DNA of 64,000 nucleotides from NCBI GenBank assembly GCA_003221515.1, contig QHSI01000098.1, positions 1 to 64,000 of the forward strand, written 5' to 3'. Below the pieces are notes generated by a model. It saw nothing but the letters and a program-made list of their open reading frames with translations, was not told where the DNA came from and searched no databases. Both the position numbers and the translations under genes were made by a program. Positions within the stretch are counted from its first letter, which is position 1. Each line of letters begins with the position of its first letter. Shown here one piece after another: positions 1 through 64,000 of the stretch. Source of the DNA: Candidatus Rokuibacteriota bacterium (GTDB lineage: Bacteria > Methylomirabilota > Methylomirabilia > Rokubacteriales > CSP1-6).

Positions 1-2
1 AG

Positions 3-212
3 ACCAAGGCGGACAGCCGGGGGGAGATCCAGCTCACCGACGCGTTGCGAACCCTCCGGTCGCAGCGCCCGATGTACGCCGTCGAGTTCGAGGGGCGCCG
101 CTACGACACCGGGAACAAGCTCGGCTTCCTCAAGGCGACGGTGGAGTTCGCCCTCGCCCGGCCCGACCTCTCCACCGAGTTCCGCGCGTATCTCAAATCG
201 CTGCGGCTCTAG
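3..212 (+). CDS. galU: UTP-glucose-1-phosphate uridylyltransferase, C-terminal part (truncated by window edge)
   Basis: Frame 3 reads TKADSRGEIQLTDALRTLRSQRPMYAVEFEGRRYDTGNKLGFLKATVEFAL...LKSLRL*, the typical GalU C-terminus. Confidence 0.85.
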   Translation, partial: TKADSRGEIQLTDALRTLRSQRPMYAVEFEGRRYDTGNKLGFLKATVEFALARPDLSTEFRAYLKSLRL

Positions 213-288
213 CCGCAGCGTTTGACTTGCCCGACCGCTTCTGACACACTTTCCGCCAACTTCGGGGCGATCCGAGCCCGAAAAAAAT

Positions 289-1494
289 ATGCCGAACACT
301 CCGAAGCGTCCGTTCCACACCGCCGCTGACGCCGACATCAAGCGCGGCGAGGTCTCCGACGTCTATTTCGCCCGCACCGTCCAGATCTTGAAGCATCGCA
401 ACGATCGCAAGCGCGTGAAGGCCGAGGTGTACCTCAAGAGCCTTCCCGAGGACTGGCCGTGGGGCATCCTGGCCGGCATCGAGGAGGTCGCGGCGCTGCT
501 CGAGGGCCAGCCGGTGGACGTGTGGGCGATGGACGAGGGCACGATCTTCGAGCCCTACCAGCCCATCCTCCGCATCGAGGGGACGTACGTCGAGTGGGCC
601 CAGTACGAGACGGCGTTGCTCGGCCTCCTGTGCCAGGCGTCCGGTATCGCCACGAAGGCGGCGCGCTGCAAGAAGGCGGCGGGTGAGCGGCAGGTGATCT
701 CCTTCGGCGCGCGTCGCATGCATCCGACGCTGGCGCCGATGATCGAGCGCAACGCGTTCATCGGCGGGTGCGACGGCGTCGCGGTGACGAAGTCGGCCGA
801 GCTGATCGACGCCGATCCCATGGGGACGATTCCTCACTCGCTGGTCCTCATGGTCGGCGACACGGTGGAAGCGCTCCGGGCGTTCGACACGATCGTCGAC
901 CCGAAGGTGCGTCGCGTCGCCCTCATCGACACGCTGCAGGACGAGAAGTTCGAGGCGATCCGCGTCGCCGAGGCGCTCGGCAAGGACCTCTACGCGGTCC
1001 GGCTGGACACGCCCTCGTCGCGACGCGGCGACTTCTATCGCATCCTCGAAGAAGTCCGGTGGGAGCTCCAGCTGCGCGGGTTCGGTCACGTGAAGCTCCT
1101 CGCCTCCGGCGGCGTCGACGAGTACGAGATCCTCGCCCTGAATCCGGTCGCCGACGGCTACGGCGTCGGCACCTCGATCGCCAACGCGCCGGTGCTCAAC
1201 TTCGCCCTCGACATCATGGAAATCGAGGGCAAGCCCATGGCCAAGCGCGGCAAGTGGTCGGGCGCCAAGGACGTCTACCGGCGCCGCGGCACGCGGGAGA
1301 CCGTCGTGCTCCCGGCCGGCAAACGGCCGTCCGGCGACGGCCCCTGGGAGCCGCTGCTGAAGCCGCTGGTGAGCGCCGGGCGCATCGTGCGCGATCTGCC
1401 GCCCCCGCGGACCATTCGCGATTTCGTCCTCGACCAGCTCGCCCCGATGCCGCTCGAGACGCTGCGCAGGCAGGGACTCCGGCGCGACTTCTAG
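289..1494 (+). CDS. Nicotinate phosphoribosyltransferase
   Basis: 401-aa ORF; motifs QASGIATKAARCKKAAG, SFGARRMHP, LLASGGVDEYEI, GYGVGTSI typical of the NAPRTase family. Confidence 0.88.
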   Translation: MPNTPKRPFHTAADADIKRGEVSDVYFARTVQILKHRNDRKRVKAEVYLKSLPEDWPWGILAGIEEVAALLEGQPVDVWAMDEGTIFEPYQPILRIEGTYVEWAQYETALLGLLCQASGIATKAARCKKAAGERQVISFGARRMHPTLAPMIERNAFIGGCDGVAVTKSAELIDADPMGTIPHSLVLMVGDTVEALRAFDTIVDPKVRRVALIDTLQDEKFEAIRVAEALGKDLYAVRLDTPSSRRGDFYRILEEVRWELQLRGFGHVKLLASGGVDEYEILALNPVADGYGVGTSIANAPVLNFALDIMEIEGKPMAKRGKWSGAKDVYRRRGTRETVVLPAGKRPSGDGPWEPLLKPLVSAGRIVRDLPPPRTIRDFVLDQLAPMPLETLRRQGLRRDF

Positions 1495-1503
1495 CGCCGG
1501 CCT

Positions 1504-2292
1504 ATGTCGGTCCTCCAGGAGATCGTCGCCAACACCCGTGAGGAAGTGGCGCAGCGCCGCACGGCCACGCCGCGCGCCGCGCTCGAGCGCCGCTGCGCCG
1601 ACGCGACCCCGGCGCTCGACTTCGAGGGCGCGCTGCGGCCATCCCCCGGGGCGGTCCGGCTGATCGCCGAAGTGAAGAAGGCGTCACCCTCGCGCGGCGT
1701 GCTGGCCGAGGATCTCGACCCCGCCACGCTCGCCGCCACCTACGCGGCCCATGGCGCCGACGCGATCTCGGTCCTGACCGATCGCAAATATTTCCGGGGC
1801 AGCCTCGACGACCTCCGCGCCGTCCGCGCCGCGGTGGACGTGCCACTGCTGCGCAAGGATTTCACCGTCGACGAATACCAGCTCTGGGAGTCGCGCGCCG
1901 CCGGCGCCGACGCGATCTTGCTCATCGTCTCGATCCTCGACGCTCGGGCGCTCGGCGACTTGCTGGCCGCGGCGAAGGGGCTGGGGCTCGCCGCGCTCGT
2001 CGAGTGCCACACCGCGTCCGAGGTGGACCGGGCGCTCACCGCCGGAACGCGCATCCTCGGGCTCAACAATCGGGACCTCGCGACCTTCGAGACGCGCATC
2101 GAGACGACGCTGGACCTGCTGCCGTCGATCCCGCCGGGGCCCATCGTGGTCAGCGAGAGCGGATTCTTCACGGGCACCGAGGTCCGTCGCGTCGTGACCG
2201 CCGGCGCCCACGCCGTCCTGGTGGGCGAGGGCTTGGTCCGCGCCTCCGACGTCCCGAGCAAGATCCGCGAGCTGAAGCTACTAAGAGCATGA
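1504..2292 (+). CDS. trpC: Indole-3-glycerol phosphate synthase
   Basis: IAEVKKASPSRG, ISVLTDRKYFRGS, LLRKDFTVDEYQ, LGLNNRDL, VSESGF motifs; followed by trpF-B-A. Confidence 0.95.
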   Translation: MSVLQEIVANTREEVAQRRTATPRAALERRCADATPALDFEGALRPSPGAVRLIAEVKKASPSRGVLAEDLDPATLAATYAAHGADAISVLTDRKYFRGSLDDLRAVRAAVDVPLLRKDFTVDEYQLWESRAAGADAILLIVSILDARALGDLLAAAKGLGLAALVECHTASEVDRALTAGTRILGLNNRDLATFETRIETTLDLLPSIPPGPIVVSESGFFTGTEVRRVVTAGAHAVLVGEGLVRASDVPSKIRELKLLRA

Positions 2293-2678
2293 TTCAAAGG
2301 ATCGAGCGCGCGCGACGCGAACCGAGGCGGACATCGGGGACGCGCGTTGAGCGCGCGTCCCGCGAACCGGGGGGCACATGGGGCGCGCGGGTTGAACGCG
2401 CGCCACGCGAACCGGGGGGGACATTGGGGCCGTGGGTTGAGCGCGCGCCAAGCGAACCGGGGAGGACATGGGCGCGGTGGGTTGAGTGCGCGCCAAGCGA
2501 ACCGGAGGGGACATGGGGGCGGTGGGTTGAGCGCGCGCCAAGCGAGCCGGAGGGGACATGGGGGCGGCGGGTTGAGCGCGCGCCACGCGAACCGGGGGGG
2601 ACATGGGGGCGGCGGGTTGCGCGCGCGCCACGCGAACCGGGGGGGATATGGGGGGGGCGTCTCGCCCAACCCATATAG
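2289..2678 (+). CDS. Possible 129-aa repeat ORF between trpC and trpF (15-aa units, VERAPREPGGTWGRR-like)
   Basis: ATG overlaps trpC stop (ATGA); frame open to TAG at 2676-2678, 2 nt before trpF ATG. Other frames are also open, so coding status is uncertain. Confidence 0.35.
   Translation: MIQRIERARREPRRTSGTRVERASREPGGTWGARVERAPREPGGTLGPWVERAPSEPGRTWARWVECAPSEPEGTWGRWVERAPSEPEGTWGRRVERAPREPGGTWGRRVARAPREPGGIWGGRLAQPI
2304..2658 (+). repeat. Tandem repeat, about 8 units with exact 45-bp period (minisatellite)
   Basis: Unit starts at 2304, 2349, 2394, 2439, 2484, 2529, 2574, 2619; consensus GAGCGCGCGCCACGCGAACCGGGGGGGACATGGGGGCGGCGGGTT. Confidence 0.97.
2646..2676 (+). promoter_or_regulatory. 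Stem-loop immediately upstream of trpF
   Basis: ATATGGG-GG-GGGCG-TCT-CGCCC-AA-CCCATAT: 7 bp + 5 bp perfect stems with a 2x2 internal loop; trpF ATG at 2681. Confidence 0.75.
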
Positions 2679-2680
2679 AA

Positions 2681-3334
2681 ATGACCAGAGTCAAGATCTG
2701 CGGCATCACCAACCTCGACGACGCGATGCTCGCGGTCGACGCCGGCGCGGACGCGCTCGGGTTCATCTTCGTCGAGAACACGCCGCGCTTCGTGACGCCG
2801 GAGAAGGTCGCGTCGATCGTCCGCGCGCTGCCGCCGTTCGTGACGCCGGTCGGCATCTTCTGGGACCACCCGACGGGCCACGTCAAGGCGGTGGCCGAAG
2901 CGTGCGGCCTGCGCGCGCTCCAGTTCCACGGCGACGAGAAGCCCGAGGACCTCGAAGGCTACGCGCTCCCGGTAATCAAGACGATCAAGATCGCGCCGCC
3001 ATCGAGCGAGCTCGAGGGAAGGGTGCCGTGGACCTCGACCGTGAAGATCATGCAGTACCGGAAATTCGCGGCCGCGCTCCTGCTCGACAGCGCCGCGCGC
3101 TGGAGCGAAGGTGAGCCGCGCCAGCCGATCGAGTGGAAGATGGCGCAGGATCTGACGGGCCAGCGGTGGCGGATCATCCTCGCCGCCGGTCTGACGCCGG
3201 AGAACGTCGCGCGCGCGGTCGCCACCGCGCGGCCGTACGCGGTCGACGTGAACTCGGGCGTCGAGGCTCAGCCGGGACGCAAGGACCCCGACAAGGTCTG
3301 GCGGTTCGTCGCCGAGGCGAAGGGAGTCCGATGA
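2681..3334 (+). CDS. trpF: Phosphoribosylanthranilate isomerase
   Basis: [30 protein letters not shown]...; start moved from the ORF-track start 2603 to the conserved MTRVKICG. Confidence 0.93.
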
Positions 3335-4530
3335 GCCCGACGCTGCCTGACGCGCAGGGCCGCTTCGGACGCTTCGGAGGGCGCTTCGTCCCCGAGACGC
3401 TCATGGCGCCGCTCATCGAGCTCGAGCGCGCGTGGGCGGCGGCGACGCGCGATCGGCGGTTCCAGCGGCGGCTCGGCGCGCTGCTCCAGGACTACGCCGG
3501 GCGGCCGACACCGCTCTACTTCGCGGAGCGTCTCACCGAGGCCAGCGGTGGCGCGCGCATCTACCTCAAGCGCGAAGACCTCTGCCACACCGGCGCCCAC
3601 AAGATCAACAACGTGCTCGGCCAGGCGCTGCTGGCGGCGCGGATGAAGAAGCATCGCGTGATCGCGGAGACCGGCGCCGGTCAGCACGGCGTGGCGACCG
3701 CGACCGCCGCCGCGCTGCTGGGCCTCGAGTGCGACGTGTACATGGGCGCCGAGGACGTCGAGCGCCAGGCGCTGAACGTCTTCCGCATGCGGCTGCTGGG
3801 CGCGCGCGTGATCCCGGTCGAGGCGGGGAGTCGGACGTTGAAGGACGCGATCAACGAGGCGCTGCGCGACTGGGTCACCAACGTGCGGACGACGTACTAC
3901 CTGCTCGGCTCGGCGCTGGGGCCGCATCCATATCCAATGATGGTGCGCGACCTCCACGCCGTCATCGGCCGAGAGGCGCGGCGCCAGGCCCGCCGTGCGC
4001 TGCGCCGGCTGCCGGACGTGCTGGTCGCGTGCGTGGGCGGCGGCTCGAACGCGATCGGGCTCTTTCATCCGTTCATCGGTGATCGCTCGGTCCGCATCGT
4101 GGGCGTCGAGCCCGGCGGCGCCGGCATCGCCACCGGCCGTCACGGCGCCTCGATGACGGCCGGCCACGTCGGGGTTCTGCACGGGTGCATGAGCTATCTG
4201 CTCCAGAGCGACGACGGGCAGATCGCCACCGCGCACTCGATCTCGGCCGGCCTCGACTACCCGGGCGTCGGGCCCGAGCACGCCTACTATCGCGACGCGG
4301 GCCGGTTCGAGTTCGTATCGATCACCGACGAGGAAGCGCTCGAGGGGTTCCACGCGCTGACCCGGCTCGAAGGCATCATGCCGGCGCTCGAGTCGGCGCA
4401 CGCGGTGGCTCACGCGATGCGCCTGGCCAAGACGCTCCCGAAGTCGAAGGCGATCGTGGTCGGGCTCTCGGGCCGCGGCGACAAGGACGTCCACGTGGTG
4501 GCGCGCGCACTCGGAAAGCCCCTCGAATGA
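3331..4530 (+). CDS. trpB: Tryptophan synthase beta chain
   Basis: [49 protein letters not shown] motifs; ATGA overlap with trpF. Confidence 0.96.
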
Positions 4531-5375
4531 GCCGCCTGGACACGACCTTCGCCCGGCTCCGCGCGCGGGGCGCGCGCGCGCTGGTGGCGTACGTCACCGC
4601 CGGCGATCCGTCGCTCGCCGACACCCGGCGCCTCGTGATCGAGGCCGAGCGGCGGGGCGCGGACGTCATCGAGCTAGGCGTGCCGTTCTCCGATCCGATC
4701 GCCGAGGGGCCGGTGATCCAGCGCGCGATGAACCGCGCGCTGGCCGCGGGCGCGACGATGGCCCGCGTGCTCGAGACCGTGGCCACGATGCGCGCCGAGG
4801 TGTCCGTCCCGCTGGTGCTGCTCACGTACTACAACCCGGTGCTCGCGTTCGGTCTCAAGGCGTTCGCTCGGACCGCGGCCGACGCCGGCGTCGACGGCGC
4901 CATCGTGGCCGACCTGCCGCCAGAGGAAGCCGGGCCGCTGGCGGCCGAGGCCGAGCCCGCCGGGCTCGATCTGATCCACCTGGTGGCGCCGACGTCGACG
5001 CCGCCGCGCGTGCGCCTGATCGCGCGGCGGAGCCGTGGCTTCATCTACGTGGTGTCGGTCACCGGGGTCACCGGCGAGCGTCAGGAGATCCCCGCGGATC
5101 TCGCGGCCCAGATCCGGACGCTCCGGCTCGTCACGACGAAGCCCGTGTGCGTCGGGTTCGGTATCAGCACGCCGGCGCAGGTCGCCGCCATCGGACGCCT
5201 CGCCGACGGCGCGATCGTCGGCTCGGCGATCGTGCGGATGATCGAAGAGCGCGCGGGGAGCCGGACGCTGGTGGAAGAGGTCGGAAATTTCATCGCCGAG
5301 CTGAAAGCTGGGTTGAGTGAAGCTGGCGGGGGAGACCCCCTCCAGACCTCCCCGGCCGCTAGACGGAAGGCGTAG
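4527..5375 (+). CDS. trpA: Tryptophan synthase alpha chain
   Basis: [47 protein letters not shown] motifs; ATGA overlap with trpB. Confidence 0.96.
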
Positions 5376-5380
5376 GCACC

Positions 5381-6241
5381 ATGGCGTGGTTCAGGCGCAA
5401 GGCGGACGAGTCGGGCGGCAAGGCGAGCAAGGTCATCATCGCCGAGGGGCTGTGGATCAAGTGCGACTCCTGCAAGGAGATCATGTACCGCGCCGAGGTG
5501 GAGCGCGCCGGCCGCGTCTGCCCCAAGTGCCACTATCCGTTCCGGATCTCCGCGCGCGAGCGCATCGCGATGCTCGCCGATCCTGGCTCGTTCGAGGAGC
5601 GTGACACCGGGCTGGCGACGACCGATCCGCTGACCTTCAAGGACACCAAGAAATATCGGGACCGCATCCGTGCCGCCGTCCAGAAGACCTCGACCGACGA
5701 AGCGGTGGTCTGCGGCATCGCCCGCATCGGCGGACAGCCCGCGGTCCTGGCCGCCTTCGAGTTCGGCTTCCTCGGCGGCAGCATGGGCTCGGTGGTCGGC
5801 GAGAAGCTCACCCGCGCGATCGAGCTCGCCATCGACAAGCACCTGCCGGTCGTGATCGTCTCGGCGTCGGGCGGCGCGCGCATGCAGGAGGGCATCCTGT
5901 CCCTGATGCAGATGGCCAAGACCTCGTCCGCGCTCGAGCGTCTCGCGACGCACCGGCTGCCGTACATCTCCGTCCTCACCGATCCGACGACCGGCGGCGT
6001 CACCGCGAGCTTCGCGATGCTCGGCGACGTCGTCCTCGCCGAGCCGCGCGCGCTGATCGGCTTCGCCGGCCCCCGGGTCATCGCCGAGACGATCCGTCAG
6101 CCGCTGCCCGAGGGATTCCAGCGCTCCGAGTTCCTGCTCACGCACGGCCAGCTCGACATGATCGTCGAGCGGCGCGAGCTCAAGGAGACCATCCGCCGCA
6201 TCCTTGCTTTCTTCGCCGACACACCGTCCCCCGCGGGTTAG
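5381..6241 (+). CDS. accD: Acetyl-CoA carboxylase carboxyltransferase subunit beta
   Basis: Zn-ribbon CDSCKEIMYRAEVERAGRVCPKC plus ASGGARMQEG, TDPTTGGVTASFAMLGD, GFAGPRVI. Confidence 0.95.
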   Translation: MAWFRRKADESGGKASKVIIAEGLWIKCDSCKEIMYRAEVERAGRVCPKCHYPFRISARERIAMLADPGSFEERDTGLATTDPLTFKDTKKYRDRIRAAVQKTSTDEAVVCGIARIGGQPAVLAAFEFGFLGGSMGSVVGEKLTRAIELAIDKHLPVVIVSASGGARMQEGILSLMQMAKTSSALERLATHRLPYISVLTDPTTGGVTASFAMLGDVVLAEPRALIGFAGPRVIAETIRQPLPEGFQRSEFLLTHGQLDMIVERRELKETIRRILAFFADTPSPAG

Positions 6242-6247
6242 ACACCG

Positions 6248-7567
6248 GTGACGTACGCCGAGGCGGTCGCCCGACTCCTCGCGCTGCGGGGAGGGGAGCA
6301 CGCGGGCATGCGGCCGGGGCTCGAGCGGATCGAGACGCTGCTCGAGGCGCTCGGCCACCCCGAGCAGCGGTACCGGCTGGTCCAGGTGGGTGGCACGAAC
6401 GGCAAGGGCTCGGTGGCGGCGATGCTGGCCGCCATGCTCAGGTCGGCCGGCCAGCGCGTCGGCCTCTACACCTCGCCGCATCTGGTGTCGTTCCGCGAGC
6501 GCATCCGCGTCGACGGCGAGCCGATCGCGGAGGACGCGGTGGTCGACGGCGTCGACGCGCTCGGCACGCTGGTGGCGAGGCTCGACGCGACGATGTTCGA
6601 GACGACGACCGCGCTGGGACTCGACCACTTCGCGCGCGAGGCGGTCGACGTGGCGGTGCTCGAGGTCGGCCTCGGCGGCCGGCTCGACGCCACGACCGTC
6701 GGCACGCCGGAAGCGGTCGTGATCGCGCGCATCGACCTCGACCACCAGGCCGTGCTCGGCGCGACGCTGGCGGAGATCGCCGCCGAGAAGGCGGCGATCA
6801 TTCGCGGCGGAGTGGCCGTCTGCGCCGCCCAGGCCCCCGAGGCCGAGCGCGTCCTCGTCGAGCGCGCCGCCGCCGTGCGCGTCCCGCTCCTGCTCGAGGG
6901 GCGCGAGCTGTCGGTCGCCGTGGAGCGCCGTGGGCCCGAGGGCCAGCGGCTCACCTGCGCGGGCCCAGGGTGGCGCATGAGCGGCCTCGAGCTCGGGATG
7001 CTCGGGACCTTCCAGCCGTCCAACGCGCTCCTCGCCGTCGCCACCGCCCGGCAGCTCGGCGTGCGTGAGGCCGCCATCCACGACGGGCTCGCGCGCGCCT
7101 GGTGGCCGGGGCGGTTTCAGATTCTCCGGCGTGAGGGCGGCCTGCTCGTGCTCGACGGGGCGCACAACCCCGCCGGCGCCCGCGCGCTGGCCGCGTCGCT
7201 GCGCGAGACGTTCGGCGACCGCCGCGTCACCTTCGTCGTGGGGATCCTGCGCGACAAGGATGCCGCCGGCATCATCGGGGCGCTGGCGCCGATCGCGGAT
7301 CGTTTCGTCCTCGTCGCGTCGTCGAGTCCGCGCGCCGCCGCGGTCGAGGCGCTTCGCGCGCTGGTGCCCGCGTCGGCCGGGCGCGTCGAGGTCGCCGGCA
7401 CGCCGGGCGACGCGCTGGCGCTCGCCGCGCGGATCGCGACCACGCCGATCGTGTGCGTCGCGGGCTCGCTCTCGCTCATCGGGGACGTCCTGCGCCACGT
7501 CGCCGGAAGCGATCAACCCTGCTCGCTCGAACGAGGGGCCGAGAGCATGGGGCTCCTTTTTTCATGA
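6248..7567 (+). CDS. folC: Folylpolyglutamate synthase / dihydrofolate synthase
   Basis: VGGTNGKGSVAAML, YTSPHLVSFRERI, LEVGLGGRLDATT, LDGAHNP; GTG start. Confidence 0.93.
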   Translation: MTYAEAVARLLALRGGEHAGMRPGLERIETLLEALGHPEQRYRLVQVGGTNGKGSVAAMLAAMLRSAGQRVGLYTSPHLVSFRERIRVDGEPIAEDAVVDGVDALGTLVARLDATMFETTTALGLDHFAREAVDVAVLEVGLGGRLDATTVGTPEAVVIARIDLDHQAVLGATLAEIAAEKAAIIRGGVAVCAAQAPEAERVLVERAAAVRVPLLLEGRELSVAVERRGPEGQRLTCAGPGWRMSGLELGMLGTFQPSNALLAVATARQLGVREAAIHDGLARAWWPGRFQILRREGGLLVLDGAHNPAGARALAASLRETFGDRRVTFVVGILRDKDAAGIIGALAPIADRFVLVASSSPRAAAVEALRALVPASAGRVEVAGTPGDALALAARIATTPIVCVAGSLSLIGDVLRHVAGSDQPCSLERGAESMGLLFS

Positions 7568-9783
7568 CGCGATTCCGGGCGTCGATCCTGCTCCTCGCGG
7601 GCGCCCTCCTGGCTCACGGCGTGGCCGCCGCGCAGGCGCCGTCGTCCCCCACGACGGTCCTGACCACCGGCGGCGAAGTGACGGTGGTGGCCGACCGGAT
7701 CGAGCAGATCGGCGCCGACAACCTCGTGGTGGCGAGCGGCAACGCCGAGCTGACGAAGGGGTCGGCCCGTTTGCTCGCCGACCGCATCGAGATCAACCGC
7801 GCGACCGGCGACGCGACCGCGCAGGGCCGGGTGATCTTCTACGACGGCGAGGACCGGCTCACCGGCCAGCGGATCGACTACAACATCAAGACCGGGACCG
7901 GCGTGGTGTACGAGGGCGAGGCGCGGGCCACGCCCTACTACCGGATCATGGGCGAGCGCCTGGAGCGGCTCGGCGAGAGCGTCTACCGGGTGCGGCGCGG
8001 CGTCTTCACCACCTGCGACGACGACTCGCCGTCGTGGTCGTTCCGTGTCGGCTCGGGCACCGCCGACCTCCAGGACTTCGTCTACGGGACCAACGCCTCC
8101 TTCTGGCTGAAGGACGTGCCGCTGATCCCGTACTTCCCGTTCTTCGCGGCGGCCATCCGTCGCGAGCGTCAGACGGGCTTCCTGGCGCCGCAGTTCGGCA
8201 CCTCCTCGCGCAAGGGAGTCTTCGCCGAGATCCCGTTCTACTGGGCGATCACCGACAGCCAGGACGCGACCCTGAGCCTCGACGCCTACTCGCGACGGGG
8301 CGTCGGCGGCTCGGCCCAGTACCGGTACGTGATCTCGCGTGACCAGCGCGGCTCGCTCGGCGGGTTCTTCGTGCACGAGAGTGTGACGACCGGCGACACT
8401 CGAGGATTGGGCAGCGCCAAGCACGACTGGCAGATCGACCCGGGGCTCTCGTTCCGCGCCGATCTCAACGCGGTGTCCGACGACCTCGTGCTGCGGGAGT
8501 ACCAGTCCGAGCTCCTGTCGCGCAGCGCCCAGCGCGCCGAGTCGAATCTGTTCCTCACCAAGACGTGGTCGAACTGGAATTTCGTCGGGCGCGCCTACTG
8601 GTATCAGGACCTCACGACCCAGCGCCCGGTCGAGCTGCAGCGCGTGCCCGAGCTGACGCTGCAGGGGGTGCGGCAGACGCTGCCGGGTCTGCCCGGGTTC
8701 CTCTACCAGGTGGACACGAGCGCCGTGAACTTCCTCCGCGACGTCGGCTCGGAGGGATTCCGTTACGACCTCCACCCCGTGGTGTCGCGTCCCGTCTCGC
8801 TCGGCGGCTACGCGACGGTCACGCCGTTCGTCGGCGGCCGGGTCACCCTGTACAGTGTCACGACCACGGGGACTCACACGCCGCTGGCCGGCGGCTCCGT
8901 GATCGAGACGACCAAGGACGAGCCCCGCGTCCGCGATCTGGTCGATTTCGGGAGCGACGCCGAGAGCCGAGCCTCGCGCGTCTACGGGCTCGGCGGCTGG
9001 GGCGGACTCGACAGCGTGCTCCACTCGATCGAGCCGCGCGCCCGCTACATCCGGATCCTGGGCCACAACTTCTCCCGTCTGCCGCTCTGGACGGACCAGA
9101 TCGATCGGATCCCGAAGTCGAGCTGGCTCGAGTATTCCCTGACGAATCGGCTGCGCGGACGGACCGAGAGCCCCGAGGGCACCGAGGCCGAGCGGCTCGA
9201 GCTCTTGCGGTTCGTGGTGGCCAACGCCTTCGACTTCGAGCGTGGCCGCTTTGGCAACGTCGCGGGCGACCTGCTCGTCCAGCCGACCGCCCTGGTCAGT
9301 CTCCACGCGGACGCCAGCTACAACGTCGAAGGCGACGGGCTCCAGACCTACACCAGCGACGCGTCGCTCCACCTCTCCCGCTTCACCGCGAGCATCGGGC
9401 ACCGTTACACCCGGCAGCCGCCGCAAATCATCCCGTACTTCGTCCAGGTCCCCGGAACGTTCAACCCCGGCGAGACCCCGGACAAGCCCTCGGTGAACTT
9501 CCTGCAGGGCGGGTTCACGTGGGAGGTGTGGAAGCACCTCGCCGTGCGCGCGCGGACGAACCTGGACATCCGGACCGAAACCTTCGTCGAGACTCGCTAC
9601 GGGGTCGACTTCAAGTTCGACTGCTGGGCGGTGAGTGTCGAGTACATCAACCGGAGCCGTGACTCCACCGGTCAGAGCGCCGAGGACGAGTTCCGCTTCT
9701 CGGTGCACCTGCTCGGGCTCGGGAACGTGTTGAGCTCGCGGCTGGGCACCGGCGTGGCGGACTCCGGACCGAGGTTCAAATGA
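7564..9783 (+). CDS. lptD: LPS-assembly protein (OstA/LptD)
   Basis: Signal peptide; OstA domain VVADRIEQIGADNLVVASGNAEL...; LptD signature PYFPFFAAAIRRERQTGFLAPQFG; ATGA overlap with folC. Confidence 0.92.
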   Translation: MTRFRASILLLAGALLAHGVAAAQAPSSPTTVLTTGGEVTVVADRIEQIGADNLVVASGNAELTKGSARLLADRIEINRATGDATAQGRVIFYDGEDRLTGQRIDYNIKTGTGVVYEGEARATPYYRIMGERLERLGESVYRVRRGVFTTCDDDSPSWSFRVGSGTADLQDFVYGTNASFWLKDVPLIPYFPFFAAAIRRERQTGFLAPQFGTSSRKGVFAEIPFYWAITDSQDATLSLDAYSRRGVGGSAQYRYVISRDQRGSLGGFFVHESVTTGDTRGLGSAKHDWQIDPGLSFRADLNAVSDDLVLREYQSELLSRSAQRAESNLFLTKTWSNWNFVGRAYWYQDLTTQRPVELQRVPELTLQGVRQTLPGLPGFLYQVDTSAVNFLRDVGSEGFRYDLHPVVSRPVSLGGYATVTPFVGGRVTLYSVTTTGTHTPLAGGSVIETTKDEPRVRDLVDFGSDAESRASRVYGLGGWGGLDSVLHSIEPRARYIRILGHNFSRLPLWTDQIDRIPKSSWLEYSLTNRLRGRTESPEGTEAERLELLRFVVANAFDFERGRFGNVAGDLLVQPTALVSLHADASYNVEGDGLQTYTSDASLHLSRFTASIGHRYTRQPPQIIPYFVQVPGTFNPGETPDKPSVNFLQGGFTWEVWKHLAVRARTNLDIRTETFVETRYGVDFKFDCWAVSVEYINRSRDSTGQSAEDEFRFSVHLLGLGNVLSSRLGTGVADSGPRFK

Positions 9784-10874
9784 TTCCTTTCATCGACCTG
9801 ACCCGCCAGCACGCGGCGCTGCGGGCCGAGCTCCTCGCCGCCGCCGCCCGCGTCCTGGACTCGAGCCAGTTCATCCTGGGCGGAGAAGGCAAGGCGCTGG
9901 AGAGTGAGCTGGCGGCCCTCTGCGGTGTCCGCCACGGGATCGGCGTCGCCTCCGGCACCGACGCGCTGCGGCTCACGATCGCGGCGCTCGACGTCGGGCC
10001 CGGCGACGAGGTCATCACGCCGGCCCTGTCGTTCGTGGCCTCGGCGACGACCATCGTCATGGCCGGCGCCACGCCGGTCTTCGTCGACGTCGATCCGCGG
10101 ACGTACGCGCTCGACGTCGCCGCCGCCGCGCGCGCGATCACCCCGCGCACGCGCGCGATCATGCCGGTCCACCTCTACGGCCACCCGGCCCCGATGGACC
10201 GCGTCGTGGAGCTGGCGCGGGACCGCGGCCTCGCGGTGATCGAGGATGCGGCCCAGGCGGTGGGCGGGGCGTGGCGCGACCGCCCGGTGGGCGCCTGGGG
10301 CGACGCCGCGTGCCTGTCCTTCTATCCCACCAAGAACCTCGGCGCGTGCGGCGACGCCGGGATGGTCGTGACCGCTCGCGACGACGTGGCCGAACGGCTC
10401 CGGCGCCTGCGGCACCACGGGGACACCGGACGCTACCAGCACGTCGAGCTCGGCTACTGCAGCCGGCTGGACGAGATGCAGGCAGCGCTCCTTCGCGTCA
10501 AGCTGAAGCACCTGGCGGCGTGGACGGAAGCCCGCCGGCGGATCGCGGCCCGATATCGCGCGGCGCTGGCCGGATCGCCCCTGGAGCTTCCGAACGAGGC
10601 TCCGGAGGCTCGTCACGTGTACCATCTCTTCACGGTGCGGCACTCGCAGCGCGATGCGCTCGCCAAGACGCTCGCCGACCGCGGCGTGGGTACCGCCGTC
10701 TACTACCCGGGGACGGTCCCCGATCAGCCCGTGTTCGGCGGCGGCGACGGGCGCTGGCCCGAGGCCCGGCGGGCGGTGCGCGAGGTGCTGTCGCTGCCGT
10801 GCTTCGCCGAGCTCTCCGACGACGAGGTCGAGACCGTCGCCGCCACGGTGCGGGACGTGTGCGCGCGGCTGTGA
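9780..10874 (+). CDS. DegT/DnrJ/EryC1/StrS family PLP-dependent sugar aminotransferase
   Basis: MIPFIDLTRQHAALRAEL, GVASGTDALRLT, VIEDAAQAVGG, SFYPTKNLGACGDAGMV. Confidence 0.93.
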   Translation: MIPFIDLTRQHAALRAELLAAAARVLDSSQFILGGEGKALESELAALCGVRHGIGVASGTDALRLTIAALDVGPGDEVITPALSFVASATTIVMAGATPVFVDVDPRTYALDVAAAARAITPRTRAIMPVHLYGHPAPMDRVVELARDRGLAVIEDAAQAVGGAWRDRPVGAWGDAACLSFYPTKNLGACGDAGMVVTARDDVAERLRRLRHHGDTGRYQHVELGYCSRLDEMQAALLRVKLKHLAAWTEARRRIAARYRAALAGSPLELPNEAPEARHVYHLFTVRHSQRDALAKTLADRGVGTAVYYPGTVPDQPVFGGGDGRWPEARRAVREVLSLPCFAELSDDEVETVAATVRDVCARL

Positions 10875-12178
10875 CGACGCCGGCGGAGACGCTCCGGCAG
10901 CGGATCGCGGCCGGCCCGACCGTGGGCGTGATGGGGCTCGGCTACGTCGGCCTGCCGCTGGCGGTCGCGTTCGCCGAATCCGGCGCGACCGTGCTCGGCG
11001 TCGATCTCGACGCGCGGCGCGTCGAGGCCGTTCAGAAGGGGGAGTCCTTCGTCGAGGACGTGCCGGCCGAGTCGGTCGCGCGCCTCGTCCAGGCCGGGCA
11101 TCTCCGCGCCTCCGGTGACACCGGAGCGCTGCGGGAGGCCGACGCGATCGTCATCTGCGTGCCCACGCCGCTCGGTAAGTCGCGGGAGCCCGACATCTCC
11201 TTCATCGTGGCGGCGGCCGACGCGATCGCCGCCATCATCCACCGCGGCCAGCTCGTGGTGCTCGAGTCGACGACGTATCCCGGCACCACGCAGGAGGTCT
11301 TGCGCCCGCGCTTCGAGGCGCGCGGGCTCACCGCCGGGCGGGACTTCTTCCTGGCCTTCTCGCCGGAGCGGATCGATCCCGGCAATCGCCGCTGGACGCT
11401 GCGCGACATCCCCAAGGTGGTCGGCGGCGCCACCGAGCAGTGCCGTGACCTCGCCGCGGCGCTCTACGCCCGCATCGTGCGCGAGGTCGTCCCGGTGTCG
11501 CGGCCCGAGGCGGCCGAGATGGTGAAGCTCTTCGAGAACACGTTTCGCTCGGTCAACGTGGCGCTGGTCAACGAGTTCGCCATCATGTGTCGCCGCCTGG
11601 GCCTCTCGGTGTGGGAGGTGATCGCCGCGGCGTCGACGAAGCCCTTCGGGTTCATGGCGTTCTATCCCGGCCCCGGCCTCGGCGGCCACTGCCTGCCGTC
11701 GGACCCCCACTACCTCTCGTGGAAGGTGCGGCTCGAAGGCTACGAGCCGCGCTTCATCACGTTCGCCGACGAGATCAACCGCCGGATGCCGACGTACGTC
11801 GTGGAGATGGTCGTCGACGCGCTCAACGATCGCGGTCGGGCGCTCCGCGGCGCGCGCGTCCTCGTCATGGGCGTCGCCTACAAGCCGGGCGTGGCCGACA
11901 CGCGCGACTCGCCCGCGCTCGAGATCATCGACCTCCTGCGCGCGAAGGGCGCGACGGTCGCCTATCACGACCCGTACGTGCCGTCGATCGCGGTCGGCAC
12001 CGCCACCCTGGAGTCGTGCGCCTGGCCCGAGGGGCTGGCGGCGCGGGACGTGGTGCTGATCCTGACCGCCCACGCCGGCTACGACTGGGCGGCGATCGTC
12101 CGGGAGGCGCCGCTGGTGATCGACACGCGCAACGCGACGGGGAGCCTGCCCCCCACGGGCCACGTCGTCCGCCTCTAG
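10871..12178 (+). CDS. Nucleotide-sugar dehydrogenase (UDP-HexNAc 6-dehydrogenase, WbpA/WecC-like)
   Basis: GVMGLGYVGLPLAVAFAE, VLESTTYPGTT, SPERIDPGN, KLFENTFRSVNVALVNE, PGPGLGGHCLPSDP; GTGA overlap with upstream gene. Confidence 0.9.
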   Translation: MTTPAETLRQRIAAGPTVGVMGLGYVGLPLAVAFAESGATVLGVDLDARRVEAVQKGESFVEDVPAESVARLVQAGHLRASGDTGALREADAIVICVPTPLGKSREPDISFIVAAADAIAAIIHRGQLVVLESTTYPGTTQEVLRPRFEARGLTAGRDFFLAFSPERIDPGNRRWTLRDIPKVVGGATEQCRDLAAALYARIVREVVPVSRPEAAEMVKLFENTFRSVNVALVNEFAIMCRRLGLSVWEVIAAASTKPFGFMAFYPGPGLGGHCLPSDPHYLSWKVRLEGYEPRFITFADEINRRMPTYVVEMVVDALNDRGRALRGARVLVMGVAYKPGVADTRDSPALEIIDLLRAKGATVAYHDPYVPSIAVGTATLESCAWPEGLAARDVVLILTAHAGYDWAAIVREAPLVIDTRNATGSLPPTGHVVRL

Positions 12179-13059
12179 TGCCGCTCTCGGCGATCTTCGT
12201 CTCGCTCCGTCCGCGCCAGTGGGTGAAGAACCTGTTCGTCTTCGCCGGCCTCGTCTTCTCGCAGCGGCTGTTCACGGACGCGGCGTGGACGTCGCTGGCG
12301 GCATTCGCCGTGTTCTGCGCGCTGTCGGGCGCGATCTACCTGCTCAACGACGTGGCCGACCGCGAACGCGACCGCCTGGACCCACGCAAGGGCTTGCGCC
12401 CGATCGCGGCCGGCCGCCTGTCGGTCGGCGCCGCGCTCACGACGGCGGTCGTGCTCATCGGGGCCGGCCTCGGGGTCGGCACGCTGCTCTCGCGCCGCTT
12501 CCTGATCGCGGCCCTCCTGTACGTGGTCCTGCTCGTCGCCTACTCCGCCTGGCTCAAGCACGTCGTCATCGTCGACGTGATCGTGGTCGCGGGCGGGTTC
12601 GTGCTGCGCGCGATCGCCGGCGCCGTCGTCATCGACGTCGAGATGTCGGGCTGGCTCCTCATCTGCACGATCCTCCTGGCGCTGTTCCTGGCGCTCGGCA
12701 AGCGGCGCTACGAGTACCTGGCGCTGGATCGTGACGCCGCGCTCCATCGCCCGATCCTGGCCGAGTACAGCCCGGCCCTGCTGGATCAGATGATCGCCGT
12801 CGTCACCGCGTCGACGGTGACGGCCTACGCGCTCTACACGATGTCGCCGGAGACCGTGGCGAAGTTCCGCACGCACCTCTTGCCGGCGACGCTGCCGTTC
12901 GTGCTCTACGGGGTCTTCCGGTACCTGTACCTGCTCTACCAGCGGCAACTCGGCGGCAATCCCTCGGAGCTGCTCCTCGGCGACCGCGCGCTCCTGATCA
13001 ACACGATCGGCTGGATCTGCGCGGTCCTGTTGATCATTTACGGCGCACGGCTGGAGTAG
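12178..13059 (+). CDS. UbiA-family prenyltransferase (decaprenyl-phosphate phosphoribosyltransferase-like)
   Basis: RPRQWVKNLFVFAGLVFS, YLLNDVADRERDRLDPRKGLRPIAAG, LGKRRYEYL; multiple TM segments; GTG start at preceding stop. Confidence 0.85.
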   Translation: MPLSAIFVSLRPRQWVKNLFVFAGLVFSQRLFTDAAWTSLAAFAVFCALSGAIYLLNDVADRERDRLDPRKGLRPIAAGRLSVGAALTTAVVLIGAGLGVGTLLSRRFLIAALLYVVLLVAYSAWLKHVVIVDVIVVAGGFVLRAIAGAVVIDVEMSGWLLICTILLALFLALGKRRYEYLALDRDAALHRPILAEYSPALLDQMIAVVTASTVTAYALYTMSPETVAKFRTHLLPATLPFVLYGVFRYLYLLYQRQLGGNPSELLLGDRALLINTIGWICAVLLIIYGARLE

Positions 13060-13071
13060 AATACCTAGATC

Positions 13072-15717
13072 ATGCCCAGCGCGGTCGCTCTGCTCCGCAC
13101 GCGTCCGGAGACCGTCGTCGAAGACTACGGGCGACTGATGCGCCTCGTGAAGTACGACCAGGTGCTCCACCGCGATCAGGATCTGATCCTCAAGCTCAAC
13201 CTCTCGTGGACCAAGTACTTCCCGGCGTGCTCGAGCCAGCCGTGGCAGGTCGACGGCGTGCTGACGACCCTGCTCGAGGACGGCTACGACCGCCGCCGGA
13301 TCTTTCCCGTCGAGAACAAGACGGTCGTCACCGAGCCGATCGCGGGCTGCCGGAACAACAGGTGGTCGCCGGTGCTCGAGCGTCACGGCGTGCCGTTCAT
13401 CCCGCTGCCCGGCGTCGAGTGGACCGTCTACAAGTTCCAGTCGCCGCTCCTGAAGCTGAACGCGATCTTTCCCGAGGGCATCGAGATCCCGAAGATGTAC
13501 GTGGGGAAAAATGTGCTGCACCTGCCGACGGTGAAGTGCGTGCACCCGGATACCGAGATCCTCCTCGCTGATGGAAGCATGGTGAGGGCGGAGGCCCTGA
13601 TCAAGGAGTGGCAAGTCCGGGAGCCCGCCCACGATCTTCCGGACGGCGACCGGGTGAGCGAAGGCGAGGTTCGAGTCGTCTCTCTCTCTGGAGGCGATCT
13701 GACCGGCGGACACGCGACGCACTTCTGGCGCACACCGCTGACTGACGAGGCGGTCTGGACAATACGAACCCGCACCGGCCGAGAGGTCACGACATCACGC
13801 CGGCATCCGTTCCTCACTCCGGAGGGATGGCGGCCGGCAGGAGAGATCCGCGTTGGCGACCGTATCGCGGTGGCACGTCGGATCCGCATCAATGGCGCGC
13901 CTCAGATCCTGCCGCGCGTTGCCTCCTTGGGCCACGAAGCGATCAACGTCGAGCGACTCCGGCTCCGCCCCGGACGTAAGTACAGCGTCCACGTTCAGCG
14001 GAAGATCATCCGCGCGTATCTGGATGGAGCGACGATCACAGAGCTCGCCCGCGAACTCGGGACGCATTGGGAGACGATTCGCGGAATCGTCCACCGCTAT
14101 GGCATTCAGTCTCGATGGCGTCGCGTCTGGGCGACAGCGCCCGTGCGTACGTCACCCGAGTTCTGGCGCTGGATGGGCTACTTCATCGCCGAGGGTTACG
14201 CGTACGACGCAAGCGGCTCCTATCGAGTCTCGTTCGCGAACACCGACCCCGAGGTCTGCGATGACTACATCACGCTCTGCCGTTCACTCTTCGGTGTCAA
14301 GCCAAGGACGCGTGGCAACGAAATCTACTTCGACGCGCTGAACCTCCGCCCATTCTTTGAGACGCTCGGCTTCACGGTGCCGACGAACTCGGCGACGAAG
14401 ACCGTGCCTGACCTGCTGTTCAAGTGTCCCGACGCCGAGATCGCTGCGTTCCTCCAAGCGTACTTCGACGGCGACGGCACCGTGGACAAGTGCGGGGTCT
14501 CCGCGACGACGAAGAGCCGGCGCCTGGCCCGGCAGATCCAGATGCTTCTATCCCGCCTCGGCATCATCTCATTCGTCGGCACGACATGGAGTCGAGCGAC
14601 GAATGGACGGATGACCGAGAAGAGGGAGTACGCGCAAAACGTCATTTATGGCGACGATGTCGTGACACTCGCCGGGTACGTGACGTTCCGCTGTGTTCAC
14701 AAGCAGGGGAACCTTGACGTCCTGGCGGCCCGGCGTCGAGCCGGCAAGCGCCCGAGTAACTGGGACACCATTCCGATCGCTCCAGCGCTGTTTCGGATGG
14801 TGCGCTGCGGACTGGGGCTGACCCAGGAGAGTGCGGGTCGACCCGGCTCGGTCAACAATATCGAGAACGGCTACACCGAGCCGACCCGCCCGGTCGCCCG
14901 TTACTTCATAGAGCGATTCGAGCGCCTCGATTCGTCCGGACGATTTGCCGACGAGATCGCCTACATGAGATTTCTGGCGAGCGAAGATATCGCGTGGGAC
15001 CGGATTGAGGATGTCGTAACCGAGCCGGCGGACGTGCCGTTCCTTTACGATCTGTCGGTCGAGGGGACCCACGCGTTTGTCGGGAACGGAGTGATCCTTC
15101 ACAACACCCATGGACACTCCCGCACGACCGGCGCGATCAAGAACGCGTTCGGCGGGCTCTTGAAGGAAGTGCGCCACTACGCGCACGAGTTCATGCACGA
15201 AGTGCTGGTGGACCTCATGTACATGCAGCGCGAGCTGCACCCCAACGTATTCGCAGTCGTGGACGGAACGGTGATGGGCGACGGCGCCGGCCCGCGCACG
15301 ATGGTGCCGCGCGTCGGCAACCTGATCCTCGCCTCCGCCGACCAGGTGGCGGTCGACGCGATCGCCGCGCGGATCATGGGGTTCGATCCGCTGTCGATTC
15401 CTTATCTACGGATGTGCCAGGAGCGCGGGCTCGGCGTGGCCGATCCCAGGCGCATCGAGATCCTCGGCGACACCGACGCGGCGGCGCTCTCGATGGGCTT
15501 CAAGACCAGCCGGTCCCTCGTGATCTGGGGCGACCAGCTGATCCGCCGGGGTCCGCTGCGCCCACTCAAGCGCCTGCTGCTCCACTCGCCGCTCGTCGTG
15601 TGGGCGCCGTTCGCCTCGAACGTCTACCACGACCTGCTCTGGTACCCGACGATCGGCCGCTCGCGCATTCGGGCCTTCGCGGCGACGCCGTGGGGTCGAC
15701 TGTTCGAGACGTACTGA
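13072..15717 (+). CDS. DUF362 domain-containing protein interrupted in frame by an intein
   Basis: 881-aa ORF; extein halves ...GKNVLHLPTVK / THGHSRTTGAIKNAFGGLLKEV... form a DUF362-like motif once residues 156-678 are removed. Confidence 0.88.
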   Translation: MPSAVALLRTRPETVVEDYGRLMRLVKYDQVLHRDQDLILKLNLSWTKYFPACSSQPWQVDGVLTTLLEDGYDRRRIFPVENKTVVTEPIAGCRNNRWSPVLERHGVPFIPLPGVEWTVYKFQSPLLKLNAIFPEGIEIPKMYVGKNVLHLPTVKCVHPDTEILLADGSMVRAEALIKEWQVREPAHDLPDGDRVSEGEVRVVSLSGGDLTGGHATHFWRTPLTDEAVWTIRTRTGREVTTSRRHPFLTPEGWRPAGEIRVGDRIAVARRIRINGAPQILPRVASLGHEAINVERLRLRPGRKYSVHVQRKIIRAYLDGATITELARELGTHWETIRGIVHRYGIQSRWRRVWATAPVRTSPEFWRWMGYFIAEGYAYDASGSYRVSFANTDPEVCDDYITLCRSLFGVKPRTRGNEIYFDALNLRPFFETLGFTVPTNSATKTVPDLLFKCPDAEIAAFLQAYFDGDGTVDKCGVSATTKSRRLARQIQMLLSRLGIISFVGTTWSRATNGRMTEKREYAQNVIYGDDVVTLAGYVTFRCVHKQGNLDVLAARRRAGKRPSNWDTIPIAPALFRMVRCGLGLTQESAGRPGSVNNIENGYTEPTRPVARYFIERFERLDSSGRFADEIAYMRFLASEDIAWDRIEDVVTEPADVPFLYDLSVEGTHAFVGNGVILHNTHGHSRTTGAIKNAFGGLLKEVRHYAHEFMHEVLVDLMYMQRELHPNVFAVVDGTVMGDGAGPRTMVPRVGNLILASADQVAVDAIAARIMGFDPLSIPYLRMCQERGLGVADPRRIEILGDTDAAALSMGFKTSRSLVIWGDQLIRRGPLRPLKRLLLHSPLVVWAPFASNVYHDLLWYPTIGRSRIRAFAATPWGRLFETY
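13537..15105 (+). other. Intein (about 523 aa) with Hint splicing domain and LAGLIDADG homing endonuclease motifs
   Basis: Starts C-VHPDTEILLADGS (block A); TSRRHPFLTPEGWRPAGEIRVGDRI (block B); LAGLIDADG-like FWRWMGYFIAEGYAYD and AAFLQAYFDGDGTVDK; ends FLYDLSVEGTHAFVGNGVILHN followed by Thr (+1). Confidence 0.92.
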
Positions 15718-15718
15718 G

Positions 15719-17131
15719 ATGGCGTCCGACGTTCGCGTTCGCTTCGCGCCGAGCCCCACGGGCCACCTCCATGTCGGGGGGGCGCGCACCGCGCTGTTCA
15801 ACTGGCTCTTCGCCCGTCACCACCGCGGCGCCTTCATCCTGCGCATCGAGGACACCGACCGCTCGCGCTCGACCGACGAGAACATCGGCGCGATCGTCGA
15901 GGCCCTCCAGTGGCTCGGCCTGGACTGGGACGAGGGCCCGCCGGCGCCCGGCTACCGGCAGACCGAGCGGTTCGAGAGCTATCGCGACCACGCCGCGCGG
16001 CTCGTGGCGACGGGGCGCGCGTACCTCTGCGATTGCTCGCCCGAGCTCCTCGACCGCGAGCGGCAGGCGGCGCAGCAAACAGGCGCGACCTTCCGGTACT
16101 CCGGGCGCTGCCGCGACCGCGGCCTGAGCGCGGGAGCCCTGCGCCTGCGCATACCCACCGAGGGCGCCACCGTGGTGAACGACCTCATCCACGGCGCGGT
16201 CACGTTCGAGCACAGCCAGCTGGACGACTGGATCCTCGTCCGCACCGACGGCACGCCGACGTACAACTTCTGCGTCGTCGTCGACGACGTGACCATGCGC
16301 ATCACGCACGTGATCCGCGGCAACGATCACCTGTCGAACACGCCCAAGCAGATCTTGTGCTACGAAGCGCTCGAGTACGCCGTGCCCGAGTTCGCCCACG
16401 TCTCGATGATCCTGGGCCCCGATCGCAGCCGGCTCTCGAAGCGCCACGGTGCCACGTCGGTGCAGGCGTACCGCGACGCCGGGATCCCCGCCGACGCGAT
16501 GGTGAACTATCTGGTCCGGCTGGGCTGGTCGCACGGCGACCAGGAGGTCTTCTCTCGCGCCCAGCTCGTCGAGCTGTTCGACATCAAGGACGTCGCCTCG
16601 TCCGGCGCCGTCTTCGACACGACCAAGCTCGAGTGGCTGTCGCAGCACTATCTCAAGACGATGGACGGCGGGCGGCTGGCCGAGCTGGTGGAGCCCTTCG
16701 TTCGGGCGGCCGGGCTCACGCCGCCGGCGGACCGCGCCCGGTTCAGGGGAATGCTCGACACGCTGCGGGAGCGCGCCAAGACGCTCGTCGAGCTCGTCGA
16801 GCAGGGAAGGTTCTACTTCGAGGCGCCGACGGCGTACGAGCCGAAGGCGGCGCCGAAGCTCCTGACGCCCGAGGGCGCCCGGCGTCTCGGGCTTCTGATC
16901 GAGCGGCTCGGGGGCACGGCCGAGTTCACGGCCCCGGCGATCGAGCGCGTCGTCCGCGCGCTCACCGAGGAGCTCGGGCTCAAGCTCGTCGACCTGGCGC
17001 AGCTGGCCCGCCTGGCGGTGACGGGCCGGACCGCGTCGCCGCCGATCTTCGACGTCCTGGCGCTGCTCGGCCGCGCCGAGGCGCTGGCGCGCCTGCGCCG
17101 CGCGCGCGCGCTGGCGGAGGGGGCGGCGTGA
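15719..17131 (+). CDS. gltX: Glutamyl-tRNA synthetase
   Basis: VRFAPSPTGHLHVGGARTALFNWLFAR, LRIEDTD, DRSRLSKRHGATSV. Confidence 0.96.
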   Translation: MASDVRVRFAPSPTGHLHVGGARTALFNWLFARHHRGAFILRIEDTDRSRSTDENIGAIVEALQWLGLDWDEGPPAPGYRQTERFESYRDHAARLVATGRAYLCDCSPELLDRERQAAQQTGATFRYSGRCRDRGLSAGALRLRIPTEGATVVNDLIHGAVTFEHSQLDDWILVRTDGTPTYNFCVVVDDVTMRITHVIRGNDHLSNTPKQILCYEALEYAVPEFAHVSMILGPDRSRLSKRHGATSVQAYRDAGIPADAMVNYLVRLGWSHGDQEVFSRAQLVELFDIKDVASSGAVFDTTKLEWLSQHYLKTMDGGRLAELVEPFVRAAGLTPPADRARFRGMLDTLRERAKTLVELVEQGRFYFEAPTAYEPKAAPKLLTPEGARRLGLLIERLGGTAEFTAPAIERVVRALTEELGLKLVDLAQLARLAVTGRTASPPIFDVLALLGRAEALARLRRARALAEGAA

Positions 17132-17765
17132 GGCTCCTGCTGGCGCGCCACGGGCAATCCGTGTGGAACCAGGTGCGACGGTTCCAGGGCGAGAACGACG
17201 TCGGGCTCTCCGACCTCGGTCGCCGCCAGGCCGCGGCGCTCGGGCGTGCGGTGCGTGAGGGCTACCGCGTGAGGGCCGCGTACGTGAGCCCGATGCAACG
17301 CGCGTTCGACACGGCGACGATCGCGCTCGCCGGGACCGGGATCCGGCTCGTCCCGCTCCCGGAGCTCCGCGAGTTGTCATTGGGCGAGTGGGAAGGGTGC
17401 ACCGTCGAAGAGATCCGCGCGCGCGAGGGGAATCCCTATCTGGCCTGGGTGCGGTCGCCGCTGGACTGCCCGCCGCCTGGCGGCGAGCCGTTGCCGGACG
17501 TCTGCGCCCGCGTGCTCAGGGCGATCGGCCGGATCGGCGAGGATCATCCGAACGGCGACGACGTCCTCGTCGTGGCCCATGGTGGCGTGATCAGCGTCTA
17601 CCTCTGCCACCTGCTCGGCATCTCGTTCAACTCGCTCTGGCGGCTGCGCATCGACAACGGCTCGCTGACGGTCGCGCGCCCGCCGCGCCTCGTCTCGGTG
17701 AACGACACCGCCCACCTCCCCGGCTCGCCCACCACCTCCGCCTCTGCCGATATGGAGCGCGCGCG

Positions 17766-17769
<4 letters not shown>
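17128..17769 (+). CDS. Histidine phosphatase (phosphoglycerate mutase-like) family protein
   Basis: RLLLARHGQSVWNQVRRFQGENDVGLSDLGRRQA, SPMQRAFDTA, VVAHGG; GTGA overlap. Confidence 0.9.
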
Positions 17770-19713
<1,944 letters not shown>

Positions 19714-19886
19714 GCGCGCGGCTCGACCAGTTCCTCACGGCCGCCGGGCGCGCCGCGGCGACGCGGCGGCGGCGCGCGCTGCGACAGCTCGGCTTCGCCA
19801 ACCCGGACGCGGCGGCCGCGAACATCGAGGGCCTCGTCCCCACGCCGCGCGACGCGGAGCTCCTGGCGGCGGCGTTCCCGCGTCTG

Positions 19887-22800
19887 GTGACCGAGCTCGC
19901 GGCGGCGCCGGACCCGGACATGGCGCTCAACAACCTCGAGCGCTACACTGCCGTCGTCGACCGCTCGGTGTTCTTCGGCGCCCTCGCCGAGCATCCCGGA
20001 GCGGTGCCGCTGCTGGCGCGGCTGTTCGGATCGAGCCAGGTGCTCGCCGACGCGCTCCGCCGCCGCCCGAACAACCTGGCGTGGCTGCTGGAGCCCACCA
20101 CGATGCGGCTCTGGTTCGCCGAGGACCTGGCGGCGGACCTGGCGCTGACGCTCGGCGCCTTCGAGACGCGCGAGGCGCGGATGAACGCGCTCCGCCGCTT
20201 CAAGTACCGCCACCTGCTGCGGATCGGCGCCCGCGACCTGCTGGGCGACGCCGATCTTTCCCTGACGACCGAGGAGCTCTCGCACCTGGCCGACGCGTGC
20301 CTCGTCGAGGCGCTGCGCATGGCGGACGGAGAAGCGCGCCGCGCCTATGGCGCGCCGATCGCCGCCGACGGCTCGACGGCGGGGCTCGCGGTGATCGCGA
20401 TGGGGAAGCTCGGCGGCGCCGAGCTCAACTACTCGTCCGACATCGACCTGATGTTCGTGTACGACGCCGACGGCGAGACCGCCGGTGGCGAACGCGGGCG
20501 CCTGGCCAACGGGGAGTACTTCGCGCGCGTCTGCCGCGACGTCGTCGCGCTGCTCGAGGAGGCCACGGAGGAAGGCTACGCGTTCCGCGTCGATCTGCGG
20601 CTCCGGCCCGAAGGGCGCATGGGCGGCATCGTCCTGTCGCTCGAGGGGTATCGCGCGTACTACCGGGAGCGCGCCGAGCTGTGGGAGCGGCAGGCACTCA
20701 TCAAGGCGCGCATCGCCGCCGGCGACGCGGCGGTCGGCGCGCGCTATCGCGCGCTGGCCCGCGAGACCGCGTATCGGCCCGGGCTCGACGAGCACGTGGT
20801 GCCGGCCATACGCGACATGAAGGCGCAGATCGACCAGGTGATCGAAGCCAAAGGCAGCGAGGCGACCAACGTCAAGCTCGGGCGCGGGGGGATCCGCGAG
20901 ATCGAGTTCGTCGTCCAGGCCCTCCAGCTCCTCTACGGTGGCGACGACCCGTGGCTGCGCGAGCCGAACTCGTTGAAGGCGATCTTCCGCCTCACCGAGC
21001 GGGGCTACCTGGCGCCCGCCCTCGGCCGGTTGCTCTCGCGGGCGTACGTTCATCTGCGCACCGTCGAGCATCGGCTCCAGATCCTCCACGAGTTCCAGAC
21101 TCACACGCTGCCGGAGGACCCGACGGAGCTCGGGCGCCTGGCGCGGCGGGTCGGCACCCAGGCGCCGCCGCCCCGCGCGGCGCGCGAGTTCGGGACGCTT
21201 CACCGCAAGATCACGGCCGGCGTGCACCGGGCGTTCCGCGAGTTCTTCGCCGCCCGCGAGGTGCGACCGCGACGCAAGCTGCGCCTGCCGAGCCTCACTG
21301 CGCTGCGGGCCACCGGCTTCCGTGACCCCGAGCGGGCGCGCCTTAACTTACAAATGATCCTCGAGGGCCGTCCGCTGGTGCCGTACGCCGCGCACATGGG
21401 CGCCACGCTCGAGCGCCTCTATCCGATGCTCATCGACGCCTTGTGGAAGAGCCCCGATCCCGACGAGGCGCTGCACCAGTTCGAGCGGTTCTTCGCGGCT
21501 ACCGGGCCGCGCGCCGGGCTCGTCGAGCTGCTCGTGAACCCGGAGCTGCTCCTGGGCCTCGTCAAGGTCTGCGCCGGCGGCGATCTCCTCACCGAGCTGC
21601 TGATCGCCCAGCCCGAGCTGCTCGCGTCGCTGGCGAGCCCCGAGCGGCTCCTGCGCCGGAAATCCAGACCCGACTTCCGCGCGGCGATGGCGTCGGTGTT
21701 CGCGCCGGGAACCACGCCGGCCGATCGGCGCGATCGGCTGCGCCGGGCGAAGCAGGCCGAAGAGCTGGCCGTCGTCTGGCGCTACGTCCTGGGTATCACG
21801 ACCATCGACGGCTACGCGCGCGAGATGACCGCGCTCGCGGAGGCGACGCTCGCGGCCGGCTGGCTCCTGGCCCAGGAGCCGCTGCTCGAGCGCCACGGCG
21901 TGCCGCGCGATGCGTCCGGCAAGTTCGTTCCCGCCGTCATCGTGGGGCTGGGCAAGCTCGGTGGACGCGAGCTGGTCACCGGCTCCGACCTCGACCTGTT
22001 CTGCGTCTTCGCCGAGGACGGCGCGACCGACGGCGCCGATCGGATCGACGCGCACTGGTTCTACAGCCTCGCGGTCGAGCGGTTGGCCAGCGTGCTCGGC
22101 GACATCACGGCGGCTGGCATCGCGTTCCCGGTCGACCTGCGCCTGCGGCCCGGCAGCAAGGGCAGTGGGTTCGCCGCGAGCGTGGCGGCGCTGGAGCAGT
22201 ACTATCTGGAGCATGGCGACCTGTGGGAGCGGCAGACCTTGACCCGGGCGCGACTGATCCTCGGCGACCGTACGCTCGCGCGGCGCGTTCGGGCCGCGCT
22301 GCGCCAGCTCGTCTACGGCGACGCGCTGCCGCGCGCGGCGCTCGCCGTGCGCGCCGCAAGCCGTCGCGGGGCTGGGGCCCCGCCGGCTGAGGCGCGCCTA
22401 TTATTCAAAGAGATCGTCGAGGTGCGGGCGCGGATGGAACGCGAGCTCGGTCGCGAGACGCGCGGGCGCCTGCACGTCAAGTACGGCCGCGGCGGTCTCG
22501 TCGACATCGAGTTCCTCGCCCAGGCGCTCCAGCTCGCCCACGGCCGCGACCACGTCGAGGTGCGGCGATTCGCCACGACGACGGCGCTCGCCGGTCTGGC
22601 ACGCGCCGGCGCGCTCGAGCCCACCGCCGCGGCCGAGCTCGCCGAGCGCTACCGGTTTCTGCGGCGCGTGTCCGCCTCGCTCCGCCTGCTCGGCGCGCGC
22701 CCGTCGGACACCCTCGAGCTGGCCGGCCCGATGCCCGCGCGCGTCGCGACCGCGCTCGACTACCCCTCACGCCAGGCCTTCCTCGACGCGTACCGCCAGC

Positions 22801-22973
22801 AGACGACCGCCGTCCGCGCAGCGTACGACACGCTCCTCGCACCAACCGCGGGCTCCGAACCGCCCGCAGAGGTCCAAGAGCGCAAAGACACGGAATCGGG
22901 CGCGCGGAGCCGGGGCGCACCTATTTCAGGCCACCCTCGGTCAACGCCGGACTCGAGGCACTCGCTACAATGA
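19887..22973 (+). CDS. glnE: Bifunctional glutamine synthetase adenylyltransferase/deadenylyltransferase (true start probably upstream, near 19710)
   Basis: Two nucleotidyltransferase modules: ELNYSSDIDLMFVYD and RELVTGSDLDLFCVF; KLGRGGIREIEF and KYGRGGLVDIEF. GlnE-like sequence upstream (RALRQLGFANPDAAAANIEGL) continues to a CTG at 19710. Confidence 0.92.
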   Translation: MTELAAAPDPDMALNNLERYTAVVDRSVFFGALAEHPGAVPLLARLFGSSQVLADALRRRPNNLAWLLEPTTMRLWFAEDLAADLALTLGAFETREARMNALRRFKYRHLLRIGARDLLGDADLSLTTEELSHLADACLVEALRMADGEARRAYGAPIAADGSTAGLAVIAMGKLGGAELNYSSDIDLMFVYDADGETAGGERGRLANGEYFARVCRDVVALLEEATEEGYAFRVDLRLRPEGRMGGIVLSLEGYRAYYRERAELWERQALIKARIAAGDAAVGARYRALARETAYRPGLDEHVVPAIRDMKAQIDQVIEAKGSEATNVKLGRGGIREIEFVVQALQLLYGGDDPWLREPNSLKAIFRLTERGYLAPALGRLLSRAYVHLRTVEHRLQILHEFQTHTLPEDPTELGRLARRVGTQAPPPRAAREFGTLHRKITAGVHRAFREFFAAREVRPRRKLRLPSLTALRATGFRDPERARLNLQMILEGRPLVPYAAHMGATLERLYPMLIDALWKSPDPDEALHQFERFFAATGPRAGLVELLVNPELLLGLVKVCAGGDLLTELLIAQPELLASLASPERLLRRKSRPDFRAAMASVFAPGTTPADRRDRLRRAKQAEELAVVWRYVLGITTIDGYAREMTALAEATLAAGWLLAQEPLLERHGVPRDASGKFVPAVIVGLGKLGGRELVTGSDLDLFCVFAEDGATDGADRIDAHWFYSLAVERLASVLGDITAAGIAFPVDLRLRPGSKGSGFAASVAALEQYYLEHGDLWERQTLTRARLILGDRTLARRVRAALRQLVYGDALPRAALAVRAASRRGAGAPPAEARLLFKEIVEVRARMERELGRETRGRLHVKYGRGGLVDIEFLAQALQLAHGRDHVEVRRFATTTALAGLARAGALEPTAAAELAERYRFLRRVSASLRLLGARPSDTLELAGPMPARVATALDYPSRQAFLDAYRQQTTAVRAAYDTLLAPTAGSEPPAEVQERKDTESGARSRGAPISGHPRSTPDSRHSLQ
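22347..22401 (+). repeat. REP-like palindromic element, copy A (inside glnE)
   Basis: gtgcgcgccgcaagccgtcgcggggctggggccccgccggctgaggcgcgcctat; near-identical to copies at 28910 and 33455. Confidence 0.85.
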
Positions 22974-25519
22974 AGCGCTTATTCATCGTCGACGGACACT
23001 CACAGATCTTCCGGGCCTATCACGCGGTCGGCTACCTCTCCACGTCCAAAGGCATCCCGACCCAGGCGGTGCTGGTCCTCAGCACGATGCTGTGGAAGCT
23101 CATCCGGGAGGAGCAGCCCGACTACCTGGCGATCGCCCTGGACCCGCCCGGCCCCACCTTCCGGGACCAGTTGTCCGCCGAGTACAAGGCCACGCGTTCC
23201 GCGATGCCCGACGATCTGGCGCGCCAGCTGCCCTACGTGCGGCGGCTCTTCGACGCGCTGCGGACGCCGGTCCTCGAAGTCGCGGGGTTCGAGGCCGACG
23301 ACGTGCTGGCGACGCTGGTCGACCAGGCGCTCGCGTTGCCCGAGCTCGAGGTCGTGGTCGTGAGCGGCGACAAGGATCTGCTCCAGCTCGTCGGGCCTCG
23401 CGTCCGCGTGCTGAGCGTCTCCGGACGCACCGGCGAGCCGATCCTCTACGACGAGGCGAAGGTGCGCGAGCGCTGGGGGGTGGAGCCCGGACAGATCGCC
23501 GACGTGCTCGCGCTCATGGGTGACACCATCGACAACATCAAGGGCGTCCACGGCGTCGGCGAGAAGACCGCGGTGAAGCTGATCGGCCAGTACGGCTCCG
23601 TCGATCGCCTCTACGAGAACCTGCCGCTCATCGCCGGCAAGCTCCGCGAGACCCTCGCCGCCGGCCGAAAGGACGCGCTGCTCTCGCGCGAGCTGGCGCT
23701 CCTGAATCGGAAGGTGCCGGTCGCGATCGACCTCGACACGTTCCGCCGGGTCGAGCCCGACTGGGCCAAGCTGCGTGCCCTCTGGATGGAGCTGGAGTTC
23801 TCGCGCCTGCTCAAGGAGCTGCCGCCGGCGCCGACCGCGAGCCCCGAGCCCACGACCATTCTCGACGGCGCGGCGGCCGGCGCGTGGCTCGAGCGGGTGC
23901 CGGCGGGCGCGCCGCTGGCGGTGGACTGGGCCGGCGAGGCGCGGACGCCCGAGTCGCGCATTTCCGGTCTCGCCCTCTTCCATCCCGACGCCGGCCCGAC
24001 CGCGGTCGGGCCGGACGCGACGCCCGCGACGCTCGGCGCGCACGAGCTGATCGTCCACGACGCCAAGCCCCTCCTCGAGTTCTGGCTCGGGCGGGGCGTC
24101 GAATTGCCGCCCGTCCACGACACGGCCGTTGCCGCGTACCTCATCAACTCCGCGCGGGCCAGCTACCGGCTCGAGCAGGTCTGCATGGAAGCGCTCGGCG
24201 ACGGCCCGCCCGCCGCCGATCCCGTGCACCCGCAGGGCGCGCGCGCTCGGTTCCTCTGGCGGTACTGGGAGCACGCCGCCGCCGAGCTTCGCGCCCGCGA
24301 GCTGTGGCCGGTTTACGAGACGATCGAGCGGCCGTTGATCCCGGTGCTGGCGCTCATGGAGCGCCACGGCATCCGTGTGGATCCCGCGCGTCTCGAGGCG
24401 TTCGCCAAGGAGCTCGAGCGCGACCTCGACAACCTCACCCGTGAGATCTACCGGCTGGCCGGCGAGGAGTTCACGATCGCCTCGCCCAAGCAGCTGGCCC
24501 AGATCCTGTTCGAGAAGCTCAAGCTCCCGCCCCTCCGAAGAACGAAGACCGGCTACTCGACCGACGCCGACGTCCTGACCGAACTGGGACTCCGCCACGA
24601 GCTGCCGGCCAAGATCCTCGAGCATCGCTCGATCGCGAAGCTCAAGGGGACGTACGCCGACACGCTGCCCGGGCTGATCAATCCGCGGACGGGCCGGATC
24701 CACACGACGTTCAACCAGCTGGTCGCGGCGACCGGGCGCCTGAGCTCGCAGGACCCGAACCTCATGAACATCCCGATCCGCACCGAGCTCGGCCGCCGGA
24801 TCCGGGCGGCGTTCATTCCGGAGGAGGGCTGGCGCTTCGTCGCCGCCGACTACTCGCAGATCGAGCTGCGGATCCTGGCGCATCTGTCCGAGGAGCCGGC
24901 GCTCATCGAGTCGTTCGGGCGCGGCGAGGACATCCACACGCGCACGGCGTCGGAGGTCTTCCACGTCGGGGCCGGGGACGTCACCTCCCTCCAGCGCACG
25001 ATCGCCAAGAGCGCGAACTACGCGATCCTCTACGGCGTCTCCGCGTTCGGCCTCTCACAAGCGACGAAGATCGATCAGAAGGAAGCGAAGCGGTACATCG
25101 ACGACTACTTCGCCAGCCATCCGCGGGTGCGCGCCTACATCGACCGCACGCTCGCCGAGGGGCGCCAGCACGGACACGTCAGCACGATGCTCGGTCGGCG
25201 CCGCTACCTGCCGGATCTCACGAGCCCCAATCCGATCGCCCGCAACGCCGCCGAGCGCATGGCGATGAACGCCCCGGTGCAGGGGACGGCCAGCGACATG
25301 ATCAAGATCGCGATGGTGCGCGTGCAGGCGGCGCTGGCGGGGCGCGGGCTGCGCGCCCGGATGCTGCTGCAGGTGCACGACGAGCTGCTCTTCGAGGCGC
25401 CGCCCGACGAGGTCGCGACGATCGAGGAGCTCGCGCGCGAGATCATGGCCGCTGCGCTGCCGCTCAAGGTCCCCGTCGTGGTCGACGTGAAGACGGGCGC
25501 CGACTGGGCGGAGGTGTGA
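22970..25519 (+). CDS. polA: DNA polymerase I
   Basis: 5'-nuclease domain (LFIVDGHSQIFRAYHA, FEADDVLATL, GVHGVGEKTA) and polA palm (AADYSQIELRILAHLS, RRRYLPDL, QVHDELLFEAP); ATGA overlap with glnE. Confidence 0.95.
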   Translation: MKRLFIVDGHSQIFRAYHAVGYLSTSKGIPTQAVLVLSTMLWKLIREEQPDYLAIALDPPGPTFRDQLSAEYKATRSAMPDDLARQLPYVRRLFDALRTPVLEVAGFEADDVLATLVDQALALPELEVVVVSGDKDLLQLVGPRVRVLSVSGRTGEPILYDEAKVRERWGVEPGQIADVLALMGDTIDNIKGVHGVGEKTAVKLIGQYGSVDRLYENLPLIAGKLRETLAAGRKDALLSRELALLNRKVPVAIDLDTFRRVEPDWAKLRALWMELEFSRLLKELPPAPTASPEPTTILDGAAAGAWLERVPAGAPLAVDWAGEARTPESRISGLALFHPDAGPTAVGPDATPATLGAHELIVHDAKPLLEFWLGRGVELPPVHDTAVAAYLINSARASYRLEQVCMEALGDGPPAADPVHPQGARARFLWRYWEHAAAELRARELWPVYETIERPLIPVLALMERHGIRVDPARLEAFAKELERDLDNLTREIYRLAGEEFTIASPKQLAQILFEKLKLPPLRRTKTGYSTDADVLTELGLRHELPAKILEHRSIAKLKGTYADTLPGLINPRTGRIHTTFNQLVAATGRLSSQDPNLMNIPIRTELGRRIRAAFIPEEGWRFVAADYSQIELRILAHLSEEPALIESFGRGEDIHTRTASEVFHVGAGDVTSLQRTIAKSANYAILYGVSAFGLSQATKIDQKEAKRYIDDYFASHPRVRAYIDRTLAEGRQHGHVSTMLGRRRYLPDLTSPNPIARNAAERMAMNAPVQGTASDMIKIAMVRVQAALAGRGLRARMLLQVHDELLFEAPPDEVATIEELAREIMAAALPLKVPVVVDVKTGADWAEV

Positions 25520-25562
25520 GCCGCGCCGCTTCGCGAGCGGCCGCCGCAGGCGGGGCGAGCCT

Positions 25563-26198
25563 ATGAGTGCGCGGAAGTTCCTGGTCGTCGGGCTCACCGG
25601 CGGCATCGCGACCGGCAAGAGCACGGTATCGGACGTCCTTCGCCGGCTCGGCGCCGAGATCATCGACGCCGACCGCCTCGCCCGCGACGTGGTCGAGCCG
25701 GGGCAGCCGGCCTTCGCGACCATCGTGGAAGAGTTCGGCCCGGGCGTCCTGAACGCCGACGGCACGCTCGACCGCAAGAAGCTCGGCGCGATCGTTTTCG
25801 CCGCGCCCGAGCGGCGCAAGCGGCTGGAGGCGATCACCCATCCGGCGATCCGGGATCGATTCCTGGCCCGCCTCGAAGAGCTGGCGGCGCAGGGGTTCAG
25901 GGGCCTGGTCTTCTTCGATGCGCCGGTCATGATCGAGAGCGGCACCTACAAGAACATGGAACGCCTGGTCGTCGTCGCCACCGACGAGGCCACGCAGGCG
26001 GAGCGGCTCCGCGCGCGCGACGGCGCCGACGAGGCCGAGAACCGGCGGCGCATCGCGAGCCAGATGCCGGTCGCCGAGAAGGCCAAGCTCGCCGACTACG
26101 TGATCGACAACTCCGGCGACCGCGAGGCCACCGTGGAGCAGGTGCGCCGGGTCTTCGCGGCGCTCATGGCCGAGCTCAAGGCCCGCGCCGCGGAGTAG
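25563..26198 (+). CDS. coaE: Dephospho-CoA kinase
   Basis: VGLTGGIATGKSTVSDVLRRLGAEIIDADRLARDVVEPG. Confidence 0.94.
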   Translation: MSARKFLVVGLTGGIATGKSTVSDVLRRLGAEIIDADRLARDVVEPGQPAFATIVEEFGPGVLNADGTLDRKKLGAIVFAAPERRKRLEAITHPAIRDRFLARLEELAAQGFRGLVFFDAPVMIESGTYKNMERLVVVATDEATQAERLRARDGADEAENRRRIASQMPVAEKAKLADYVIDNSGDREATVEQVRRVFAALMAELKARAAE

Positions 26199-26207
26199 CG
26201 CCGGCCC

Positions 26208-26735
26208 TCAGAGGCGGCCGAGCGGGCGGGAGATCAGCTGCTTCACGGGACGAAACTCGACGATGCCGATCTCGACCAGTCGGCACGCGATGGGCAGCGC
26301 CACGCGGCGCGCGACCTCGAGGGCCCGGGTGAACTGTTCGGCCGTGACGTCCGTGGCCAGCGTGCAGTGGGGCACCCACCCACCCGGCCGATAGTGCTCC
26401 CACGGCGCCGCCCCGACGCGGCTGAACCGAGCGTGAAGGCCCGCCTGCAGCTCCAGCAGCTCCGAGGTCACCGTGGGGGCGAGGAAGACCGCGACGTGCG
26501 GGAAAAACCCCACGCTGGCCAGCGTGGTGGGCAGCGGCGCCACTTCCGCGGCGAAGCGCGTCAGCTCGGCCTCGGCGGCGTCGCGGTCGAGGCTGTCCCA
26601 GATGCCGACCGAGACGTGCGGCCGGGCCCCAGAGCGGGCCATGTGCACGATGCCCTCGTCCTCCAGGTCGTGCCACAGCCGGCGCACGACGGCTGCGGCG
26701 TGATCGTCGAGGCCGAGCTCGAGGGCGTATGGCAT
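26208..26735 (-). CDS. 2'-5' RNA ligase / 2H phosphoesterase family protein
   Basis: Two H-x-S/T type motifs (PHVSVGIWD, PHCTLATDV); 175 aa. Confidence 0.75.
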   Translation of the reverse strand: MPYALELGLDDHAAAVVRRLWHDLEDEGIVHMARSGARPHVSVGIWDSLDRDAAEAELTRFAAEVAPLPTTLASVGFFPHVAVFLAPTVTSELLELQAGLHARFSRVGAAPWEHYRPGGWVPHCTLATDVTAEQFTRALEVARRVALPIACRLVEIGIVEFRPVKQLISRPLGRL

Positions 26736-26746
26736 CGGCGTGGATC

Positions 26747-27538
26747 ATGACCAAGCGTCGTGCGCTCGGCCAGCACTTTCTCCGAGACCCGACGATCGCC
26801 CACGCGATCGTCGACCTCGTGGCGCCCACTGCGCGTGATCTGGTCGTCGAGATCGGACCGGGCGAGGGCGCGCTGACCACCGCGCTGGCCGGTCGGGCCG
26901 GCCGGGTGATCGCGCTCGAGATCGATCGGGCGCTCGCGGAGGGGCTCCGGGCGAAGCTGCCGACCGTCGAGGTGCTCGATGCCGACGCGCGGACGTGGAA
27001 CTACGCATCACTCGCGGCGCCGGCGGGCGGCGGCCGCGTGCTGGCCGTCGGCAACCTGCCGTACAGCGTGGGCAAAGCCATCCTCGTGGCGCTGATCGAC
27101 GCCCGCACCGCGATCGACGAGATGGCGCTGATGCTCCAGCGTGAGGTGGCCGAGCGGCTGGCCGCGCCCGCCGGCGGCAAGGCGTACGGGAGCCTCTCGG
27201 TGTTCGCGCAGCTTTACTGCGACGTGCGGGTCGCGCTCCGCGTGCCGCCCGGCGCCTTCCGTCCGCCGCCGCAGGTGGACTCGGCGGTGCTCCACCTCCG
27301 CGTCTTACGCGAGCCGCGCGTCCCGCTGGCCGACGCCGGGCGATTTCAAACGGTCGTCCGCGCCGCGTTCGCACAGCGGCGCAAGACCCTTGCGAACGCG
27401 CTCGCCGGGGGCCTCGGGCTCCCGCTTGAGGTCGTCCGGCGCGCGGCTACCACCGCTGGTGTGGACCCGGGCCGGCGGGCCGAAACCCTCACGATCGGCG
27501 AATTTGCGGACCTGGTTCGACAGCTCTCGCTATCATGA
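26747..27538 (+). CDS. rsmA: 16S rRNA (adenine1518-N6/adenine1519-N6)-dimethyltransferase
   Basis: KRRALGQHFLRDPTIAHAIVD, VVEIGPGEGALTTAL, VGNLPYSVGKAIL. Confidence 0.94.
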   Translation: MTKRRALGQHFLRDPTIAHAIVDLVAPTARDLVVEIGPGEGALTTALAGRAGRVIALEIDRALAEGLRAKLPTVEVLDADARTWNYASLAAPAGGGRVLAVGNLPYSVGKAILVALIDARTAIDEMALMLQREVAERLAAPAGGKAYGSLSVFAQLYCDVRVALRVPPGAFRPPPQVDSAVLHLRVLREPRVPLADAGRFQTVVRAAFAQRRKTLANALAGGLGLPLEVVRRAATTAGVDPGRRAETLTIGEFADLVRQLSLS

Positions 27539-28785
27539 AATCGATGCAGGGACGCATGGTTGCGGCGACGGCGCTGCTCGCGGCCAGCCTTACGGGGCTC
27601 GCCGTGTCGACCCATCGTTATGTTTGGCCGGGCGCCGCTCCGGCGCCGCGCTGGATTCCGGCGCCGCCGCTCGCCGCGATGGTCCCACGCCCGGCGTTTC
27701 CGACCGAAACCCGCGAGATCGCCGTGAAGCCGGGCGATACGCTCCCGCGCGTGATCACGCGCGGCGGCCTCGAGCCGCGCATGGCCAACGACCTCGCTAC
27801 GCAGTTCGGGCGCAACGGCGCCGACCTCCGGAAGCTTCGTCCCGGCGCGACCGTCCGGATCGTGTGGAACTTCCGGAAGGAGCCGATCGAGGTCCGGTAC
27901 GAGGCGAGCCCGTGGCTCTCGTTCGCCGCCCGGCCGATGAACGGGGCCTGGCGGGTCGGCCGCGCGGAAACGGTGCCCGACTTGCGGGTCGAAACCGTGA
28001 GCGGTGTGGTGCAGCGTTCGCTCTTCGACGCGGTCGAACGCACGGGCGAGTCGGCGCGGCTGGTGCTGGAGCTGGTCGACATGTTCTCCTCGGACTTCGA
28101 CTTCACCGCCGACACGCGCGCCGGCGACCGCTTCCGCCTGCTGGTCGAGAAGCGCTACGCCGGTGACGCCTTCGTCGACTACGGCCGGATCCTGGTGGCC
28201 CAGTACGCGAGCGGCGGCCGGATACTGACCGGCGTCGGGTTCGAGCGCGCGTCGCGCTACGGGCACTACGACACGTCCGGCCAGTCGCTGCGCAAGAGCT
28301 TCCTCAGGTCGCCGCTCGAGTTCACGCGCATCACGTCCGGCTTCACGTACGCGCGCCCGCATCCGATCCTGGGCGGCGTCCGGCCCCACCTCGCGATCGA
28401 CTACGGGGCGCCCGTCGGTACGCCGGTCCGCGCCGTCGCCGACGGCGTGGTCGTGCACGCCGGCTGGAACGGCGGCAACGGCATCCAGGTGCACCTGCGG
28501 CATCGGTCCGGGTACGAGACCCAGTACAACCACCTCTCGCGGATCACGCCGGGGCTACATGCGGGGATGCGCGTACGGCAGAAGCAGATCATCGGCGCCG
28601 TCGGCGCCACCGGGCTCGCCACCGGGCCCCACCTCGACTACCGCGTGGCGAGGAACGGCACGTTCGTGAATCCGCTCGGCGAGAAGTTCATCCCCGGCGA
28701 GCCCATCCCCGCCGGCGAGCGGGCCGAGTTCAACGGCCAGGCCCACGATCTGATCGCGCGTCTCGAGACTCAAGCCCCCTTCTAG
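27535..28785 (+). CDS. M23-family peptidoglycan endopeptidase (LysM-like N-terminal part, membrane anchor)
   Basis: VKPGDTLPRVI; HLAIDYGAPVGTPVRAVADGVV, GYETQYNHLSRI, HLDYRVARNG. Confidence 0.9.
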   Translation: MKSMQGRMVAATALLAASLTGLAVSTHRYVWPGAAPAPRWIPAPPLAAMVPRPAFPTETREIAVKPGDTLPRVITRGGLEPRMANDLATQFGRNGADLRKLRPGATVRIVWNFRKEPIEVRYEASPWLSFAARPMNGAWRVGRAETVPDLRVETVSGVVQRSLFDAVERTGESARLVLELVDMFSSDFDFTADTRAGDRFRLLVEKRYAGDAFVDYGRILVAQYASGGRILTGVGFERASRYGHYDTSGQSLRKSFLRSPLEFTRITSGFTYARPHPILGGVRPHLAIDYGAPVGTPVRAVADGVVVHAGWNGGNGIQVHLRHRSGYETQYNHLSRITPGLHAGMRVRQKQIIGAVGATGLATGPHLDYRVARNGTFVNPLGEKFIPGEPIPAGERAEFNGQAHDLIARLETQAPF

Positions 28786-28799
28786 CGTCACCGTCCCGC

Positions 28800-28819
28800 C
28801 AGGGGGCGCCTTGCCCCTG
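28800..28819 (+). terminator. Weak stem-loop after M23 peptidase gene
   Basis: CAGGGG-gcgccttg-CCCCTG about 15 nt after the stop; no clear U-tract. Confidence 0.3.
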
Positions 28820-28909
28820 ACATCTCGCCCATTTCCCCGCGTCGGCGGCCGCCCCCGAAACTTCGGCGGGCTCGGGCCCGATGGTACGATGACGACGCCG
28901 TCAGGAGCA

Positions 28910-28963
28910 GTGCGCGCTGCAGGCCGTCGCGGGGCTGGGCCCCGCCGGCCGAGGCGCCGCTTA
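28910..28963 (+). repeat. REP-like palindromic element, copy B (upstream of RNase J gene)
   Basis: gtgcgcgctgcaggccgtcgcggggctgggccccgccggccgaggcgccgcttac. Confidence 0.85.
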
Positions 28964-28978
28964 CATAAAAGGAGTTCC

Positions 28979-30634
28979 GTGGAACCCGTCGTCCGTCTGA
29001 TCCCTCTCGGTGGCCTTGGCGAGATCGGCCTCAACATGATGCTGGTCGAGTCCGGCGACGATCTGATCGCGATCGATTGCGGCCTCATGTTCCCGGACGA
29101 CGAGCTCCCCGGTATCGACCACGTCATCCCCGACTTCACCTACGCGCTCGAGCGCCGGACCGGTTTCCGCGCCGTGGTCCTGACCCACGGTCACGAGGAC
29201 CACATCGGTGCGCTACCCTACCTGCTGCGTGAGCTGCCCGTACCGGTCTACGGCACGCCGCTGACGCTGGCCCTGGTCGCCGAGCGGCTGCGCGAGCACG
29301 GCTTGCTCGAGACGGCCGACTTGCGGTCGATGCGTCCACGGGACCGGATCCAGGCGGGCGTGTTCGGCATCGAGCCCATCAGGGTGACCCACTCGATCGC
29401 CGACGGCATCGGGCTGGCGATCGACACGCCGGCCGGCACCATCGTCCACACCGGCGACTTCAAGCTCGACCCGAGCCCGCTCGACGGCGAGGCGCCCGAC
29501 TATCGGCGGTTCGCGGAGCTGGGCGAGCGCGGCGTGACCGTGCTCTGCTCGGACTCGACGAACGTGGACCGCCCCGGGCACACGCGGTCAGAAGTCGAGG
29601 TGGGCCAGGCGCTCGGCGGGCGGTTCGATGTCGCCACCGGGCGCATCATCGTCGCCACGTTCGCCTCGCATATCCATCGCATCCAGCAAGTGCTCACGCT
29701 GGCCGCGCGCACCGATCGGCGCGTCGCGCTGCTCGGCATGAGCATGCAGAAGAACGTGACGATCGCCGCGGACCTGGGCTACCTCCAGGTGCCTCCTTCC
29801 ATCGTGGTCCCGCTGGAGGAGCTCGCCTCGCTGCCGGCGCGCCAGCAGGTGATCCTGTCGACGGGGAGCCAGGGCGAGCCGCATTCCGCGCTGGCCCTCA
29901 TGGCCGCCGGCGAGCACAAGTACGTGAAGGTCGAGCGCGGCGACCTCGTGATCATCTCGGCCCGCGTGATCCCTGGCCACGAGCGCACCATCGGCCGCGT
30001 GGTCAACGCGCTCTACCGGCTGGGCGCCGAGGTCCTCTACGAGGACAACGCCTTCGTCCACGTCTCCGGCCACGCGAGCCAGGACGATCTGAAGCTGATG
30101 ATGAGCCTCACCCGGCCGCGCTACTTCGTGCCGGTGCACGGGGAGTACCGCCACCTGCTGGGCCATGCGCGCCTGGCCGAGAGCGTCGGGATCGCGCCCG
30201 AGCGCGTCTTCCTCATGGAGGACGGCATGGGCCTCGAGCTCTCGACGTCGGACGCGCGCGTGGTCGGCGGCTTCCCGGCCGGTCGCGTCCTGGTGGACGG
30301 CAAGTCGGTCGGCGACATCGGCGCGGTGGTGCTGCGCGATCGCCAGCTGCTCGCCGAGGACGGGTTGATCGCGGTGTCGGTCGCCTTCGACAAGAGCGGC
30401 GTGGTTGTCGCGGGCCCGGAGATCGCCTCGCGCGGCTTCGTGTACGTCAAAGAGAACGAGCTCTTGATGGAAGAGCTGAAGAAAGCCGTCCTCGCGGCGC
30501 TCGCCGAGCGCGATTCCGACGCCCCGTTCGATCGCGAGCTGGTCGGCGCCACGGTGCGGAGCGCGGTTCGCCACTTCGTCAACCAGCGATTCCGGCGTAA
30601 GCCCGTCGTGCTGCCGATCGTACTGGAGGTCTGA
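28979..30634 (+). CDS. rnj: Ribonuclease J
   Basis: VRLIPLGGLGEIGLNMMLVE, LTHGHEDHIGALPYLL, HTGDFKLDPSP, VPVHGEYRHLLGHARLAE; GTG preceded by aaaaggagttcc SD. Confidence 0.93.
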   Translation: MEPVVRLIPLGGLGEIGLNMMLVESGDDLIAIDCGLMFPDDELPGIDHVIPDFTYALERRTGFRAVVLTHGHEDHIGALPYLLRELPVPVYGTPLTLALVAERLREHGLLETADLRSMRPRDRIQAGVFGIEPIRVTHSIADGIGLAIDTPAGTIVHTGDFKLDPSPLDGEAPDYRRFAELGERGVTVLCSDSTNVDRPGHTRSEVEVGQALGGRFDVATGRIIVATFASHIHRIQQVLTLAARTDRRVALLGMSMQKNVTIAADLGYLQVPPSIVVPLEELASLPARQQVILSTGSQGEPHSALALMAAGEHKYVKVERGDLVIISARVIPGHERTIGRVVNALYRLGAEVLYEDNAFVHVSGHASQDDLKLMMSLTRPRYFVPVHGEYRHLLGHARLAESVGIAPERVFLMEDGMGLELSTSDARVVGGFPAGRVLVDGKSVGDIGAVVLRDRQLLAEDGLIAVSVAFDKSGVVVAGPEIASRGFVYVKENELLMEELKKAVLAALAERDSDAPFDRELVGATVRSAVRHFVNQRFRRKPVVLPIVLEV

Positions 30635-32790
30635 TGGCCGCGCTCGTTTCGACGGACGAGAAGCCCCGCCGGCGCCGCACGCGCGGCTCCGACCGCTGGC
30701 TCGGCGAGGTCAAAGGCATCCTGGCGATCTTGATCGCCGGTTTCGGCCTGGTCGCGCTCTTAACCTTCGATTCCAGGCTGACGCCGGCCGCGCAGAACAG
30801 CCCGACCGGGCCGATCGGCGTCTGGATCGCGTGGGCGATCTTCCAGTCCTTCGGTTACGCGGGATTCCTTTTGCCGATCTTGTTGGGTGCCTGGGGCGCC
30901 TCGGCGTTCGTGAGGCCGCTCGTGATGCGGGGCATGTTGCCGTTCCTCGGGCTTGCCGTACTGCTGGGGAGCGCCACGGGGCTCTTGACGCAGGCCATTG
31001 CCGCGCGGCCCAACGCAGTCGCCGGCGGAATCGTCGGGCGCACGGTCACGTCCGTCCTTTCATCTGGATTCGGCAACGTCGGCACGTGGTTCGCGCTGCT
31101 CGCGGCGATCCCGATCGGCGTGCTGTGCGTGACGCGTGTGTCCTACGCCGCGCTGGCGCGCGTCACGACCACGCGATTCTCGAAACTCCCGCGCCGCAAG
31201 GGCCGGACCGCGCGGGCTGGGCTCGAGCCGGAGCTGAACGCCGCGCGCGCGGCAGCGGCGAGCGAGCCCGAGGTCATCACGCCCCCGGTCGTCGTCGAGC
31301 CGTCGCGCCCGCGCGGCCGCCTGGCCGAGCAGGGGCTCGCGTGGCAGGAGACGTTCGACTTCGGCCGGGGCGGCGCCGAAGCCTTCCAGCTTCCGCCGGT
31401 GGGCCTCCTCAAGGTCCCGCCCCCCTCCGAGCTCAAGCGGACGCGCGAGGAGCTTCAGGAGAACGCCGAGACGATCCGGCGAAAGCTCCAGGACTTCGAG
31501 GTTGAAGGGCGCATCGTCCAGGTGAGCCCGGGCCCGATCATCACCTCGTACGAGTTCGAGCCGGCCGCCGGCATCAAGGTGAGCCAGGTGGTGAACCTGG
31601 CCGACGACCTGGCGCTCGCCCTGAAGTCGGCCTCGGTCAGGATCGTGGGGCCGATCCCGGGGCGCGGGACCGTCGCGATGGAGGTGCCGAACTCCGAGGC
31701 GGCGACCGTCTACTTGCGCGAGATCTTCGTCTCCGCCGAGTTCGCGGAGTCCAAGGGACGTCTGCCGCTGGCGCTCGGCAAGGACGTGAACGGCACGCCG
31801 GTCGTCACCGACCTGACGGCGATGCCCCATCTGCTCGTGGCCGGGGCGACCGGCAGCGGCAAGTCGGTGGCCCTCAACTCGATACTGTGCTCCATCCTCT
31901 ACAAGGCCACGCCGGCCGACGTACGTTTCTTGCTGATCGATCCCAAGCGCCTCGAGCTCAGCGTGTACGAGGGCATCCCGCACCTGCTGGCGCCGGTCGT
32001 CACCGACGCCAAGGAGGCGGCGGCGCGCCTGCGCTGGATCGTGGGCAAGATGGACGAGCGCTACAAGCTCTTGCAGGCCAAGCAGGTCCGGTCGATCGAG
32101 GGCTACAACAAGGCCGTGGCGACGGCGGACCGCTTGCCCTACTGGGTCGTCGTCGTGGACGAGCTGGCCGACCTCATGATGGTCTCGGCCGGCGAGGTGC
32201 AGACCTCGCTGGTGCGCCTGGCCCAGATCGCGCGCGCGGTGGGCATCCACCTGATCATCGCGACGCAGCGGCCGTCCGTCGACGTGGTCACCGGCCTCAT
32301 CAAGGCGAACTTCCCCACGCGGATCGCGTTCCAGGTAGCGTCGAAGGTGGATTCACGGACCGTGCTCGACGGCAACGGCGCCGAGCAGCTGCTGGGCAAG
32401 GGGGACATGATCTTCGTCCCGCCGGGGGCCAACAAGCAGCTGCGCGTCCACGGCGCGTGGGTCGCCGACGACGAGGTCCGCGCGGTCTGCGACTTCCTGC
32501 GCCGCCAGGGCACCGCCGTCTACGAGGAAGTGGTGCTGGCCACCGAGGAAGAAGTGACCGAGGGCACGGCCGCCGAGCGTGACGACCTCTACTGGGACGC
32601 CGTGCACCTGGTGATCGGTCAGCGCCAGGCGTCGATCTCGTTCCTGCAGCGGCGGATGCGACTCGGTTATCCGAAGGCGGCGCGCTTCGTCGACATGATG
32701 GAGCAGGACCGGGTCATCGGCCCCGGCGACGGCGCCAAGCCCCGCGAAGTCCTCGTCGGCCCCGAATACCTCGCCAAGCGCGGCCGCTGA
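30634..32790 (+). CDS. ftsK: DNA translocase FtsK
   Basis: N-terminal TM segments; HLLVAGATGSGKSVALNSIL, PHLLAPVVTDAKEA, LIIATQRPSVDVVTGLIKANFPTRIAF; C-terminal gamma winged helix. Confidence 0.95.
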   Translation: MAALVSTDEKPRRRRTRGSDRWLGEVKGILAILIAGFGLVALLTFDSRLTPAAQNSPTGPIGVWIAWAIFQSFGYAGFLLPILLGAWGASAFVRPLVMRGMLPFLGLAVLLGSATGLLTQAIAARPNAVAGGIVGRTVTSVLSSGFGNVGTWFALLAAIPIGVLCVTRVSYAALARVTTTRFSKLPRRKGRTARAGLEPELNAARAAAASEPEVITPPVVVEPSRPRGRLAEQGLAWQETFDFGRGGAEAFQLPPVGLLKVPPPSELKRTREELQENAETIRRKLQDFEVEGRIVQVSPGPIITSYEFEPAAGIKVSQVVNLADDLALALKSASVRIVGPIPGRGTVAMEVPNSEAATVYLREIFVSAEFAESKGRLPLALGKDVNGTPVVTDLTAMPHLLVAGATGSGKSVALNSILCSILYKATPADVRFLLIDPKRLELSVYEGIPHLLAPVVTDAKEAAARLRWIVGKMDERYKLLQAKQVRSIEGYNKAVATADRLPYWVVVVDELADLMMVSAGEVQTSLVRLAQIARAVGIHLIIATQRPSVDVVTGLIKANFPTRIAFQVASKVDSRTVLDGNGAEQLLGKGDMIFVPPGANKQLRVHGAWVADDEVRAVCDFLRRQGTAVYEEVVLATEEEVTEGTAAERDDLYWDAVHLVIGQRQASISFLQRRMRLGYPKAARFVDMMEQDRVIGPGDGAKPREVLVGPEYLAKRGR

Positions 32791-33031
32791 CCCCAGCCGG
32801 CCTGCCGTGGGCCTCAGCGTCGCGCGGCGAGCGTCTCGGCGAATCGCGCCCACCCGTCCCGGACCTAGAAAATTGGGCAAAGCCTCCGAGCGCACCGAAC
32901 CAGAAGACCTTGACGTAGATAGCCTGCACAACCAAGCCGGCCGCGCCGAGGCTGAGCAACAGAAGATTCGCCCATGTCCGCTCGGCGCTGCGCCGACGGA
33001 GGGCGAGGCCGCCAAGCACCACGCCGAGCAT
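32714..33031 (-). pseudogene. Hydrophobic small ORF, possibly the 3' part of a frameshifted membrane protein
   Basis: MLGVVLGGLALRRRSAERTWANLLLLSLGAAGLVVQAIYVKVFWFGALGGFAQFS followed by low-complexity tail overlapping ftsK. Confidence 0.3.
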
Positions 33032-33192
33032 CAGCGGACCAACACGAGCGCGACGCCGAATCCCCCGTCAACAATCATCGCGAATCCGAGATCCGCGTTC
33101 TTCGGAGCCCAGTAGCGGCCGGCGAGCATCGCGACCCACACCAACGCATACGCAACCCAGGTGGGCGCCAGAATCCGCCTTGCTCGTATCAT
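33031..33192 (-). pseudogene. Hydrophobic small ORF, possibly the 5' part of the same frameshifted membrane protein
   Basis: MIRARRILAPTWVAYALVWVAMLAGRYWAPKNADLGFAMIVDGGFGVALVLVR*; stop overlaps the start of the next ORF (TGATG). Confidence 0.35.
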
Positions 33193-33454
33193 AGGCGCCA
33201 TCGTCGCCTGAACGTACCGCCAAGCGCTAGAACCGAATCCGCACGCGGTACACGAGCTTTGCCGAGCTCTCGCGCGGCACGGAGATCCGGTACTTGAGAG
33301 TGCATGCACAACGCGATCATCTGATTTTTCATCTCGTTTCCTCCGGATGTTCCCTGCGGCGGATCGAATCCACCGGATTTGTCCACCTGACGAGTTAGAC
33401 CGGAGGAGGCGCCGGAAGTTCCCCGGCGTGCGGCGAGCGCCTGGATCAGCCGAG

Positions 33455-33509
33455 GTGCGCGCCGCAGGCCGTCGCGGGGCTGGGGCCCCGCCGGCCGAGG
33501 CGTGGCTAT
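33455..33509 (+). repeat. REP-like palindromic element, copy C (downstream of anti-sigma gene)
   Basis: gtgcgcgccgcaggccgtcgcggggctggggccccgccggccgaggcgtggctat. Confidence 0.85.
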
Positions 33510-34531
33510 GAGGTGATGCGCAGCACGACGCGGATCTGAGCGGGCAGCTCGGCGGGCTCGCGCGTGGGCTGCCAGCGGCCGAGGCGCGCCAGCTCGCGCA
33601 CGAGCTCCGGGTACGCCTCGCGGGTGACCGAGAGCTCCACGATCGGCCCTTCGGATCCCACGAGCCGTCGATCGACGACGGCGCCCAGACGGGTGACCAC
33701 CGCGTCGAGCCCACGCAGGGCCGCGTCACGATCGCTCACCGCCAGACGGCCCGAGACGTCGGGGGGCACGAACGAGGCAGCGCCCAACGGCGCCGCCTGG
33801 CGCTTCGCCGCCGCCTGGGCGTCGGCACGCAACTCGGCCTGGGGCGCCGGCGCCGCCGGCGCCGCTGTTGGCGGCGTGGCCTCGGGTGAGTGCGCTTTTC
33901 CACGGGCGACAGTGTCGCCCGGCGTCGCTTCGAGCTTGCCCTCGACCCGGTTTTTGGCGCGCGGCGCCTGCACGTCGGCGTCGCGCGAGGAATCGTCCTT
34001 GAGTCCTTCCTTTTCCATGTACTCCCTCGCTAGCCGCCGCTGGCTCGCCGGCGGCGCTTCCGACGTCGTGGGACTCGACGGCGCGGGACGCGGCTTCTCG
34101 GGGCGCGCCGGCGGCGGGGCCTCGAGCTGGCGCCGCGGCTCGCTCGGCGCCGGAGGCTGCATCCGCTCCATCCGGTCCCACTGATGGAGCTCGGGGGTCA
34201 CGCGGTACAGGTAGACGACGCCGATCGCGACCAGCACGATGGCCGCGGCCTCGGCCGGGATCTTCACCGGCCAGGGGAGGAACAGCGCGCTCAGCAAGCG
34301 CCGATACCACGGCGTCGGGCGCGCCGCGGCGAGCACGCGGTCGACGAAGCCCGCCGGCGTCCTGGCCGGCTCGACCGCGTGCAACAGCGCGACGGTCGAG
34401 CGGAGCCGTTCCAGCTCGCGGCGGCACTCCGCGCACGTCGCCAGGTGTGCGTCCACCGTACGGCGCTCACTGGCGTCCAGCGCCTCGTCGATCAGCGCGG
34501 AGAAGAGCTCGCGCACGTCGTGACAGGTCAT
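33506..34531 (-). CDS. Zinc-finger (zf-HC2) anti-sigma factor with TM segment
   Basis: MTCHDVRELFSALIDEALDASERRTVDAHLATCAECRRELERL; TM AAAIVLVAIGVVYLY; ATGA overlap with sigma gene. Confidence 0.8.
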   Translation of the reverse strand: MTCHDVRELFSALIDEALDASERRTVDAHLATCAECRRELERLRSTVALLHAVEPARTPAGFVDRVLAAARPTPWYRRLLSALFLPWPVKIPAEAAAIVLVAIGVVYLYRVTPELHQWDRMERMQPPAPSEPRRQLEAPPPARPEKPRPAPSSPTTSEAPPASQRRLAREYMEKEGLKDDSSRDADVQAPRAKNRVEGKLEATPGDTVARGKAHSPEATPPTAAPAAPAPQAELRADAQAAAKRQAAPLGAASFVPPDVSGRLAVSDRDAALRGLDAVVTRLGAVVDRRLVGSEGPIVELSVTREAYPELVRELARLGRWQPTREPAELPAQIRVVLRITS

Positions 34532-35073
34532 GGCAGGAAGCGTTCGAGCTTCGCCTTGAGGTCCATCCGCGCCCGATGCAATCTCGACCTGACCGTTCCC
34601 AGCTCCAGCTCGAGCGCCGCGGCGATCTCCTCGTACGCGAGCCCTTCGAGATCGCGCAGCACGACCACGATCCGTCGCTCCTCGGGCAGCTCGGCGATCG
34701 CCCGATGCAGCGCCGCTTCGAGCTCGCTCCGCTCGAGCTCGTCGCCGGGGCCGGGGCGGCCCGACGCCAGGCGGGTCAGTGTCTCCTCGCCCTCGCGGAC
34801 CGCCCGGCGCTCGCCCGACGCCAGACGGTTCAGGCACAGGCGCGACGCGATCGCGTAGAGCCACGTCGAAAGCTTCGCCTCGCCGCGAAAGTCGTCGATC
34901 GCCTTGTGCACCCGAAGAAACACCTCCTGGGCGACCTCCTCGGCCTCGGCCCGATTGCCCAGCATCCGCAGCGCCACGCCGAAGACGCGATGCTGGTAGG
35001 CGCGCAGAAGATCCTCGAAGGCCCGCGGGTCGCCCCGCCGTACCGCCTCGGCCAGGTGGGACTCGTCGCCCAT
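34528..35073 (-). CDS. ECF-type RNA polymerase sigma factor
   Basis: YQHRVFGVALRMLGNRAEAEEVAQEVFLRVHKAI; LPEERRIVVVLRDLEGLAYEEIAAALELELGTVRSRLHRAR. Confidence 0.92.
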   Translation of the reverse strand: MGDESHLAEAVRRGDPRAFEDLLRAYQHRVFGVALRMLGNRAEAEEVAQEVFLRVHKAIDDFRGEAKLSTWLYAIASRLCLNRLASGERRAVREGEETLTRLASGRPGPGDELERSELEAALHRAIAELPEERRIVVVLRDLEGLAYEEIAAALELELGTVRSRLHRARMDLKAKLERFLP

Positions 35074-35145
35074 CGAGTTAGACCATAGCGCCCGCGACGA
35101 GTTCCCCAGCCACCTAAATTGAGGCAGAATACCGGCGGCAGCGCA

Positions 35146-35472
35146 ATGCGTCGCCGGGCCCTCACGATCTGCTGCGGACTCCTGCTGGCCGGCTGCCAGC
35201 TCTACTGGACCAAGCCGGGGGCGACGCTCGCCGATTTCACGACCGCTCATCAGGCGTGTCTGCGCGAGGTCGGCGTGGCCACGCCCGACGACCCCGCCAG
35301 CGTCCTGGTGAACCCGGAGATCTACAAGAGTTGCCTCAAGGCGAACGGTTGGCAGCGAGTCGAGGACGGGACCGTCGCCACCCAGTCCGACAGGTTCCGC
35401 GGCATCGAAGAGGCCAAGCGCGTCAGGCTCGACTCGATTCCCGAGCAAATCCCGTGGGGAAAGAGAAACTAG
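35146..35472 (+). CDS. Small putative lipoprotein
   Basis: MRRRALTICCGLLLAGCQLYW lipobox LAGC. Confidence 0.55.
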   Translation: MRRRALTICCGLLLAGCQLYWTKPGATLADFTTAHQACLREVGVATPDDPASVLVNPEIYKSCLKANGWQRVEDGTVATQSDRFRGIEEAKRVRLDSIPEQIPWGKRN

Positions 35473-36251
35473 CGCGGCCCGAGCGGATCGGGACTTCCTT
35501 CAACGACGTCGCCAGCCTCTACGACGAGGTGCGGCCGGGATATCCCACCGAGATCATCGACACGATCGTGACACTGGCCGAGCTGCCCTCGTCCGGACGA
35601 ATTCTCGAGATCGGCTGTGGAACGGGGCAGATCACGCTGCCATTCGCGGTGCGGGGCTACACGATCCTCGCGCTGGAGCCCGGCGATGCGATGGCCGCTC
35701 TCGCCGCCCGCAAGTGTCGACCATACCCGAACGTCGAGATCGTGACTCTCGGGTTTGAGGCCTGGCCCACGGAGCCGGAGGCGTTCGATCTCGTCGTCTC
35801 GGCGCAGGCGTTCCACTGGATCCAACCGGAGTACGGCATCGCGAAGTCCGCCGAGGCGCTCAAGCCCGGCGGCTCCCTCGCGCTGGTGTGGCATCTCGAC
35901 GTCTCTCACGACACGTCGTTCTGGAAGGCCACGCAGCCGATCTACGACGTGTTCTTCCCGAGGACGTCCGCGGCCGATACCGGCTGGCTCCTCGGCGCCG
36001 TGGGTCGCTACAGCGAGGCGCTGCGCGTCTCGGAGGTCTTCGCCGATCCCGGCGAGATGCGCCGGGCCTGGGAGAAGACATACTCGGGCGAAGACTACTT
36101 GAAGCTCCTGAACACGTTCTCCGACCATCGTGCGCTGTCCGTGACGGACAGGGCGCGGTTCTTCGGGGCCATCGCCGAGACGATCGACCGCGCGGGAGGC
36201 AGCGTGCACCGGAGCTACGAGACCGTCCTGCTGCTGGCGCGCCGGAGGTAA
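35454..36251 (+). CDS. Class I SAM-dependent methyltransferase
   Basis: FNDVASLYDEVRPGYP, GRILEIGCGTGQITLPFA, LVVSAQAFHWI; GTG start overlapping upstream ORF. Confidence 0.82.
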   Translation: MGKEKLARPERIGTSFNDVASLYDEVRPGYPTEIIDTIVTLAELPSSGRILEIGCGTGQITLPFAVRGYTILALEPGDAMAALAARKCRPYPNVEIVTLGFEAWPTEPEAFDLVVSAQAFHWIQPEYGIAKSAEALKPGGSLALVWHLDVSHDTSFWKATQPIYDVFFPRTSAADTGWLLGAVGRYSEALRVSEVFADPGEMRRAWEKTYSGEDYLKLLNTFSDHRALSVTDRARFFGAIAETIDRAGGSVHRSYETVLLLARRR

Positions 36252-36270
36252 GAGGTGCGGCGATAAACGG

Positions 36271-36777
36271 ATGAGCACGCTGATCGAGCTGGTCCGTACG
36301 CTCTATCGCTACAACGAATGGGCCAACGCGCGCATCGTCGCGGCCACCGGGCGGCTGAGCCCCGAGCAGCTCGCGGCGCCGGGCGACGCCGGCCACGGCT
36401 CCGTCCACGAGACGCTCGTCCACATCATGGCCGCCCAGTGGATCTGGGTCGCGCGGTGGAACGGCACGTCACCCGCGGCCATGCCGTCCGCCGCCGAGTT
36501 CCCCGATCTCACCTCCCTCCGCCGGCGCTGGGAGCAGATCGAGTCCGACACGCGCCGGTTCGTAACAACGCAGACCGAAGAGGATCTGAACCGCGTCGTC
36601 GCCTACCGCAACACCCGCGGGAAACGCTGGGCCTATCCGCTGTGGCAGCAAGTGGTCCACCAGGTCAACCACGCGACGCAGCACCGAAGCGAGATCGCCG
36701 CCACGTTGACTCGCTTCGGCCACTCGCCCGGCGATCTCGACCTGCTCGTCTTCGTCGACGAATCAGAAACCCGCTAG
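36271..36777 (+). CDS. DinB family protein
   Basis: LYRYNEWANARIVAA, SVHETLVHIMAAQWIWVARW, VVHQVNHATQHRSEIAATL metal-binding His pattern. Confidence 0.85.
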   Translation: MSTLIELVRTLYRYNEWANARIVAATGRLSPEQLAAPGDAGHGSVHETLVHIMAAQWIWVARWNGTSPAAMPSAAEFPDLTSLRRRWEQIESDTRRFVTTQTEEDLNRVVAYRNTRGKRWAYPLWQQVVHQVNHATQHRSEIAATLTRFGHSPGDLDLLVFVDESETR

Positions 36778-36806
36778 CTGCACGCTACTTTTCAGTAGCT
36801 TGCTAG
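36774..36806 (+). terminator. Bidirectional stem-loop between convergent genes
   Basis: CTAGC-tgcac-GCTAC-ttttca-GTAGC-tt-GCTAG; both flanking stop codons lie in the outer stem. Confidence 0.6.
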
Positions 36807-37693
36807 ATGCCGAGCTCGCGGAGGTAGCGGCGGACGCCTGCGTGAATCAGGCCAGGGTTCGGCGCGGCGGCCGCGGTGTTCGAGGCGGTGGTCTCGCGCG
36901 CCTGCGGCAGACGGCGCGCCAGTGCGGCCTCGCCCCGGTGGAGCGCGCGCGCCAGCCGGTAGGCGATGTGGTCGGATAGATCGGGCCGCGCGAGCACGAA
37001 GCTCCACGAGCCGACCGACGGGAGGGGCGCGTCCAGACCCGTGTAGGCGCCCAGGGCGACCGTCATCGGCTTGAGAAAGGCGTGCTTCGCGAGGATCCGC
37101 GCGATGCCGGCCGCGTCCGGCGCGATGAAGCGCGCCCCGGCCGGCCCCTGCGCCACCGTCGAGAATCCCGGCCAGCCGAGCCCGCCGCCCCAGAGCGCCG
37201 CGGTGCGTCCGTCGAGCACCATCGCGGGGCCGTCGCCGGCGCGGTCGAGGTAGACGGCCTGGAAGTCGCGATCCTGGTCGAGGCCGAGCCCGTCGAGCAC
37301 GTACCGCGAGAGGATGACGAGCCCCGAGCCCTTGGCGCCAAAGGCCACCGGCTTGCCGCGCAGATCCTCGACCCGCCGATACGGCGTGTCGGCGCGCACG
37401 ACGAACATCCCCGGGGTCGAGTACATCGCCGCGACGATCCTGAGCTTCGTCGGCGGCCGGCCGATTCCGCTGAACGCTTCGTGAGCGACCTCGCCCTGCA
37501 CGAGCGCGATGTCGAGCCGCCCGTCCTCGAGCAGCGGGACGTTCTCGGTGCTGCCCTTGGTGTTCCGTTGCTCGATTGCGAGCGTTGGATCCGTCTCGTT
37601 GACGGTATCGGCGAACGCGGCGCCATACACCGGAAAGCCGCCGCCTGGTGTTGCGGTGCCGAGCACGACGACGGTCTTCGGTGCGGTGGACAT
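36803..37693 (-). CDS. TAXI-family TRAP transporter solute-binding protein-like
   Basis: LGTATPGGGFPVYGAAFADTVNE, EQRNTKGSTENVPLLEDGRLDIALVQGEVAHEAF. Confidence 0.78.
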   Translation of the reverse strand: MSTAPKTVVVLGTATPGGGFPVYGAAFADTVNETDPTLAIEQRNTKGSTENVPLLEDGRLDIALVQGEVAHEAFSGIGRPPTKLRIVAAMYSTPGMFVVRADTPYRRVEDLRGKPVAFGAKGSGLVILSRYVLDGLGLDQDRDFQAVYLDRAGDGPAMVLDGRTAALWGGGLGWPGFSTVAQGPAGARFIAPDAAGIARILAKHAFLKPMTVALGAYTGLDAPLPSVGSWSFVLARPDLSDHIAYRLARALHRGEAALARRLPQARETTASNTAAAAPNPGLIHAGVRRYLRELGI

Positions 37694-37799
37694 GGCGGAT
37701 ACCCTACCACGTCACCACGCGATACTCCCGCGGGGAGGAACCCGATGAGGCGCATGGCCGTCGTCGCCGTTCTCGTGCTCGCCGCGCGCGCGGCGAGCG

Positions 37800-37981
37800 C
37801 GCACGCGGTCGAGGCCGAGATCCTTCCGCAGCGCGTCGAGCGTCGGCGCGTCGGCGTGACGCTCGACCATACGCGAGGCGACGTCGGCCGGCATGAGCCG
37901 CATCATCGCGAACACGATCACGCTCACCAGGAAGAGCGTCGGGACCGCGAGCGCGACGCGGTGGAGGACGTAGCGCTTCAC
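37800..37981 (-). pseudogene. Truncated N-terminus of a DppB-type ABC transporter permease
   Basis: VKRYVLHRVALAVPTLFLVSVIVFAMMRLMPADVASRMVERHADAPTLDALRKDLGLD then loss of homology. Confidence 0.6.
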
Positions 37982-38003
37982 TGATCCGTCACCGAGTGGC
38001 CCC

Positions 38004-38825
38004 TTAACGACGCGGCGCGATGCTCGCCTTGTCCGCGGCGCCGTCGCTCGGGCTCCAGCCGGAGAAGTCGCCGACGAACTGCGCGAGCGTGAGGAGCGTG
38101 ACGCGGTCGTCACGGCGCGCCGCTTCTCGGTCAGGGACCGTGTTATAGCCCCACGCGGCCAGGAAGAGCGCGACGCCGTCGAGCTCCGGGACGCGCTTCA
38201 CCGCCGCCAGCGCCTCCAGCCGGTCCTCGACGAACCAGAGCGCGCCGGGCGCCGGACCGGCGCCGGCGAGCTCACGAAGGATCGTCGGCTTGGGCCGCTG
38301 CGTCTCTTTGCCGTAGACGTTGCCGTCGCCCAGCTCGAGCCCATGCCGCCCGAGGATCCGGCGCGCGAAGCGGCCCTCCTTGGTCGTGACGACGACAGGG
38401 CGGATGGCCCCGCCGACGAGTGGGCGGATCTTCTCGACGATGCCGGGATAGAACTGATGGTGATCGAGCCAGTCGGCTTCGTCGCTGGCGATCCACTCGT
38501 CGCGAACCTGATCGACCGCGGCCGCGACCGCCTCGCGCGCGAGCCCGAGCTCGGCCAGCAGCGGCGCCGGCCGCCAGCGCTCGAGCAGCTCGCTCTCGGA
38601 CGCGCCCGCCAGCAGCGCCATGATGACCAAGGGCATCTCCCAGCCGCTCTCGACCACCGGTCGCACGCGGGCGAAGCGTTCGAAGAGGCCGGACGGCGGG
38701 TCCAGCGCGATCGAGGGCCGGAGCCTCCGCCAGGCGCGCCAGGCCGCGGTGAAGTACTCGCGCATGCCGTCGCAGAGGACGCCGTCGAAGTCGAGGGCGA
38801 GAATCGCGGGGACGCGCTCGGGCAC
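38004..38825 (-). CDS. HAD superfamily hydrolase
   Basis: AILALDFDGVLCDGMREYF; VVTTKEGRFARRIL; KPTILREL; ALWFVEDRLEAL. Confidence 0.8.
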   Translation of the reverse strand: MPERVPAILALDFDGVLCDGMREYFTAAWRAWRRLRPSIALDPPSGLFERFARVRPVVESGWEMPLVIMALLAGASESELLERWRPAPLLAELGLAREAVAAAVDQVRDEWIASDEADWLDHHQFYPGIVEKIRPLVGGAIRPVVVTTKEGRFARRILGRHGLELGDGNVYGKETQRPKPTILRELAGAGPAPGALWFVEDRLEALAAVKRVPELDGVALFLAAWGYNTVPDREAARRDDRVTLLTLAQFVGDFSGWSPSDGAADKASIAPRR

Positions 38826-38853
38826 GGCTGTGACTCTAGTGTAGAGTGGGGGC

Positions 38854-39504
38854 ATGATCAAAGTCGTCGCCGCGCTCGCCCTGATTCTCGTTGCCGCCGG
38901 GCCGGCGCAGGCGCAGTCGCTGGACGAGGTCGTCCGCGACGTCGAGACCGCGTACGGCCGCATCACGGATCTGCGCGCCGAGGTCAGCCAGTCGTCCTTC
39001 AACAAGAGCCTCAACCAGACCATCCCGGCCAAGGGCACCGTCTATCTCAAGAAGGGTGGCAAGCTCCGCTGGGAGTACACCGAGCCGACGGCGCAGGAGA
39101 TCGTCTCGGACGGCAAGAAGCTCTGGGTGTACACGCCGACGCTGAACCAGGCCAACGTGGGCGACGCGCCGGCGGCGCTGGCCGGCCCCGCCGGGAGCTT
39201 TCTGGCCGGGCTCGGTCGCCTGCGCGCCGAGTTCACCGTGCGCTTCCTGAACCCGGCGCAGCCGAAGGACGCCGAGGGCAACTGGGTGCTCGATCTCACG
39301 CCGAAGCAGCCGCTGCCGACGCTCAGCCGCCTGATCCTCTCGCTGGAGCCTCGTGGCTGGGAGGCCCGGAAGGCCATCGTGCACGATCAGTTCGACAACA
39401 CCGTGACGATGAAGTTCACGAAGATGGTGGTGAACAGCGGGCTGCCGGAGCGGACGTTCACCTTCGTGGCGCCGAAGGGCGTCGCGATCGTGCCCCTCCG
39501 GTAG
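38854..39504 (+). CDS. lolA: Outer-membrane lipoprotein carrier protein LolA
   Basis: Signal peptide; DLRAEVSQSSFNKSLNQTIPAKGTVYLKKGGKLRWEYTEP. Confidence 0.88.
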   Translation: MIKVVAALALILVAAGPAQAQSLDEVVRDVETAYGRITDLRAEVSQSSFNKSLNQTIPAKGTVYLKKGGKLRWEYTEPTAQEIVSDGKKLWVYTPTLNQANVGDAPAALAGPAGSFLAGLGRLRAEFTVRFLNPAQPKDAEGNWVLDLTPKQPLPTLSRLILSLEPRGWEARKAIVHDQFDNTVTMKFTKMVVNSGLPERTFTFVAPKGVAIVPLR

Positions 39505-39516
39505 GCGGAGACGACG

Positions 39517-40014
39517 ATGGCCGCCGAGAACTCCTTCGACATCGCGTGCAAGATCGACATGCAGGAAGTCACCAACGCGCTCGACCAGGCGCGGCGGGAG
39601 GTCTCGACCCGCTACGACCTCAAGGGCTCGAAGTGCGAGATCACGCTGGAGAAGACCGACATCACGGTGCTGGCGCCGGACGACATGAAGGTCAAGGCGC
39701 TCGTCGACATCTTGCAGTCGCGCCTGCACAAGCGGGGCGTGCCGCTCAAGGCGCTCACCTACGGCGACGTCGAGCAGGCCTCGGGCGGGGCGCTCCGGCA
39801 GAAGATCTCACTGCAGCAGGGGATCCCGATCGAGCGCGCCCGCGAGATCGTGCGCCTGATCAAGGACACCAAGATCCGGGTCCAGGCGTCGATCCAGGAG
39901 GATCAGGTCCGGGTGGCCGGCAAGAACCGGGATGACCTTCAAAAGATCATCACGCTGCTGCGAGACAAGGACCTCGGCATCGCCCTGCAGTTCACGAACT
40001 ACCGCAGCGTGTAG
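39517..40014 (+). CDS. YajQ family (c-di-GMP-binding) protein
   Basis: [64 protein letters not shown]. Confidence 0.95.
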
Positions 40015-40359
40015 CTAGACCTGCTCTTCGAGCTCCTCGGCCTGGAGGGCGGTCCACGTCTCCGAGTTCTCGAAGCGGACCGAGGTGAACTCGATCGCGA
40101 TGCCCGCCTTGCCGTCGAGTCGCTCGACCCGCACGACCCGCCCCGCCGCTTCGAGCTGCACCGGCGGCATCGGGTGAAGGTCGTTCAGGATGAGCGAGAC
40201 GTGCAGCGTGCGGCCGAGCTCGAGCGGCTCGGCGAGCTCGAAGAACAATCCCGAGTTGCTGATGTTGCGCGCGAGGCCCCGGCCGTTCGGCACCTCGATG
40301 GGCGCCACGAGCCGGTGACGCGGCGACCGCGTTTGGCGGCGCGTCTTGCGTTTTTCCAT
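40015..40359 (-). CDS. PilZ domain protein
   Basis: RRQTRSPRHRLVAPIEV...ARNISNSGLFFELAEPLELGRTLHVSL; matches PilZ RxxxR...(D/N)xSxxG pattern. Confidence 0.78.
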   Translation of the reverse strand: MEKRKTRRQTRSPRHRLVAPIEVPNGRGLARNISNSGLFFELAEPLELGRTLHVSLILNDLHPMPPVQLEAAGRVVRVERLDGKAGIAIEFTSVRFENSETWTALQAEELEEQV

Positions 40360-40434
40360 ACTCTTTCAATGGTACCCGGAGCCTCCACCAGGACAAAGGG
40401 ATCTCGCTCGGACACGGTATACTGGCGTCCGGAA

Positions 40435-41751
40435 ATGAACGTCCATTTGACGACGCTCGGCTGCCCCAAGAACCAGGTCGATTCCGAGCTGATGCTCGGC
40501 ATGTTGACCGAGGCGGGATTTCCGCTCGCCGAGCGGGCCGAGGACGCCGAGTGCGTGATCGTGAACACCTGCGCCTTCATCGACCACGCGCGGCAAGAAT
40601 CGGTCGACACGATCCTGGAGCTCGCGAAGCTGAAAGAGCACGGCTCCTGCCGGGCCCTGATCGTCACCGGCTGCCTGACCCAGCGCTATGGCGGCGATAT
40701 CCTCAAAGAAATGCCGGAGATCGATGGCATTCTTGGAACGTCGAATCTCTCGCGGATCGTCGACCTCGTCCGTCAGGCCGCCGGCCGCCACGACTGGGCG
40801 ACGTCGGCGCCGCCGGGGTATCTCTACGACGCCACCACGCCGCGGCTCCTGGCCGCCCGCGCGCCGTACGCGTACGTGAAGATCGCGGAAGGCTGCGACA
40901 TGGGCTGCACGTTCTGCGCGATTCCCCAGTTCCGCGGGCGCCATCGGAGCCGAGCCCTTCCGGATATCGTGAAGGAGGTCGAGGGGCTCGCGGCCCGCGG
41001 CATCCAGGAAGCGATTCTCGTCTCGCAGGACACCCTCGCCTACGGGCGCGATCTGCCGGGCAACGGAGACATCGCCGACCTTCTCCTGGCGCTCGGCGAG
41101 ACGCGGATGCCGTGGATCCGCCCGATGTACCTCCATCCCGCCCACGTCAACGAGCGACTCATCGCGCGGTGGGCGCGCGCCCGGGTCGTGCCATACCTCG
41201 ACCTGCCGGTGCAGCACGGCGACGACGGCGTGCTGCGCGCGATGCGGCGGGCGGTGACCGCGAAGCGGATGAAGGAGATCGTCGGCGCGTTCCGCGAGGC
41301 GATCCCCGGGTTGACCGTCCGGACCACCGTGCTCGTCGGCTTTCCGGGCGAATCGGAGGCGGCATTCCAGAACCTCCTCGAGTTCCTGGACGAAACCCGC
41401 TTCGACCGCCTCGGCGTCTTCACGTATTCGCCCGAAGAGGGAACGCCGTCGCCCGCGTACGCCGACCAGGTGCCCGCCGAGGTCGCAGCCGAGCGCGCCG
41501 CGCTCGTCCAGGAGCGGCAGGACGCGCTGGCCTGGGAGCGCACCGCGGCACTCGCGGGGTCGGTCACCGACGTTCTGGTGGACGGCCCGAGCGAGGACCC
41601 CGCGTTCGCGTGGGAGGGAAGAACCGCCGGCCAGGCACCCGAGATCGACGGCGTCGTCTATCTGCGCGACGCCGACCTGACCGCGGGCCACTTCGTGCGC
41701 ATTCGGATCGTCGAGGCCGAAGGGTACGAGCTCGTCGGCGAGCGCGCCTAG
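40435..41751 (+). CDS. rimO: Ribosomal protein S12 methylthiotransferase
   Basis: MNVHLTTLGCPKNQVDSE, CAFIDHARQESVDTILE, KIAEGCDMGCTFCAIPQFRGRHRSR radical-SAM CxxxCxxC. Confidence 0.95.
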   Translation: MNVHLTTLGCPKNQVDSELMLGMLTEAGFPLAERAEDAECVIVNTCAFIDHARQESVDTILELAKLKEHGSCRALIVTGCLTQRYGGDILKEMPEIDGILGTSNLSRIVDLVRQAAGRHDWATSAPPGYLYDATTPRLLAARAPYAYVKIAEGCDMGCTFCAIPQFRGRHRSRALPDIVKEVEGLAARGIQEAILVSQDTLAYGRDLPGNGDIADLLLALGETRMPWIRPMYLHPAHVNERLIARWARARVVPYLDLPVQHGDDGVLRAMRRAVTAKRMKEIVGAFREAIPGLTVRTTVLVGFPGESEAAFQNLLEFLDETRFDRLGVFTYSPEEGTPSPAYADQVPAEVAAERAALVQERQDALAWERTAALAGSVTDVLVDGPSEDPAFAWEGRTAGQAPEIDGVVYLRDADLTAGHFVRIRIVEAEGYELVGERA

Positions 41752-41818
41752 CCGCCGCGCGGCGGTCGATCGTGTCGCGCTCGTCGTCGCCACCGGCTTC
41801 GGCACGGGCTATGCGCCG

Positions 41819-42217
41819 GTGGCGCCGGGCACCGTCGGGAGTCTCTTCGTGGCCCTGATCATCTGGCTGGTGCCCTTCGCCCACGCCGGGCTCGTGATCT
41901 TCTTCGTCGTCGTCACGCTCGCCGGCACGTGGGCCGCGCATCGTGCCGAGCGCGTGCTCGGCGGCAAGGATCCTAGCGCGATCGTCATCGACGAGATCGC
42001 CGGGATGACGCTCGCGGTCCTGCCGTTTCCACCGACGCTCGCGGTGCTGGCGGTGGGCTTCGTCCTGTTCCGCATCTTCGACGTGACCAAGCCGTTTCCG
42101 GCGCGCGCGAGCCAACAACTCCGCGGCGGCGCCGGTATCGTGGTGGATGATCTCATCGCGGGGCTGTACGCTCTGATCGTGATCGCCATCCTCCGCACCA
42201 CCCTCGGCTGGCCATGA
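41819..42217 (+). CDS. pgpA: Phosphatidylglycerophosphatase A (conserved N-terminus extends upstream of this start)
   Basis: In-frame upstream VALVVATGFGTGYAPVAPGTVGSL then VIDEIAGM, FRIFDVTKPFP; 41819 is the first canonical start codon in frame. Confidence 0.88.
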   Translation: MAPGTVGSLFVALIIWLVPFAHAGLVIFFVVVTLAGTWAAHRAERVLGGKDPSAIVIDEIAGMTLAVLPFPPTLAVLAVGFVLFRIFDVTKPFPARASQQLRGGAGIVVDDLIAGLYALIVIAILRTTLGWP

Positions 42218-43437
42218 CGGCGAGCGCGTATCTCGTCACGGTCGGCGCGGTGCCCTCGGCCGACGGCGATGGCGCGGCGGTCGCGACGGCGCTCGCCGGC
42301 GCCGGGGTCGCGGTCGTGGCCCGCGCCTTCGTCGAGGACGACGAGACCGCGCTGGAGCGCGCGCTCGGCCCGAGCGACGCGCTGACCGTCGTTCTCGCGG
42401 GCGGCGGCGGCTCGGCCGGCGACATCGTGCGCCGCGTGCTCGCGCGCGTCACCGGCACGCGACTGGTGCTGAACGATCGCGTGCTCGGCGCCCTGGAGGA
42501 GTGGTACCGACGCCACGATCGACCGCTGCCACGACGCGCGGAGCGCCTCGGTCTCTTGCCGCAGGGTGCGAGCGCGTGGGTGACGACCGACGGCGAAGCG
42601 GCGTGGGTGCTCGAAAGCAGCCGCGGCACCTTCGCGGTGCTCGCGCGCGACGCTGGCGTCGAGACGATGATCGCTCAGCACCTGGTTCCCTTCGCCCGCG
42701 CGTGGGCCGGTGGACACGGACCGGTGCTCCTCCGCACCCTCCGAACGGTCGGACTCAGCCCTGTCGAGGTCGAGGAGCGACTCGTCGACTGGCTGGGCCG
42801 CGAGGGCGAGGTGACCGTGTCGACGATTCCGGCGGAGGGCGAGGTCTGGGTGCGGCTGCGCGCGCGCGCCTCCACGCACGCGGAGGCCGCGGCGGCGCTC
42901 TCGAAGGTCGAGGCGGCCCTCGGCGCGGCCCTGGGCGACGACTGCTACGGCCGCGACGGCGAGACCCTCGAGCAGGTCGTCGGTCGAATGCTGCTCGAGC
43001 GCAAGCTGACGCTCGCGGTGGCCGAGTCCGCCACCGGCGGGCTACTGGGCCATCGTCTGACCAGCGTCCAGGACTCGTCCGGCTACTTCGAGCGCGGCGT
43101 GCTCGCGCACTCGAACCACGCGAAGGAGGAGATGTTGGGTGTCCCCGAGTCCATCCTGAGAGCCCACGGACCGGTGAGCGCACCGTGCGCCGAGGCGATG
43201 GCCCGCGGCGTCGCCGAGCTGGCGAGCGCGACGTGCGGGCTGGCGATCACGGGCGTCACGGGCCCCGACGGCGGCTCGCCGACGAAGCCGGTGGGCACTG
43301 TCTTCGTCGGCCTCGTGCTCCACGGCCGAGCGGTCGGGCGGCGCTTCGTCTTCGCGGGCGACCGCGCGGCGATCAAGTGGCAGTCGACCCAGGCCGCGCT
43401 CGACCTGCTCAGACGATCCCTCGGAGACACGCCGTGA
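42214..43437 (+). CDS. cinA: CinA family protein (competence/damage-inducible, C-terminal amidohydrolase)
   Basis: LAVAESATGGLLGHRLTSVQDSSGYFERGVLAHSN, GLAITGVTGPDGGSPTKPVGTVFVGL. Confidence 0.9.
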   Translation: MTASAYLVTVGAVPSADGDGAAVATALAGAGVAVVARAFVEDDETALERALGPSDALTVVLAGGGGSAGDIVRRVLARVTGTRLVLNDRVLGALEEWYRRHDRPLPRRAERLGLLPQGASAWVTTDGEAAWVLESSRGTFAVLARDAGVETMIAQHLVPFARAWAGGHGPVLLRTLRTVGLSPVEVEERLVDWLGREGEVTVSTIPAEGEVWVRLRARASTHAEAAAALSKVEAALGAALGDDCYGRDGETLEQVVGRMLLERKLTLAVAESATGGLLGHRLTSVQDSSGYFERGVLAHSNHAKEEMLGVPESILRAHGPVSAPCAEAMARGVAELASATCGLAITGVTGPDGGSPTKPVGTVFVGLVLHGRAVGRRFVFAGDRAAIKWQSTQAALDLLRRSLGDTP

Positions 43438-44492
43438 GGCGCTGGCTGCTCGGCGTGGCCGTGCTGGCCGCGGCCTGCTCCACGGTGCAGCCGCTCGATC
43501 GCGGGCTGACGCTTGCTCGCCAGGGCCAGTACCGCGAGGCACGCGAGGCGTTCGACGAGGCGATTCGTCGGTCACCCGCGTCCTCGGCCGCCCACTCGCA
43601 TCGCGCCGACGTCCGCCTGCGCCTGGGTGAAGTGGACGGCGCGATCGAGGACTACACGAAGGCGCTCGCGCTGGCGCTGAACGATACCGACGTCCTCTTC
43701 AATCGAGGCGTGGCGCTGCTCGCGCGGCACGACTACAAGAACGCGATCGACGACTTCAGCGTGACCCTGGCGGTGAACCCTCGACACGCGCGGGCGCTCT
43801 TGGCGCGCGGAACCGCCCGATCGCTGAGCGGTGACACCGAGCAGGCCCGCGCCGACTGGCTCCGGGCGCTCGAGCTCGAGCCCGACCCGCTGCAGCGAAC
43901 CGCGATGCAGGCGCTGGTCGACCTGGCGCGGGCGGTGCCACCAGCGGCTCCCGTTCCCTCGGTGTCTCCGGCTCCCAGCGTCGCCTCGCCAGAACCAGCA
44001 GCTGTGGGGCCCGCGGCGCCGCCGGCTCCCAGCGTGGCGACGTCCGTACCTGGTGCAGCGATGCCGCCAGCTCCCGACGCGGCGCCAGCTACCGAGCTCC
44101 CTGCTACCGCAATGGCACCGCCAGCCCCCGAAGCCATGCCCCCGGCGGCTGCGCCGGCTGTCACCGCGCCACCGCCGGCCGCAGCCGCCGTGCCGCCTGC
44201 CACTGAGGCCGCCACGCCGCGCGCGGACCCGGCAGCCACGGCGCCCGGCACGACCGCTGCGGTGGTCCCCCAACCGACGCCCGTGCCGGCGCCCGCGACG
44301 CCTCCAGTTCCCGCGCCGGCGACTCCGCCACCCCTCGACAGTCGCGCGCTGACGGCTCGCGCTATCGACAAGGCGCTCCGCGGCGACCACTGGGGCGCGA
44401 TCGCCGACCTTCGCGAGGCGCTCGTGAGCGAAACGGACGCCGAGCAGCGCCAGGGAATCCAGAATCTGCTGAAGCTGCTGGATCCTCCGTGA
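43434..44492 (+). CDS. TPR-repeat lipoprotein with Pro/Ala-rich linker
   Basis: GTG start; LAAACSTVQ lipobox; TPR-like ALARQGQYREAREAFDEAIRRSP...; long P/A/V-rich segment. Confidence 0.72.
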   Translation: MRRWLLGVAVLAAACSTVQPLDRGLTLARQGQYREAREAFDEAIRRSPASSAAHSHRADVRLRLGEVDGAIEDYTKALALALNDTDVLFNRGVALLARHDYKNAIDDFSVTLAVNPRHARALLARGTARSLSGDTEQARADWLRALELEPDPLQRTAMQALVDLARAVPPAAPVPSVSPAPSVASPEPAAVGPAAPPAPSVATSVPGAAMPPAPDAAPATELPATAMAPPAPEAMPPAAAPAVTAPPPAAAAVPPATEAATPRADPAATAPGTTAAVVPQPTPVPAPATPPVPAPATPPPLDSRALTARAIDKALRGDHWGAIADLREALVSETDAEQRQGIQNLLKLLDPP

Positions 44493-45064
44493 TAGACACG
44501 ATCCGCTCCTTCGTGGCGGTCCTGCTCGAGGGCGCCGTGCGGGGCGAGCTCGCGGCAGCGATCGAGAGACTTCGGCCGGTGTCTCGTGACGTGGCGTGGG
44601 TGAATCCAGGGAACATCCACCTGACGGTCAAGTTCCTCGGGAACGTCGATCGGGATCGGCTCGACCCGATCGTCGCGGCACTCACCGGCGCCCTCGGCGA
44701 GGCTGGGGCCTTCGACGCCACGATTCGCGGCCTCGGCGCCTTTCCCTCGCTCGCTCGCCCTCGTGTGATCTGGGCCGGTGTGACGGAGGGCGCGGACGCG
44801 ATGGTCGAGGCGGCCGGCCGCGTGGACGAGGCGCTCGCGGCGGTTGGCTTTCCCCGAGAGGCGCGGCCCTTCTCGCCGCACGCCACCCTCGGCCGGGTGC
44901 GCAGGCCCGGGGCGAATCCGACCCTCGCGAGCGCCCTGCGGGCCGAAGAGGCGAGCGAGTTCGGCCGGATCCACGTGGCCGGCGTTCGGCTCATGCGCAG
45001 CGAGCTGTCCCCGCGCGGCGCCCACTACACCGAGCTGGCCACGGTGGCGCTCGGATTGTCATAG
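44489..45064 (+). CDS. thpR: RNA 2',3'-cyclic phosphodiesterase
   Basis: [16 protein letters not shown] and [12 protein letters not shown] 2H motifs; RSFVAV N-terminus. Confidence 0.9.
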
Positions 45065-45094
45065 GCGCGCCCCGGCTGGCGGGGGCTGTGTCTG

Positions 45095-45108
45095 AATGTC
45101 CGGACATT
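45095..45108 (+). promoter_or_regulatory. Perfect palindrome AATGTCCGGACATT, candidate LexA operator
   Basis: 14-bp perfect dyad overlapping the -35 hexamer of the recA promoter. Confidence 0.6.
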
Positions 45109-45136
45109 GACGCCGCCGCCGACCGGCACCTAGAAT
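45107..45136 (+). promoter_or_regulatory. Sigma70-type promoter of recA
   Basis: TTGACG-N18-TAGAAT about 60 bp upstream of recA start. Confidence 0.65.
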
Positions 45137-45198
45137 GCTTGAAAGCGGAAAAATTCGTCGAGCAGCGAGCGATCGGGAGAAGATTCGAGGAGATGCGA

Positions 45199-46218
<1,020 letters not shown>

Positions 46219-46227
46219 GAGCTCTTC

Positions 46228-47388
46228 ATGCCGATGGAATTCGACAAGCTCCTGATCACCGGCGTCGAGCGCGGCGCCTCCGACCTCCACCTGAAGGCCA
46301 ACACGCCCGTCATCCTCCGCATTCACGGGCGCCTGGTGCCCCAGGGCGATCTCGGCGTCATCACCGCCGAGGACATGGACGCGATCGCCCGCCGCTGCCT
46401 CAGCGAGCGGATGTACGCACAGCTCAAGGACGGCCGCGAGGTCGACTCTGCGTACGCCGTGCCCAACTTCGGCCGCTTCCGCGTGAACATGTTCCTGGCC
46501 CTCGGCGCCGTGCGGGCCGTGCTGCGATCGATCCCGTCCAAGAAGCCGAAGTTCGACGAGATCGGGTTGCCGCCGGTGCTCGAGCAGCTCGCCATGGAGC
46601 GCCGCGGACTCGTGCTGGTCACCGGCATCACCGGCTCCGGTAAGTCGACGACGCTCGCGTCGATGGTCGACTACATCAACCGGACGCGGAACGACCACAT
46701 CATCACGATCGAGGATCCGATCGAGTTCACCCACGACGACATCGGCTGCGTGGTCAGCCAACGCGAGATCGGCCACGACTCGCCGTCCTTCGCCACCGCG
46801 CTCCGCGCCGCCCTCCGCGAGGACCCGGACGTCATTCTCGTCGGCGAGATGCGCGACCCCGAGACGATGTCGGTGGCGCTCCACGCCGCGGAGACGGGCC
46901 ACCTGGTCTTCTCGACGCTCCATACCCTGAACGCGGGTGAGACCGTCAACCGGATCATCGGGACGTTCCCGCCCCACCAGGAGCAGCAGATCCGGGATCA
47001 GCTCGCGGCCGTTGTCGTCGGCATCGTCTCCCAACGCCTCATCCCCAAGATCGGCGGCGAGGGGCGTATCCCGGCCGTCGAGGTGCTGGTCGGCACCGGC
47101 GCCATCAAGGACTGCATCCGGGACGCGAAGCGGACCCCGGAGATCGGCTCGTTCATCGCGCAGGGCCAGTCACAGTACGGCATGCAGACGTTCGACCAGT
47201 GTCTGCTGAGGCTCTACCGCGACGGAATCATCTCGTACGAGACCGCGCGGGAGGCGGCGACCAACGCCGACGACTTCGACCTCAAGGTCCGGGGCATCTT
47301 CTCGACGGGCGAGCAGTCGTTCGAGCAGAAGCGGGACGAGCGCTCCCCCGTCGCGCCGACCGGCAGCTCGTTCTTCAAGAGACAGTAA
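46228..47388 (+). CDS. Type IV pilus twitching motility ATPase PilT/PilU-like
   Basis: GASDLHLKANTPVILRIHGRL, VTGITGSGKSTTLASMVDYIN, EDPIEF, AALREDPDVILVGEMRD, ETGHLVFSTLHT. Confidence 0.93.
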   Translation: MPMEFDKLLITGVERGASDLHLKANTPVILRIHGRLVPQGDLGVITAEDMDAIARRCLSERMYAQLKDGREVDSAYAVPNFGRFRVNMFLALGAVRAVLRSIPSKKPKFDEIGLPPVLEQLAMERRGLVLVTGITGSGKSTTLASMVDYINRTRNDHIITIEDPIEFTHDDIGCVVSQREIGHDSPSFATALRAALREDPDVILVGEMRDPETMSVALHAAETGHLVFSTLHTLNAGETVNRIIGTFPPHQEQQIRDQLAAVVVGIVSQRLIPKIGGEGRIPAVEVLVGTGAIKDCIRDAKRTPEIGSFIAQGQSQYGMQTFDQCLLRLYRDGIISYETAREAATNADDFDLKVRGIFSTGEQSFEQKRDERSPVAPTGSSFFKRQ

Positions 47389-47885
47389 TCGCGGCCAGGC
47401 GCGGTCTGCGCGAGCCACTCGACACGCGGGCCGCGCGCCTGGTTGCGGCCGATCTCCTCTCACGCCGTCCCTGGACGACGCGCGATCTGGCGGCGCGCCT
47501 GCGCCGGCGCGGCGCGCCGGCGGCCGTGGCCGCCGAAGTCGTCGCCGATCTCACCGCGCGAGGCTATCTCGACGACGCCGCGTTCGCCCACCACTGGGCG
47601 GCCGCGCGCGCGGCCCGCGGCTACGGTCCGGCGCGCCTGCGCGCGGAGCTGCGGGCGCGCGGCGTCGGCACGCCGCTGATCGACGCGGCGCTCGCCGCGC
47701 TCGACCATGACGCCGAGCTCGAGCGAGCGCGCGCGGTGGCGCGGCGACGTCTGCCGGCGCTCCGGCGCGCCGACCGCGCCCGCACCGCCGCGCGGCTGCG
47801 CGATCATCTGCTGCGCCGCGGGTACGCCGCGGCCGTCGTCGCGCGGGTCGTGCGCGAGAGCGCGGGCGTCGCCCGGGAGGAGTGA
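47385..47885 (+). CDS. recX: Regulatory protein RecX (start codon unclear)
   Basis: LLSRRPWTTRDLAARLRRRGAP...LTARGYLDDAAFAHHWAAARAARGYGPARLRAELRARGV. Confidence 0.78.
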   Translation, partial: VIAARRGLREPLDTRAARLVAADLLSRRPWTTRDLAARLRRRGAPAAVAAEVVADLTARGYLDDAAFAHHWAAARAARGYGPARLRAELRARGVGTPLIDAALAALDHDAELERARAVARRRLPALRRADRARTAARLRDHLLRRGYAAAVVARVVRESAGVAREE

Positions 47886-47911
47886 AAGGCGATGATACAA
47901 TTGGCCTTCCA

Positions 47912-50593
47912 ATGAAGGGCCACGAGCTTCGCGAGACGTTTCTGAAGTACTTCGAGCGCAACGGCCACACGCGGGTGCGCTCCTCGTCGCTGGTCCCGGG
48001 CGACGATCCCACGCTTCTGTTCACCAACGCCGGCATGGTGCAGTTCAAGTCCGTGTTCCTCGGCGAGGAGCGACGCGACTACGTCCGCGCGACGACCAGC
48101 CAGAAGTGCGTCCGGGCCGGCGGCAAGCACAACGACCTCGAGAACGTCGGCTACACCGCGCGCCATCACACGTTCTTCGAGATGCTGGGGAACTTCTCGT
48201 TCGGCGACTACTTCAAAGCGGAGGCGATCGCGTTCGCGTGGGAGTTCCTCACGCGCGACCTCGCGCTCGATCGGCGACGCCTCATCGCGACCGTGTTCCG
48301 GGACGACGACGACGCGTTCGCGCTGTGGAAGCGGGTGGCCGGCCTGTCCGACGACCGGATCTTACGATTGGGCGAGAAGGACAACTTCTGGGCGATGGGC
48401 GACACCGGGCCGTGCGGCCCAAGCGGCGAGCTCCACTTCCACCAGGGAGACCACATCGCCTGCGCCGAGGTCGCCGCCGGCCGGCCGTGTCTCGGACCCG
48501 AGTGCGAGTGCGATCGCTGGCTCGAGGTGTGGAACCTCGTCTTCATGCAGTTCAACCGCGACGCCGGCGGCACGCTGACGCCGCTGCCGCGACCGTCGAT
48601 CGACACCGGGATGGGGCTCGAGCGGATCGCGGCCATCGTGCAGGGCAAGACGTGGACCTACGACACCGACCTGTTCGTCCACGTCTTCGCGCGCATCGAG
48701 AAGCTCGCGGGCAAGCGGTACGGGGCCGGCGCCGAGGCCGACCGGGTGTCGATGCGGGTCATCGCCGACCACGCGCGGGCGACCGCGTTCCTCATCGCCG
48801 ACGGCGTGCTGCCGTCCAACGAGTGGCGCGGCTACGTCCTGCGACGCATCATGCGGCGGGCGATGCGCCACGCGCGCAAGCTCGGCATCACCGGGCCGTT
48901 CTTCTGGAACGCGATCGAGGGCGTGGTCGCCGACATGGGCGACGCGTACCCGGAGCTCGGCAGCGAAAGCGACCGGATCCGGCGCGCCGTCGGTGAAGAG
49001 GAAGAGCGGTTCGCCGCCGTGCTGGACGCCGGCATGAACCGGATCGCGGAGTACGCGACGGCGCAGGGGGCGGGCAACGGTCGCCCGATCGACGGGCGCT
49101 TCCTGTTCACGCTCTACGACACGTTCGGCTTCCCGCGCGATCTCGCCGAGGACGAGCTGCGCGATCGCGGCTGGATTTCGACGGCGGAGACCGAGGCCAG
49201 CTGGCAATCGGAGATGGACGCGCAGCGCGAGCGCGCCCGGGCCGGTGCGAGCTTCGCCGTCGGCGAGGGCGCGGACGGCGGCGCCGTCTTCGCGGCGATT
49301 CCCCAGACCTTCGGCGTCCAGAAGTTCCTCGGCTACGAGCAGCTCACCGCGCCGGCGCGGATCTGGGCGATCGTCCGCGAAGGCCCCGCGGCCCGGGCTC
49401 GCGAGGCGCGCCAGGGCGAGACCGTCGAGGTGATCCTCGATCAGACACCCGGGTACGCCGAATCCGGAGGGCAGATCGGCGATACCGGGACGGTCGTGGG
49501 ACGCGCGGGGCGCGGGGAGATTCTCGACACCTACTACCGCGGTCCCAAGGTGATCGTCCATCGCGTGCGCGTGACCGAGGGCGTGCTCCGCGAAGACGAC
49601 GAGATCGCGGTCACCGTCGACTCGCCGCGACGCCAGGGCCTGCGGCAGCACCACACCGGCACGCATCTGCTGCACGCGGCCCTGCGCAAGGTCCTGGGGA
49701 CCCACGTGACGCAGGCCGGATCGCTGGTCGCGCCCGACCACCTGCGCTTCGACTTCTCGCACGGGAGCGCGGTGAAGGATCGCGACATCGCCGCGATCGA
49801 AGAGCTGGTCAACGAGCAGGTCCAGGCCGACGCCGTCGTGACGCCCAGCGAGATGAACCTCGACGAGGCGCTCAAGACCGGCGCGATGGCGCTGTTCGGC
49901 GAGAAGTACGGCGATCGCGTCCGCGTGATCAAGATCGGTGAGTTCTCGACCGAGCTCTGCGGCGGCACGCACCTCGGCCGCACCGGCGAGATCGGGCTCC
50001 TCAAGGTCACCGCCGAGGGCGCCGTGGCCTCGGGCGTCCGGCGCGTCGAAGCGGTCGCGGGTCCCGCGGCGCTGCAGAGCGTCGCCAGGAGCCAGGCGGC
50101 CCTGCGCGAAGCGGCGGATCTGCTCAAGGTCGGCCCTCTCGAGGTTCCGGCCCGCGTGCAGAAGCTCCTCGAGGAGCAGCGGGCGCTTGAAAAACAGCGC
50201 GCCGCGCTCGAGTCCAGGCAGGCGAGCTCGAAGGCCGAGGATCTTGTGAAGGCGGCGCGCCAGGTCAACGGCGTCGCGGTGATCGCCGGCCGGATCGACG
50301 GGCTGGACGCTGACGCGCTGCGCTCGGTGGCCGACACGCTGCGCAACCGGCTGGGGTCGGGCGTGGTCTGCGTGGGAAGCGTCGTGGACGGCAAGGTGAA
50401 CCTCATCGCCGCAGTCACCAAGGACCTCACCAGCCGCTTCCAGGCCGGCCGTCTCATCCAGGAGGTCGCCAGGGCGGTCGGCGGAGGTGGGGGGGGTCGT
50501 CCGGATATTGCCCAGGCCGGTGGCAAGGACCCGGCCCGTCTGGACGCCGCCCTAGAGTTGGTTTACGCCCATCTGGCACGCGCCTCGGCTTGA
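47912..50593 (+). CDS. alaS: Alanyl-tRNA synthetase
   Basis: MKGHELRETFLKYFERNGHTRVRSSSLVPGDDPTLLFTNAGMVQFK; HHTGTHLLHAALR; CGGTHLGRTGEIG. Confidence 0.96.
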   Translation: MKGHELRETFLKYFERNGHTRVRSSSLVPGDDPTLLFTNAGMVQFKSVFLGEERRDYVRATTSQKCVRAGGKHNDLENVGYTARHHTFFEMLGNFSFGDYFKAEAIAFAWEFLTRDLALDRRRLIATVFRDDDDAFALWKRVAGLSDDRILRLGEKDNFWAMGDTGPCGPSGELHFHQGDHIACAEVAAGRPCLGPECECDRWLEVWNLVFMQFNRDAGGTLTPLPRPSIDTGMGLERIAAIVQGKTWTYDTDLFVHVFARIEKLAGKRYGAGAEADRVSMRVIADHARATAFLIADGVLPSNEWRGYVLRRIMRRAMRHARKLGITGPFFWNAIEGVVADMGDAYPELGSESDRIRRAVGEEEERFAAVLDAGMNRIAEYATAQGAGNGRPIDGRFLFTLYDTFGFPRDLAEDELRDRGWISTAETEASWQSEMDAQRERARAGASFAVGEGADGGAVFAAIPQTFGVQKFLGYEQLTAPARIWAIVREGPAARAREARQGETVEVILDQTPGYAESGGQIGDTGTVVGRAGRGEILDTYYRGPKVIVHRVRVTEGVLREDDEIAVTVDSPRRQGLRQHHTGTHLLHAALRKVLGTHVTQAGSLVAPDHLRFDFSHGSAVKDRDIAAIEELVNEQVQADAVVTPSEMNLDEALKTGAMALFGEKYGDRVRVIKIGEFSTELCGGTHLGRTGEIGLLKVTAEGAVASGVRRVEAVAGPAALQSVARSQAALREAADLLKVGPLEVPARVQKLLEEQRALEKQRAALESRQASSKAEDLVKAARQVNGVAVIAGRIDGLDADALRSVADTLRNRLGSGVVCVGSVVDGKVNLIAAVTKDLTSRFQAGRLIQEVARAVGGGGGGRPDIAQAGGKDPARLDAALELVYAHLARASA

Positions 50594-50624
50594 AGGCCTC
50601 CCCTGGGTTAAGATGGGAAATACG

Positions 50625-51290
50625 ATGCCTCTGGGGAGAATCTTGGTCGTCGACGATGAAGCACCCATCCGCGAGGTCCTGACCGAGTACTTCGCGACGG
50701 AGGGGTACGCCGTCGAAGCCGCGACCAGCGGCGTTGAAGCGCTGACCGCCATTCGGGGCCGCCGCGCCGATCTGGTTCTCCTCGACGTCCGGATGCCGGG
50801 CCTGGACGGCGTCCAGGTCCTCCGGCGCATTCGCGAGCTGGACGACAGCGTGCCCGTCATCATGGTGACCGCGAACGAGGACGTCGGCCTCGCCAAGGAA
50901 ACCCTCAAGCTCGGCGCGTTCGACTACGTCGCGAAGCCGTTCGACTTCGAGTACCTCGACCGCGCGGTGGCCGCGGGCCTGGCGCGCGCCGGCACCAAGT
51001 CGCCGGCCGACGCAGACCCGTGGACGCCCCTGGCGCTCATCGTCTTCCGCATCGCGCGTGGGATGGCGCCGCTCGGCCGGTCGTCCACGGGTGAGCGGTT
51101 GGAGTCCGCAGCCCTCGCGGCCGCCATCGACGGCGCCGCCGGCAGGCTTGCGGCCGCCGGTGGTCGTCTTCCCGAGATCTCGCTGCTCCTCGACATAGCC
51201 GCAGCGTTCGGTGATCTCCCGGCCACGGAGCGGGCGCTCGTGGAATCAGCGCTTGAAGCGGCGCGCCGGTCGCTCCCCGTCGCGGGCTGA
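50625..51290 (+). CDS. Response regulator (receiver domain with helical C-terminal extension)
   Basis: ILVVDDEAPIREVLTEYF, DLVLLDVRMPGLDGVQVL, VIMVTANED, GAFDYVAKPFD; no obvious DNA-binding domain. Confidence 0.88.
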   Translation: MPLGRILVVDDEAPIREVLTEYFATEGYAVEAATSGVEALTAIRGRRADLVLLDVRMPGLDGVQVLRRIRELDDSVPVIMVTANEDVGLAKETLKLGAFDYVAKPFDFEYLDRAVAAGLARAGTKSPADADPWTPLALIVFRIARGMAPLGRSSTGERLESAALAAAIDGAAGRLAAAGGRLPEISLLLDIAAAFGDLPATERALVESALEAARRSLPVAG

Positions 51291-52584
51291 GCGCCGCCGC
51301 CGGCCGTCGCGCGGCCGGCCCGACGTCGCGCCGCATCTCAAGATCCTCCACACCGTCGCCGAGGCCGTCAGCCGTACGCTCGATGTCGAGGAAGTCCTGC
51401 GCACCGCGCTGGACGCGCTCACCCGCGTCACCGGGCACGAGATCGCGAGCCTCCATCTGCTGTCCGAGGACGGCAAGATGCTCGAGCTACGCGGCGCGCG
51501 CGGCATGTCCGCGCGCCTCCGCGAGGTGAACCAGAGGCTGCCGGTCGGCGAAGGGCTCATCGGTCACGTGGCCGTCACCGGCAAGACCGTCCGGATCGAG
51601 CGGAACTACGAGGACCCGAACGTGCTCCCGTCGGCCAGGGCCGCCGTCCGGCGCGATCACATCCGCGGCTTCGTCTGCGTGCCGATCCACAGCCGCGGGC
51701 GGATCCTCGGCACGCTCGCGCTCGGGCGCAAGACCGCCGACCAGTTCGACAAGCACGAGCTGGCCCTGCTCGAGGCGGCCGCCGACCAGGTCGGCGTCGC
51801 GCTCGACAACGCGCAGCTCTACTCGGAGGTGCAGCGACTCTATTCCGAGTCGCTGCGCCTGCTCGACGAGCACAAGCGTGCCCAGGCGCAGCTCGTCCAC
51901 GCCGAGAAGCTGTCGGCCGTCGGCGAGCTTGCCTCGGGCGTGGCGCACGAAATCAACAATCCCCTGACGACGATCCTCGGGCAGGCCCATCTGCTGCTGA
52001 CCCACCCGGAGACGACCACGCACGTGCGCGACCGGCTGGGCATCGTCGCCGAGGAAGCGGGGCGTGCCGCACGGATCGTGCAAAATTTGTTGTTGTTCGC
52101 GCGTCACTACACGCCCGAGCGGCGGCTATGCTCGGTCGCCGACCAGGCCCGGCGCGTGCTGGAGCTCAAGGGCTACCAGCTCCAGCAGGACAACATCCGC
52201 CTCGTGACCGACTTCGCCGCGTGTCCGTACGTGTGGGCCGACGAGAACCAGCTCCAGCAGGTCCTCCTCAACCTCGTGCAGAACGCCCACCAGGCGATGT
52301 CCAAGCATCCGTCGCCCCGCGTGCTGACCGTGCGGGTGTGGCCGTCGGATGGCTACGCGCACGTCGAGGTGCGGGACTCGGGGCCGGGCATCGCGTCCGA
52401 GGCGCTGCCGCGGATCTTCGACCCGTTCTTCACGACGAAGCCGCCCGGCGAGGGGAGCGGACTCGGGCTGTCGGTCTCCTACGGGATCGTCACCGAGCTC
52501 GGGGGCCGGCTCCGCGCCCAGAACTGCGACGACGGAGGTGCCTCCTTCGTCGTCGAGCTGCCGCTCGGGGAGCCCGCCGCCTGA
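51211..52584 (+). CDS. GAF domain sensor histidine kinase
   Basis: GAF segment (RTALDALTRVTGHEIASLHLL...); HEINNPLTTILGQAHLLL H-box; N, G1, G2 boxes (NLVQNAHQA, VRDSGPGI, FDPFFTTKPPGEGSGLGLSV). N-terminal start uncertain. Confidence 0.9.
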   Translation: MISRPRSGRSWNQRLKRRAGRSPSRAERRRRPSRGRPDVAPHLKILHTVAEAVSRTLDVEEVLRTALDALTRVTGHEIASLHLLSEDGKMLELRGARGMSARLREVNQRLPVGEGLIGHVAVTGKTVRIERNYEDPNVLPSARAAVRRDHIRGFVCVPIHSRGRILGTLALGRKTADQFDKHELALLEAAADQVGVALDNAQLYSEVQRLYSESLRLLDEHKRAQAQLVHAEKLSAVGELASGVAHEINNPLTTILGQAHLLLTHPETTTHVRDRLGIVAEEAGRAARIVQNLLLFARHYTPERRLCSVADQARRVLELKGYQLQQDNIRLVTDFAACPYVWADENQLQQVLLNLVQNAHQAMSKHPSPRVLTVRVWPSDGYAHVEVRDSGPGIASEALPRIFDPFFTTKPPGEGSGLGLSVSYGIVTELGGRLRAQNCDDGGASFVVELPLGEPAA

Positions 52585-53621
52585 TCGTCCGGCTCGCGTC
52601 GTCGCTCCTGCTCTTCGTCGTGCTCGCAACCGGCTGCGCCCAGGCCGGCGGTCCCGTCCCCGGAGCGCCCGCCCACCATCGCGAGGGCGGCTACGGCAAC
52701 GTGAACCCGTCGGCCGAGCCGGCCGGCAGCTGGAGGCGCTTCACGTTCTTCGTGTCGCGCGTCTGGGCGGCCACGTTCACCCCGCGGACCGCGAGCCTTC
52801 CCGCCGTCACCAGCGACCTCGCCGCGATCCGGGCGGGTCAGGGCCCTCCCAGGGTAACGTGGGTCGGCCACGCGACGCTGCTGGTCCAGCTCGACGGGGT
52901 CAATGTACTGACCGACCCGCAATGGTCCGAGCGCGCGAGCCCGGTGTCGTTCGCGGGCCCGCGACGGGTGTCGGCGCCCGGCCTCAAGCTCGAGGATCTG
53001 CCGCCGATCCACGTGGTCGTGATCTCGCACGACCACTACGATCACCTGGACGAAGCGACGGTCAAGCGGCTCGACGCCGCGCACCATCCCCGCTTCGTCG
53101 TCCCGCTCGGGCTCAAGGCGTGGTTCGCCGACCTCGAGATCACGGCGGTGGACGAGCTCGACTGGTGGGGCGCCGTCACGCTGAAGGGGCTCACATTCAC
53201 CTGCGTGCCGGCCCAGCACTTCTCGGGGCGCACGCCCTGGGACCGGAACCGTCGCCTCTGGAGCGGCTGGGTCGTCGCCGGTCGGAGCAAGCGCCTGTAC
53301 TTCGCCGGCGACACCGCCTACTTCGGCGGCTTCAAGGAGATCGGCACGCGGCTCGGCCCGTTCGATCTGGCGGCGATCCCGATCGGCGCTTATGTGCCGC
53401 AGATCATCATGAAGGCTTCTCACACCACTCCCGAAGAAGCGCTACGCGCCTTCGCCGACGTTCGCGGAGAGCGCTTCTTGCCTATTCACTGGGGAACGTT
53501 CGACCTCGCCGAGGAACCGCCGGCCGAGCCGCCCGAGCGGCTTATGGCCGAGGCTCGCCGACTTCAACTCGATCTCTCTCGCGTTTGGGTTTTGAAGCAC
53601 GGCGAAACTCGGCGCTGGTAG
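52581..53621 (+). CDS. MBL-fold metallohydrolase lipoprotein (NAPE-PLD-like)
   Basis: Lipobox VVLATGCA; VTWVGHATLLVQLDGVNVLTDP, VISHDHYDHLDE, FAGDTAYFGGFKEIG; start inferred as CTG in CTGA overlap. Confidence 0.82.
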   Translation: MIVRLASSLLLFVVLATGCAQAGGPVPGAPAHHREGGYGNVNPSAEPAGSWRRFTFFVSRVWAATFTPRTASLPAVTSDLAAIRAGQGPPRVTWVGHATLLVQLDGVNVLTDPQWSERASPVSFAGPRRVSAPGLKLEDLPPIHVVVISHDHYDHLDEATVKRLDAAHHPRFVVPLGLKAWFADLEITAVDELDWWGAVTLKGLTFTCVPAQHFSGRTPWDRNRRLWSGWVVAGRSKRLYFAGDTAYFGGFKEIGTRLGPFDLAAIPIGAYVPQIIMKASHTTPEEALRAFADVRGERFLPIHWGTFDLAEEPPAEPPERLMAEARRLQLDLSRVWVLKHGETRRW

Positions 53622-53632
53622 CACGCTGGGAA

Positions 53633-53788
53633 GCGGGGCGGTGGGGTGCCGGGCGACGGCGTACCCCCCCGGCGCAGCCTGACTGCTGCTTTGCTTTCCG
53701 TCGGAGTCCGTCGGTTTCTGCAGATAACTGAGCTGACTACACAGGCTGCGCCGGGGGGTACGCCGTCACCCGGCACCCCACCGCCCCG
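53633..53788. repeat. Long imperfect inverted repeat (arms about 48 bp, 60-nt spacer), MITE-like or giant terminator
   Basis: Left arm 53633-53681 is the reverse complement of right arm 53742-53788 with one substitution and one C-run indel. Confidence 0.88.
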
Positions 53789-53983
53789 TCTGCCGCCACG
53801 TCGCGCCACGGCTGGCCCCGCCGATGAATCTTCGCGTGAGTCCTGCAGGGACGGCCCTCGGCTGTCGATGCTGAGGGCTGCTCCGCAATCAGCGCGCGGA
53901 GGCCCCTAGCGACGTCGCCTCCGCCACCGTCGGCCGCAGCAGCGTCCGTCTCCATCGGCTTGGCGCTTGCGGGGCGTGGAGCT

Positions 53984-55165
53984 TCAGGGGAGTTGGAGGT
54001 GGAGGCCCTTCAGGTAGTGCGTCTCGGGTACGTTCAATAGGACGGGGTGGTCGGGGGATTGGGTGAGGTGCGCGACCACGCGGGGGCGGAGGTGGGCGTC
54101 AGCGGCGGCTTCTCGGCAGATGTCCTCGAAGAGCGAGTCGGAGACGTGGTGGGAGCAGGAGAACGTGAGGAGGTGGCCGCCGGGCTCGAGGATGCGGAGG
54201 GCGCGGAGGTTGATTTCTTTGTAGCCTCGGGACGCGGCGGGGATCGCCGATCGGCTGCGCGCGAACGGGGGCGGGTCGAGGACGATCACGCCGAAGCGGG
54301 CGCCCGCGCGCTCGAGGCGGCGCAGCTCGTCGAAGACGTTCACGGCCTGGATCTCGGCGCGGGCCGCCAAGCCGTTCAGCGCCAGGTTGCGGCGAGCGGC
54401 CGTGATCGCTTCCGGCGAAGACTCGATGCAGACGGCGCGGCGCGCTCCGCCCCGGAGCGCGTGGCCCGCAAATCCCGCCGTGTAGCAGAACGCGTCCAGG
54501 ACGTCGCGACCGGCGGCGAGGCCTGCGATGCGCACACGGTTTTCCCGCTGGTCGAGGTAGAGGCCAGTCTTGTGCCCGGTGCCGAGCGTCACCGCAAAGC
54601 GTACGCCGTCCTCGTCGACCTCGACCGTCTCGGGCCCCGCGCCACGGATCCATCCGCGCACGACTTCGAACCCCTCGAGTCGCGCCGCGGCGTCCTCGTC
54701 CGCGGCGAAGACCGGCGCATCGTCGAGCAGGCGCGCGAGGGCGTCGGCGATCGCTGCACGCACGCGGGCCATCCCGAGCGTCAGGCACTGCACAATCAGG
54801 ACGGGCCCGTAGCGGTCCACGACCAGCCCGGGCAACCCGTCGGCCTCGCTCCACACCAGCCGGCCGAGCGCCGGCGGCCCGTCCGAGGCGCCGCGCGCGC
54901 GAAGGGCGACGGCGCTCCGGAGCCGCCGCTCGAGCAGGGCGGAGTCCAGAGGCTCATCGGCCCAGGTGACGACCCGGCAGCAGAGGGCCGGACGCGGGTT
55001 GTAGAAGCCGCGGCCGACGAAGCGGCCGGCGGAGTCGACGACCGTGACGGCTGCGCCCGGCTCCACGTCGCTGACGTCCGCGACGTCACCCTTGAAGATC
55101 CAGGGATGATTCCGCGCCGCGTCGCGGCCCCGCTTGAGCCGCAATGCCGGCTGCCCGCGCTTCAT
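53984..55165 (-). CDS. Class I SAM-dependent rRNA methyltransferase (RlmI-like, PUA + methyltransferase)
   Basis: [78 protein letters not shown]. Confidence 0.9.
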
Positions 55166-55284
55166 GTTGGGCGGCGGTCGGCCGTGAGGGCCCACCGCTG
55201 GTGATCGCGCCACCGGCCGAAGATCTTCAGGTAGCGCGGGGAGAATCCCTCACGCCTGAAGCCGCCGCGGCTTCGCACGCGCGC

Positions 55285-56088
55285 CTACTTCTTGCGGAGG
55301 ACGACGACCATGATGATGGGGTGCCGCGCCCGTTCCAGGAGCTGGTGGGGCTTGAAGCCGAAGAACCACTGGACGAACTCGAAGCCGCCGGCGAGCTCCA
55401 CCACGGTCTTGAGCTCCTGCGGGAAGACCATCCGGGAGAGGTGAGTCTGCCGGTAGAGGCGGCGCGTGCCGTTCTCGACCGCTTCGAGGGTCATGCGCTC
55501 GCGGAAGACCTGGCTCACGGGGTCGACGTCGTTGAGCGCGGAGAACGAGGCGCGCACGATCAGGCGCCCGCGGCGCTTGGACCAGGACCAGCGCCGCGCC
55601 GGGTTGGTCCACGAGGAGGCCATGTAACGGTCGAAGATGTAGAGGCCGCCGCGCTTGAGGGACTTCGCCACGGTCCGCAGGTGGGCGACGAGCTGCTCGG
55701 TCTTCAGCAAGTGCCCCTGCGAGTCCTGCATGCAGATCGCCGCGTCGACCGGACGCGCCAGCCGGAAGTCCGTCATGTCGCCGACGACCAGCTCGCCCTC
55801 GTGACCCTTGGCGGCGAGCCGCTCGCGCAGGAACTCGACGTTCCGCGGCGACAGGTCGAGCCCGGACATCCGATAGCCGCGATCGGCCAGTCGCATCAGG
55901 TGGGGCCCGGTGCCGCAGGCGATGTCGACGACGCGCCGGACGGGCCGCCGGGCGAATCGCTTGAAGCAGTAGACCAGGAAGTCGACCTCGCCCTTTCGAT
56001 TGAGATCGAACGCGATCTCGTAGAACCTCGGGGCGCTGTACTCCTGGATCCGACTCTTCTCGCGAAGCTTCAGCGCTTGGCTCCCCAC
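55285..56088 (-). CDS. Class I SAM-dependent methyltransferase
   Basis: RRVVDIACGTGPHLMRLADRGYRMSGLDLSPRNVEFLRERL. Confidence 0.85.
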   Translation of the reverse strand: MGSQALKLREKSRIQEYSAPRFYEIAFDLNRKGEVDFLVYCFKRFARRPVRRVVDIACGTGPHLMRLADRGYRMSGLDLSPRNVEFLRERLAAKGHEGELVVGDMTDFRLARPVDAAICMQDSQGHLLKTEQLVAHLRTVAKSLKRGGLYIFDRYMASSWTNPARRWSWSKRRGRLIVRASFSALNDVDPVSQVFRERMTLEAVENGTRRLYRQTHLSRMVFPQELKTVVELAGGFEFVQWFFGFKPHQLLERARHPIIMVVVLRKK

Positions 56089-56945
56089 CAGGCCAGGAGC
56101 GCCTCGCGGATCACCCAGGAGGCGGCGATGCCGGTCCGGCCGGTCGGATCCCAGGCGTGCGCGACTTCCACGAGGTCTCCGCCGATCACCTGACAGCCCT
56201 CGAGCATCCTGACGATCTCGACCAGCTCCGGCACTCGGAGCCCGCCGGGCTCGGGCGAGCCCGTCCCCGGCGCCTCGGCCGGGTCGAGGACGTCGACGTC
56301 AATTGTGACGTAGAGCGGATAACGCCGGAGCTCGGGCAGAAGGCGCCGGACGACCTCGATCGGATGCCCGTTCAGCATCGGGTACATCGGGAAGAAGTGC
56401 GGCCGGCGCCGGTGGTACTCCTCGCGCGCTCCGGTGCGGATCCCGACCTGATAAACGCGCTCCGGCGACACGACGTCCATGACGCGGGCGAGCGCCGAGG
56501 CGTAGTTGTAGCGCTCGCCCAGGAACTCCTCGCGCAGGTCCGGATGGGCATCGAGGTGGAGGATGCGCAGCTCGGGGAACGCCGGCGCCAGCACCTCGAT
56601 CACCGACACGGTAGCGGTGTGGTCGCCGCCGAGCATGAACGGGATCAGCCCGGGCCGCCACCAGGCGGCGATCTGCTCCCGCGCGGCGTCGAGCTGCTCC
56701 CGGGGCGGCGCGCCGGCGGGGAGCTCGCAGTCGCCGATGTCGGCGATGGCCAGGTCTTCCAAGTCGCGGGCGAGCGCGGGCGAGTAGGTCTCGATCGACT
56801 CGGAGCCGAGCCGGACGTCGAGCGGACCGGCGTCGGCGCCCTTGCGGAGGTTCACCCGGCCCTCGAACGGGATGCCGTAGATGACGATACGGGCGTCGGC
56901 GAGGGCGAGGTTACAGCCGATGAAGCTCGGAGACACTGCACGCAT
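56070..56945 (-). CDS. speB: Agmatinase/arginase (ureohydrolase) family
   Basis: MLGGDHTATVSVIE, ILHLDAHPDLREEF, VTIDVDVLDPAEAPGTGSPEPGGL metal-binding motifs. Confidence 0.9.
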   Translation of the reverse strand: MRAVSPSFIGCNLALADARIVIYGIPFEGRVNLRKGADAGPLDVRLGSESIETYSPALARDLEDLAIADIGDCELPAGAPPREQLDAAREQIAAWWRPGLIPFMLGGDHTATVSVIEVLAPAFPELRILHLDAHPDLREEFLGERYNYASALARVMDVVSPERVYQVGIRTGAREEYHRRRPHFFPMYPMLNGHPIEVVRRLLPELRRYPLYVTIDVDVLDPAEAPGTGSPEPGGLRVPELVEIVRMLEGCQVIGGDLVEVAHAWDPTGRTGIAASWVIREALLAWWGAKR

Positions 56946-57081
56946 GAATTCTTCGTCACTCTAGCGAGTCGCCGATCGATTGCAAGTGGAAACTGGCGCC
57001 TCGAGCGGGCGACGGAGGAGGCGCGAGGGAGTTTCAGCACCTTCCAGCGGTGCTCGTCGGTGCCACAAAAGCGTTTTTTTC

Positions 57082-57110
57082 TTGCAATGGGTAAAAACGG
57101 ATCCTACAGT
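57082..57110 (+). promoter_or_regulatory. Putative sigma70 promoter of speD
   Basis: TTGCAA-N17-TACAGT in a locally AT-rich intergenic segment. Confidence 0.45.
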
Positions 57111-57223
57111 GAAACAAGTTTCGTGTGAGAAGCGAAGTTTTTTCGGTCGATTACAGCGACGTGAATGAGCGTCGCAGGAGAGGTGCGGTAGATGAACGGA
57201 TCGGACAAAGGGGGACCAATGGC

Positions 57224-57619
57224 GTGAACGCCTTGGGACGACACCTGCTGCTCGAGATGTTCGACTGCGACCCGGATGCCATCAACAACCTCGAGGCCGT
57301 CAAGGGGGCCCTGGTAGAGGCAGCAAAGCGGGCCCAGGCCACCATCGTCGACGTCGTCTTCCACGAGTTCAACCCGTTCGGTATCAGCGGTGTGGTTGTC
57401 ATTGCCGAATCCCACCTGTCGATCCACACGTGGCCGGAATACCGGTACGCGGCCGTCGACATCTTCTCCTGTGGCGATGTCCTCCAGCCCGAGGTCGCCG
57501 CCAACTATCTGGTCGAGCAATTCGCTGCCGAGCGCACCTCGATCGTCGAGATGCAGCGCGGCATGTTCCTCAACTCGGCGGTGCCGATCGTCAACAAGAG
57601 CCCGGTCAGCGTCAGTTGA
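57224..57619 (+). CDS. speD: S-adenosylmethionine decarboxylase (prokaryotic class 1)
   Basis: LGRHLLLEMFDCDPDAINN, GISGVVVIAESHLSIHTWPEYRYAAVDIFSCGD (pyruvoyl-forming Ser in ESHLS). Confidence 0.93.
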   Translation: MNALGRHLLLEMFDCDPDAINNLEAVKGALVEAAKRAQATIVDVVFHEFNPFGISGVVVIAESHLSIHTWPEYRYAAVDIFSCGDVLQPEVAANYLVEQFAAERTSIVEMQRGMFLNSAVPIVNKSPVSVS

Positions 57620-58536
57620 TCCATTCGCAGTCCTATAAGTGGTTCATTGAAACCACGACGCCGTTCGAAGGGCATATGCACGCCATCGCCCGGACGCTCG
57701 TCGAGACCCAGACCAAATTCCAGCACGTCGAGATTCTCCAGACGGCCGCCTATGGTAAGACCCTCGTCCTCGACGGGCGTATCCAGTCCAGTCAGGGCGA
57801 TGAGTTCATCTATCACGAGGCGCTCGTCCACCCGGGGATGCTGGCGGTCGAGGCCGCGCCCCGCAGTGCTCTGGTCATCGGCGGCGGCGAGGGGGCGACG
57901 CTCCGGGAGATCCTCAGGTATTCAACGGTGACCCGGGCCGTCATGGTCGACATCGACCGCGAGGTGGTCGACCTCTGCAAGATTCACCTCTCCGAGATGC
58001 ACCGGGGGGCCTTCGAGGACCGGCGGACCGAGCTCAGGCACGAGGACGCCCGGGCATACCTCGAGGGGACCCAGGACCGCTTCGATTTCATCTCCGTCGA
58101 CCTGGTCGAGCCGCTCGAAGAGGGCCCGGCCTGCATGCTCTTCACCAAGGAGTTCTACACGCTCGTGAGGGATCGCCTCACGCCCTGTGGCACCATGACG
58201 ATGCAGGCCGGGATGACGAAGGTCGGCGAGCTGGCCTTCTTCTCTTCTATTCACCGGACGCTCCGGGAGGTCTTCCCGGTGGTCGCCGGCTATCAGAGCT
58301 TCATCTCCTGCTTCGGCACGCCGTGGGGGTTCATCGTCGCCTCCAAGAAGGTCGACCCGACGCGACAGGACGCCCAGACGGTGGACAGGCTCATCGCCGA
58401 GCGGGTGAAGGATCCGCTTGAGTACTGGGACGGCGCCACGCACCAGCACGCCTTCGGCCTCCCGAAGTTCATCCGCAAGGCTGTTGCGCAGCAAACTCGC
58501 GTCGTCACCGACGCGAACCCCCTCATCGTCTCCTGA
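57616..58536 (+). CDS. speE: Polyamine aminopropyltransferase (spermidine synthase)
   Basis: TKFQHVEILQTAAYGKTLVLDGRIQSSQGDEFIYHEALVHP, VIGGGEGATLREIL; TTG start overlapping speD stop (TTGA). Confidence 0.92.
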   Translation: MIHSQSYKWFIETTTPFEGHMHAIARTLVETQTKFQHVEILQTAAYGKTLVLDGRIQSSQGDEFIYHEALVHPGMLAVEAAPRSALVIGGGEGATLREILRYSTVTRAVMVDIDREVVDLCKIHLSEMHRGAFEDRRTELRHEDARAYLEGTQDRFDFISVDLVEPLEEGPACMLFTKEFYTLVRDRLTPCGTMTMQAGMTKVGELAFFSSIHRTLREVFPVVAGYQSFISCFGTPWGFIVASKKVDPTRQDAQTVDRLIAERVKDPLEYWDGATHQHAFGLPKFIRKAVAQQTRVVTDANPLIVS

Positions 58537-58593
58537 CGCTCGGCCGTACACCGCCGGTGATCGCCATCGCTGCGCTTGCTCTCCGTCGCCTCT

Positions 58594-58754
58594 AGTAGGG
58601 TCGAGCGGAGCAGGGCGGGAGGGGTCGCGTGACCACGCGGCGCGCGAGCGCTGCCACTCGACGGCTGGGCTCCATCCGGGCGCGCGTCGCCCGCCGCCGT
58701 TCTCAGGGAACGGGTCTGGTCGACCCCTCCCGTCCTACTCCGCTCGACCCTGCT
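58594..58754. repeat. Long imperfect inverted repeat (arms about 41 bp, 78-nt spacer) upstream of maf
   Basis: Left agtagggtcgagcggagcagggcgggaggggtcg... versus right ...cgacccctcccgtcctactccgctcgaccctgct; a few mismatches. Confidence 0.85.
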
Positions 58755-58762
58755 GACGCTGC

Positions 58763-59347
58763 ATGAGATTGGTGCTGGCGTCGGCTTCGCCGCGGCGGCG
58801 GGAGCTCTTGCGTCAGATCTGTCCGGAGTTCGATGTGGTGCCGAGTGAGATCGACGAGACGTTGGATGGGGGGCCGACTGCGGAGGCGGTCGCTCGGTTG
58901 GCGCTCAGGAAGGCGCGCGCCGGCGCTGCGCACGCGCCATCCGCGATCGTGCTGGCGGCCGACACCGTCGTAGTGATTGACGGGATGGCACTTGGGAAGC
59001 CGGCGGGGGCTCAAGAGGCGAGGGCGATGCTGATGCGTTTGCGGGGGCGAGCGCACGAGGTCGTCACCGGCGTGGCTGTCGTCGAGGCCGGAGCAGGGCG
59101 GGAGGCGTCGACCACGGTCGTGAGTCGCGTGCTGATGGCGTCGTATCCGGACACGACGATCGAGGCGTACGTGGCGTCTGGCGCGCCCCTGGACAAGGCG
59201 GGCGGCTACGCGATCCAGGACCTCGATGGACGACTCGTCGACGCCCTCGTCGGTTCCTACACCAACGTGGTCGGGCTACCTCTGGAGGCGACCCGGCGCC
59301 TGCTCGAGGAATTCGGCGTCGCCGTCAGCGAGCGGGCGGCACCTTGA
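58763..59347 (+). CDS. maf: Maf family nucleotide pyrophosphatase
   Basis: MRLVLASASPRRRELLRQI, DTVVVIDGMALGKP, GGYAIQDLDGRLV. Confidence 0.93.
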   Translation: MRLVLASASPRRRELLRQICPEFDVVPSEIDETLDGGPTAEAVARLALRKARAGAAHAPSAIVLAADTVVVIDGMALGKPAGAQEARAMLMRLRGRAHEVVTGVAVVEAGAGREASTTVVSRVLMASYPDTTIEAYVASGAPLDKAGGYAIQDLDGRLVDALVGSYTNVVGLPLEATRRLLEEFGVAVSERAAP

Positions 59348-60278
59348 TCCGTAGCAGCATCTCCTCAGGGCGTGGGATCGGCACCGCCTGCGGCAGCGGC
59401 GTGTGCGCCCGGATGATCGCGAGCGTCTGCTGAACCTGATCGGCCGAGACGAAACCGTCCGACAGATAGAGAGCACGCGCAGCCTCCAGACGCGCGGCGA
59501 AGTCCTCGGGCTCACCCACCACGCGCGCCGACAGCTTCGCTGCGAGCTCGCGCGCCGGGGACGACCGTATGCGCTCCTCGGCCCTCTGCAGCGCTCGCGT
59601 CAGGGCGAGGAGGTCGCGATCCTTGGGCCGGCGGTCGGCGCGTGCGAAGAGCGCCGCGTTCACGGTGCTGGCCCCGAGCGCCTCGGTGACCGCGCGCGGG
59701 GTTCGGAAGTCGGCGAGCAGCTTCACCCGCTTGTCGCCGAGGAGCTGCGTCGCCACCGGCTCGTGGACGAGCGCCGCGTGGATCTCGCCCGAGTCGAGGG
59801 CCGAGACGAGACCTCGCCCGCCGAGGCTGGACACGCGCACCTGGGCCACGCTCAGTCCCGCCCGTGCGAGGAGCCAGCCGAACCAGGCGTGCTCCGGCGC
59901 CCCCGGCGTCGTGACCCCGACCCGCATGGCCGACAGGTCCTCGATCGATCTGACCGTGGCGGCGTGTGGCGCCCCCACGACCAGGGCGACCGGCGGCGCG
60001 GCCGTCAGCCCGAACACGAGCCGCGGGGCCTGGGTGGCCGACCGTGGGCCGAAACGCAGGACCGCCTCCAGCGTCGTCGCGGCCAGATCGACCTGACCCT
60101 GGGCCAGCGCCTCGGCGGCGCCCGATTCGGCGCGGGTCGTCCTGATCGTCACCGTCAGCCCCTCGCGCGCGAAGTGGCCCTCGGCCTCGGCGACGCGGAT
60201 CGGCATGTACTCCGATGAGGTCGGCGGCCCGCTCACGGCGAGTGTCAGGGCCTGGAGGAGAACGATGAGCCCTAGCAT
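59325..60278 (-). CDS. ABC transporter substrate-binding protein (NMT1/SsuA-like)
   Basis: Signal peptide; MPIRVAEAEGHFAREGLTVTIRTTRAESGAAEALAQGQVDLAATTLEAVL. Confidence 0.75.
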   Translation of the reverse strand: MLGLIVLLQALTLAVSGPPTSSEYMPIRVAEAEGHFAREGLTVTIRTTRAESGAAEALAQGQVDLAATTLEAVLRFGPRSATQAPRLVFGLTAAPPVALVVGAPHAATVRSIEDLSAMRVGVTTPGAPEHAWFGWLLARAGLSVAQVRVSSLGGRGLVSALDSGEIHAALVHEPVATQLLGDKRVKLLADFRTPRAVTEALGASTVNAALFARADRRPKDRDLLALTRALQRAEERIRSSPARELAAKLSARVVGEPEDFAARLEAARALYLSDGFVSADQVQQTLAIIRAHTPLPQAVPIPRPEEMLLRIKVPPAR

Positions 60279-60999
60279 CGGCTCAGTGCCGCGAGGCCGG
60301 GCCCAACGGGGCGCCAGCCCCGGGCCGCCGCGCGACCCTGCCAAGGGCCGTTTGCTGCGCCTCTACGCGGCGCTGCTCGCCCGCTTCGGCCCTCAGCGCT
60401 GGTGGCCCGGCCGAACGCCGTATGAGATCTCCATCGGCGCCGTGCTCATCCAGCACACCGCGTGGGTCAACGCCGCACGAGCCATCGCCGCCCTCCGCTC
60501 CCGGCGACTCCTGGCGCCCGAGCGCGTCGCCGCCCTGCCAGAGGAACAGCTCGCGCGCGTGATCCGGCCTGCGGGCACCTACCGGCTGAAGGCCAGGCGT
60601 CTTCTGGCGCTGACTGGCTGGCTGCTCGATCGGCACCGCGGGAAGTTCGACGGGATGCGCAAGACGGACCTCCCGGCGCTGCGCGCGAGCCTGCTGGCGG
60701 TCCCCGGGCTCGGTCCCGAAACGGCCGACGCGATCTTGCTTTACGCCGTCGGCCGGCCCGTCTTCGTCGCGGACGCGTACACCCGGCGCGTCCTGGCCCG
60801 CCACCGCCTGATTTCCCCGCACGCGACGTACGAGGAAGCCCGTGCCTGGCTGGAGGCGCACCTGCCGTCCGATCCCGTGCTCTTCAACGAGTTTCACGCC
60901 TTGCTCGTTGCCGTCGGGAAGTCGTATTGCCGCTCGGCGCCCCGCTGCGAGGCGTGCCCGCTTCGGCAAGATCTTCGTGGGCGTCGGCCGGCTCCCTGA
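60265..60999 (+). CDS. Endonuclease III-domain (HhH-GPD, Fe-S) protein
   Basis: PYEISIGAVLIQHTAWVNAARAI, LLAVPGLGPETADAILLYAVGRPVFVADAYTRRVL, cysteine-rich C-terminus. Confidence 0.88.
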   Translation: MSPSIGSVPRGRAQRGASPGPPRDPAKGRLLRLYAALLARFGPQRWWPGRTPYEISIGAVLIQHTAWVNAARAIAALRSRRLLAPERVAALPEEQLARVIRPAGTYRLKARRLLALTGWLLDRHRGKFDGMRKTDLPALRASLLAVPGLGPETADAILLYAVGRPVFVADAYTRRVLARHRLISPHATYEEARAWLEAHLPSDPVLFNEFHALLVAVGKSYCRSAPRCEACPLRQDLRGRRPAP

Positions 61000-61036
61000 G
61001 AGCGCCCGCCGGCCGCGCGAGCCGGCGGCAGGGGCT

Positions 61037-62194
61037 TCAGGCCTCGCGCCACGACTCGGTGAGGAGCGCGACCAGGCGCTCGGCGGCGTCGGGGATCGCC
61101 AGAGTCCGTGCCTGCTCGCCCATCTGCTTGAGTTTCGCCGGGTCGGCCAGGAGCATGTGCACCCGGCGGACGAGCAGGTTGGGTGTGAGCATCGCCTGGG
61201 GAATCATGACCGCTCCGCCGGCGCGCTCGACGAGCCGCGCGTTCGCCGTCTGCTCGTCGCCCCGAGCGCCCGGTAACGGCACGTAGAGCGCCGGCTTCCC
61301 GAGCTGGCAGCACTCGTTCACGGTGCCGGCGCCCGCGCGCGCCACCACCAGCGCCGCGGTCGCATAGATCTCGGCGAGCTCGGCGCCGACGTAGGGCACG
61401 AGGGTGTAGCGGCGCGCCAGCGCGGGCGGCAGCGTCGCGCGCAGGCCCTCGAGCGCCCTCCGGTCGCCCGTTGCGGGATTGTCGCCGCACTGGTGGATGA
61501 CCTGCGCGCGCTCGAGGAGCGGGATGATCGCGTCGGCGACGACCTGGTTGATGCGGTGCGCCCCGAGCGCGCCCCCTGTGACGTACACGAGCGGCAGAGC
61601 CGGATCGAGCTGGAAGCGGGCGATCGCGCTCGCCCTCGAGCCGTCGCGGAGCTCGGGGCGAAGCGGATTGCCAGTTACGGTGACGCCAGAAGAGGCAAAG
61701 GTGTCGGCGCTGCCGGGAAAGGTGACCGCGATGCGGCTGGCGAAGCGGGCTCCGATCCGGTTCGCGAGGCCGGGAACGGCCGTCTGCTCGTGCAGGACGA
61801 TGGGCAAGCGCAGGAGCGCGGCACCGAGCACGACGGGCAGCGCGACGAAGCCGCCCGTACCGAAGACGACGCGGGGGTGCAAGGCGCGTAGCGCCCGCAC
61901 GGCGTCCAGGACTCCCATCGGGGCGTTGACGAGCAGGTCGGCCACGTTCTGCCACGCCCAGGAGCGCCGGAGCTTGCCGGTGGAAATCGCGATGTAGGGG
62001 ATTCCACTCTCCGGGACGCGCTTGGCCTCGACGCCGGTCCGAGAGCCGATCCAGACACAGGAGTAAGACCGCTGGCGCAGGAGGGTCGCGACCGCGAGAC
62101 CCGGGCTCGTGTGACCGCCCGTGCCCCCACCCGCGATGACAACGTGTGGTGGAGCGCTCGTTGGCGGACCTGTCAACCCGAGCGGCTCGTCCAC
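61037..62194 (-). CDS. murG: UDP-N-acetylglucosamine-N-acetylmuramyl-(pentapeptide) pyrophosphoryl-undecaprenol GlcNAc transferase
   Basis: VVIAGGGTGGHTSPGLAVA, FGTGGFVALPVVLGA, LHEQTAVPGLANR, YVTGGALGAHRIN, ARAGAGTVNE. Confidence 0.94.
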   Translation of the reverse strand: MDEPLGLTGPPTSAPPHVVIAGGGTGGHTSPGLAVATLLRQRSYSCVWIGSRTGVEAKRVPESGIPYIAISTGKLRRSWAWQNVADLLVNAPMGVLDAVRALRALHPRVVFGTGGFVALPVVLGAALLRLPIVLHEQTAVPGLANRIGARFASRIAVTFPGSADTFASSGVTVTGNPLRPELRDGSRASAIARFQLDPALPLVYVTGGALGAHRINQVVADAIIPLLERAQVIHQCGDNPATGDRRALEGLRATLPPALARRYTLVPYVGAELAEIYATAALVVARAGAGTVNECCQLGKPALYVPLPGARGDEQTANARLVERAGGAVMIPQAMLTPNLLVRRVHMLLADPAKLKQMGEQARTLAIPDAAERLVALLTESWREA

Positions 62195-62214
62195 AGGTCC
62201 TCCAGCGCCCGACG

Positions 62215-63342
62215 TCAACTCGCCCGGCTCTTGTCCCGGTGACGCTCGAGGGCGAGGGCGATCAGGCGGTCGATCAGCTCGGTGTAGCGGAGGCCGGTGG
62301 CTTCCCACATCTTCGCGTAGCCGCTCGTCGACGTGAAGCCGGGGATCGTGTTGATCTCGTTGATCAGCAACCGGTCGCCCTCGAGAAAGAAATCGACGCG
62401 CGCCATCCCCGAGCAGTCGATCGCCCGGAAGGCGGCGATCGCCAGCTCGCGGACCTGCCGCGTGATCTCCGGCGACACGGGCGCCGGCACCGTGACCCTC
62501 GCCTGGCCCTCGAGGTACTTCGTCGAGTAGTCGTACCACTCGCTCTCGTACGTGATCTCGCACGGAAGCGACGCGGCCGGCTCGTCGTTGCCGAGCACGC
62601 TGACCTCGATCTCGCGTCCACGCACGGCGCGCTCCACGACGATCTTGCGATCGTGCCTGGCCGCGAGGTCGACAGCGGCGGGAAGCGCCGCGGCGTCGCG
62701 GACCTTGCTGATCCCGACGCTCGAGCCGAGGTTCGCGGGCTTGACGAAGCACGGAAAGCCCAGCGTCTGGGCGACGCGCGCGGCCACGCGCGCGCGAGCG
62801 CTGCGCCACTCGTGTCGATGGACGACCACGTACTCGGCCATCGGCAGGCCGTGCGCCTGGAACACGGCCCTCATCGTCACTTTGTCCATGCCGACGGCCG
62901 AGGCGAGGACGCTCGCGCCGACGTAGGGCACGTCGGCCAGCTCGAACAGCCCCTGGATCGTCCCGTCCTCGCCGTAGGGGCCGTGCAGCATGATGACGAC
63001 CACGTCGAGGCCCTGGCGAAGCTCGGGAGGAAGGCTGCCGGCAGGCTCGGTGCGGACCAGGCTCTGGCCGGAGGCGGTGTCGACGGCCTCGGCGCGGTCG
63101 GCGAGGGCTTTCTTCACGGCGCCGTCGGCGTCGCCCGACGGCAGTGCGACCCGCGCATCAGCCGCCAGCGCCCGCAGCGGATCTCCGCCGACCACCCAGC
63201 GGCCGCTCCGGGCGATCCCGAGGGGGACGACCGCGTGACCGAGCTCCTCGAGGGCGGCGATGACGGAAGCGGCGGAGGCGAGCGAGACCTCGTGCTCGCC
63301 GGAGCGCCCGCCGAAGACGACGCCCACGCGCAGGCGTGGCAT
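62215..63342 (-). CDS. ddl: D-alanine-D-alanine ligase
   Basis: [72 protein letters not shown]. Confidence 0.96.
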
Positions 63343-63378
63343 GAAGCTATTCTAGCAGGGGGGTTCGGCCGGCCGAGC

Positions 63379-63819
63379 CTACTGGGTCGCGATCAAAATG
63401 GCCTTGGCGATGAGGCCTACGAGCTCCCACACCAGCCCGATCCACCAGTCCCGCGCGAGCCAGATCCCGATGACGATGCCGACGTACGCGGCGCCCAGGA
63501 AGAACCAGTCCGGCAGTTGGCGAAATGGCACGAACATCCTGATGATACCGGCACCGATCGCGCCGACGAAGGCGACGACACCGCCGGCGGCGGCCAGCGC
63601 CAGCGGCGTGAGCAGCACGAACATGAACGAGGTGACGATCGCCTCGCCACGACCTATAGGCGTCGCGAACCTCTCACGTACCGCCGGCTGGTCCGCGAGG
63701 TACTGGAGCGCCAGCTCGACCTTGCCCCAGCTGACGAACCCGCTGTAGGTGAGGAGGAACAGGACGCTGAACCCCAGCAGGACCCAGTGGCGCTTTCGGA
63801 GCAGATTCAGCGGCCACAT
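63379..63819 (-). CDS. Hypothetical multi-TM membrane protein
   Basis: 146 aa with several hydrophobic segments; no family recognised. Confidence 0.5.
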   Translation of the reverse strand: MWPLNLLRKRHWVLLGFSVLFLLTYSGFVSWGKVELALQYLADQPAVRERFATPIGRGEAIVTSFMFVLLTPLALAAAGGVVAFVGAIGAGIIRMFVPFRQLPDWFFLGAAYVGIVIGIWLARDWWIGLVWELVGLIAKAILIATQ

Positions 63820-63821
63820 GC

Positions 63822-64000
63822 CTATACCCTAGGGCGTCGCCGCTCAGATCGCCAATGTTTCCACTCGGCCAGGCGACGTCCGAGCTCCGCCTCGAGCCCG
63901 CGATCGGTCGGCCGATAGTACTGGCGCCCGCGCAGCGCCTCCGGCAGGTCTTCCTGGTCCACACGCGCCTCCGGCGCGTCGTGAGCGTACTGGTAGCCCG
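63822..64000 (-). CDS. rarA: Replication-associated recombination protein A (RarA/MgsA), C-terminal end, truncated by window edge
   Basis: GYQYAHDAPEARVDQEDLPEALRGRQYYRPTDRGLEAELGRRLAEWK...*. Confidence 0.8.
   Translation of the reverse strand, partial: GYQYAHDAPEARVDQEDLPEALRGRQYYRPTDRGLEAELGRRLAEWKHWRSERRRPRV

Follow-up and report, generated by a model that had tools for sequence, protein, structure and literature searches.

The DUF362 gene of a Candidatus Rokuibacteriota genome carries an insertion that we interpret, with a probability of about 0.93 and from sequence comparison, as a class 1 LAGLIDADG homing intein, for which we propose splicing, homing, sporadic spread and diversification of the empty insertion site. 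This reading rests on the distribution, since at least six changes must be assumed on the extein tree to account for the presence of the intein, and on the conservation of both splicing and endonuclease residues.

Organisation of the DUF362 gene and its insertion

We analysed a stretch of 64,000 nucleotides (the window), in which positions 13072–15717 (+ strand, as are all features of the gene described below) form one uninterrupted ORF of 881 codons that encodes a DUF362 protein together with an intein. The intein comprises residues 156–678 of the precursor (13537–15105), i.e. 523 aa from Cys1 to Asn523. Its junctions are ...LPTVK/C on the N side and HN/THGHS on the C side (the slash marks the splice junction). 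These are the coordinates given in the first-pass annotation, and they were reproduced exactly.

The N-extein (13072–13536; DUF362 residues 1–155) ends in ...VLHLPTVK and matches the DUF362 model. The C-extein (15106–15717), delimited by the ORF and likewise covered by the DUF362 match, starts with Thr+1 and His+2, includes KNAFGG and runs through the stop codon. In silico removal of the intein gave a 358-aa extein with the join LPTVK-THGHSRTTGAIKNAFGG. Intein-free orthologues are mostly 354–362 aa long and have the two flanks contiguous, in line with the reading of the two flanks as parts of one DUF362 protein.

The precursor matched the Pfam models Intein_splicing (2.6e-18; 66.8 bits, cut-off 35.8), LAGLIDADG_3 (7.9e-20; two stretches above cut-off, the best at precursor residues 456–515) and DUF362 (PF04015; 1.8e-16, 61.2 bits, two stretches above cut-off). 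For comparison, an intein-free orthologue (L009) scored 84 bits with PF04015 (cut-off 24). The match to TIGR01445 (intein_Nterm; 47.7 bits, cut-off 24.5) begins at residue 156, which is Cys1, and that to TIGR01443 (intein_Cterm; 30.7 bits, cut-off 15.6) ends at residue 679, which is Thr+1. The description of the segment as a full-length intein with splicing blocks and two LAGLIDADG motifs was upheld in each structural point. It had also been called less GC-rich than its flanks; the direction was right, but the difference is mild in total GC (intein 63.2%, N-extein 64.5%, C-extein 67.8%, window 70.2%). The clearest composition signal was GC3, with 77% in the intein vs 93% and 91% in the exteins. 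Repeats at the intein borders were looked for and not found.

Occurrence of the intein

The same DUF362 gene was present without the intein in nine of nine other species of the genus examined (89–93% identity). The gene neighbourhood is unchanged with or without the intein: genes for a nucleotide-sugar dehydrogenase and a UbiA-type decaprenyl-phosphate phosphoribosyltransferase lie upstream, and that for glutamyl-tRNA synthetase (GltX) downstream. The intein is absent from the nearest species as judged by the flanking genes (L008 in genome G002; UbiA 92%, GltX 93%). The segment is an insertion, and the nine intein-free congeners exclude that it is a normal domain of the host protein.

In a profile search (profile A1), the intein was detected in eight of the 58 genomes of the bacterial family, always at the DUF362 site, and the intein was not found elsewhere among the 96 genomes of the phylum. 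The seven intein-bearing family genomes besides that of the window belong to other genera. In one genome (G045), two similar but non-identical copies are located on two contig ends (L039 and L040), which reflects either a strain mixture or a duplicated gene. Related inteins at the identical insertion site, for which the first-pass annotation had proposed a metagenome search, are present in one Chloroflexi MAG and one Armatimonadetes MAG. The inteins of these MAGs share 42–47% identity with that of the window and have the junctions K/CVHPDTE and HN/TH, their other halves being on separate contigs. Among 301 and 201 genomes searched in the two phyla, respectively, no second case was found. Phages and plasmids were considered as a source and rejected, as only distant LAGLIDADG or intein matches (~19–29% identity) were obtained and nothing was found in viral contigs.

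The bacterial family is rich in inteins, with 54 of 58 genomes matching the splicing model. DUF362 does lie outside replication and nucleotide metabolism, as had been pointed out when the host was called unusual, but the abundance of inteins in the family makes this host less surprising.

Diversification of the empty site

Across the bacterial family, the segment from −8 to +6 about the insertion point underwent 6.6 changes per site on the tree vs a protein average of 2.9, and within the genus it is the fastest 14-residue window. The K-x-H...(I/V)KN.FGG motif at this position had been described as conserved. This is true of DUF362 proteins of other phyla, but in the bacterial family residues −8 to −5, −2, +1, +5 and +6 are hypervariable. 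All 33 orthologues sampled from Chloroflexi and a further phylum have Thr at +1, and by rate the segment is placed 322nd of 349 there.

Thr is found at +1 in all intein-bearing alleles, and Val in 13 of the 29 empty alleles. Val is unable to act as a splicing nucleophile, and Val+1 alleles should therefore be closed to productive invasion, barring co-conversion of the flank. The association of Thr or Val with intein presence gave p = 0.034 (Fisher) and was not significant with independent pairs, so we take it as expected chemistry and not as proof. Cys at −2 is confined to Val+1 alleles (seven of 13 vs none of the 23 with Thr, among them the intein-bearing ones; L005–L034).

We see roughly even odds that the homing intein drove an arms race at its own site. 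Empty alleles would escape by changes in the target DNA and by Thr+1 to Val replacement, and would thereby have made a motif with almost no variation in other phyla one of the most rapidly evolving regions of the protein, with occupied alleles uniform upstream. The main competing explanation, which we consider possible but doubtful, is that the flank became hypervariable through relaxed constraint or an altered function of DUF362, independently of the intein. The host gene indeed seems dispensable in the bacterial family, because an orthologue was not found in several near-complete genomes, and equal variability is seen in a loop at +115 to +135. Relaxed constraint does not readily explain, however, why the segment shows the largest rate shift between the family and Chloroflexi (rank 1 of 298 aligned windows), centred on the intein site, nor why Lys−1, His+2 and His+4 stay invariant or nearly so while their neighbours −2 and +1 flip. 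Moreover, synonymous differences at the site are raised as well (0.41 vs 0.27, genus), and the intein-occupied alleles have no amino-acid excess upstream (0.13 vs 0.14 overall).

Indications of intein movement

On the extein tree, six changes are needed to account for intein presence; 216 of 500 shuffled-label sets were as low, which means no clustering beyond that of shuffled labels. The window sequence sits within an otherwise intein-free, well-supported genus clade, and its intein-free congeners point to a recent acquisition by this lineage. In one pair of loci (L038 and L042), the inteins are closer than the exteins (dS 0.06 vs 0.22; identity 98.5% vs 94.1%), suggesting a recent transfer. 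In other pairs the intein has diverged more than the extein, which indicates that most copies are old or fast-evolving. Between most genera the intein is saturated at synonymous sites, and these other pairs therefore say little on timing.

Over the 30 nt that precede the insertion point, intein-bearing genera are markedly more alike mutually than they are to intein-free ones, with the largest excesses of 345 windows. None of 5000 label permutations reached this excess, a number that serves as a guide only as it ignores relatedness. The upstream 30 nt of the window gene share 0.90 identity with L042 and L043 from other genera vs 0.63 with the closest species (L008); in the rest of the gene the order is reversed (0.82–0.83 vs 0.91). 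The same window scan gave no comparable excess in the downstream flank. The upstream similarity fits either co-conversion or an endonuclease that requires a particular target, two options that are inseparable because a downstream counterpart is missing. Together with Thr+1 in occupied alleles, the pattern is suggestive of homing accompanied by either co-conversion or target matching, from which empty alleles may escape.

The putative endonuclease contains a first LAGLIDADG motif (WMGYFIAEGY; 14170–14199) with the acidic Glu219 and a second one (FLQAYFDGDGTV; 14449–14484) with Asp313, the latter in the best stretch of the LAGLIDADG_3 match. A helix-turn-helix within the endonuclease part (13999–14103; HTH_28 1e-6 and HTH_Tnp_ISL3 1.5e-6, both above cut-off; helices with pLDDT of ~70–80) follows the splicing part, precedes the first motif and probably serves in DNA recognition. 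By fold, the endonuclease matched PI-PkoII, PI-SceI and I-DmoI. The structure predicted for the entire precursor (mean pLDDT 42) is credible in the endonuclease region only, and that of the intein alone (mean pLDDT 53.8) is weak outside it.

The patchiness could also be a relic of old invasions and losses of an intein that still splices and whose endonuclease is no longer active. The saturated synonymous sites agree with this, and the absence from nine of ten species of the genus would fit losses too. We nevertheless regard an inactive endonuclease as unlikely: Glu219, Asp313 and also Lys288 do not vary even in homologues of as little as 42–47% identity, dN is much lower than dS, and recent movement is indicated by the L038/L042 pair.

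Splicing residues and proposed cycle

The region of block A (CVHPDTEILLADG; 13537–13575), at which the TIGR01445 match starts, provides the first nucleophile, Cys1, kept in all eight sequences of alignment A1 that cover it. The block B region (TGREVTTSRRHPFLTPEGW...; 13771–13881) contains His90 and matches PDB entries for the DnaB, RecA and PI-PkoII inteins; its first residue is Ser (SxxH) instead of the usual Thr (TxxH) in all covering homologues. The C-terminal splicing blocks (LYDLSVEGTHAFVGNGVILHN; 15043–15105), located by TIGR01443 and the homologue alignment, end in His522-Asn523. In our alignment (A1), Cys1, His90, His522 and Asn523 are conserved in all homologues covering each, which removes the doubt, raised in the first-pass annotation, that Cys1 and Asn523 might vary. 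The HN/T junction is present in all homologues that cover the intein C-terminus.

A block A Cys nucleophile, a block B His, penultimate His, terminal Asn and Thr+1, combined with precise absence from orthologues, place the intein in class 1. By profile as well as by fold, the nearest matches among solved structures are inteins associated with homing endonucleases. Splicing is predicted from these matches, the conserved residues and the known chemistry of class 1 inteins, the steps of which are summarised in PMC7765530. A Hint-domain processing protein of the Hedgehog or BIL type, which would cleave without ligation, shares the Hint-type splicing motifs but is highly improbable here, given the endonuclease, the terminal His-Asn, the nucleophilic Thr+1, the position in the middle of the conserved DUF362 domain and the existence of precise empty alleles.

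For the class 1 homing intein we propose the following cycle. The 881-aa precursor would be translated whole. Judging from the conserved residues, Cys1 would attack the Lys155–Cys1 bond and the chain would pass to Thr+1; cyclisation of Asn523, assisted by His522, would leave the exteins joined as an ordinary 358-aa DUF362 protein. The LAGLIDADG endonuclease of the excised intein, with its helix-turn-helix, would cut an empty DUF362 allele at the same site, and repair would copy in the intein plus some flanking DNA, as distribution and flank similarity suggest. The intein would thus spread sporadically between genera within the bacterial family, and empty sites would diversify in DNA and protein, including replacement of Thr+1 by Val, which would not support splicing.

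Comparison with known inteins

The MCM-d intein of Haloferacales has Ser at +1 when the site is occupied and mostly a splicing-blocking Pro when it is empty; its insertion site is variable, co-conversion of the flanks has been inferred, and experimental homing data exist (PMC10643990). The DUF362 intein resembles it in being a LAGLIDADG intein with a +1 nucleophile in occupied sites and a blocking residue in many empty ones, and also in its variable insertion site and the possible co-conversion of its flank. It differs in its host, which is a bacterial DUF362 protein and not an archaeal replicative helicase, and in its Val block, and it is known from sequence alone whereas MCM-d has been studied in homing experiments (PMC10643990).

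The next relatives, and the nearest in another host protein, come from the same bacterial family and are inserted at the Walker A motif of SMC (GPNGCGK/C...HN/S; profile E ~1e-47 to 1e-49, endonuclease and C-terminal blocks). They differ from the DUF362 intein in host, insertion site and +1 residue (Ser). Such SMC inteins were seen in several genera (L057, L058, L059 and L086, with GPNGAGK/C in L059). PI-PkoII and TliVMA (2cw7, 7qss/7qsu), the closest by profile and fold among solved structures, differ in having archaeal hosts (a V-ATPase for TliVMA) and share 22–27% identity in the aligned part. The genome of the window has a second intein (G000:C164:34650-35825; L045) in a 1457-aa DnaE-like polymerase ORF, with its own endonuclease-like region and an HN/SHASSF junction.

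Neither a published DUF362 intein nor a paper pairing an intein with Rokubacteria was found in the open-licence PMC literature. The element is of a familiar type and DUF362 a new host for it, within a family rich in inteins. What is new here is the diversified empty site beside the insertion point, fast in the intein-rich family and among the slowest segments in Chloroflexi. The patchy presence and the fast-changing empty site in relatives point to a gene-drive-like intein history. The list of intein hosts is extended beyond replication and nucleotide metabolism to DUF362 in a conserved UbiA-DUF362-GltX neighbourhood, and close relatives provide a natural data set of occupied, empty-permissive (Thr+1) and empty-blocked (Val+1) alleles. 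Since the site has apparently changed repeatedly in a family in which inteins are common, host escape from a homing element becomes testable.

The host gene and its neighbours

To our knowledge, no biochemical function is known for DUF362 (PF04015). The family has been placed in Pfam clan CL0471 with LarA/DUF2088 (PMC11770544); a match to a LarA structure, sought with the DUF362 orthologue sequence profile, was not found. The gene for the UbiA-type decaprenyl-phosphate phosphoribosyltransferase (12175–13059 of the window) adjoins DUF362, and does so at further loci of several phyla (L090, L092, L095–L097, L114 and L115). This adjacency hints at a joint pathway for the DUF362 family. In genome G015, a DUF362 remnant of ~100 codons (L048:2962-3237) lies between the sugar dehydrogenase and GltX genes.
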